Source: Acidobacteriaceae bacterium (lineage in GTDB: Bacteria > Acidobacteriota > Terriglobia > Terriglobales > Acidobacteriaceae). Taken from it: a DNA stretch of 33,899 nt. Where the stretch lies: positions 38,578 to 72,476 of the forward strand of contig PLIO01000130.1 of the NCBI GenBank assembly GCA_003140075.1. The letters run 5' to 3'. The notes beneath the pieces were generated by a model, which was not told the DNA's origin, ran no database searches, and saw only the letters and a program-made list of their open reading frames with translations. Position numbers and translations under genes: made by a program. This document shows, piece after piece, positions 1 to 33,899 of the stretch (its first letter is position 1; every line of letters begins with the position of its first letter).

Positions 1-1755
1 GCACATGAAGGTGTACTCGTCCCGGAGGGGGAGGATCGCCTGCACCTTCACTTAGTTGACGGTTCCACCCACGAAACCGACCCCGCGGTGGCGGATCACT
101 ACCAGATCTCAAGCTTCCAACAAACCGACATACCGATCGATCTGGCTTCGTCGGACACCAAGGCAGACGAACAGGTTCCGGTCGGAGTGGTTGGCACCTG
201 GGCGCTTCACGATCAGGCCAGTCGGGTCGATCCGGTCTCAGCACGCTGGTACCTCATTGAGTTTCACCGCCGCTTTGCGCTTCCCACCGCGTGCTTGGTG
301 TTGGCGATGGTCGGAATTCCTCTGGGACTTTCGTCGAAGAAGAGCGGCAAGTCGGGCGGGTTCGTGCTCACGATTGTGCTGGTCTTTGTGTATTACTTCA
401 TTTCGCTGCTGGGCGTTTCTCTGGCACGGCAAGGCCGGGTGAGTCCTGGGGTGGGGGCGTGGCTGGCGAACTCCGTCTTTCTGGCCGCGGCCTTGTTTCT
501 GCTGTGGCAGGCGGAGCGGCGGCCACTCTCGCTATCGGCGATCCGTTTGGCGTGGAAGCGCGACCAAGCACCAGCAAACGGCGCCGCCAACGAGCGCAGG
601 TACAGGCGCAGAGACAATGCCTTCGAGCGTGCCTCGACCCGGCGGCGCGTCTTCAGCGCCAGCTTCCCCACTTTGCTCGATGACTACGTGCTGCGTGACT
701 TCTTCATTTACCTGGGAATGATCCTGTCGGCGTTTCTCGTGCTGCTGCTGGTGTTTACTCTGTTCGAGTTGCTGAGCGACATCCTGCGCAATCAGACGCC
801 TTTCCTTGTGGTGGCGGAATATCTGCTCAATGTGGCTCCGTATCTGCTGTACAGCGTTGCGCCGCTGATCATGCTGCTGGCGGTGCTGATTACGTTCGGG
901 CTGATGAACCGCTCGAACGAGATCACGGCCATCAAGGCGACCGGAACCAGCATCTACCGCATTGTGATGCCGGTGCTGGCAGCATCGGCGGTGCTGGCGG
1001 CGGGCCTGTTTGTGGCTGACCAGTTCTACCTGCCGCGGACCAACAAGCGCCAGGAGGCGCTGCACAACCAGATCAAAGGCAAGCCCGCGCAGACTTACCT
1101 GCGTCCGGACCGGCGCTGGATTTTCGGGCAGCACAACGACATTTACTATTACCAGTTCTTCGATGCCGATCGGGATCAGTTCGCCAATCTCACAATCTTT
1201 CAGATCGATCCCGCGAGCTTCGCCATCACCCAGCGCGTCCATGCCGAGCGCGCGCACTGGTCCGAGAGCATGGATCGCTGGATCTACGAACGAGGCTGGC
1301 AACGTTCTCTGAACGGCGCGGCCATCGCCGGCTACCGCACCTTCGACGTCTCCACCTTCCCAGAAATTACCGAGGTGCCGTCGTACTTTAAGAAAGAGGT
1401 AAAACAGTATTCCGAGATGAACTATGAGGAGTTGCGCCGCTATATTCGCGATCTGCAGCAGAGCGGGTTTGATGTGGTGCGGCTGCGGGTGCAACTCAAC
1501 AAAAAGCTTTCGTTCCCGCTGATCACGCTGATTATGGCGGTGCTCGCCGTTCCATTTTCTTTGTCGGCGGCAAAGAAGGGAGCCATCACGGGAGTTGCCA
1601 CGGCAGTAACCATCGCTGTGATCTACACCGTGGTAACGCGGCTGTTCGAGGCGATGGGAGACCTCAGCCAGTTGCCGCCGGCGCTGGCGGCCTGGTCGCC
1701 GGACCTGATTTTCGCTCTAGTAGGCGCCTACCTGATCCTGAAAATTCCCACGTAA
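1..1755 (+). CDS. LptF-LptG fused LPS export permease (5' truncated)
   Basis: The reading frame is open from base 1, so the start lies upstream; the first internal ATG at 88 is not the true start. LptF and LptG form the inner-membrane part of the LptB2FG transporter that extracts lipopolysaccharide for export to the outer membrane. The first part (about 1-550) encodes the end of a periplasmic domain followed by three hydrophobic helices (about 270-540), the C-terminal half of one YjgP/YjgQ permease. After a basic linker (about 555-660) a second, complete permease begins: an N-terminal helix (LLDDYVLRDF), helices 2-3, the conserved NRSNEITAIKATG segment near 905-950, a periplasmic domain, then three C-terminal helices to 1755. 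This is two family members joined in one frame, whereas Proteobacteria encode them separately. The reading is strong; which half is LptF and which LptG follows the usual gene order. Confidence 0.9.
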   Translation, partial: AHEGVLVPEGEDRLHLHLVDGSTHETDPAVADHYQISSFQQTDIPIDLASSDTKADEQVPVGVVGTWALHDQASRVDPVSARWYLIEFHRRFALPTACLVLAMVGIPLGLSSKKSGKSGGFVLTIVLVFVYYFISLLGVSLARQGRVSPGVGAWLANSVFLAAALFLLWQAERRPLSLSAIRLAWKRDQAPANGAANERRYRRRDNAFERASTRRRVFSASFPTLLDDYVLRDFFIYLGMILSAFLVLLLVFTLFELLSDILRNQTPFLVVAEYLLNVAPYLLYSVAPLIMLLAVLITFGLMNRSNEITAIKATGTSIYRIVMPVLAASAVLAAGLFVADQFYLPRTNKRQEALHNQIKGKPAQTYLRPDRRWIFGQHNDIYYYQFFDADRDQFANLTIFQIDPASFAITQRVHAERAHWSESMDRWIYERGWQRSLNGAAIAGYRTFDVSTFPEITEVPSYFKKEVKQYSEMNYEELRRYIRDLQQSGFDVVRLRVQLNKKLSFPLITLIMAVLAVPFSLSAAKKGAITGVATAVTIAVIYTVVTRLFEAMGDLSQLPPALAAWSPDLIFALVGAYLILKIPT

Positions 1756-1858
1756 TTCGGCATCGCGGCTGCGAGTGAGCGTGCAGGAAAGATTCCTGAC
1801 GAGATCAATTTCGGACGTAATCATCGGATCAAGAAGATTGCCTTCCTGTGGTTCAAAA

Positions 1859-3136
1859 CTACTTCACCGCCACTCCCCAGGGAGTGGGAAAGGTAGTGAC
1901 CGGCGTCAGCACCGTCAAAGCTCCATCCCCCGGCGTAACGCCATATTCCGAAAGCGTCCCCGAATTGAAGTTGGCCACGAACATGAAGCTGTCGTCGCTG
2001 CGAATCGCAATCGATGTGGGATACGCGTTGGTGGCCACGAACGCCGGGCTTAGAGGCGTCAAGGCACCGTTGGTAGGGCTGATTTTGTACCCATATACCG
2101 CGTCGGCGTTGGAAGCCAACACATACAAGAAACCGGCGTAGGCATCCTCCAACAGAGGTCCCGCACCGTTGCCGGAGTTGAAAGGTGAACCCGGAACTGC
2201 CAACAGGCTGTCATCCGCGTTCTGACACTGTGGCAGAGAAACGGCATTGCAAATCGTGTAGGCGCTGACGCTGTTGGACTGCTGGTTGCCCACATAAACA
2301 AAGCGGTTACAAGGGTCGACGGTAACGCCGTTGGGACGGGTACCGGTCGGAACTCCCAGCGTGGATCCTCCGGTGTTGACCAACGCTATAAAGCCCGTCG
2401 ACGAGACCGTGTAATTCAGCACGATGTTGTTCACAAAATCCGTCACATAAAGATCTTCCGTTGTAGGCGGCACATGCCCGCTGCAGGGCGCATAGAGCGT
2501 AGGGAACCCAGTCGGAGTTACGGCGAGGGCCGACGGATCGGCGGGTTGGCCGCCCGGTTGAATCGGAAGGGCGAAAGGCTTGGTCTCAGTGCTCGAAGAA
2601 GATACTTCGGCCAGGCTGCCATTACTCCCGATGGCGAGCACAGAGATGGTTCCCGGCACGGGATTGCTGGCGCTGTCGCTGGTCGAAGCGTCCGCGATGA
2701 AGAGAAACTTGCCGGCAGAATCCATAGCCATGGTGACTGGAACGACAGGAATCTTTTCGGTTGTGCTTCCAACTATCAGCTCTGTGTCACTGAGTGTGGT
2801 TGTCCCAAGGGACGATCCCAGTGTTCCATCCGAGTTCACCGGATACACGGCGATCGCGGAGCTTTGCGGGATGAGGACGTACGCATATGCGCCCGCCGGA
2901 TCAAGCACAACCGCAGTTGCCGGTGCGGGCGTTGGGGGTCCGTTCGCGTTGTTGATCTGCGTCATCTGGCCGTTGCCCAAGTCGAGGCTAAAGGTCTCCA
3001 TCACGTTATCGCCACTGTAGGTGGAAACCACCACCAGCCCGTTGAAGTGATTGGTGTACTTGCTGCTGCAAGCCATCAGTGCGCCGATTGCAACCAAAAC
3101 CACAATTCCCGCGATCCAGGCAAAACGTGTCCGCAT
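1859..3136 (-). CDS. Lactonase-type beta-propeller lipoprotein
   Basis: 425 residues. The N-terminus has arginines, a hydrophobic stretch and a lipobox (L-M-A-C, Cys23), so it should be a lipoprotein. The rest is a repeated pattern of about 45 residues (DPAGAYAYV, DSAGKFLFIAD, DPCNRFVYVGN, SDDSFMFVAN) typical of the seven-bladed YncE/6-phosphogluconolactonase-like (lactonase) propellers. Such proteins are common and numerous in Acidobacteria; the catalytic role is often unproven, so I infer only a cell-envelope propeller. An AGGAG lies about 12 nt upstream of the ATG, a long but usable spacing. It converges with the upstream lptFG gene, with 103 bp between the two stops, and is followed on its 5' side by a 420-bp gene-free stretch. 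Confidence 0.8.
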   Translation of the reverse strand: MRTRFAWIAGIVVLVAIGALMACSSKYTNHFNGLVVVSTYSGDNVMETFSLDLGNGQMTQINNANGPPTPAPATAVVLDPAGAYAYVLIPQSSAIAVYPVNSDGTLGSSLGTTTLSDTELIVGSTTEKIPVVPVTMAMDSAGKFLFIADASTSDSASNPVPGTISVLAIGSNGSLAEVSSSSTETKPFALPIQPGGQPADPSALAVTPTGFPTLYAPCSGHVPPTTEDLYVTDFVNNIVLNYTVSSTGFIALVNTGGSTLGVPTGTRPNGVTVDPCNRFVYVGNQQSNSVSAYTICNAVSLPQCQNADDSLLAVPGSPFNSGNGAGPLLEDAYAGFLYVLASNADAVYGYKISPTNGALTPLSPAFVATNAYPTSIAIRSDDSFMFVANFNSGTLSEYGVTPGDGALTVLTPVTTFPTPWGVAVK

Positions 3137-3333
3137 TCTTCGCTATATCTCCTATGCTATGAACGTGCTTCCGCACTGCCCGGAGGCAACCAACCGGGTT
3201 CGAACGCATTAGTAAAGGCGTGAATTGCCATCCATTTATGTATCAGGAATGCGCAGGAAGAGCAAACGCCCACTAAGAGTCATTGGAACCGTGGAAGCGG
3301 TCGCGAGTTGCCTGAAAGGCAGTGGTCGGTGGG

Positions 3334-3356
3334 CAGTACCTAGTACCCAGTACCGA
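3334..3356. repeat. Short GTACC-containing 7-bp tandem array
   Basis: GTACC recurs at 3336, 3343 and 3350, exactly 7 bp apart (CAGTACCTAGTACCCAG and onward). The same unit forms the left arm of the larger inverted array at 14511-14606. Here I see only one arm, so it is either a fragment or a shorter member of the same class. Confidence 0.6.
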
Positions 3357-3470
3357 GAAAACGCGATGAAGGCCGCAGCCAAGGCGTGTTTACGGAAGCG
3401 GTCGCCGGGCGCGGGTGACCAGAAGCCATCTCGTAGCAAACCCGAAGAAGTACATCGGCGGCTCCCTCAG

Positions 3471-3523
3471 GGGCTAAAGCCCGCGTCCTCATTGGGCCTG
3501 TTCGGCACGACTGAAGTCGTGCC
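3471..3523. repeat. Double-hairpin TGAA-loop element, copy A
   Basis: Hairpin 1 is GGGC-TAAA-GCCC (3471-3482). Hairpin 2 is GGCACGAC-TGAA-GTCGTGCC (3504-3523), an 8-bp perfect stem. They are 21 nt apart, and the spacer contains CCTCATTGGG. The element sits 36 bp beyond the 3' end of the minus-strand sensor kinase gene, where it could act as a transcription terminator or mRNA 3' stabiliser. Copies B (8521-8578) and C (9390-9444) share the layout. Confidence 0.75.
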
Positions 3524-3558
3524 CTTCCCGAAACTATTTATGAGATAGCTTCTAGAAA

Positions 3559-4974
3559 CTAAGCTTCCTGGCCGGCGGGAACAACTTCGAGGGTTTCCTC
3601 CGGGCTGGCGCTCGCCGGCATTAGAGGCAGGCGAATCTCGACCGTGAGGCCGCCGCCGGGCCGGTTCGTGGCGGCGACGCGGCCGCCGTGGAACCGGACT
3701 GCGCGTTCGGTAATAGCCAGCCCCAAGCCAACTCCGCCCGTCTGCCGGCCTCGATCATCGTCCAGACGGTAGAATGGCTGGAACAACTTTTCCAGCGCAT
3801 CGACCGGAACGCCAGACCCGCAATCGCTGACTCGAACCAAGGCTTCGTTTCCACCCGGGCCTTCAGTTTTTTCCAGGCGGATCTCAACGGTCGTACCCTC
3901 GCGGGTGTAACGAATGGCATTGCGCACTACGTTCTCGATGGCACTGTGCAGCAAGGATGCGTCTCCGCGCACTCCCCAACTTCCCGCCGGAATTTCGCTT
4001 TGCACGTGGCAGTGCCGGGCCTGCGCCTCGAACTCCGCATCTTCGGCCACGCTTAGCACTACTTCGTTCAGGGGGATGGGCGTGGGCGGCACGCGCTGCT
4101 CGCCGTCTTCCAGGCGAGCCAAAGTCAGGATGCGGCCGATCAGTTCGTTCAGCCGGCTGGCTTCGAGTTCGATGCGATCGAGCATGGACGCGCTCTCTGG
4201 ATTGGCGCGTTGGCGCGCCAGGCCCAACGCGACATTCAACCGGGCCAAAGGCGAGCGCAGTTCATGGGAAATGTCGTTGAGCAGGCGGGCTTGCGCCTTC
4301 ACCAGGTTTTCCAGGCGTTCCGCCATGCCGTCAAAATCCCGCATCAGCCCTGCCACCTCGTCGCGTCTCCTGACGTTGGGAGCGCCGGCGCGCGCGGCAA
4401 GGTCCCCGGCGGCCAATTGGCGTGTGGCGGCGCGCAGGCGGACGATAGGCATGGTCAGCAGCCAGGCCAGCACGTAGCAAACGAGACCGGAAGAGATAAC
4501 GGCGATGATTAAGCCGGGGAAAGGTAATCCCCGCGGACCCAGAAACAGGCGTGGTCCGGGCGGAGGAGACAGAACCAGCGTGTAACGGTGCAATCCGTCA
4601 GAGGAAGCGCGCGAGTCGCGCAACACCGGAGGAGGCGCGGGAAAAATAAAGCCCTCGTGCGGCACCCGCGGCCCTCCCTTGGCGACGCGTAGCGCCCATT
4701 CTGGCGCGCCGCGGTGCAAAACCTCCTCCATGTTTTCATTGAATAGAAAGACGCGGACGTGTTGCGTCCTCTCCAGATTGTCGAAATACTCGCCAAGCCC
4801 GCTCGCGCCTCTTTGTTCGTAAGCATTCACCGAGTCGTTCATCGCAGTCGCGAGAAGAGCTTCCCAACTGGAGGTCCGCGGACGAAAGGCCAGCGTCACC
4901 AGGATCGCGAGCACCAGAAACAGGGCGAAGGCCATCCAGAAGGAAAGAAAAATCTTGAGGAACAGACTCTTCAT
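3559..4974 (-). CDS. Cpx-like sensor histidine kinase
   Basis: 471 residues. Membrane helix 1 spans about residues 9-30, a periplasmic sensor domain 31-153, helix 2 about 154-176, then a HAMP linker (about 177-228). The HisKA H-box NDISHELRSPLARL places the phospho-acceptor at His237. The ATPase domain has an N-box (Asn348, Asn352), G1 (DCGSG, 384-388) and G2 (GGVGLGLA, 412-420). The architecture and H-box resemble CpxA. Its start overlaps the end of the response-regulator gene by 4 bp (ATGA), so the two are translationally coupled. With the divergent Spy-like gene this looks like an envelope-stress system. The sensed signal cannot be read from the sequence. The symbol is left blank because orthology to E. 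coli cpxA was not tested. Confidence 0.92.
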   Translation of the reverse strand: MKSLFLKIFLSFWMAFALFLVLAILVTLAFRPRTSSWEALLATAMNDSVNAYEQRGASGLGEYFDNLERTQHVRVFLFNENMEEVLHRGAPEWALRVAKGGPRVPHEGFIFPAPPPVLRDSRASSDGLHRYTLVLSPPPGPRLFLGPRGLPFPGLIIAVISSGLVCYVLAWLLTMPIVRLRAATRQLAAGDLAARAGAPNVRRRDEVAGLMRDFDGMAERLENLVKAQARLLNDISHELRSPLARLNVALGLARQRANPESASMLDRIELEASRLNELIGRILTLARLEDGEQRVPPTPIPLNEVVLSVAEDAEFEAQARHCHVQSEIPAGSWGVRGDASLLHSAIENVVRNAIRYTREGTTVEIRLEKTEGPGGNEALVRVSDCGSGVPVDALEKLFQPFYRLDDDRGRQTGGVGLGLAITERAVRFHGGRVAATNRPGGGLTVEIRLPLMPASASPEETLEVVPAGQEA

Positions 4975-5696
4975 GGAGTGCTCTTCACCTTCTCCCGCGG
5001 ACGGGCAAAGATGTAACCGACACCGCGGATGGTCTTGATGTGCTCGTCGCTGTCGGTGTCGCCGAGCTTCTTGCGGACTTTGCTCACGTGCATATCGATG
5101 CTGCGGTCAAAAGGCGAGAACTTGCGGCTGAGCACGGCATTCACCAAACGCTCGCGCGGGACCACGCGTCCGGCTTCACGCAGCAGCACTTCGAGCAAGT
5201 TGAACTCTACTGATGTGAGATCGACCGGCTGGCCATCACGACGCACGCTGCGAGTGGCGGGATCAAGTTCGATTTCCCCTACGCGGACGATATCGGGCGC
5301 CGACGGGATAGACTTGTCGCTCCGGGTGCGGCGCAGAATGGCTCGAATGCGCGCCACCAGTTCTCGCGGATTGAAAGGCTTGGGCAGATAATCGTCGGCG
5401 CCAATCTCCAGACCGACGATGCGGTCCACATCTTCGCCGCGCGCAGTGAGCAAAAGGACAGGCAAGCGCGAGGTCGCGCGGATTCGGCGCAGGACTTCGA
5501 AACCGTTGATGCCGGGCAGCATCACATCCAACACTACAAGCAGGTAACCGCCGCCGGTGGCGCGCTGCAACCCGCTCTCGCCATCGTGGGCCGCTTCCAC
5601 CACGAAACCCTCGGCCTGCAAATATTCGGCGACGAGAGTGCAGAGTTCAACATCGTCGTCGATAACCAGAATTCGTTCCATCTTCGCGGTTTTCAT
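4971..5696 (-). CDS. OmpR/CpxR-type response regulator
   Basis: 241 residues, the usual length for the OmpR/PhoB family. The receiver domain (about 6-122) has the acidic pocket Asp13-15, phospho-acceptor Asp57 (VVLDVMLPG), Thr84 and Lys106 (KPF). The C-terminal winged helix (about 137-235) ends with the family pattern IKTIRGVGYIF. It phosphorylates from the kinase encoded downstream with a 4-bp overlap. Two starts are possible: the ATG at 5696 (MKTAKMER) or the one five codons later; neither has a strong ribosome binding site. The 211-bp region upstream, shared with the divergent Spy-like gene, carries repeats matching the enterobacterial CpxR recognition sequence, which suggests autoregulation plus control of the neighbour. 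Confidence 0.92.
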   Translation of the reverse strand: MKTAKMERILVIDDDVELCTLVAEYLQAEGFVVEAAHDGESGLQRATGGGYLLVVLDVMLPGINGFEVLRRIRATSRLPVLLLTARGEDVDRIVGLEIGADDYLPKPFNPRELVARIRAILRRTRSDKSIPSAPDIVRVGEIELDPATRSVRRDGQPVDLTSVEFNLLEVLLREAGRVVPRERLVNAVLSRKFSPFDRSIDMHVSKVRKKLGDTDSDEHIKTIRGVGYIFARPREKVKSTP

Positions 5697-5722
5697 TGTG
5701 CACCAAGCGGAGGCCGACAGCG

Positions 5723-5737
5723 GTAAAGAATTGTCAA
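5723..5737 (+). promoter_or_regulatory. CpxR-box-like site GTAAA-N5-GTCAA
   Basis: GTAAA (5723-5727), five bases, GTCAA (5733-5737). The E. coli CpxR consensus is two GTAAA half-sites spaced by about five bases, so this is one mismatch away. It lies 26 bp upstream of the response-regulator start codon. The function is inferred from sequence resemblance and location only. Confidence 0.5.
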
Positions 5738-5766
5738 ATCGCCGTATGCTTCCCGATTGACAAAAC

Positions 5767-5792
5767 TTTACTCGCTTTTACGGACTTTTTAC
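5767..5792 (-). promoter_or_regulatory. Triple GTAAA half-site array (CpxR-box-like)
   Basis: On the plus strand TTTAC occurs at 5767-5771, 5777-5781 and 5788-5792, that is GTAAA three times on the minus strand at 10- and 11-bp spacing, one helical turn each. The first two give an exact GTAAA-N5-GTAAA. The array lies between the response-regulator and Spy-like genes, 116 bp upstream of the latter. A plus-strand TTGACA at 5757-5762 overlaps the edge, but I cannot see a good matching -10. Confidence 0.6.
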
Positions 5793-5907
5793 TACTTTTC
5801 CGCAGGAATCGTGTTCCTATGAGGGTACGCAAAAAGGCCCAGGTTCGCGGGACAAGAATAATGTCCAATGTCCACGGTAGGAACGGGTCGTCAAGGAGCA
5901 GAGGGTT

Positions 5908-6396
5908 ATGAAATTACTTCGCTTTCGTTTTCTGGTGGCGGCATTGGCCGTGTTGCTAGGCAGCGCGCTCGCCAAGTCGCAAACCACGGATGCGCCTCCA
6001 CCGATCCGCGGCCATGCCTTCGGCATGGAAGGCCGCATGATGGGCTTCTTCGCCAAGTACCTAGATCTAACCGACACTCAAAAGGCGCAGATGAAGGCGG
6101 TCATGCAGAAAGAGCAGCCCACACTAAAACCGCTGATGCAACAACTGCACCAGATGGATGGGCAACTCAGGCAGTATGAAGAAGGCGCCTACGACGAAAC
6201 CAAGGTGCAACCGCTGGTGGCGCAGCAAGCGCAGACCATGGTGCAACTGAAGGTTGAGCAAACCCGCATTCACAGCGAGCTGTTTCAGTTGCTCACCGCG
6301 GACCAGCAGGCCAAGATGAAGGAATTCGAGGCCAACCGGGAAGCACGCATGCAGCAACATATGCAGAGTGCGCCGCCTGCCAATCCCGAGGAATAG
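5908..6396 (+). CDS. Spy/CpxP-family periplasmic stress protein
   Basis: 162 residues. The N-terminus is a signal peptide (basic start, hydrophobic 9-22). The mature part is helical and charged, with the two LTxxQ motifs that define the Spy/CpxP family: LTDTQ (54-58) and LTADQ (129-133). In enterobacteria such proteins act as periplasmic chaperones or, for CpxP, as inhibitors of the CpxA sensor. Divergent placement from the two-component genes, with CpxR-like sites in between, fits a Cpx-type feedback loop. AAGGAG at 5893-5898 sits 9 nt before the ATG, supporting this start. Whether it is closer to Spy or to CpxP cannot be decided here. Confidence 0.82.
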   Translation: MKLLRFRFLVAALAVLLGSALAKSQTTDAPPPIRGHAFGMEGRMMGFFAKYLDLTDTQKAQMKAVMQKEQPTLKPLMQQLHQMDGQLRQYEEGAYDETKVQPLVAQQAQTMVQLKVEQTRIHSELFQLLTADQQAKMKEFEANREARMQQHMQSAPPANPEE

Positions 6397-6495
6397 CGCG
6401 GCAGGCTTCTGCGTGAACTTGGGTCTAGAACTGCTTTGACCGGCAGCCGCGCGGGCGACGCTCTTGAGCCCGCTTGGCTGCCGAGGAATGACGCG

Positions 6496-6645
6496 ATGGA
6501 TTTGGATCAGGTATTCATTTTTGAAATCGGATGGGCTTTCTTCGCCGCCTGGGGAATAGTTCTTGCGGCGATCAGCGTAGTCGCCTTCGGGCGGGATCTT
6601 CTCCCTGTCATGCGACGCCCAGCCCACGAACGAGAGCGTCGTTAG
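6496..6645 (+). CDS. Small single-span membrane protein (unrecognised)
   Basis: 49 residues starting MDLDQVFIFEIGW. It has one strong hydrophobic helix (about residues 8-30) followed by a basic, arginine-rich tail (MRRPAHERERR), so the tail should face the cytoplasm. GAGGA at 6483-6487 lies 8 nt before the ATG, good support for this start over the longer frame beginning at 6436. It follows the Spy-like gene by 99 bp on the same strand, so it might be part of the same transcript. I do not recognise a family. Confidence 0.5.
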   Translation: MDLDQVFIFEIGWAFFAAWGIVLAAISVVAFGRDLLPVMRRPAHERERR

Positions 6646-6758
6646 ACAGCAAGTTGGCGAATCGCTCGCTCTCTTCGTCTTTCTTGCAAGTTCTTGTCTT
6701 CTCCTTCCGCGCCAAAAACTTGAACCCCGCCTGCTAGAATTCCATCTACACAACCTGC

Positions 6759-8498
6759 ATGATTCCGAAGAGTATGCGTCCGCTTCTTCCCTACCTCAAG
6801 CGCTATCGCTGGGGCTTTGTGGCGGGGACGGTGTGTATTATTTTGAGCAACGGCGCCTGGGCGGGACTGCCCCGGGTGATCGGCAACGCCGCCCAGAGCC
6901 TGGAAGGTAGCGTCACCCCGCACAAGCTCCTTATCTTCGCATTGCAGGTACTCGGCCTCGCGGCCGTGCGGGGGATATTCCTGTTCCTCACACGCTGGGT
7001 TGTGATCGGAATCTCGCGCGATATTGAATTCGATCTGCGCAACGACCTCTTCGCCCACCTGGAAACGCTGTCTTACTCCTATTACCAGCGCACGCGCACC
7101 GGCGACATCATGGCAAGGGTGACAAACGATTTGAATGCGGTGCGCATGCTTCTGGGCCCGGCGATCATGTACTCGGCGAATACGCTGGTGTTCACGAGCG
7201 CGGCGCTGTGGTTCATGATGCGCAACAGCCCCAAGCTGACTTTCTATGCCTTTCTGCCGCTGCCCGTGGTCAGCATTGTCATTCAGTATTTTGGGCGGCG
7301 GATTCATGAGCGCTTCGAGAGAATTCAGGCGATGTTCTCCGATATTTCAGCACGTGCCCAGGAAAATTTTTCCGGAGCGCGCGTGATTCGCGCCTATGTG
7401 CAGGAAGAAGCGGAGATCGCATCTTTCGAAACAGCAAACCAGGAATATGTGGCACGCAGCCTGAAGCTGGTACGGCTGATGGGGATGCTTTGGCCGACGC
7501 TGGAACTGATGCTCGGGCTGGCCCTGGTGCTGGTGTTGTGGATCGGCGGGCGGGAAGTGTTGCGAGGCCACATGCAGATTGGGGCGTTCACGGCCTTCAA
7601 CATTTACATGATGCAGCTTACGTTCCCCATCATCGCGCTGGGTTGGGTGATCAACATTTTCCAGCGGGGCACGGCGTCGCTGGTCCGCCTGAATGAGATT
7701 CTGCAGGAAAAGCCCGAGATCAAAGATGAGGCTAAGGCGCGCGACCGGGAAGTGGAAGGCGAGATCGAGTTCCGCGGACTGAGCTTTGAATACGAGGGCA
7801 AGCGCGTGCTGCACGATCTGAACTTGCGCATTCCGGCGGGCAGCAGCATGGCGATCGTGGGCCCCACGGGCTCGGGAAAGACCACGCTGGTCAATCTCAT
7901 CCCGCGCATTTACGACGCGGAACCGGGCATGGTTCTGGTGGATGGCCGGCCGATCCGCGAGTTTTCTCTGGCTTCGCTGCGCAAGAATGTTGGCTTCGTT
8001 CCGCAGGAGACGTTCCTGTTCAGCGACCGGATTCGGGAGAACATTGCCCTCGGAGTCGAGTCGGCCACGGAGCGGGAGATTCACGACGCGGCAAAGGCTG
8101 CGGATGTCGCCGGCGATATTGAGGGTTTTCCCGAGCAGTATCAGACGATGGTGGGCGAGCGTGGAATCACGTTATCGGGCGGACAGAAGCAGCGGACGGC
8201 TCTGGCTCGCGCGTTGATCCGTAATCCGCGCATCCTCATTCTCGACGATGCGCTCTCCAGTGTGGATACTCACACCGAAGACAAAATCCTGAATCACCTG
8301 CGCGACGTGATGCAGGGCCGTACGACCATCTTCATCTCACACCGTGTTTCCACCGTCCGCAACGCCGACCGCATTGCCGTGCTGCACGATGGACGAATCG
8401 TGGAGTTGGGCACGCATGACGAATTGCTCGCCTTGAACGGCTACTACAGCGACCTGTATAACAAGCAATTGCTGGAAGAGGAACTGGCCGAGGTTTGA
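6759..8498 (+). CDS. MdlA/YheI-like ABC exporter half-transporter
   Basis: 579 residues, a fused permease-ATPase of the type I exporter class. The N-terminal transmembrane domain (about 10-315) has six helices and the typical SYSYYQRTRTGDIMARVTND coupling region. The nucleotide-binding domain follows: Walker A GPTGSGKTT (about 368-376), signature LSGGQKQR (about 472-479), Walker B ILILDDALSSVD (about 492-503) and an H-loop in FISHRVSTV. The residue after the Walker B Asp is Asp rather than the catalytic Glu, as in MdlA/YheI-type members of heterodimeric exporters, but no partner gene lies next to it. The substrate is unknown; lipids or drugs are typical for the family. The ATG at 6759 was chosen as the first in frame, and the permease domain begins right after it. 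Confidence 0.9.
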   Translation: MIPKSMRPLLPYLKRYRWGFVAGTVCIILSNGAWAGLPRVIGNAAQSLEGSVTPHKLLIFALQVLGLAAVRGIFLFLTRWVVIGISRDIEFDLRNDLFAHLETLSYSYYQRTRTGDIMARVTNDLNAVRMLLGPAIMYSANTLVFTSAALWFMMRNSPKLTFYAFLPLPVVSIVIQYFGRRIHERFERIQAMFSDISARAQENFSGARVIRAYVQEEAEIASFETANQEYVARSLKLVRLMGMLWPTLELMLGLALVLVLWIGGREVLRGHMQIGAFTAFNIYMMQLTFPIIALGWVINIFQRGTASLVRLNEILQEKPEIKDEAKARDREVEGEIEFRGLSFEYEGKRVLHDLNLRIPAGSSMAIVGPTGSGKTTLVNLIPRIYDAEPGMVLVDGRPIREFSLASLRKNVGFVPQETFLFSDRIRENIALGVESATEREIHDAAKAADVAGDIEGFPEQYQTMVGERGITLSGGQKQRTALARALIRNPRILILDDALSSVDTHTEDKILNHLRDVMQGRTTIFISHRVSTVRNADRIAVLHDGRIVELGTHDELLALNGYYSDLYNKQLLEEELAEV

Positions 8499-8520
8499 AG
8501 CTGGGTCGCGGCTGCGGCCT

Positions 8521-8578
8521 CAGCGGCTGAAGCCGCTGTTGATTCGATTGGGCGCTTGCGGCGCGACTGAAAGTCGCG
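8521..8578. repeat. Double-hairpin TGAA-loop element, copy B
   Basis: Hairpin 1 is CAGCGGC-TGAA-GCCGCTG (8521-8538). Hairpin 2 is CGCGAC-TGAAA-GTCGCG (8562-8578). They are 23 nt apart, with a spacer containing CGATTGGGC that resembles copy A. It starts 22 bp after the ABC exporter stop codon, a terminator-like position. Confidence 0.75.
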
Positions 8579-8673
8579 TCCTTTCAAAGCAGCCGCGAAT
8601 TGAGTTTTTCCGCAGTCTCTAAAGTCGAGCCTTTCCAGATCCTAGATGAGCGGCCGAAATTCTCTACGAACCC

Positions 8674-9381
8674 ATGCAAAGAATCGACGCACCTGAGATT
8701 CTCGATTCCGACGCTTGTTCTCCCGCCGATGTCGAGACCTCGATGCGCGATATTGGCCGCGTCAACCGCTGGTTTGGCGGAGTTGCCACCACGCGGAAGA
8801 TGGTGGAGCGTGTGGCTCAGGCCAGCGGGACGAAACACCTCACACTGCTGGAAGTGGCAGGCGGTTCTGGAGAAGTACCGGAGATGGTTCAGCAGAACCT
8901 CGCGCGACGCGGGATCACGCTGGAGGTGACGTTGCTGGACAGGGCGCAGACTCACCTTCCTAGGAAAAATGCTGCCGAGGGAAATCATAATGGTCGGAAT
9001 CACTCCGTCGTGGCGGATGCGTTTGCTCTGCCTTTCGGCGACGGAGCATTCGATCTGGTGAGTTGCTGCCTTTTTGCGCATCATCTGAGTCCGCAGCAAC
9101 TGGCACAGTTTGTGCGCGAGGGTCTGCGGGTGAGCCGGCGAGCGCTGCTGATCAATGACCTCGTCAGGCATCCTTTACATTTGGCGTTGGCGTTTGCGGG
9201 ATTTCCCCTCATGCGCAGCCGCGTGGCCTGGCTGGACGGGCTCACTTCGGTGCGCCGGGCGTATGTTCCGGCGGAGATTCGGAGCATGATCGCGTCCGCT
9301 TTTTCCCAAGCGACGGCGCGGGTTGAGATTTCGCGCAGTTATCTTTTCCGCATGGGTGCGATTGTATGGAAGTCTGGCTGA
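8674..9381 (+). CDS. Class I SAM-dependent methyltransferase
   Basis: 235 residues. A Rossmann-type SAM site is visible: motif I LLEVAGGSGEVPEM (about 58-71), an acidic strand end LLDRAQ, and the motif VVADAFALPFGDGAFDLV with a post-motif SCCLFAHHLSP typical of UbiE-like enzymes. The C-terminal part carries hydrophobic segments (HLALAFAGFPLM) and looks membrane-proximal. The substrate is unknown. The ATG at 8674 has no clear ribosome binding site, and a start at 8740 (MRDIGRV) is an alternative. It converges with another methyltransferase gene; the hairpin element C separates them. Confidence 0.8.
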   Translation: MQRIDAPEILDSDACSPADVETSMRDIGRVNRWFGGVATTRKMVERVAQASGTKHLTLLEVAGGSGEVPEMVQQNLARRGITLEVTLLDRAQTHLPRKNAAEGNHNGRNHSVVADAFALPFGDGAFDLVSCCLFAHHLSPQQLAQFVREGLRVSRRALLINDLVRHPLHLALAFAGFPLMRSRVAWLDGLTSVRRAYVPAEIRSMIASAFSQATARVEISRSYLFRMGAIVWKSG

Positions 9382-9389
9382 GTCCCGCA

Positions 9390-9444
9390 GCGCCTGAAGG
9401 CGCACCTCATTCTGCGGCTCTTACGGTATGCCTGAAGGCATACC
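9390..9444. repeat. Double-hairpin TGAA-loop element, copy C
   Basis: Hairpin 1 is GCGCC-TGAA-GGCGC (9390-9403). Hairpin 2 is GGTATGCC-TGAA-GGCATACC (9425-9444), 8 bp perfect. The gap is 21 nt and includes CCTCATT, shared with copy A. It fills the 95-bp space between two convergent genes, so it could terminate both. The stem sequences differ completely from copies A and B while pairing is preserved. Confidence 0.75.
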
Positions 9445-9476
9445 CTGATACGAATCTTCCGCTCGCACCGGCTTGC

Positions 9477-10193
9477 CTAGCGCACCACCAGCACTTCGCG
9501 GATGTTGTCGCGGGCGAGAAAGAACTTGATGGAAGCGAAATCACGGAAAAGATTTTCGATGTGGCGGTTGTTGAACACGCGCTGCAACTGAAAGCCATCC
9601 GAGATGGCGGTGTGCACCGCGCCGGTGGGACCGCGGCGGGCTTCGCGGCGCAGCACAATTTTCTGCATCTCCAGAGTATCGGCGCCGACGATGTGGAACC
9701 GGTGACAGGGCGAGTCTGGACCGGCATCGCGGGTATGAAAGAAAGCCAGAAGCATGCCACCCGGTTTCAACACCGACCAGAGCCGTCCCACGACCGGCTT
9801 CACCAGGCTCTCATCGAGATAGTCCGGCAGATTCCAGCACAGCACGAAATCAAAGTGAGCCGCCGGGTAGACCAGGTTATCGGCGAGAAACTTTCGGCTG
9901 TCCAGAGCGACAATTCCATGCTCGTCTTTGGTAAGAAGCTCGGGATCGGTGGAAGCGGTGAGCAGATCTTCGCTGTAGATTCTGTGGCCGTGTTCGGTGA
10001 AGTGGCGAATGTTAGTCGGAGAGGTCGATCCCAGGTCGAGGATGCAAAGGCCTTCGGCGGACTCCCAGCTGCGAGATAACTCTCCCAGCCCGCTGGAGCG
10101 GCGGGTGAGCTTCTGCGAACCCTGCGCCGGAATGGTCTCCGCTCCGGATGAACCGCGAAAAAGTTTCATGAAAGTCTGCGAAACTGACGACAT
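9477..10193 (-). CDS. Class I SAM-dependent methyltransferase (second family)
   Basis: 238 residues, with no close similarity by eye to the neighbouring methyltransferase. After a 45-residue N-terminal extension comes motif I CILDLGSTSPTNIRHF, then YSEDLL (acidic strand 2), FDFVLCWNLPDYLDE (motif II region) and LKPGGMLLAFFHT (motif III). This order is typical of class I SAM methyltransferases; the substrate is not predictable. An 8-bp direct repeat (GTCAGGAT) covers the start codon region, and its first copy supplies an AGGA 7 nt before the ATG. It converges with the upstream methyltransferase and follows the bactofilin gene on the same strand by 36 bp, so the two may be cotranscribed. Confidence 0.75.
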   Translation of the reverse strand: MSSVSQTFMKLFRGSSGAETIPAQGSQKLTRRSSGLGELSRSWESAEGLCILDLGSTSPTNIRHFTEHGHRIYSEDLLTASTDPELLTKDEHGIVALDSRKFLADNLVYPAAHFDFVLCWNLPDYLDESLVKPVVGRLWSVLKPGGMLLAFFHTRDAGPDSPCHRFHIVGADTLEMQKIVLRREARRGPTGAVHTAISDGFQLQRVFNNRHIENLFRDFASIKFFLARDNIREVLVVR

Positions 10194-10228
10194 CCTGACA
10201 TCCTGACTTCCGATCCGCTCAGGCCCGA

Positions 10229-10573
10229 CTACTTCGTGTCGGTCCGGTGAATATCGACCTTGCCGTTCAAGAACGCGCCCTCTTCGATGGAGATGCGCTG
10301 GGCCGAAATATCCCCGGTAACGAAGGCGGACTTACGCAAGTCCACGCGGTCGCTGGCCTGAATATTGCCTTCGAGTTTTCCCTGCACCACAACCCCTTTG
10401 GCGTCCACACTGGCTTTGACCTGGCCGTTGGGGCCCACCGTGAGGCTGTTGCCTTTGAGAGCGATGCTGCCTTCGATCTGGCCATCCACATAAAGATCTT
10501 CGCTGCCCGAAAGTTCGCCCTTGATGAAGACCGATTTGCCGATTTGCGCCAAACCGCTGGCGGGTGTGCTCAT
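10229..10573 (-). CDS. Bactofilin (polymer-forming cytoskeletal protein)
   Basis: 114 residues from the ATG at 10573 (MSTPASGLAQ), chosen because GGAGAG lies 5 nt upstream; a longer frame exists but its extra residues are non-conserved in character. The protein is almost entirely a right-handed beta-helix of short repeats (IKGELSGSEDLYVDGQIEGSI, then VDAKGVVVQGKLEGNI and onward), the bactofilin (DUF583) signature. Bactofilins self-assemble into filaments that scaffold cell-shape or envelope functions. The N-terminus has the short tail ahead of the helix that often mediates membrane contact. The gene is divergent from the exported hypothetical protein at 10771, with a shared 197-bp intergenic region. 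Confidence 0.88.
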   Translation of the reverse strand: MSTPASGLAQIGKSVFIKGELSGSEDLYVDGQIEGSIALKGNSLTVGPNGQVKASVDAKGVVVQGKLEGNIQASDRVDLRKSAFVTGDISAQRISIEEGAFLNGKVDIHRTDTK

Positions 10574-10770
10574 GGACGCTCTCCTATAAGTGCAAAGGGA
10601 TCTGCCGGTCAACCACGAAATCAACATTAACGACGCAGAACCGGAGTGTCGCTCGCTGCAACGACTATACGCAAGGCACGGACTGTGCGGCAAGCCGCAG
10701 AAGTGGTTACCCGGTTCCATGTAGAGAATATCCTGAAGCCGATTGTTACAATGAGGGAGTGGGGAACATT

Positions 10771-11721
10771 GTGAGTTGGATCACGAGGCAGAGGAAGACT
10801 CCACCGGTCGCCGTCGTTATTCTTCTGTTTCCTTGGATCGCCGGGATGGGTGCGCCTTCGCTTGCAGCCGGCGCGCCGCCCGGTGCCGCACAGGAAGCGG
10901 CTTCTCCGATTGAACTTGTCCGCGCCGCGGTGGCGAACGAGGTGGCGGCCGCCAACGACACTTCGATCAAACACATGTTCCGCTCGCGCAAGCAGACTCC
11001 GCACGGATCACAGACGAGACTCTATGTGGAGACGCGGGAGGCGATGGCTGGCCTGACGATTGCCTACAACGACCAACCGCTCACACCGGAACAAATGCAG
11101 GACGAGAAGAGCCGACTGGCTGGTCTCGTGCGCGATCCCGAGCAGCTTGGCCACAAGCATTCGCAGGAACAGGAGACGGCCGAGCGCACGCTGCGCATCG
11201 TGAAAGCTCTGCCCGAGGCTTTTCTTTATGACTATGATGGTGAGGAGAAAGGCGCGGCGAATATAGGCCGGGATGGTGGGCCTCTGGTGCATTTGAAATT
11301 CAGGCCGAATCCGGAGTACCGGCCTCCATCCCACGTGGAAGACGTGCTCACCGGCATGCAGGGAGTTATTCTGATCGATCCCGCGGCGCGGAGGATCGCG
11401 CGGATCGACGGGACACTATTCAAGGAAGTCGGCTTCGGCTGGGGAATTCTGGGGCATCTCGATCGAGGGGGACATTTTCTCATCGAGCAGCGGGATGTTG
11501 GGGATGGCTCATGGGACGTATCGCGCATGTCGCTCGGCTTTACGGGAAAGATTCTTCTGTTCAAGAGTCTATCGATCAAGTCCGAGGAAGTGTTCAGCGA
11601 CTTCCGGCGCGTGCCGGACGGAACTACGTTTGCCCAGGGAGTGGAGATGTTGGAGGAAGAGGCTAAGCTGGCGGAGAATCATAAGGCGGGAGCAGCGGCT
11701 GCGGAGATGAAGTCGCACTAG
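10771..11721 (+). CDS. Exported conserved hypothetical protein
   Basis: About 316 residues if translation begins at the GTG at 10771 (MSWITRQRK), which has GGGGA 5 nt upstream. The longer frame from 10564 overlaps the bactofilin start and contains implausible Cys-rich sequence. The N-terminus is a signal peptide (TRQRK then a hydrophobic run ending near AGAPPGAA). The mature protein alternates charged helices with strands; near the centre it has VILIDPAARRIARIDG, LFKEVGFGWGILG and RMSLGFTGKILLFKSL. The overall look is an outer-membrane lipoprotein-sorting-like or beta-rich periplasmic protein. I do not recognise a defined family and assign no function. Confidence 0.65.
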   Translation: MSWITRQRKTPPVAVVILLFPWIAGMGAPSLAAGAPPGAAQEAASPIELVRAAVANEVAAANDTSIKHMFRSRKQTPHGSQTRLYVETREAMAGLTIAYNDQPLTPEQMQDEKSRLAGLVRDPEQLGHKHSQEQETAERTLRIVKALPEAFLYDYDGEEKGAANIGRDGGPLVHLKFRPNPEYRPPSHVEDVLTGMQGVILIDPAARRIARIDGTLFKEVGFGWGILGHLDRGGHFLIEQRDVGDGSWDVSRMSLGFTGKILLFKSLSIKSEEVFSDFRRVPDGTTFAQGVEMLEEEAKLAENHKAGAAAAEMKSH

Positions 11722-11836
11722 GAACTGATGGTGGTTCAATGTGTTGGCGATTTATCAACAGTGACAGGTGCGGGAGGGAACGATCAGGAGCGCGGCTGCG
11801 GGGTGAAATGAATCAGCCCCACGCCCCCTCTTTCAT

Positions 11837-13279
11837 TCACTCCAATTTCACGCTGATCCCGGTAGTGGCTAACACATATTCGAACTCTTTAAACAGTTCT
11901 TTGCCGCCTATAGGCTCACCGTTCGGGTCGCACGAAAGAACATTCCCCGTGCGGGGGTCTAACGCTACATGGCAGTTCTTAGGACCGAAACACTTCGCCA
12001 TCCCGTAGGCGCTCTTGACCGACACAGAATTGTTATGCTCTTCGCAAGCCATTTGGATGATTAGTACCGTGTCCATTTTGCCATTGTCGCTCAGGTCTTG
12101 AACTAGCTCATGTCGCTGCGAGATTGCGATTGCCTCTTTGAAAGAAGAAAACAAGACAGACGCGAGTTTTCCATCACAGGTGGTTGCCTTGACAAATACG
12201 GGCCTTATAGCGTGTGCTTGCGGATTGCCTTGGGTTTGAGTCTGTTGTTGTTGATCCTGCGGGACGCTTGGTAAGGAATTTAATGAAGCTGTCTGCGTGG
12301 CCGGATGCGCCTCTTTCCATTTGCGAATGCGTTCCTGAACATCAGCAAGCTGGGCTGGTGTGAGTACTGCTTCGACTTTGTCGCGATAGTCTTTGACAAA
12401 TCCTTGTTCGAGGGATGAGGCAGCAATCGCGATCCAGAAATACGCTTGCAGGTTGTCCTTTTCCACGCCTGCACCAGCACGATAAGCCATTCCGAGGTTG
12501 TATTGAGCCTTCGCAAGGCCTTGTTCGGCAGCCTTCTGCCACCAGCGAACTGCTTCGGCGGGATCCTTTTCGACGCCGTTCCCTAAGTTGTAAGCCTGTC
12601 CGAGGTTGTATTGAGCCGCTGCGTAGCCTTGGTCGCCTGCCTTGCGATACCAACGCAAAGCTTCGGCGGCGTCCTTTGCGACGCCTGTCCCAGAGTAATA
12701 CGAAGCTCCAAGCCAGAACTCACCGGCAGGATTGCCCTGTTCGGCCGACTTGCGCAGCCACTTGACTCCCGTTGCCTCATCCTTCGGAACTCCTGCGCCT
12801 TGGAGGTAGAACATTCCGAGGCTGAACTGGGAAGCTGCGTTGCCGTTTTCGGCAGCCTTGGTGTGCCAGCGCACGCTTTCCACCTCATCTTTCGGAACGC
12901 CCATTCCCAAGCCATACGCCGTTCCGAGATTGCCTTCAGCCGTTACATCGCCTTGCTCGGCGGCCTTCTTCCACCAGCGCACGGCTGCAGCGTAGGTCTT
13001 TGGAACGCCCGCTCCTAGGGAATAAACCCCTCCAAGGCTGACCTGCGCTGATGCGTTGCCATGCTCCGCAGCCTTCTCCCACCACTGCACGGCTTTCTCC
13101 TCATCCTTCGGGACTCCCTCACCTAGGTCATACGCCTTGGCAAGAGCCAATTGTGCTTGTACATCGCCGTCCTCGGCCCTGCTCTTGAGTTCGGTGATAC
13201 TTTGCGCGTACCCGAAGGGCAGTATCGCGAGCAAAGAGAAAACGGAGCACAACAAGATATGCGGCCGACGTGTGTGCAT
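11837..13279 (-). CDS. Exported Sel1-repeat protein with unknown C-terminal domain
   Basis: 480 residues with a signal peptide (to about Ala25). Residues 40-295 hold seven 36-residue Sel1-like repeats (pattern AxxxLGxxYxxGxGVxKDxxxAxxWxxKAAExG), a helical solenoid that binds partner proteins. A Gln-rich linker (about 335-355, QQQQTQTQ) leads to a C-terminal domain of about 120 residues with six cysteines (TTCDGK, MACEEH, KCFGPKNCHV, LSCDPNG). That domain has no family I recognise. The seven repeats at DNA level form imperfect 108-bp tandem repeats. The gene follows menC by 117 bp on the same strand, and a role in a signalling or secretion scaffold is only inferred. Confidence 0.85.
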   Translation of the reverse strand: MHTRRPHILLCSVFSLLAILPFGYAQSITELKSRAEDGDVQAQLALAKAYDLGEGVPKDEEKAVQWWEKAAEHGNASAQVSLGGVYSLGAGVPKTYAAAVRWWKKAAEQGDVTAEGNLGTAYGLGMGVPKDEVESVRWHTKAAENGNAASQFSLGMFYLQGAGVPKDEATGVKWLRKSAEQGNPAGEFWLGASYYSGTGVAKDAAEALRWYRKAGDQGYAAAQYNLGQAYNLGNGVEKDPAEAVRWWQKAAEQGLAKAQYNLGMAYRAGAGVEKDNLQAYFWIAIAASSLEQGFVKDYRDKVEAVLTPAQLADVQERIRKWKEAHPATQTASLNSLPSVPQDQQQQTQTQGNPQAHAIRPVFVKATTCDGKLASVLFSSFKEAIAISQRHELVQDLSDNGKMDTVLIIQMACEEHNNSVSVKSAYGMAKCFGPKNCHVALDPRTGNVLSCDPNGEPIGGKELFKEFEYVLATTGISVKLE

Positions 13280-13396
13280 AAGTGCTCCTGTTCTCAGGCA
13301 CAGCTTACTCCCGAATTTACGGCAATTCCATATCGCCGCCGTTAACAGGGCGATTGCGCCAACTACCCCTCGTGAGACGGCTTTCCAGCGTCACGC

Positions 13397-14506
13397 TCAA
13401 GCACGCAACGTTTCCTTCCTCACCGTCAACTTCTCGATAAGATCTTCCTTAACGCGATAACCCGTCCCCGGCTCGTCGCCGATCGCAATCATCCCTTGCG
13501 GCGAGACTTGCACCTCCGGATCAATGATGTCTTCCTTCCAGTAACGCTTGGAGGCGGAAACGTCTCCGGGCAGGCTGAAATTCTCGAGCGTGGAAAGAGC
13601 GATGTTGTGGGCGCGGCCAATTCCTGATTCAAGCATGCCTCCGCACCAGACGGGAATTTTCTGCGAATGGCAGATGTCATGAATCCTCTTCGCTTCCGTG
13701 AATCCGCCGACGCGGCCGACTTTGATGTTGATGATGCGGCATGCGCCGGACTCAACCGCAACCGCCGCCGCGCGTGCGCTGACGATCGATTCGTCGAGGC
13801 AGATGGCCGTGCGCAGTTCTTTCTGCAGGCGGGCGTGGTAGAAAATGTCGTCGTCCCAGAGCGGCTGTTCGATCATCAGCAGATTGAATTGATCGAAGCT
13901 GCGCAGGTGTTCCACCTGGTCGAGCGTATAGGCTGAGTTGGCGTCGCAGCTGAGCGTGATGTCGGCCCAGCGCGAGCGAATTCGCTCCAGCACATTTAGA
14001 TCCCAGCCCGGTTTGACTTTGACTTTGATGCGGCGGTAACCGGCGGCCAGCTCGATCTGGATTTTTCCGAGTAACTGTTCGATTGAATCCTGAATGCCGA
14101 TGGAGACTCCGCACGAAATTTCAGTCCGCGTGCCTCCCAGCAACTTCCACAAGGGCTGGCCTTTCTGTTTCGCTTCAGCATCCCACAGTGCGTTTTCGAG
14201 GGCTGCCTTGGCCATGCGGTGGCCGCGCACCCTGGCGAAGAGAGCCGCGCACTCGCGCGCCGATTCGAGGGTGCGTCCGAGCACGGCGGGGGCGAGATAG
14301 CGCGTGACCGTAGGCCAGGCGCTTTCGGTCCACTCGCTGCTGTAGAAGGGATCTTCGCCGGCCACGCACTCGCCCCAGCCGTTGACGCCCTCGCAATGCG
14401 CGGTGAGCAGCAGGATGCGGCGGCTGTAGGTGCGTCCGAAGCTCGTCTCAAAGAAATGAACGAGCGGCATGTGAATCTCGCGGAGGGTGATGGCTTCAAT
14501 CTTCAT
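13397..14506 (-). CDS. menC: o-Succinylbenzoate synthase / N-succinylamino acid racemase
   Basis: 369 residues of the enolase superfamily (muconate lactonizing subgroup). Catalytic lysines lie in RIKVKVKPGWD (Lys161/163) and NIKVGRVGG (Lys262); metal ligands are Asp188 (CDAN), Glu213 (IEQP) and Asp238 (LDES). Spacing and motifs match the OSBS/NSAR type known from Amycolatopsis and Bacillales, which either forms o-succinylbenzoate in menaquinone synthesis or racemises N-succinyl amino acids. Downstream of mazG and a GNAT acyltransferase gene, it has no men genes beside it, so the second role is plausible. The start is the ATG at 14506; no ribosome binding site is visible because an inverted repeat array begins 5 nt upstream. 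Confidence 0.85.
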   Translation of the reverse strand: MKIEAITLREIHMPLVHFFETSFGRTYSRRILLLTAHCEGVNGWGECVAGEDPFYSSEWTESAWPTVTRYLAPAVLGRTLESARECAALFARVRGHRMAKAALENALWDAEAKQKGQPLWKLLGGTRTEISCGVSIGIQDSIEQLLGKIQIELAAGYRRIKVKVKPGWDLNVLERIRSRWADITLSCDANSAYTLDQVEHLRSFDQFNLLMIEQPLWDDDIFYHARLQKELRTAICLDESIVSARAAAVAVESGACRIINIKVGRVGGFTEAKRIHDICHSQKIPVWCGGMLESGIGRAHNIALSTLENFSLPGDVSASKRYWKEDIIDPEVQVSPQGMIAIGDEPGTGYRVKEDLIEKLTVRKETLRA

Positions 14507-14510
14507 AATT

Positions 14511-14606
14511 CAGTATCTAGTATCTAGTACCCAGTACCGAGTACCCAGTTCAAAACAAATAGCGCAGCGCAGTCTTGCCCGTTACTAGGTACTGGGTACT
14601 AGGTAC
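14511..14606. repeat. Inverted array of 7-bp GTAYC units
   Basis: Left arm: GTATC/GTACC at 14513, 14520, 14527, 14534 and 14541, exactly 7 bp apart. Right arm: the complement GGTAC at 14588, 14595 and 14602, also 7 bp apart. The two arms can fold on each other around a 38-nt middle. The right arm supplies the last two codons and TAG stop of the GNAT gene; the left arm ends next to the menC start codon. A single-arm relative is at 3334-3356. It could act as a terminator or processing signal between two genes of one run. Confidence 0.7.
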
Positions 14607-15375
14607 TGACCTCTTCCGACGCGTACGACCATTTCTCGTCCCACTCGCCGAGCAGGAATTTGCCGTTGCCTTCGGAATCGCGCTCGTAGCCCAGCACGGC
14701 GAGTCCGCTGTCGAATGCCTGGAGAAATTGTTCGCGGTTGCGCTCCTGCACTTGCTGCGCTTGGTTTCGCGTTTCCGCCTCAGACTTCCACTCGTAAATT
14801 TGCGCCGGAACTTCGATGGCAGCTTGTTGGGTGAACACCGGGTTCTTTCCTGTTGCCAACAAAGCTTCCACGCGCTTCGATTTCAGCCACCACTCGGCGA
14901 TGAGGCGGTCGCTGGGAAGGCCCCCCTGCAGCGGCGACGACGTGATTCCGTATTGATTGATGTTGTAACGGCGCGCAATCGCTCCCAGCTTTTCGATATT
15001 CAGATAGGCGTTCTTGATTTCGAGGGGATCGAAGGTCCACTCGATGAGTTCGATGCCGCGCGCGAGCGCGTCCTCGCGCTGCAGCAACTTCAGGCGGCGG
15101 CCCAGTCCGCCGTTGCGATGATCCTTGCGCACGGCCAGCATGTGCGAGTGAAGATAGATGTGGCCCGACCGCGTGCCCGGTACCGAGAGAGCGAAGCCTA
15201 CCATCTCGCCACCGTCGAAAGCGCCCATCACCTGCCCGCCGACCTTCTCGGCCACGACGAACATGCGCAACGGAACCAGCTCCGCATCGCTGAAATTCCA
15301 GATCTCTTTTTGCAGTGCGACGCACGCACGAAGCTCATCACGTCCCTGACAGCGGCGGATCACGATCGCGCTCAC
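14599..15375 (-). CDS. GNAT-family N-acyltransferase
   Basis: 258 residues. The N-terminal two thirds carry a GNAT fold: MLAVRKDHRNGGLGRRLKLLQ (about 80-100) is motif A, with the acyl-CoA pyrophosphate-binding R/Q-x-x-G-x-G/A. Similar to the group of predicted acyltransferases found next to menC/racemase genes; in Geobacillus such an enzyme N-succinylates D-amino acids before racemisation (established for that system). Start is GTG at 15375 overlapping the mazG stop by 4 bp (GTGA), so translation is coupled. The final Ser-Thr-stop is encoded by the inverted repeat array. The substrate is an inference from the neighbour. Confidence 0.75.
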   Translation of the reverse strand: MSAIVIRRCQGRDELRACVALQKEIWNFSDAELVPLRMFVVAEKVGGQVMGAFDGGEMVGFALSVPGTRSGHIYLHSHMLAVRKDHRNGGLGRRLKLLQREDALARGIELIEWTFDPLEIKNAYLNIEKLGAIARRYNINQYGITSSPLQGGLPSDRLIAEWWLKSKRVEALLATGKNPVFTQQAAIEVPAQIYEWKSEAETRNQAQQVQERNREQFLQAFDSGLAVLGYERDSEGNGKFLLGEWDEKWSYASEEVST

Positions 15376-16277
15376 GGCTTCTCCTGCTGCTTGGCCTGTT
15401 GCCAGAGCGGTTCGAGTTCATCCATCGAAGCACTTTCGAGCGTGGTCCCGCGCTCGTGCAGGCGCTGCTCCATCCACTGAAAGCGGCGGCGGAACTTGCG
15501 ATTGGTCTTACGCAGGGCCGATTCGGGATCGAGCGACAAGTAGCGCGCGATGTTAACCAGCACGAAAAAGAGGTCGCCCACTTCTTCTTCCAGGCGAATC
15601 CGCAGATCTTCGGGAACGGTCTGGCGGCCGGAGCCGGCAACGCCACGGCCTTCAGGTCGCGGACCAGGCACGGGAAATTCCCACAAATGCTCGCGCAGTT
15701 CAGCAGTCTCTTCGCCGAGTTTCGCGAACAAACCTTCCATATCAGGCCAGTCGAACCCAACCTGCGCCGCGCGCGAACTGAGCTTGTGGGCTTCCAGCAA
15801 CGACGGCATGGACGAAGAGATGCCGGCTAGAATCGATGGCGAAGCCTTCCCTGCCCCAGCGCCTTCTGCCGAGTCCGCGGCCGCGCTCGACCGCTTCTTT
15901 CGTTCTTCGACTTTCAATGCCTCCCAGTTGCGCTTTACATCGGCCGAGGTGTCCGCTTTTGCATCGCCGAATACATGAGGATGCCGGTCCACGAGCTTGC
16001 GCGAGAGCCGGTCGAGAACGTCATCGATGGAAAACGTTCCCTGCTCTTTCGCCATCTCCGAATAGAAAAGCACCTGCAGCAGCAGGTCGCCGAGTTCGCC
16101 GGAAAGTTCATCCCAAGCGCGATTATCGATCGCTTCCAGCACTTCGTAGGTTTCTTCCAGCGTGTAAGGCTTGATGGAATCGAAGGTTTGCTCGCGATCC
16201 CAGGGGCAACCCCCCGGAGCCCGCAAGCGCTCCATAATCGCGACTGCGCGTTCGAAACGTTCGCCGGTCGTAGACAT
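15372..16277 (-). CDS. mazG: Nucleoside triphosphate pyrophosphohydrolase MazG
   Basis: About 301 residues from the ATG at 16277 (MSTTGERFERAV); GTGG lies 6 nt upstream. The ATG at 16283 is an alternative, and the longer frame to 16499 has no conserved N-terminus. Two MazG domains: the first has CPWDREQTFDSIKPYTLEETYEV and ELGDLLLQVLFYSEMA, the second has GFDWPD, LGEETAELREH and LEEEVGDLFFVLVN, with the Glu/Asp metal ligands present in both. MazG hydrolyses NTPs to NMP and pyrophosphate, cleansing damaged nucleotides or lowering (p)ppGpp. An in-frame stretch near 15613-15683 (containing PVPGPRPEGRG) is additional to the E. coli protein. It is the first gene of the mazG-GNAT-menC run, divergent from glpD. 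Confidence 0.92.
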   Translation of the reverse strand: MSTTGERFERAVAIMERLRAPGGCPWDREQTFDSIKPYTLEETYEVLEAIDNRAWDELSGELGDLLLQVLFYSEMAKEQGTFSIDDVLDRLSRKLVDRHPHVFGDAKADTSADVKRNWEALKVEERKKRSSAAADSAEGAGAGKASPSILAGISSSMPSLLEAHKLSSRAAQVGFDWPDMEGLFAKLGEETAELREHLWEFPVPGPRPEGRGVAGSGRQTVPEDLRIRLEEEVGDLFFVLVNIARYLSLDPESALRKTNRKFRRRFQWMEQRLHERGTTLESASMDELEPLWQQAKQQEKP

Positions 16278-16555
16278 TGGCATCCACTCTAAACGACCCC
16301 TCGCAGTGGGAGCAACGCACAACAGTTGCGCATACCGGCCCGTCTGCTCTCGCACAGCCAGCCGGTTTTGTCTTACACTCCCATTTCGGAACGTTAGGAC
16401 GAAGCGGTGCGTGTTTTGGTCCACGAATTCTGCGGTACCAAGGTTACCTTCTCCGACCGACGGAGGCGATGCACACTCTAAGGGTCGTAGTGTAAGCAAA
16501 CCCGGCTTCGGGATCTCGAATCCCTTCCCGGAACTTCTGCATCTGATTGATAATT

Positions 16556-18199
16556 ATGGTGTTAGCGGTCAATCCACGAACATCCCTGGAAGATCAGCAC
16601 TTTCAAGTGGTGGTGATCGGCGGGGGTATCAACGGCGTGGCTGTGGCGCGGCTGTGCGCGCGCGCGGGAAAGCATACGTTGCTGGTGGAACAGAATGACT
16701 TCGCTTCCGGAGTCACCAGCCGGTCGACACGCATCATCCACGGCGGTCTGCGCTACCTGGAGCATGGTGAACTGGATCTGGTGCGGGAATCTCTGCGCGA
16801 GCGGGAAAAGCTGCTGCGGGAGCGGTCTCATCTGGTGCATCCCATGCACTTCCTGTTGCTGCTGAACGAGAAGAGTCAGCGCAGCGCGCTGAAAGTGCGC
16901 ACCGGATTGTGGCTCTACCACCGCATGGCGGGAAAGCCGGCGAGCGCGGGCGCCACGGAAATGGAATTGAAGCGGCTGGAGCGGGCGCTCGACGCGGGAC
17001 ACCGCTGGTCGTTCTTCAATTATGAAGATGCGCAATGCGAGTTTCCCGAACGGCTGGTGGTGGAATGGCTGATGGAAGCGGTGGAGGCCGGAGCGATCGT
17101 TCGCAACCACACGGAAGCGCTGGCGGTTGACGTGGCTCATGGCCGGGTCCGGGGCGTGCTGCTGCGCGACCAAATCACCGGGCGCGACCAGCGCGTGGAC
17201 GCGACCTGGGTCATCAACTGCAGCGGGCCGTGGGCGGATCGCGTTTGCCAGCGGTCTTCGATTCGCACCCAGAAGCCGATGCTCGGCGGCGTGCGCGGCT
17301 CGCACATTGTTCTGCCGAGGTTTTCCGGGTCGCCGAGCGCGGCTCTATACACTGAGGCGGTAGATGGACGCCCCATCTTTGTGCTGCCATGGAACGATCA
17401 AGTTCTGGTGGGAACCACGGAAGTGGCCGACAGCGGCGACCCCGCGAAAACGGTTCCGTCGGCAGAGGAAATCAACTACCTTGTGCAGTCGCTGGCGCAG
17501 TTGTTTCCCAAGGCAAAGATCTCAGCGCAGAGTGTGAAGCATGCTTTTGCCGGAGTCCGGCCGCTGCCTTATTCTCCGGACAATCGTCCTTCGGCCGTTA
17601 CGCGGAAACACATTCTGCACGACCATGCTGACGATGGCGCGACCCACATGCTTTCCGTGATCGGCGGCAAGTTAACGACCGCTGCGTCGTTGGCTCGGGA
17701 GTGTGCCCGGAAGATTGGATTGACCGCGGGCGAGCCCGGCGCAATGGCGGTGGGGCCGGGACCTGCACTCGATCCCTTGCTGGACGAGGCGGTTCTGGAG
17801 GTCGCGCGGATTGGAGCGGTGAGCGAGGAATCGGCGCGCGGCATGCTGGAGTGGCACGGCAAACGCGCCGCCGATATCGCACGCATGGCTCTCGTGAGCT
17901 CGGAGCTGCGGGCGCCGATCTGCCCGCACACCTCGCACGTGATCGCCGAAGTGGTGGAGGCTTACCGCCGCGAGTTTGCCGTAACCCTGGGTGACGTTCT
18001 GCTGCGCCGCGTGCCGGTGGCGCTGGGCGCGTGCTGGTCGGAATCGTGCAGCCGCGAAGCCGCGCTGCGCATTGGCGCAGTGCTCGGCTGGGACGAGCAC
18101 ACCATGGGAGCGAACCTGGAAGCGTTTGAGATGGAACGCGCGGCGTTCCTGCGGCGGGTGGGACGGAATGCAGCGGCGTTTGAGGCCGCGGCGGATTAA
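16556..18199 (+). CDS. glpD: Glycerol-3-phosphate dehydrogenase (FAD)
   Basis: 547 residues from the ATG at 16556 (a TTG three codons earlier is an alternative). The enzyme oxidises sn-glycerol 3-phosphate to dihydroxyacetone phosphate and passes electrons to quinone at the membrane. FAD-binding VVVIGGGINGVAVAR sits at residues 18-32, followed by SRSTRIIHGGLRYLEHGE, the family signature, and IFVLPWNDQVLVGTTEV, VRPLPYS and LSVIGGKLTTAASLA. A C-terminal helical extension (about 400-547) is present, as usual for GlpD. The gene stands alone, divergent from mazG with 278 bp in between. A glycerophosphodiesterase gene lies about 6.6 kb downstream and makes its substrate. Confidence 0.93.
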   Translation: MVLAVNPRTSLEDQHFQVVVIGGGINGVAVARLCARAGKHTLLVEQNDFASGVTSRSTRIIHGGLRYLEHGELDLVRESLREREKLLRERSHLVHPMHFLLLLNEKSQRSALKVRTGLWLYHRMAGKPASAGATEMELKRLERALDAGHRWSFFNYEDAQCEFPERLVVEWLMEAVEAGAIVRNHTEALAVDVAHGRVRGVLLRDQITGRDQRVDATWVINCSGPWADRVCQRSSIRTQKPMLGGVRGSHIVLPRFSGSPSAALYTEAVDGRPIFVLPWNDQVLVGTTEVADSGDPAKTVPSAEEINYLVQSLAQLFPKAKISAQSVKHAFAGVRPLPYSPDNRPSAVTRKHILHDHADDGATHMLSVIGGKLTTAASLARECARKIGLTAGEPGAMAVGPGPALDPLLDEAVLEVARIGAVSEESARGMLEWHGKRAADIARMALVSSELRAPICPHTSHVIAEVVEAYRREFAVTLGDVLLRRVPVALGACWSESCSREAALRIGAVLGWDEHTMGANLEAFEMERAAFLRRVGRNAAAFEAAAD

Positions 18200-18213
18200 A
18201 TACCTTTTCAACC

Positions 18214-18260
18214 GCCCGGAGCCCTGTGCGCGCCGCTTATGCTGCGCAGCTGCGCCGGGC
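18214..18260. terminator. Possible bidirectional terminator after glpD
   Basis: GCCCGG (18214-18219) and CCGGGC (18255-18260) are inverted repeats around a GC-rich middle that contains GCTGCGCAGC; a short A-run (CAAAAAC) follows. It lies in the 92-bp space between the convergent glpD and GloVer genes. No long T-run is present, so this is tentative. Confidence 0.35.
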
Positions 18261-18291
18261 CAAAAACATCGGTCGCAGCTATGGCTGATGA

Positions 18292-19596
18292 TTACTTCTT
18301 CGACTCCGGCGTCAACTCAAAAACCGACCCACAGCACGATACGGTCGGGTAGAGCTGGGTCGTCCCGTATAAATTACCGGAGCTGTCTAATAGCAGATTG
18401 CCGTTGGGTCCCTCTCCATTGTTCCCGGAGTTGAAATTCTGAATAATACTTTCAGTCCAGCCTGAGGCGCCAGGAGCAAGCTTGAATATTGTTCCGCCGT
18501 CTGCAGGGGCGCCTCCTGCAGCAGCGCCGTAGAGGTTTCCTTGGGCGTCGAAAATTACGTTGCCAAGACGATAGGCAGCATCATTACCACCCAAGAAGCT
18601 GTAGAGCAGAGTATCGTTCCAAGTTCCTGACACGTTTGGTGTCAATTCAAAAACAACGCCGCAGCCATTCCACGGCACTGAACAATCAGAAATGATGCCG
18701 CCAATCTCGGCTGTTCCAAAGAGGTTTCCGTCTGTATCAAACGTCAGACTCGAATTCGGCCAGCCGCCATCGCTGCCTCCAGTAAAGTCGTGAAGAGAAT
18801 GTTCTGTCCAGCCGCCACCGTCGCGCACCAGTTCGAAGACAGTACCGAAGTTGTAGCTTCCTCCAACAAGAGTGGTGCCGTAGAGATTGCCCGAGCTATC
18901 CAATATCAGTCCAGCTACGGGGTTACCGCCGTCGCGCCCGCTGAAGCTGTGGAGAACTTCTTCGGTCCACGAATCCGAACTATTCGCGAGTTTGAATACT
19001 GTGCCTCCACCGTAGGCGCCACCTAATCTCGTTGTGCCGTAGAGGTTGCCATCTCCGCCCAAAACTAGGCCAGCTGCGGGATCGAATCCATCTGGCGTTC
19101 CGGCGAAGGCATGAATCAAACTCTCATTCCAGCCATTTAAACCGGGCACGAGCTGAAAGACAGTCCCGCAAACGTAAGGACATTCCGCAGTACGACCGCC
19201 GCCGTCGCTGGTTGTTCCATAAAGATTGCCCTTCGTATCGAAAATTACACCCGCATGTGGTGTAGCACCATCGTCGAAACCGGCAAAGGTGTAAAGGATG
19301 GTCTCTGTCCAGCGACCCTCTGAAGTAGGCGTTAGCTCGAACACCGTGCCGCAGTTTGGCTCTTTGCTGAGTAAGCAATACCCGGAACCACGGTTCCCGC
19401 CGTCTGCCGTGGTGCCGTAGAGATTACCCGCGCTATCGAACACGAGACCGCCGTTCGGAAAGAATCCATCATCGGAGCCGCCGAAGGCGTACAGAGTTTT
19501 GAGATTGTATTGGGCGGAAGAGCTGCCTGTGAACGCGACCCCAACCACTGCGGACAGCAATAGTGCAAACCTCAAGGCACCAATTCGCTTCGTCAT
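18292..19596 (-). CDS. Exported GloVer-repeat protein
   Basis: 434 residues from the ATG at 19596 (MTKRIGALRF), chosen because GGAGGA stands 6 nt upstream; the same MTKR start and similar leader occur in the next gene. A signal peptide ends near Ala32. The rest consists of seven repeats, each holding a G-N-L-Y-G-T-T-x-x-G-G core (for example AGLILDSSGNLYGTTLVGG) plus a strand pair ending in GTVFEL or GTIFKL. This is the 'choice-of-anchor tandem repeat GloVer' type common in Acidobacteria. Seven repeats suggest a seven-bladed propeller. It lacks the C-terminal anchor-like domain seen in its neighbour. Its ligand is unknown. It probably shares a transcript with the upstream gene, 28 bp away. 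Confidence 0.8.
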   Translation of the reverse strand: MTKRIGALRFALLLSAVVGVAFTGSSSAQYNLKTLYAFGGSDDGFFPNGGLVFDSAGNLYGTTADGGNRGSGYCLLSKEPNCGTVFELTPTSEGRWTETILYTFAGFDDGATPHAGVIFDTKGNLYGTTSDGGGRTAECPYVCGTVFQLVPGLNGWNESLIHAFAGTPDGFDPAAGLVLGGDGNLYGTTRLGGAYGGGTVFKLANSSDSWTEEVLHSFSGRDGGNPVAGLILDSSGNLYGTTLVGGSYNFGTVFELVRDGGGWTEHSLHDFTGGSDGGWPNSSLTFDTDGNLFGTAEIGGIISDCSVPWNGCGVVFELTPNVSGTWNDTLLYSFLGGNDAAYRLGNVIFDAQGNLYGAAAGGAPADGGTIFKLAPGASGWTESIIQNFNSGNNGEGPNGNLLLDSSGNLYGTTQLYPTVSCCGSVFELTPESKK

Positions 19597-19624
19597 TAGA
19601 ATCCTCCTTCGCATACTGCAGCCT

Positions 19625-21046
19625 TTACGGAACCACCCCGAATTTCTTGTTGCTCGTGAGCGTACCGCCCGGCGTGGCTACTGTCACGAATCCCGTGGTC
19701 GCGCCAGCGGGAACGGTCGCTGTGATCTCCGTGTCTGAGACGACGGTAAACGTTGCCGCGGTGCCGTTGAAGCTGACGGCGGTTGAGCCCGTGAGATTGT
19801 TGCCGAGGATGATGACGCGTCTGTCGACTCTTGAGAGCCCGGGCAACGTCTCCACAAACGGGTCGAGGCCAGCCGAGAGGCTGTAGACGGTGCCTTCGTT
19901 GCTAGTCCCTCCTATGAAGGTGGTTCCGTATAGGATGCCGTCAGTAGCCTGCACCGGAGTTGAGTACGGCGTGGAACCGTCCGCGCAGTTCGGTTCAGCG
20001 CAGAAGCTGTAGATCGTAGTCAGATTGCCCCCCGGCGTCATTTCGAAGATCGTGCCGTTGTGGCCGGTGCCGCGGAGCTGAGTAGCCCCGTAGAGGATGC
20101 CGTTGGTCGCCTGCACCAATCCTGCGACAGGATTGGCACCGTCTAAGCAATTGCCATCTAAGCAAAAGCTGTGGAGCGTAGTCAGATGACCCCCAGGAGT
20201 GATTTCGAAAACCGTTCCGTCGCCGGCGCCGCCGCCCATATACGTCGTACCAAAGAAATTGCCATCGGTACCTTGAATTAGTCCCGCGAGGGGCTCGGTA
20301 CCGTCCGCGCACCCAAGCTGGGCACAAAACGTATAGAGTGTGGTCAAGTTACCCTCCGGGCTGATTTTGAACACAGTCCCGGGTTCGTTGCTTCCGGACC
20401 CGCCGCCTGCGGTTGTGCCGTAGAAATTCCCGTTCCTAGCCTGTATTAGCCGCGCAGCCGGGTAAACTCCGTCGGCACAGCCCTGCTGTGAGCAGAAACT
20501 GTATAGCGTCGTGAGGCTTCCTGCAGAGGTGATTCTGAAGACGGTGCCATAGTCGTTCGCCCCGCCGAAGTAAGTTGTTCCATAGTAAGTCCCGTCGGCA
20601 GCTTGGATCAGCCCAGAATAGGGTCTTGAGCCGTCAACGCAGCCCGGTTGCGAGCAAAAGCTGTAGAGAGTAGTCAGTTCACCGCCCGGAGCGATCTGGA
20701 AAATCGTCCCGTCGTCGCTGGGCCCTCCCTGATACGTTGTTCCATAGAGCTCGCCGTTGTTCGCCAGCGCCAGCGCCCCTTGCGGAGTGTAGCCTTCCGA
20801 CGTGTCGAAACTGTGCAGTATCGTGAGCGCGCCGTCCGAGGAGATCTGAAAGATCGTCCCGTAGCCGTTGCTCCCACCGCCCAAAGTTGTCCCGTAAAGG
20901 TTTCCGTCGAAGCCTTGAACAAGAGACGCATAGGGTCCGGAGCCGTTGGTCACATCGAAGCTAGCGAGACTATTGAAAATCTGCGCATTGGCTGAAATCC
21001 CCGCCGCGCAAAATAAAAGGACAACGCACACCATTCGCTTCGTCAT
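19625..21046 (-). CDS. Exported GloVer-repeat protein with C-terminal IPT/TIG-like domain
   Basis: 473 residues from the ATG at 21046 (MTKRMVCVVLLF), supported by a GGAGGGG ribosome binding site. Signal peptide to about Ala22. Seven GloVer repeats (GNLYGTTLGGG, GELYGTTYQGG, GTYYGTTYFGG and others) follow. Between repeats, five of the strands carry a Cys pair of the form CxxxxC (for example YSFCSQPGCVDG), likely disulphides in an exported protein. The C-terminal 80 residues (GLSRVDRRVIILGNNLTG ... TFTVVSDTEITATVPAGA) look like an IPT/TIG immunoglobulin-like domain. It is a diverged tandem paralogue of the gene 28 bp downstream and divergent from the phosphoesterase gene. Confidence 0.82.
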   Translation of the reverse strand: MTKRMVCVVLLFCAAGISANAQIFNSLASFDVTNGSGPYASLVQGFDGNLYGTTLGGGSNGYGTIFQISSDGALTILHSFDTSEGYTPQGALALANNGELYGTTYQGGPSDDGTIFQIAPGGELTTLYSFCSQPGCVDGSRPYSGLIQAADGTYYGTTYFGGANDYGTVFRITSAGSLTTLYSFCSQQGCADGVYPAARLIQARNGNFYGTTAGGGSGSNEPGTVFKISPEGNLTTLYTFCAQLGCADGTEPLAGLIQGTDGNFFGTTYMGGGAGDGTVFEITPGGHLTTLHSFCLDGNCLDGANPVAGLVQATNGILYGATQLRGTGHNGTIFEMTPGGNLTTIYSFCAEPNCADGSTPYSTPVQATDGILYGTTFIGGTSNEGTVYSLSAGLDPFVETLPGLSRVDRRVIILGNNLTGSTAVSFNGTAATFTVVSDTEITATVPAGATTGFVTVATPGGTLTSNKKFGVVP

Positions 21047-21137
21047 TAGACCCCTCCTGGCAAGAGCCACGATTGTCCTCTGTGCAACAAACCAGCGTCA
21101 ATATGCAGGATCTTGCAACTCGCTCCAACGTAAACGC

Positions 21138-21171
21138 TTGCATCGATAAATTTCGGTTGCGCGATGCAACC
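21138..21171. promoter_or_regulatory. Overlapping inverted repeats upstream of phosphoesterase
   Basis: TTGCATCG (21138-21145) pairs with CGATGCAA (21162-21169), and GGTTGC (21155-21160) pairs with GCAACC (21166-21171). The two pairings use the same right-hand bases and exclude each other. They sit in the 246-bp divergent region between the GloVer pair and the phosphoesterase. They could be an operator or alternative RNA hairpins; the role is unproven. Confidence 0.4.
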
Positions 21172-21292
21172 AGCGTGATAACATTTCTCGCCAGTTCGAC
21201 CTCTGGCTAATTGGTCGCCCCCGTCGACCGACAGTTGTTGGTAAGCCTTACTCCTCCAGCAGAGGGAAAAGAAAAAACAAGGAGCTCAATCC

Positions 21293-23743
21293 ATGAGCAG
21301 GCGCTTCCTATTGCCGATTGCGACGTGTCTCAGTCTTCTATCGGTGCTCGGGGGACAGAATGCGCACTCTCAGGATCTCAGCCAGATTCAGCACTGGGTT
21401 TTTGTCATCAAAGAAAATCGCACCTTCGACACTTACTTCGGCACGTTTCCTGGCGCGTATGGCGCCACTACCGGCACGATCTCGACCGGAGAAGTTGTGC
21501 CGCTGGGCCACACGCCGGACTACATGCCGCGGGACTTGCCGCACGCATGGGATAACGCCAACCAAAGCATCGACTATGGACGGATGGACAAGTTCGATGT
21601 GCCCACGGGATGCAATGTGAACGGGGATTACCTGTGCCTGACACAATTGTGGCAGCAGGACATTCCCAATTATTGGACCTACGCGAGCACGTTCACGCTG
21701 GCCGACGAAGCTTTCAGTTCCATCCACAGCGACAGCATGCCCAACCATTTGTACACGGTCGCGGCACAGTCGGGAGGCGTGATTTCCAATCCCAACTCCG
21801 ACTTTGCCGTAGGATGCAACTCGCCGCCGGGAACGACCGTAACCATGCTGAACAGCCAGGGTTATACGAGCGCCGTGTTTCCCTGCTTTGATTTTTCGAC
21901 TCTGGCGAACAGTATGCAGAACGCGGGATTGACCTGGAAATACTATGCCGCGCTTCCGGGAACGGCCGGGGCCGAGTGGTCGATCCTGAATACGATCGAT
22001 AGCATCTACAACACTTCCCTGTGGAACAATGTGGTTTCGAGCACGCAGTTCCTCAGCGACGCCGGCAGCGGAAATCTCCCCGCCATGAGTTGGCTGACGC
22101 CGCCCTCCGTCGACAGCGAACATCCAAAAGGCAGAAGCACCTGCTACGGAGAAAATTGGACGGTCGGCATGATCAATGCCGTGATGCAGGGGCCGCAGTG
22201 GAACTCCACCGCGATCGTGCTGGCTTGGGACGACTACGGCGGCTTTTACGATCACGTGGACCCGCCCATACTTGATATTTTTGGATTGGGGGCGCGGGTT
22301 CCGATGATCATCATCTCGCCCTACGCCAAGCCGGGATACATTTCGCATACCACCTACGAGTTCTCGTCCTTGCTGAAGACTGTGGAAGAGGATTTTGGGC
22401 TGCCTTTTCTCACCGATCGCGACTCGGACGCCAACGATCTAACCGATAGCTTCAATTTCAGCCAGCCGCCGCTACCGCCGCTGATTCTGAGCCAGCGGCA
22501 GTGTCCGGTAGTTTCGCCCGCGCAGTTGACGTTCCCACCGCAACAGGTCGGCAACACCAGCGCCGGCTATAACGTCCAAGTCAGCAATTGGGGAACGAAA
22601 ACCATGACGGTCTCCAGCGTCGCGGTCAGTGGTCCTTTTAGCCAGTCCAATAGCTGTCCGGCCAAGCTGGCTCCCGGCACTGCCGGCTGCGCGATCAACC
22701 TGACATTCACCCCGACCGCCACTGGAACTCAAACCGGCACACTCACCGTCACCGACACTGGAGCGGGGAGCCCGCAGGTAACCGAACTCACGGGAACCGG
22801 AACGGAGGTCACCCTTTCACCGCCGCTGCTCACTTTCGCTGAGACGCAGGTCGGAGCCAGCTCGACGGTGAAACTGACTTCCACGCTGAGCAACGCGGGA
22901 AGCAACGCGCTGAATATATCCAGCATTGTGGCGAGCGGCGACTACAGCCAGTCCAACACTTGCGGCAGCAACGTCGCAGCGGGAGCCAGCTGCACCATCA
23001 CGGTTTCGTTCGCGCCGACCACCACGGGCGTCCGGTACGGGGCCGTCACCATCCTGGACAGCGACGGCTCCTCGCCCCAAGTCTTGAATCTGACTGGAAT
23101 CGGCAAAGACGTTGTGGTCGCGCCGGGCGTTCTGAATTTCGGCTCAATCGAGATGGGAGCGGCCAGTCCGCCGCAGACCATCACCTTTACCAACAAGAGC
23201 GCCTCCACCCTGGGAATCACGAACATCCTCATTCAGGATGGCGCCTACCACAATTATCCGGACTACTCGCAGACGAACACCTGTGGCTCGAGCCTGGCCG
23301 CGGGAAAAAGCTGCAAAATTACCGTTACTTTTTCGCCGGCTGCGGCGGGAAGCCGGAACGGACCCTTGCTGATTTTTGATTCGGATCCGGCCACAAGTCC
23401 GGCCAGCGCGACCATGAATGGAACCGGCATTGCCGAACCCCTGGTAGTTTTAGCGCCGACCAGCCTGAGTTTTCCCAATCAGCCGGTAGGAACTTCGAGT
23501 GCTTCGCAAAGCGTGACCCTGACCAATACAGGAGCGGCGGGGCTCACTATCGGCAGCATTGCCGCCAGCGGAGATTTTTCGCAGACCAACAACTGCGGTT
23601 CCAGTGTAGCCGTCAATGCTTCCTGCACGATCAACGTCGTGTACACGCCCACTCTCATCGGCCCGGAGAGCGGGACGCTAACCATCACCGACAACGCCCT
23701 GAGCAGTCCACAGCAGGTCGGCCTCAGTGGAACCGGAACGTAA
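21293..23743 (+). CDS. Secreted phosphoesterase (phospholipase C/acid phosphatase family) with ASPM-SPD-2-Hydin domains
   Basis: 816 residues; GGAG 8 nt before the ATG. Signal peptide to about Ser26. Residues 30-400 form a PF04185 phosphoesterase: the nucleophile region is [14 protein letters not shown] (metal ligand Glu41 and Asn42), followed by [18 protein letters not shown], the metal-binding [16 protein letters not shown], and [15 protein letters not shown]. Members cleave phosphodiester or phosphomonoester bonds, including phospholipids. The C-terminal half (from about 405) holds four ~100-residue immunoglobulin-like repeats of the ASPM-SPD-2-Hydin ('choice-of-anchor D') kind, each with an SQ(S/T)N..C and C.I...F.P pattern. 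They probably extend or anchor the enzyme at the surface. The substrate is not predictable beyond the family. Confidence 0.88.
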
Positions 23744-23774
23744 GATTGTAAGTTTTCCGACGGCAAACAACGCA

Positions 23775-23808
23775 GGCTCGATCCCGTCATCTGAACCGGA
23801 ATCGAGCC
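23775..23808. terminator. Inverted repeat, probable terminator
   Basis: GGCTCGAT (23775-23782) and ATCGAGCC (23801-23808) form an 8-bp perfect stem with an 18-nt loop, 31 bp beyond the phosphoesterase stop and ahead of a convergent gene. There is no clear T-run, so it may be a rho-independent-like stem of weak strength. Confidence 0.5.
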
Positions 23809-23871
23809 CGCCACTGCCAGGCACATTTCCAGCGCCGGATCCCCCAACCCGGCGTGGGAATACCAGCCGCC

Positions 23872-24717
23872 TTACTTCATGTTGGCCATCGAGTGGCTGC
23901 CGGCAGTGTACGAACTGAAGAACAGGAAGAAGTTCGAGGGAGCGATGATGGCGTCTCCCGCAGCCTCGGCGGCCTTCACCGCTCTCGCCGAGATGATGCC
24001 GCTGCTGCCATCTTTTGTTGGCCAGTCGCTCTGGCTCGTGACCAAAACGGGGATGACCTGCCACCAGATCGCTGGCAGGTTAATATCGCGGTCGATCAGC
24101 ACGTGACTGTGGTTAGGCGTAGGCACGAACACGTTCGCGGTGGGCGGGCCGGTGAAACCTAGGTCGGCCAGTACCGGCGCGAGATCAAGTCTGGAAGCAT
24201 GCATGGTGCAGGTTCCCGGAGCCGAGCCCGGTTCCGGACATTGCGTGTAAACCAGAGGCGTGGCTTTGAACGCCTCGGGCACTGCGCCAAACAATGTAAT
24301 CAGCTCGGTGCCAAGAGCGGGGCCGCACAGAGTTCCAGTGACGACGTTGTTGCAGGAGATCGCGTCGTTCGGGTTCTGATCGTTGTCCACGGAAAACAAT
24401 GGAACCAGCACATAGATTGGTTCGGTCGTCTCATAAGGACTGCCGATCTGTCCCGGCGGGTTGATCGTGGGATTAAATCCAGCCTGACAAATCGGCGTTT
24501 GCAACTCGCTCGGGTCGTTAGCAGCAATGATGCCGTTGAAGTTCAGGTCGTCGTAAGGCTGGTCGATGCAGTCAAAGTTCTGGGTATAAGTGAACACGAG
24601 CTGCTTACTGTCGCCAAAACCGAGAGTCTGGTTGGGTTTGAGAGTTTGCGCGGACGCGGTTGCCGCGGTTAGGGCCACGGCCGCAAGCAGTGCAGGCCGG
24701 ATTGTTGACAGCTTCAT
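23872..24717 (-). CDS. Secreted protein of unknown function
   Basis: 281 residues from the ATG at 24717 (MKLSTIRP), supported by GGAGGA 6 nt upstream. The signal peptide (PALLAAVALTAATASAQT) is cleaved near Ala23-Gln24. The mature protein has six cysteines in short contexts (NFDCIDQP, PICQAGF, SCNNVVTGTLCGP, TQCPEPG, TCTMHASR) that could form disulphides outside the cell. There is a conserved-looking acidic opening (DDLNFNGIIAANDPSE) that could bind calcium, but this is only a guess. The C-terminus ends AGSHSMANMK. I recognise no family. It converges with the phosphoesterase gene. Confidence 0.7.
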   Translation of the reverse strand: MKLSTIRPALLAAVALTAATASAQTLKPNQTLGFGDSKQLVFTYTQNFDCIDQPYDDLNFNGIIAANDPSELQTPICQAGFNPTINPPGQIGSPYETTEPIYVLVPLFSVDNDQNPNDAISCNNVVTGTLCGPALGTELITLFGAVPEAFKATPLVYTQCPEPGSAPGTCTMHASRLDLAPVLADLGFTGPPTANVFVPTPNHSHVLIDRDINLPAIWWQVIPVLVTSQSDWPTKDGSSGIISARAVKAAEAAGDAIIAPSNFFLFFSSYTAGSHSMANMK

Positions 24718-24783
24718 GATTTCCTCCACAGGCGGGTTTAGGAGCCGCTCTGGGAGATGTACGGGGGATGCCGCGAAACGGAT

Positions 24784-25482
24784 TTAAGGAACGCGGATAT
24801 TTCTTGGGAGTCTTTTCTTGCCGGCACTCGATTTGTGACCGAGAGCGCGCGCCAGGCGCTTGGGGTGATCGGAAATAATACCGTTAACGCCCCAGCCTGA
24901 AAAGCGCTTCATGTCGACGGGAACATTCACAGTCCATACTAATATCTTCTTGCCTGCAGCTTTAATCTTGGCGACGACACTCTGCCGAACCAGCGTGTAG
25001 TGTGGAATTACATACTCGAGAGGCAACTCGGGCCAGATTTTGAACTGCGCTCGCGTTTCGCAAATCAGCCCGAGCGGAATCGTTGCATTTGCTTCATGAA
25101 GCGTTTGCAGCACTTCAGGGAGAAACGAAGAGACCACATAGCCGCGGATGGGGGTGTGGTCGCGAAGCAAGTCCAGGATGATTTTTTCGAGACCGGCAAC
25201 TTTCAGTTCGATATCGAGGAAAGCGGTTTTCCGATAGCGAGCCAACACTTCCCGCAGAAGCGGAAGAGCCAACTGCTGAGCTGAGGAGTGCGCAATCTCG
25301 AGGCTGCGAATGCTGGCGTCGTGGCATATCACCGCTTGATCGTCCACCGACAGGCGCGCGTCGAATTCAAAACCATCGCATCCCTGAGCGAGTGCGAGAT
25401 CAAAGGACGGCAGCGTGTTCTCTGGAATTGCCTTTTCGGCACGCGCGCCGCGGTGACCAAGAAGAAGCGGATGAATCTCCAT
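24784..25482 (-). CDS. Glycerophosphodiester phosphodiesterase
   Basis: 232 residues. The GDPD TIM-barrel signature is present: LLGHRGARAEKAIPENTL (His10, Arg11, Glu22) and FEFDARLSVDDQAVICHDASI (catalytic His at HD), with the downstream LDIELK strand and the C-terminal VWTVN and GIISDHP. It hydrolyses glycerophosphodiesters (for instance glycerophosphocholine) to glycerol 3-phosphate and an alcohol. No signal peptide is seen, so the cytoplasm is likely (UgpQ-like rather than periplasmic GlpQ). GlpD encoded elsewhere in the window would oxidise the product. An inverted repeat array begins 7 nt upstream of the start codon, so no good ribosome binding site is visible. Confidence 0.9.
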   Translation of the reverse strand: MEIHPLLLGHRGARAEKAIPENTLPSFDLALAQGCDGFEFDARLSVDDQAVICHDASIRSLEIAHSSAQQLALPLLREVLARYRKTAFLDIELKVAGLEKIILDLLRDHTPIRGYVVSSFLPEVLQTLHEANATIPLGLICETRAQFKIWPELPLEYVIPHYTLVRQSVVAKIKAAGKKILVWTVNVPVDMKRFSGWGVNGIISDHPKRLARALGHKSSAGKKRLPRNIRVP

Positions 25483-25488
25483 AACGTA

Positions 25489-25645
25489 AGTGGCCAGTGG
25501 CCCGAGATCAGTGGCCAGAGATCAGTGGCCAGTGGGTTTCAATCGTGATGGCCCGGCGATGCCCCGGTCCCAGAGGCTGCTTTTAACATCGAAGTAAGAT
25601 AAGAATGCGATGCAACCTCACTGACCACCGATCACTGGCCACTGC
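25489..25645. repeat. Inverted array of ATCAGTGGCCAG-like units
   Basis: Left arm 25489-25537: AGTGGCCAGTGG, then GATCAGTGGCCAG twice with slight variants. Right arm 25629-25645: the complement, GATCACTGGCCACTG. The arms are about 90 nt apart. The left arm starts 7 nt from the glycerophosphodiesterase start and the right arm ends next to the stop of the upstream minus-strand gene. The sequence is unrelated to the GTAYC array at 14511-14606 but the arrangement is the same. Confidence 0.65.
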
Positions 25646-25648
25646 TTC

Positions 25649-25957
25649 TTAGTCCAGATCGAAATCGCGGATGGGCTTGCCTGTATCAGGACTCTCTTTG
25701 GCCTTCTTCACGGCCTCCTGAAACTTTTTTTCCAGAAGCTCGGAAGCATGCTTCTGCGCCTCGACCGACTGCCGGAAGATGGATTCGCGGCGCGTATCCT
25801 GCTCCTTCATGGCCCGGGCCGCATCCTCCATGTCGGCAAACATTCTGGGCTTTACCGCAGCGGTGTGGGCGATTACCGCGCGAGTTTCCGTATCCACTTT
25901 CAGCAGCGCGCTGCAGCAGGGGCAAGTAACTTCGAAATTGGGGGGATTCTTACCCAT
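25649..25957 (-). CDS. Small conserved hypothetical protein with CxxC motif
   Basis: 102 residues from the ATG at 25957 (MGKNPPNF); a start four codons earlier is also possible. The N-terminus has a CPCC cluster (VTCPCCSALLKVDTET) with the look of a half zinc ribbon; only two of four expected ligands are clear, so zinc might need a dimer. The rest is a charged helix (AARAMKEQDTRRESIFRQS ... EKKFQEAVKKAKE), probably coiled coil. The tail is acidic. I recognise no named family. The gene precedes the glycerophosphodiesterase gene on the same strand, separated by an inverted array. Confidence 0.6.
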   Translation of the reverse strand: MGKNPPNFEVTCPCCSALLKVDTETRAVIAHTAAVKPRMFADMEDAARAMKEQDTRRESIFRQSVEAQKHASELLEKKFQEAVKKAKESPDTGKPIRDFDLD

Positions 25958-25991
25958 TTGGCGAATCATACCGCAAAAGACGGGAGAACGC

Positions 25992-26342
25992 TCAGCGGTG
26001 AAGTTGGATCGGAAAGATGTGGAAGACGCTCAGCAATTCCCATCCCAGCAGGAAGATCGAAAGCAGGACAATGAGCACCGCCATCAACTCTCCAAAGGTA
26101 AGGCCGCGGCGGTTAGGCTCGAAGCGCCGTGCCGCCAGGCTCAGGATGTTCAGCGTGGCGAAACCAAAAACGACTGCCCAGAGAATGTTGTAAATATCGT
26201 TCCGGCGGCTGGAAAGGCGTTGCAACAGCACCAGCGCGGCAACCAACGCGGATTGGGCACGCAACAGGCTGTGAAGCGAGAGAGCGGCACTCACGCTGCG
26301 CGTGAAACTGGAGATCAGCCTGGTTGTTGAACCAAGAGCCAT
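25992..26342 (-). CDS. Small two-span membrane protein
   Basis: 116 residues from the ATG at 26342 (MALGSTTRL); a TTG seven codons earlier is also open. Two hydrophobic segments (about 52-72, NILWAVVFGFATLNILSLA, and about 87-108, FGELMAVLIVLLSIFLLGWELL) flank a basic loop (ARRFEPNRRG), so both ends face the same side. The N-terminal part is amphipathic. No family is recognised. It lies 34 bp upstream of the CxxC protein gene and may be cotranscribed. Confidence 0.6.
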   Translation of the reverse strand: MALGSTTRLISSFTRSVSAALSLHSLLRAQSALVAALVLLQRLSSRRNDIYNILWAVVFGFATLNILSLAARRFEPNRRGLTFGELMAVLIVLLSIFLLGWELLSVFHIFPIQLHR

Positions 26343-26539
26343 AGCATGCCGACTTACGTCCAAAAAACGTGCAGACTGCCTGACTGATGGATATTACATT
26401 TTTTCCCTGTCCCGGTCACGCTTCGGCGGAGCAAGGCTTCAGGTTCGAAGGCGAAGAAACATGCGGGTCAGTACTCGCCTGGGTGATGTTCTCGGCGTAG
26501 CCTTTTCAGAATGTCGCCACGCTTCAGTACCATGGATGC

Positions 26540-27214
26540 ATGACTGACCGGCGCGTCATCTTCTTCGATGTCGGCAATACGCTTCTCTTCCCCAACCGGG
26601 CTAAGATGCTGGCGCCCATCGCAAGCGACCGCCATCCCACGCTCGAACACTGGCAGGCTCTGGAGCGCAAAACAAAAACAGAATTTGACCAAGCCATGCA
26701 GACCGGCCGGATCGATGACGGCTTCTGGTTTAGATTCCATAGCTCCCTGCTGACGGAGCTCGGCGAGAACGGCGGCGGCCGCGATACTGTACTGCGGGAG
26801 TTGGTGCAGAATGCGCAGAACTCGGCCAACTGGGACCAAATCCTGCCCGGAACGCGCGAGGCTCTCGACCGCATCGGCGCGAAGTTCCGCATCGCCGTAA
26901 TTTCCAACGCCGACGGCAGGATCGATCGCGTGCTTTCCCGCTGCGGTGTCGCCGATTGCTTCGAGAACATCACGGATTCAGGCATCGTTGGAGTCGAAAA
27001 ACCCCATCGTGAGATTTTTGAAGCGGCGCTCGGGACCATGAACGCCCGCGCCGATGAAAGCCTGTACGTGGGCGATGTGTACTCCGTGGACTATGTGGGA
27101 GCCCGTAATGCCGGAATGCAGGCGGTTCTGCTCGATGTGGCCGGAGCCTACCGTGACCGCGATCTGCCGCGCGTAGCATCGCTGCAGCAACTCGAAACCT
27201 GGCTGCAGCAGTAG
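26540..27214 (+). CDS. HAD-superfamily hydrolase
   Basis: 224 residues. Motif I is FFDVGNTLL (nucleophile Asp10), motif II is VISNADG, motif III has Lys in VEKPHREIF and motif IV is YVGDVYSVDYVGA. This is the HAD-IA group with a helical C1 cap (residues 18-95). The usual second Asp of motif I (DxD) is Gly here, which is common in some haloacid-dehalogenase-like or uncertain members, so the phosphatase assignment is not safe. The substrate is unknown. It converges with bshC across 125 bp in which I see no feature. Confidence 0.82.
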   Translation: MTDRRVIFFDVGNTLLFPNRAKMLAPIASDRHPTLEHWQALERKTKTEFDQAMQTGRIDDGFWFRFHSSLLTELGENGGGRDTVLRELVQNAQNSANWDQILPGTREALDRIGAKFRIAVISNADGRIDRVLSRCGVADCFENITDSGIVGVEKPHREIFEAALGTMNARADESLYVGDVYSVDYVGARNAGMQAVLLDVAGAYRDRDLPRVASLQQLETWLQQ

Positions 27215-27339
27215 GCTCGGGCTAAAATCTTCCCCCAAGCATTCCGCCGCAGGCAGAGAACCGTGACCGGCGCTATCATGATTGGGCTGGGAACGTACCT
27301 GGCTACGAGCGAGAGCCACTAAACGCGAGATCGTTTCGA

Positions 27340-28974
27340 TTACTCACCTAACTCCAGAACCTGATGGTCGAGGCAGTCCACGCGCACGGCGTCGTAAATG
27401 TCCTTCAAAAGTTCGGTGCCGTGACGAGCCACAAAGTACGCTCCGGCCACGCCCCGCTCCTGCAACGCGTTTTCGGGATAGAGAGAACTGCTGAGGCCAT
27501 CGGCGTGACGGCTGACCACTTCGCTGCGGCGCAATTCGGCAGCCGTAGCGCGTTCGCGGAGTCGATCAAGCTGGTACTGTATTTTTGAAACGCCCGTCTG
27601 GCTGGCTTCGACCAGCGTGGGATCGAGTTTGCCCAGCGCTTCCTGCAATCCGGAAAAAGACTCTACCACCGACTTGTTCGCTCGTTCGAAAGCCGCCTGC
27701 AAATCCGCCGGCAGAGTGCGCGCGGCAAGCATCTTGCGCAGTGCATCGAGCCCCTGAAATGCATCCACCACGCCAATGTCATACTGCCGCAGCCAGCGCT
27801 GAACCTTGGGCTCAACCAAAGTTGCCGAAAAACGCGGGACGATCGGCGTCTGGCGCCGCTGCATCGTTTCGCAGACAACTCCCACTTGCGCAAAATACGC
27901 CGCCTCTGCCGCCCCACCGGTGTAGGCCAACGTAGGTAGCAGGTAGTCCTGCACCACCGGCCGCAGGAGCACATTGGGACTGAAATTCTCCGGCGCATTA
28001 TCGATGCGATCCAGCAACTCGGCCAACGACAATTTCTCCGCAGCCGTTTCACTCGCGATAACAAATTCCGAAGTACTATCGTTCGCACGCCGTTGAATCG
28101 GAGTGCGCGCCTCATTTTGCAGCGTGAACACGAGAACAGAAGAGGCGGTAACTTTCACCTGTTGGTGATAGCCGGCGGCTTCGAGAGCGCGTCCGCGAGC
28201 CAGCAACGCATCATCAATTTCGGACGCTCGCTCGACTGCCGCTCGATACATCGGTGCCGCGACGCGATGCAACTCCGCGTCCGATGCATCTAAAAGAATT
28301 ACGCCCCACTGACTAAACAGGCGCGCATAGAAGCGGGCAAACGCACTGCCTAGGGTCTCCGCAGGCCGATACGACTCGCGCAGAAATTGCGTAACCTCGG
28401 AATCTCCCAGCAGACCTGCAGCTTCCTCCACGACCGGCAGAATCTCTTCGCCCAGGCTCACATTGCTTACTGGCGCGCCCGCAATGCCGTGGCTCGAAGT
28501 TATGAGCGTGCGCAGAACGCCGTCGGGCCCGGGGATCGAAACGTGATTGACCTCCGCCAGATCGTGATCGTAAGTGGCAAGCCAGAAAACCGGAACCGCA
28601 TCAATGCCCGCCGCAGCCGCTTGCTCCGCTAATTTGACCGCCGTCAGAGCCTTGTAAATTGCAAACATGGGGCCGCCGAACAGGCCGACTTGTTGTCCGG
28701 TTACAATCGCAGTCGCCCCGCCGCGCAATCGATTGATGTTGGCGAAAGTCTGCGGCGAAGCATCCCAGGATTTGTTCTGGCGTTCAAGGATTGCACTCAC
28801 GCGCTCGCACCGAACTGGATCGTACCGCACCGCGGAGGCCTCCGTTTTCATCCATTCGGTAAAGTAAGGAGCATGCGGATAAAAGGGACGAACGCTGGGA
28901 GAATACGCGAGAAGGTCGATGAAAAGGCGCGTGGTGTGCGGGATCTGGGCAAAGGGCAAACACTGCGATTTCAC
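27340..28974 (-). CDS. bshC: Bacillithiol synthase, cysteine-adding enzyme
   Basis: 544 residues from the GTG at 28974 (VKSQCLPFAQIP), chosen because GGAG lies 8 nt upstream; the longer frame to 29037 adds 21 unlikely residues. The length matches BshC. Diagnostic segments are VTGQQVGLFGGPMFAIYKALT (about 90-110) and AVPVFWLATYDHDLAEV, the Rossmann-like core, with a helical coiled coil near 430-500. BshC attaches cysteine to glucosaminyl-malate, the last step of bacillithiol synthesis in the cytoplasm; this thiol replaces glutathione in Firmicutes, Deinococcus and some Acidobacteria. BshA and BshB genes are not in the window. Confidence 0.93.
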   Translation of the reverse strand: MKSQCLPFAQIPHTTRLFIDLLAYSPSVRPFYPHAPYFTEWMKTEASAVRYDPVRCERVSAILERQNKSWDASPQTFANINRLRGGATAIVTGQQVGLFGGPMFAIYKALTAVKLAEQAAAAGIDAVPVFWLATYDHDLAEVNHVSIPGPDGVLRTLITSSHGIAGAPVSNVSLGEEILPVVEEAAGLLGDSEVTQFLRESYRPAETLGSAFARFYARLFSQWGVILLDASDAELHRVAAPMYRAAVERASEIDDALLARGRALEAAGYHQQVKVTASSVLVFTLQNEARTPIQRRANDSTSEFVIASETAAEKLSLAELLDRIDNAPENFSPNVLLRPVVQDYLLPTLAYTGGAAEAAYFAQVGVVCETMQRRQTPIVPRFSATLVEPKVQRWLRQYDIGVVDAFQGLDALRKMLAARTLPADLQAAFERANKSVVESFSGLQEALGKLDPTLVEASQTGVSKIQYQLDRLRERATAAELRRSEVVSRHADGLSSSLYPENALQERGVAGAYFVARHGTELLKDIYDAVRVDCLDHQVLELGE

Positions 28975-29128
28975 CGGCAACACTCCTGACACTGCCTGTT
29001 TACGATGTGTTGGACGAGTGAGATCATCGCAGGTCAACGCTTCATTCTACAGATGGCGTCGTAGTTGAGATGCCGCAATCCGGCGCAGGATGCAAGATAA
29101 TGGAAGTGTTCACGAAAGGGAATCCAGG

Positions 29129-29764
29129 ATGAGTACGCTCGCTGCTCCTCTGAATATCGCTACACCGTTCACGCTGCAAGGTTCTGTCGTCCACCTCGAA
29201 CCGATTCGCCGCGAGCACGCCGAGAGCTTCTGGGAGGCCACAAAAAACGATCTCGACGACATTTTTCAATGGATCCCTTACCGCATGAAGACGCGGGAGG
29301 ATTTTCAGCGTCTCGTGGAGAAGGCCTTTAGCGAGCAAGAACGCGGCGAGTCAATCGTGTTTGCGACTGTCGAGCGCAGTTCGGGCAAAGTGATCGGCAG
29401 CACTCGCTTCATGAACATCGACCGTGTGAATCGCCGCGTGGAGATCGGTTCCACCTGGATCGCACCCGCCTGGCAGCGAACCGCTGTCAACACCGAAGCC
29501 AAATATCTGATGTTGCGGCATGCCTTCGAAGTCTGGAACTGCTTCCGCGTCGAACTGAAGACAGACGCGCTGAACCAGAAATCGCGCAACGCCATCCTGC
29601 GCATCGGCGCCAAAGAAGAAGGAACCTTACGCCGCCACGTCCTCACCTGGACCGGCCGCATGCGCGACTCCGTCTACTTCAGCATTCTGGATTCAGAGTG
29701 GCCTGAGGTAAAAGTGAAGCTGGAAACGATGCTCGCGCCGAAAGCCGCGTCAAAGAATGTTTGA
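29129..29764 (+). CDS. RimJ/RimL-type GNAT acetyltransferase
   Basis: 211 residues from the ATG at 29129 (MSTLAAPL), with AAAGGG about 9 nt upstream. GNAT_3 pattern: LEPIRREHAESFWEA at the start, FATVERSSGKVIGSTRFMNID, VEIGSTWIAPAWQRTAVNTEAKYLMLRHAFEVW, RVELKTDALNQKSRNAILRIGAKEEGTLR. The strand and cofactor segments match acetyltransferases acting on ribosomal proteins or small amines. The substrate is unknown. The 3' end overlaps the 3' end of the convergent PIN-toxin gene by 15 bp. Confidence 0.85.
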   Translation: MSTLAAPLNIATPFTLQGSVVHLEPIRREHAESFWEATKNDLDDIFQWIPYRMKTREDFQRLVEKAFSEQERGESIVFATVERSSGKVIGSTRFMNIDRVNRRVEIGSTWIAPAWQRTAVNTEAKYLMLRHAFEVWNCFRVELKTDALNQKSRNAILRIGAKEEGTLRRHVLTWTGRMRDSVYFSILDSEWPEVKVKLETMLAPKAASKNV

Positions 29765-30175
29765 GTCCAGCCCGGCGATGAACTGGATCCCGGGGATTAC
29801 TTTGCCGACTAACTTTTGGTCGTTAGTTAAGAACAAGTCGGTACCTGCGATCGCCGCGCAGGCGAGATGGATGGCATCCGGCGAGGCTATGTTCGTGCTC
29901 CCACGGATTCGGGCATAAGCGTCTGCGGTTTCGAGAGTGAACGGTACTACTTCAGACACTACGCTCAACAATGTCGTGCGAACGTCTTCGCCCTTTGACA
30001 AAGGGGCTTTCCGGTAGGCGCCCGCCAGAACCTCGCCAAAAGTAACGGCGCTGGTTATAAGTGTGTCCTGTCGCTGCTCCATTCGCGAATAAATAGATGC
30101 AACCCTCTTCGCGAAAAGAGGATTGTTGTCCAGCCAATAAATGAACAGCATCGAGTCCCAATAGATGCGGCTCAT
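29750..30175 (-). CDS. PIN-domain toxin (VapC-like)
   Basis: 141 residues. Four acidic residues of the PIN ribonuclease active site are in place: Asp7 (IYWDSMLFIYWLD), Glu48 (FGEVLAG), Asp100 (SPDAIHLACA) and Asp119 (FLTNDQKL). VapC-type toxins cleave tRNA or rRNA and are held in check by the product of the upstream gene. The ATG overlaps the stop of the upstream gene by 4 bp (ATGA), so translation is coupled. The gene overlaps the convergent acetyltransferase gene by 15 bp. The target RNA cannot be inferred. Confidence 0.88.
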   Translation of the reverse strand: MSRIYWDSMLFIYWLDNNPLFAKRVASIYSRMEQRQDTLITSAVTFGEVLAGAYRKAPLSKGEDVRTTLLSVVSEVVPFTLETADAYARIRGSTNIASPDAIHLACAAIAGTDLFLTNDQKLVGKVIPGIQFIAGLDSNIL

Positions 30176-30597
30176 TTTTGGTCGTCTGCGTCGCGGAAAG
30201 ACGCCCGTTCAGCACGCAGGTAGGCCTCGCCACCGCCATATTCGGCGAATACGTCTTTCAGAGCTCCCCGAAGACGATCCCACGCGGCTTGCCGGTCCGG
30301 TCTAGGATGTGAGTCGACGAATTCGTATGTGTACGTGACTGTCGTGCTCTGGCCGGAGGGTGGGCCGGTTTTCGAGATCAGCCGGAGGTGGCTCTCTGTC
30401 AGAAATTTCTTGGACGCGAGAGCCGCGCACACCAGCGGCACCCGGTTGTTAAGCGCCAAGGCGCGGTGCACTTCCCCCACGTTAATGGCCACGGTCTTCT
30501 CTTTTCGCCGCCGCGCCGCAGAAATGTATTTCTCATAGGCGTGGCGACGAACCGCATCCGAACCCGTGCTCGCTTCAGGCGCTGTGTTCTTGCTCAT
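30172..30597 (-). CDS. Putative antitoxin with winged-helix-like domain (unrecognised family)
   Basis: 141 residues from the ATG at 30597 (MSKNTAPEAS). I do not recognise a VapB, Phd, AbrB or RHH motif. Residues 36-92 look like a winged helix: AINVGEVHRALALNNRVPLVCAAL with a helix-turn-helix spacing, then strands (LRLISK, STTVTYTYEF) with a GPPSGQ loop like a wing. The last 40 residues (DRQAAWDRLRGALKDVFAEY) are helical and could bind the toxin. Location, 4-bp overlap with the PIN gene and a nested dyad at its start suggest an autoregulating antitoxin; this is inference. No Shine-Dalgarno is visible, which fits a leaderless mRNA. Confidence 0.7.
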   Translation of the reverse strand: MSKNTAPEASTGSDAVRRHAYEKYISAARRRKEKTVAINVGEVHRALALNNRVPLVCAALASKKFLTESHLRLISKTGPPSGQSTTVTYTYEFVDSHPRPDRQAAWDRLRGALKDVFAEYGGGEAYLRAERASFRDADDQK

Positions 30598-30945
30598 GCA
30601 TGCTATTCTTGCATATGCATGCATAGCATGTCAAAACATAGCATTGTCGGCGCGTCTGCTGTTGAGCGCTGACTCATCGCCGAACGGATTCGGCGGCGGA
30701 CAGATTCTCAGTCTGCCCACCACCGAAGAACAGGCAGAGCTCGCGATCAAGAAACCGCACTGTGATTGAAAGCTAGAGGATAAGACTGGAGGTCGGGAAC
30801 TCGGCTGCGGCGGCAATTTCTCAATGAGTGAGATCGCCTGTTTGCGACAGTTGAGGAACTTTTTTGCAAGCGTTGGCGCAAATAGGGAGAGATGGGTGCT
30901 CTGCTAGGCGGGGTAGATGGAAGACAGATTCACGCTCTGCGATAT
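30598..30945. other. Intergenic region upstream of the TA operon
   Basis: No credible gene. The left edge holds the antitoxin promoter and operator (30599-30634), and a third ATAGCAT half-site at 30638-30644. A plus-strand frame near 30660-30769 reads SSPNGFGGGQILSLPTTEEQ, which may be a decayed fragment, but no start or family is evident. Nothing else was noticed up to the binding-protein stop. Confidence 0.5.
30599..30630 (-). promoter_or_regulatory. Nested dyad operator and promoter of the TA operon
   Basis: CATGCTAT (30599-30606) pairs with ATAGCATG (30623-30630), and the perfect palindrome TGCATATGCA (30610-30619) shares the same centre, 30614.5. A minus-strand TTGACA (-35) lies at 30634-30629 and AAGAAT (-10-like, 4 of 6 matches) at 30610-30605 with an 18-nt spacer. 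The predicted start is at about 30598, almost on the ATG at 30597. Confidence 0.6.
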
Positions 30946-31422
30946 TCAGTGGAGTGGGTATCCGGACGCGCCCGGCATCCGGCCGTCGATTTTGATAACT
31001 TTCATTCCAGACTTAACGTCCCCGACATTCACCAAGCTGATGGCCCAGGGAAAGAGACGCAAGGCCTCTTTTTGCATGCCGACGGAGGGGACGATCAGAG
31101 GTTCGGCATCGGCCTCACCACGGAACACCTGCGCTGTCCAATACATTTTGTATTCTCCTTCCGACATCCCGAGAAGCTTCAGCAAGACTACGCGTTCAGG
31201 GCATCCCGAACCGCGCGTGACGAGTTGGATGGGCTGGCCACCCGGCCATGAGCGTTTCTCACCCGCGAATATCTTCCGCAGGTCTCCGGGGCTGAGATTA
31301 GTGGCTGGATTGTTGGAGCTGACTACTACCGCGATGTCTTCGGCTTGGGCCGTCCCTCTGGAGACCAGGGAGAGAACAGCCAGTCCCAGGAGAAGCAGAT
31401 TTGTTATCGACTTGACTCCCAT
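30946..31422 (-). CDS. Small PstS-like periplasmic binding protein
   Basis: 158 residues from the ATG at 31422 (MGVKSITNL), with GGAG 5 nt upstream. A signal peptide ends near Ala25 (RGTAQAED). The mature domain has the phosphate-binding-protein-like opening IAVVVSSNNPATNLSPGDLRKIFAGEKRSWPGG, then VVLLKLLGMSEGEYKMYWTAQVF, and ends with GMKVIKIDGRMPGASGYPLH. It is about half the length of canonical PstS, as in the small one-lobed binding proteins found next to porins. No ABC permease genes are nearby. It lies 13 bp downstream of the porin gene, so the two form one operon. Confidence 0.75.
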   Translation of the reverse strand: MGVKSITNLLLLGLAVLSLVSRGTAQAEDIAVVVSSNNPATNLSPGDLRKIFAGEKRSWPGGQPIQLVTRGSGCPERVVLLKLLGMSEGEYKMYWTAQVFRGEADAEPLIVPSVGMQKEALRLFPWAISLVNVGDVKSGMKVIKIDGRMPGASGYPLH

Positions 31423-31435
31423 GCTCGCTCCCGCC

Positions 31436-32788
31436 TCAAAAAGTAAACGCGAACTGCAATTGCAGGCCATTCAGGTCTGGCTCGCCGGCGCGCGCGGTGT
31501 GGTCCAACTGAGCCTTAAAGGCAATGTAGTTATTCAAGTCGAAGCGAGCGCCGAAAGAAGGACCATAGCGCAAGCCGACGTCGTCGAGGATCGCGTTGCT
31601 GTTAGAGTTCGCGTTCACATACTGATAGCGGAAAAACGGCCGCAGCCGCCCCAGTTGCTTGGAGAACTGCGAATAGAACGCTGGTTGGTCGAAGTGGAGC
31701 GAACCACCGATAACGGTTTGCCGGATCAGGAACCCCTCGTTCAGAAATTCAATGCCATGCGCCACGTAGACCACGTAGGCGTTGACGATCGTCTGGCCGT
31801 ACCTCGTAGACGGTCCGAGAACACCCGGAAGCAGAGGAGTCGGAGCGCCGGAAAGCAGGTCGTTATGGCTGATCTGGTCGTGGTAATAAGAAGCTCCGAT
31901 TTGCAGCCCGGGAACGGCGTCCGGACGAAGGAAGAAACCAGCGTTCACGTGGTTGCCATTGTTCTCATCGGTCACCTGACCGCTCCCGTTGAGTTCAGGC
32001 CGAATGGTGTCAGAGGAGCCGTATTCAGCAATGTAGTTCAGCCCCAGCTTTCCCGAGGGAATCGCGCCAGTCACGGAAACCCCAATTGCCTGCGTGGGAA
32101 GCAACCCGCCATCGCTGGCGTATTGCATCACCAGCGGCCGATCTGCTGTTGTTTGCAGCCAGGCGGCGCTGCGGAACGCCCAGTTGTAATACCCGATGTT
32201 GGTCTGGTAACGGCCAAAGGAAAATTTCAGGTGGTCGTTCCAGTCGTACTTGAGCAACATCCGTCGCAGATCGACGCTGTAGCTCTGGGCGTCGCCTTCC
32301 TCGAAAATAATCTCAGAGAGCACGCTGGCTTTGTCCGTAAGTCTTGAAGTGAGGAATAGACCAAACTCGTTTGTATAGAAGTTCCCCTGCGAACCCGGGA
32401 CGAACCCGCCCGTTCCCAATTCCGGCTTGCGCTGGTTGAGAACCTGGTAGTCGACTTCACCAAAGCCGCGCCAACGAATGCCGTGCACGTCATGCCACTC
32501 GTGCGGCAGGGCCTCCGGCGTCGGTGGTGGCGCGGTTTGTTCTGCAGACTGCGATGGTGAGGGGCCGACTTCGGCCGCGGGTGAAGCAGGCAGTTGCTTG
32601 GACTCCAGAATCTTAATCCGCTCCAGCAGATCATGGTCTTGCTGCTGCAACTGCTTGATCTGCTCTACCAGTTGGGTAATGGTTTCCTGGTCGCTGGGAC
32701 TGGCCGTCTGCGCCCGACTGGAGGCTGGAACAAGCGCCAGGATGAGTAGCGCGCAATCGATGCGAGTCCTGATTCCGCCTTTCAGCAC
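31436..32788 (-). CDS. OprP/OprO-like outer-membrane porin
   Basis: 450 residues from the GTG at 32788, supported by GGAGAG 5 nt upstream. A signal peptide ends at about Ala26. Residues 33-65 form a coiled coil (TQLVEQIKQLQQQDHDLLERIKILE) followed by a Pro/Ala-rich linker; the rest alternates aromatic and polar residues as in beta-barrels and ends with Phe (FAFTF), the Bam signal. LKFSFGRYQTNIGYYNWAF and LQIGASYYHD are typical of phosphate-selective porin O and P proteins. The specificity for phosphate is family inference. It is the first gene of a two-gene operon with a PstS-like binding protein. Confidence 0.8.
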   Translation of the reverse strand: MLKGGIRTRIDCALLILALVPASSRAQTASPSDQETITQLVEQIKQLQQQDHDLLERIKILESKQLPASPAAEVGPSPSQSAEQTAPPPTPEALPHEWHDVHGIRWRGFGEVDYQVLNQRKPELGTGGFVPGSQGNFYTNEFGLFLTSRLTDKASVLSEIIFEEGDAQSYSVDLRRMLLKYDWNDHLKFSFGRYQTNIGYYNWAFRSAAWLQTTADRPLVMQYASDGGLLPTQAIGVSVTGAIPSGKLGLNYIAEYGSSDTIRPELNGSGQVTDENNGNHVNAGFFLRPDAVPGLQIGASYYHDQISHNDLLSGAPTPLLPGVLGPSTRYGQTIVNAYVVYVAHGIEFLNEGFLIRQTVIGGSLHFDQPAFYSQFSKQLGRLRPFFRYQYVNANSNSNAILDDVGLRYGPSFGARFDLNNYIAFKAQLDHTARAGEPDLNGLQLQFAFTF

Positions 32789-33216
32789 AGATACTCTCCT
32801 GAATTCACTGCCGAAGCAGGTGCCGGAACGTTTCCTGATCTGACTCCATTTAACCTTCGGCAGGACGGGGTGAGAGCATCGGGTTACTTTGGTATGTGGC
32901 GAGCAGCGTGATCCAGACCGCTGATCGTCGGCTGCCGGAAACTACACCACTTGTTGACGTAATACTTTACACTCAATGACCAGAGTCAAAACGTGTAATG
33001 GCCTGGTTACAACAGTTGAGAAGCTTCGCAGCGCAGGCGGCCTTAAGCTGCAAGAGGTGCAATCGCTATTTCGCTCATTGACTGCGACGACTGTCCGGCA
33101 CACTGGCAAAAGAGATAAGCCATTCCCCCGCAATCCCTCGAACGGCACGCCTCAACGCTTGACAAAGCTTGTGATTGGAAGGATCATGTCACGGCTATTT
33201 CCACCCGGAGCCCGCC
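32789..33216. other. Gene-free stretch before the FkbM gene
   Basis: No reading frame here has coding character; the frames in both directions have no recognisable start context or motifs. The left part should hold the porin promoter and the right part the FkbM leader (GGAG at 33207-33210 is its ribosome binding site). I could not identify a promoter or a repeat. Confidence 0.5.
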
Positions 33217-33899
33217 ATGCCTATGCCGTATGTGCAAACGCCCAGGAAAGATCGATGGCAAGACGAAGTAGCCTACAGCAAGTCTCGGCTTATCTTTGAC
33301 CTCGGAATGAATAATGGCGATGATTGTGCGTACTACTTGTCCAAGGGCTACGACGTAGTTGCCATCGAGGCAAATCCTAGTCTTGTGCGGAGAGCGCGGG
33401 AGCGGTTTCGGCGAGAGATATCCGACCGCAGACTCGTCATCGAGTGTGTCGGGATTGTAGATCAACCACGAAGTATCCCATTCTGGATTTGCGACGAACG
33501 AGATGTATTTAGTTCGTTTGATGCAACAAGGGCTGGGAGAAATGGACTGAAGTGTCACCCAATCGAAGTTGAGTGCGTGACCTTTGACGCAATTCTGGAA
33601 AAATTCGGGATTCCCCACTACCTAAAAATCGACATCGAAGGAGCCGAGCCTTACTGCTTGAAACACCTGCCGCGTACGCACTTGCCGCAATACATTTCTC
33701 TCGAAGCCGAAGACCTTCAATGGCTCGTTCTCCTGCAGCAATTGGGATACTCGGAATTCAAGATTGTCGACCAGATGCGTCACAATTCGAGCTTTCCCGA
33801 TTTCGGCAATACCACCGTGTTTTCGCGTTCAGCAAAACAGATTTGCTGGTATGCCGACAGACTGAAGAACAGGCTGGTGGAGTGCACCCTTCGTGTGAG
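33217..33899 (+). CDS. FkbM-family SAM methyltransferase (3' truncated)
   Basis: At least 227 residues, running off the window; GGAG 6 nt before the ATG at 33217 supports the start. Residues 26-36 IFDLGMNNGDD are the SAM-binding motif I, VVAIEANPS (about 49-57) is the strand-2 acidic end, and FGIPHYLKIDIEGAEPYCL is the diagnostic FkbM segment. FkbM enzymes O-methylate sugars or other small molecules, often in polysaccharide or lipid modification. By eye the sequence is less GC-rich than most of the window, which may signal transfer. The substrate is unknown. Confidence 0.88.
   Translation, partial: MPMPYVQTPRKDRWQDEVAYSKSRLIFDLGMNNGDDCAYYLSKGYDVVAIEANPSLVRRARERFRREISDRRLVIECVGIVDQPRSIPFWICDERDVFSSFDATRAGRNGLKCHPIEVECVTFDAILEKFGIPHYLKIDIEGAEPYCLKHLPRTHLPQYISLEAEDLQWLVLLQQLGYSEFKIVDQMRHNSSFPDFGNTTVFSRSAKQICWYADRLKNRLVECTLRV

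Follow-up and report, generated by a model that had tools for sequence, protein, structure and literature searches.

The closest described systems are the REPtrons of group 3 (subclass 2.5) known from Stenotrophomonas and Marinomonas, in which a gene for a REP-associated tyrosine transposase (RAYT, or TnpAREP) is flanked by hairpins with a short perfect stem that also occur as many solo copies. Passages of PMC8266576 report that group-3 TnpAREP requires the loop bases and an unbroken stem, tolerates most complementary stem swaps partly or fully and has its cleavage site steered by the foot of the hairpin, with the Marinomonas enzyme requiring a TTNA loop. The TIRYT elements of Di Nocera et al. 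(2013) include an acidobacterial group (T. saanensis, K. versatilis, A. capsulatum and G. mallensis), and one K. versatilis terminal inverted repeat is described as a repeated family (PMC3733652, in part). Sections of PMC6006769 assign 20 of 26 TIRYT examples to subclass 2.1, with a C-terminal HTH, and describe class 3 TnpAY1 proteins, which are RAYT-like, occur in Acidobacteria and accompany many genomic hairpins (about 600 structures in Solibacter); a portion of PMC3174227 likewise mentions that Solibacter has many short repeats. The titles and abstract openings returned by a literature search held no description of a bipartite TGAA family.

Here we analysed a 33,899-nucleotide stretch of an Acidobacteriaceae draft genome (contig PLIO01000130.1; hereafter the window), which carries three copies of a bipartite hairpin element with TGAA loops. 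We consider it highly probable (approx. 0.88) that the copies are non-autonomous, REP-like elements, each corresponding to one end of an acidobacterial REPtron, which would consist of a RAYT gene, encoding an HUH, Y1 single-strand DNA nuclease, between two inverted copies. Three features of a REPtron were found: the RAYT gene is flanked by the inverted element, its product is a RAYT protein, and the element is extragenic and present in high copy number. This is a REP-like family of a known kind, unusual in its direct two-hairpin ends, its clade-specific feet and a strand preference that tracks regional skew.

The proteins mostly carry PDHxH, WQ and YIxxNP motifs, compared with DH[LF]H, WQ and YI[VI]ANP in the published group and with NHVH, YV..EQ and a CnGA foot for class 3 TnpAY1 (both from sections of PMC6006769). 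Unlike group 3/subclass 2.5 REPtrons, the ends here comprise two hairpins in direct order. They resemble TIRYT in having double palindromic terminal inverted repeats in Acidobacteria, a likeness by description in parts of PMC3733652 rather than by sequence. As with REPINs and BIMEs, inverted pairs of the element do occur (for example G000:C183, 3195-3266 on the minus strand with 3281-3351 on the plus strand), but a solo unit usually comprises two hairpins in direct order (A3, A4), whereas the basic unit of a REPIN is two inverted REPs.

Three copies of a bipartite element

All three copies lie on the plus strand, and each is among the rows of the model used to score them (R1), which was built from 15 copies hand-picked for near-perfect stems, so that its pair counts are biased towards pairing. 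Copy 1 (3463..3532; TTCCC type; 80.6 bits) runs from a CCCTCA foot through hairpin 1 (3471..3482; GGGC-TAAA-GCCC, 4 bp, loop TAAA), a 21-nt spacer and hairpin 2 (3504..3523; GGCACGAC-TGAA-GTCGTGCC, 8 bp, loop TGAA) to the tail CTTCCCGAA; the exact 20-mer of its hairpin 2 is found six times in the genome. Copy 2 (8516..8589; TTTCA type; 66.4 bits) has hairpin 1 at 8521..8538 (CAGCGGC-TGAA-GCCGCTG, 7 bp, loop TGAA) and hairpin 2 at 8562..8578 (CGCGAC-TGAAA-GTCGCG, 6 bp, perfect, loop TGAAA), separated by 23 nt. It is enclosed in a repeated unit of approximately 125 nt (8517-8641), with repeats of 83-89% identity elsewhere in its own genome. In copy 3 (9383..9453; GATAC type; 69.9 bits), hairpin 1 (9390..9403; GCGCC-TGAA-GGCGC, 5 bp, loop TGAA) and hairpin 2 (9425..9444; GGTATGCC-TGAA-GGCATACC, 8 bp, loop TGAA) are again 21 nt apart. 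In copy 1, hairpin 1 was identified by eye, as its 4-bp stem lies outside the reach of the script that located the others, which requires stems of at least 5. Across the whole window, the script found six tetraloop hairpins whose stems pair perfectly over 7 bp or more, and three of these have the loop TGAA.

Direct reading and the script thus agree with the initial annotation on three copies, each with two hairpins 21-23 nt apart, and on loops that read TGAA, once TAAA and once TGAAA. The same annotation held that the stem sequences differ entirely and that the spacer keeps CCTCATT or one other sequence, and neither claim survived comparison with further copies: the stems are drawn from a limited set (GGCACGAC/GTCGTGCC recurs in 9 of 81 copies), and the spacer is unconserved in sequence in the 15-copy alignment. 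It is the length of the spacer that is conserved, with a median of 21 nt and a 5-95% range of 18-23 nt over 81 copies. All three copies had also been placed just after stop codons. This holds for copies 2 and 3, which start 17 nt and 1 nt after the stops of plus-strand genes, but copy 1, though starting only 26 nt beyond the stop codon of the minus-strand gene 3559-4974, is antisense to that gene.

The host genome, a 276-contig draft, contains 144 family matches at E ≤ 0.1 (150 candidates scored), 137 of them with E < 0.001. A strict two-hairpin scan yielded just seven pairs, one of them counted in two overlapping loci, because hairpin 1 is often only 4 bp long. Within the genus, all 25 genomes searched have the element, and it is almost absent from 14 genomes of a sister family. 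Family-wide counts below use an alignment of 81 copies (A4), taken from regions selected in part for having copies.

The element forms the inverted ends of RAYT genes

Among 38 loci of the acidobacterial RAYT clade, the same element was found in inverted orientation on both sides of the gene in 34 and on one side in four; in six of the 38, the same flanks also carry a copy oriented the other way. None of eight Y1 genes of other clades had element ends. Four of the genus loci (L273-L276) were selected since the element had already been seen nearby. All 23 of the homologues L103-L125, which were collected by protein similarity alone, are flanked by the inverted element no more than 160 nt from the matched gene segment, 19 of them on both sides and the rest on one. 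Of the 29 loci with the strongest Y1 matches from relatives (L074-L102), mostly of other clades, six had an element match (E ≤ 0.1). All five proteins submitted scored above the cut-off of NCBIfam NF047646, 'REP-associated tyrosine transposase', and the one submitted to a PDB search matched 4er8, named TnpArep.

In the host genome, the RAYT gene at G000:C174 sits between inverted copies (L031), and the copy at L031 2934-3004 shares its hairpin-2 stem and tail with copy 3 of the window. Together with the 34 doubly flanked loci, this supports a REP-like family, which the initial annotation had offered as an alternative. This host gene has decayed, with an in-frame stop, and is the only one of four host Y1 genes with element ends; the other three (L032-L034) had no element match. 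Query A5 gave two matches in the host genome, one of them among the matches listed. In the draft, no RAYT cognate to the type of copy 1 or copy 2 was seen. Across 250 genomes of the class, in counts that ignore shared ancestry and tally at most 20 elements per genome, the element was present in 68 of 68 with this RAYT (E ≤ 1e-35) versus 85 of 182 others, the latter comprising 48 of 67 with a weak RAYT match and 37 of 115 with none.

Tail types track RAYT clades

The sequence of the tail follows the RAYT clade, and the three window copies each match a different one. Over 26 rows of the RAYT tree and five types, only four changes of tail type were needed, compared with a mean of 15.1 and a minimum of 10 in 2000 shuffles; here L280, with tail CTTCA, was grouped with TTTCA, L103, L109 and L281 were omitted (no usable frame), and nine RAYT-group rows whose tails were unlabelled or occurred singly were left out. 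The TTCCC tail of copy 1 is found at the RAYT ends of L273, L275, L278 and L287, several of which share its hairpin-2 stem, while TTTCA-type ends, as in copy 2, are found at L117, L274, L276, L282 and, as CTTCA, L280.

On the strand whose loops read TTCA, the bases abutting hairpin 2 are GTGG, GAAG, AAAG or TCAG according to type. In a further departure from group 3/subclass 2.5 REPtrons, a GT[AG]G foot occurs in only 11 of 81 copies, always ahead of hairpin 2 on the TTCA strand: in nine of nine copies of the CACCC type (foot GTGG) and in both copies of the minor CTACC type. It is absent from the types of all three window copies and from three of the four main tail types. The family as a whole therefore falls outside the GTAG superfamily of REPs, whose hairpins carry GT[AG]G no more than 2 nt from their 5' foot.

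The loops vary less than the stems. TGAA and TAAA together account for 57 of 81 copies in hairpin 1 and 51 of 81 in hairpin 2, where two loops one base longer, TGGAA and TGAAA, contribute eight each. Their reverse complements, TTCA and TTTA, satisfy on one strand the T-T-N-A substrate requirement of the Marinomonas group-3 enzyme, as given in passages of PMC8266576. By analogy with that enzyme, and since the GTGG foot of the CACCC type lies on the same strand, binding is probably to the TTCA/TTTA strand. The RAYT would bind this strand in its folded form, making contact with the loop, which hardly varies, and with the few bases next to hairpin 2. If it needs the stem chiefly as a paired structure, the stems would be expected to change in paired steps and the loop and foot to stay the same. 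These natural cognate pairs of RAYT and element, with a near-constant loop, a free stem and a variable foot, make the part of the DNA read by each protein testable.

Stem covariation

Covariation in the stems is strong, with 194 doubly changed cells versus 61 in shuffled data, and 92.5% versus 71.4% paired. In hairpin 2 (618 cells), two-sided changes number 146 and one-sided standard cells 11 when the per-pair rows are summed. Mismatches in hairpin 2 are symmetrical, with 13 G.T/T.G and 13 A.C/C.A. Hairpin 1 has 14 and nine, respectively, and 11 of its 14 G.T mismatches are at the outermost pair, which is often unpaired. The absence of a G.T excess in hairpin 2, along with the largely antisense orientation described below, points to a DNA hairpin recognised as a single strand, not an RNA. 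The 'selection on structure' that the initial annotation proposed is thus plausible for DNA, while as an RNA terminator it is at odds with the mismatch symmetry, the orientation and the lack of any terminator flag. More generally, strong stem covariation in an intergenic repeat need not imply RNA, and G.T versus A.C mismatches and orientation to genes are useful checks.

A less probable account, though the likeliest of the alternatives, is that the element is REP-like but its pairing is kept mainly by correction of palindromes at the DNA level, through template switching or conversion in the hairpin, rather than by RAYT selection. The predominance of two-sided changes in hairpin 2 would fit, and the one orthologous comparison of copy 3, with genome G024, revealed one two-sided and one one-sided change. 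However, the copies share ancestry by transposition, so the changes are not independent events, few orthologous copies are available, and selection by active RAYT ends predicts an identical pattern.

Turnover at orthologous sites

The element was found at the site orthologous to copy 1 in none of 14 relatives having both anchors, at that of copy 2 in one of 20 (plus one masked partial) and at that of copy 3 in one of 20. At two other gaps, different species hold different types, and running R1 on the hemE-hemY loci added support. The search turned up no insertion whose empty target could be resolved, and the flanks of empty sites were too diverged to give insertion boundaries. Movement is therefore inferred from presence/absence and copy number, and some absences may be losses.

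Gene context and strand polarity

Gene context was scored with a home-made codon-usage gene finder for 71 of the 81 copies in A4, the 10 weakest being dropped. Of the classified copies, 60 of 67 are intergenic, whereas 77% of random positions lie within genes, and divergent gaps hold only 5 of 60 copies in the host genome and 6 of 61 in the complete genome G270. The positional bias on which the initial annotation had staked its claim is therefore present, as strong intergenic placement and avoidance of divergent gaps. In co-directional gaps, 32 of 40 host copies are antisense, as are 25 of 34 in G270, counted once per gap.

The strand of the element follows a regional mosaic of GC skew, agreeing in 44 of 48 host copies where the absolute 4-fold skew exceeds 0.15. 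The direction of neighbouring genes is rejected as the main cause of orientation because, in co-directional host gaps, all seven scorable sense copies follow the skew, as do 24 of 30 antisense copies, with six against. On the REP-like reading, the RAYT would place copies on one strand only, in gaps away from promoters. We tentatively suggest, as a possibility we do not favour strongly, that acidobacterial RAYTs read a fixed loop and a short foot swapped between clades, which re-aims cleavage while the stems drift freely, and that, with insertion limited to one strand, the copies preserve the strand polarity that blocks of the chromosome had before they flipped. If so, replication polarity could be traced through a scrambled chromosome by these elements. 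Strand-biased transposition and genome rearrangement in Acidobacteria can be approached through the agreement of element strand with regional skew.

The agreement with skew could also be expected if copies had been co-opted and kept as host sites, such as nucleoid, gyrase or replication-polar signals, and REPs are binding sites in other bacteria, according to part of PMC2817692. We regard this as improbable: the copies are not retained at orthologous sites in most relatives examined, and strand-biased insertion predicts polarity too. Least credible is the proposal that the element is a structured RNA selected for pairing at the 3' ends of mRNAs, whether as terminator, attenuator or stabiliser, for although the stem covariation and the avoidance of divergent gaps would suit it, hairpin-2 G.T mismatches are no commoner than A.C, most copies in co-directional gaps are antisense, most orthologous sites examined lack the element, none of the three window copies coincides with the four hits of a terminator scan of 3300-9600 or has a hairpin with a T run, and Rfam 15 gave no match in the window at gathering score and, across 3400-9500, no match at E ≤ 5 that overlaps an element.

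Two further explanations were considered, one for the skew and one for the polarity of the REP-like elements. C deamination is disfavoured as the source of the skew because the strand rich in G is also rich in A at 4-fold sites (rho −0.70). Orientation by replichore was unsupported in G270, where a dnaA domain lies at 1.1 kb: 25/23 versus 38/27 (p 0.57) for 113 of the 133 matches listed, and 27/34 versus 38/34 (p 0.39) for all 133. The 20 matches outside the first comparison comprise 11 in an array at 1.900 Mb, seven in an array at 3.155 Mb and two beside listed copies. In the same genome, 20 'even' regions were positioned clear of those chosen for the element. The array at 1.900 Mb surrounds a RAYT gene, and five of its 11 matches score above 50 bits.

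A two-hairpin element with many copies

The three window copies (copy 1, 3463..3532; copy 2, 8516..8589; copy 3, 9383..9453) were described in the initial annotation as paired perfect hairpins; that layout stands, except that the first hairpin of copy 1 is just 4 bp long. Further copies, found in 266 kb sampled from the draft genome to which the window belongs, share one layout. A foot, as a rule CCTCA, leads into hairpin 1; after a spacer of roughly 21 nt comes hairpin 2, for the most part 8 bp long, followed by a tail. A covariance model (R1) was built from 15 aligned copies. With this model the own genome gave at least 144 matches at E ≤ 0.1, at least 137 of them below E 0.001, both lower bounds as scoring covered 150 of 2970 candidates. 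Within the genus, match counts run from 25 to at least 123 per genome over 25 genomes, the own one among them (lower bounds from about 122 upwards), and 14 sister-family genomes hold 0 to 3 each; in more distant families, one genome has 95 and one genome of another has none. Among 81 aligned own-genome copies, loops of the form T(G/A)(G)AA(A) cap hairpin 1 in 59 and hairpin 2 in 68.

Copy 2 lies inside a unit of about 125 nt (window 8517-8641) that is repeated in the own genome and whose 3′ part (GAGTTTTTCCGCAG...AAGTCG...CCTTTCC) resembles a second, internally deleted element. Some copies, at L349 2923-3029 (genome G045) and in three of the 81 aligned rows, resemble one another in having an insert of about 35 nt at the hairpin-2 loop (CCTTCGG...GCTTCGCT...CTCAGGGCAGG), which looks like the landing of a further repeat. 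BIME-like arrays of evenly spaced copies are present at loci L104 and L113 and at 3155307-3155780 and 1899872-1901626 of the complete relative (G270:C1); some such arrays adjoin RAYT genes.

Element copies flank RAYT genes

A search of the own genome for Y1 transposases yielded four genes. One of these, a REP-associated tyrosine transposase (RAYT) gene of the sort the initial annotation had proposed to look for, lies between two inverted R1 copies (contig C174, locus L031), the downstream one being identical to copy 3 in its hairpin-2 stem and tail. An in-frame TAG interrupts this gene (L031 2434-2928), which may be inactive, although intact relatives exist. The other three Y1 loci (L032-L034) gave no R1 match, so the own draft genome showed no RAYT that would fit copy 1 or copy 2.

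Protein similarity searching identified 23 acidobacterial RAYT relatives with named records (L103-L125), including Acidobacteriaceae, Granulicella and Candidatus Sulfotelmatobacter; 19 of them have R1 matches directly flanking the gene on each side, and four on a single side. The remaining 57 loci (L126-L182, mostly Pseudomonas) gave four weak matches (≤ 18.6 bits) at three loci. Together with the own gene and 14 further loci from the genus, four of which were picked because a copy was already known nearby, both sides are flanked in 34 of 38 RAYT loci. None of eight Y1 genes of other clades in the same genomes has R1 within 160 nt, while two have copies further off. All five proteins submitted to NCBIfam are RAYTs, and the one submitted to the PDB resembles 4er8, TnpArep, which we take to be from E. 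coli. The REP-like alternative put forward at the outset is thus supported: this is a REP-like family, putatively mobilised, now or in the past, by a clade of acidobacterial RAYTs. At loci such as L105, L109, L114, L274 and L276, the downstream end has its hairpin 1 within the RAYT coding frame, where it specifies PQGLKP or a similar peptide, or a PSAAKAA-like one in the TTCCC clade; in the PQGLKP frame, changes between TAAA and TGAA loops are synonymous Leu codons.

The kind of element is already known, since Di Nocera et al. 2013 outlined acidobacterial TIRYT genes with double palindromic inverted repeats (PMC3733652), a likeness at the level of description. Titles and abstract openings returned by a literature search did not mention a direct two-hairpin end with a near-constant loop, a match of foot to RAYT clade, the class-wide scale of the family or a skew-following element polarity.

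Tail types follow the RAYT tree

Most RAYT genes have identical or near-identical bases following hairpin 2 at their two ends, and these sequences can be grouped as GATAC, TTTCA, TTCCC, CACCC and CTTCCAC types. In a quick tree of 47 proteins, four of these five types form clades (SH-aLRT 99). The five CACCC rows join L119, whose tail is different, and L111, which carried no type label and whose nearby copies mostly read CTCCACCC, at a partly unresolved fork with support 88. Four tail changes suffice for the 26 rows of the five types, compared with a mean of 15.1 and a minimum of 10 in 2000 shuffles; a further eight rows each carry some other tail. Copies 1, 2 and 3 are of types TTCCC, TTTCA and GATAC, and the 81 own-genome tails read CTTCC (26), CTTTC (21), CTGAT (9), CCACC (9) or otherwise (16).

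Among 250 genomes drawn from across the class, a profile of these RAYTs (A5) matched 68 at E ≤ 1e-35, and R1 (E ≤ 1e-5) was present in all 68; it was also found in 48 of 67 genomes with a weaker RAYT match only and in 37 of 115 without any.

The hairpin is probably a DNA structure

Standard pairs occupy 92.5% of pair cells in the 81 copies (71.4% in shuffles), and 194 cells have changed on both sides, as against 61. The other initial alternative, selection on structure, is plausible for DNA but not for an RNA terminator. Were RNA pairing selected, G.U would be tolerated more than A.C; yet hairpin 2, with 618 lettered cells, has 580 Watson-Crick pairs and 13 each of G.T/T.G and A.C/C.A. In hairpin 1, G.T/T.G numbers 14 and A.C/C.A 9, but 11 of the 14 fall on the outermost pair, which reads G-G in 24 copies. 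Comparison with Rfam gave no family coinciding with the three window copies, and a terminator scan detected no terminator-like site there. We conclude that the element hairpin is most likely DNA, not RNA.

On the opposite strand the main loops read TTCA and TTTA. For the group-3 system of Marinomonas, PMC8266576 describes selection of a TTTA loop at T12, T13 and A15 with position 14 free, a strong drop in cleavage on stem mismatches, only a moderate one on swapping the whole stem to its complement, and a predictable change of cleavage site when the GTAG foot is altered. The acidobacterial loops differ from each other precisely at the position that is free in Marinomonas. If these rules extend to Acidobacteria, the RAYT would bind the TTCA/TTTA strand, and a requirement for loop bases and stem pairing would yield constant loops with free, paired stems.

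GT[AG]G is the tag of most published REP families. It precedes neither hairpin on the TGAA strand in any of the 81 copies. On the opposite strand, 11 copies carry it no more than 2 nt from hairpin 2: all nine CACCC-type copies and both copies of a minor type. In the remaining main types its place is taken by GAAG, AAAG or TCAG, suggesting replacement of the foot in those RAYT clades.

Turnover at orthologous sites

At the copy 1 site, none of the 14 relatives with both anchors (20 fetched) had copy 1's own element, and G044 has a CACCC-type copy in the opposite direction. Both anchors were present in 20 of 20 relatives at the other two sites. G015 has a related copy at the copy 2 site and G042 the 3′ half only, next to masked bases; at the copy 3 site, G024 has an orthologue, in which one pair differs on both sides and one on one side, and G044 a different type. 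A gene pair that we take, from sequence motifs, for hemY and hemE (L345-L372) has both genes in 24 loci, own included. The gap between them holds one type in the own genome and G015, another in G020, G017, G004 and G007, a decayed copy in G006 and none in 17. Past the hemY-like gene, the own copy is TTTCA, those of G042 and G018 CACCC, and those of G045 and G024 TTCCC. As types differ between species there, the same gaps are reused by different element types; some absences may be losses.

A different repeat (CAGTGGTCAGTGG / CCACTGACCACTG, AGTACCCAGTACC) lies beside copy 1 at window 3319-3357 and fills the same gap in relatives at several of L253-L259, and a GGGCTTCGGGCTTTCGG repeat occupies the hemE-hemY gap in other relatives.

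Element strand and regional GC skew

The copies had been placed just after stop codons; the gene-end position holds, but copy 1 runs antisense to the gene that it follows. Among 71 own copies, 60 are intergenic, seven overlap predicted genes and four lie at locus edges. Of the intergenic copies, 40 lie in co-directional, 15 in convergent and only five in divergent gaps (expected 55, 19 and 26%), consistent with the proposed bias to gene ends. In co-directional gaps, 32 are antisense and eight sense. In the complete genome G270, of 62 copies 36 lie in co-directional, 19 in convergent and six in divergent gaps and one in a gene, with 25 antisense and nine sense when each co-directional gap is counted once.

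Regional GC skew is a stronger predictor of element strand than gene direction. Own copies follow the 4-fold-site skew within 6 kb in 53 of 64 cases (44 of 48 where skew exceeds 0.15), and 50 of 61 G270 copies follow that of their own 20-kb region. Genes on the plus and minus strands of one region agree in skew (r 0.93 in G270, 0.86 in the own genome), which marks the skew as regional, and its sign flips repeatedly along a single chromosome. In G270 the two replichores do not predict element strand. For the hemE-hemY-like pair, coding-strand 4-fold GC skew spans about -0.6 to +0.28 among species of the genus; the asymmetry thus differs by lineage, as though blocks had been inverted. Strand-biased insertion is known for IS200/IS605 elements; combined with inversion history and a slowly fading replication skew, it would explain both the skew mosaic and the element polarity.

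The 4-fold skew reaches 0.6 with the same sign in both gene directions (G270 L305-L344; own L233-L252), and the G-rich strand there is also A-rich. Its sign alternates at under 100 kb on a chromosome with one main dnaA, and absolute skew in G270 is higher in element-chosen regions (0.33 vs 0.17).
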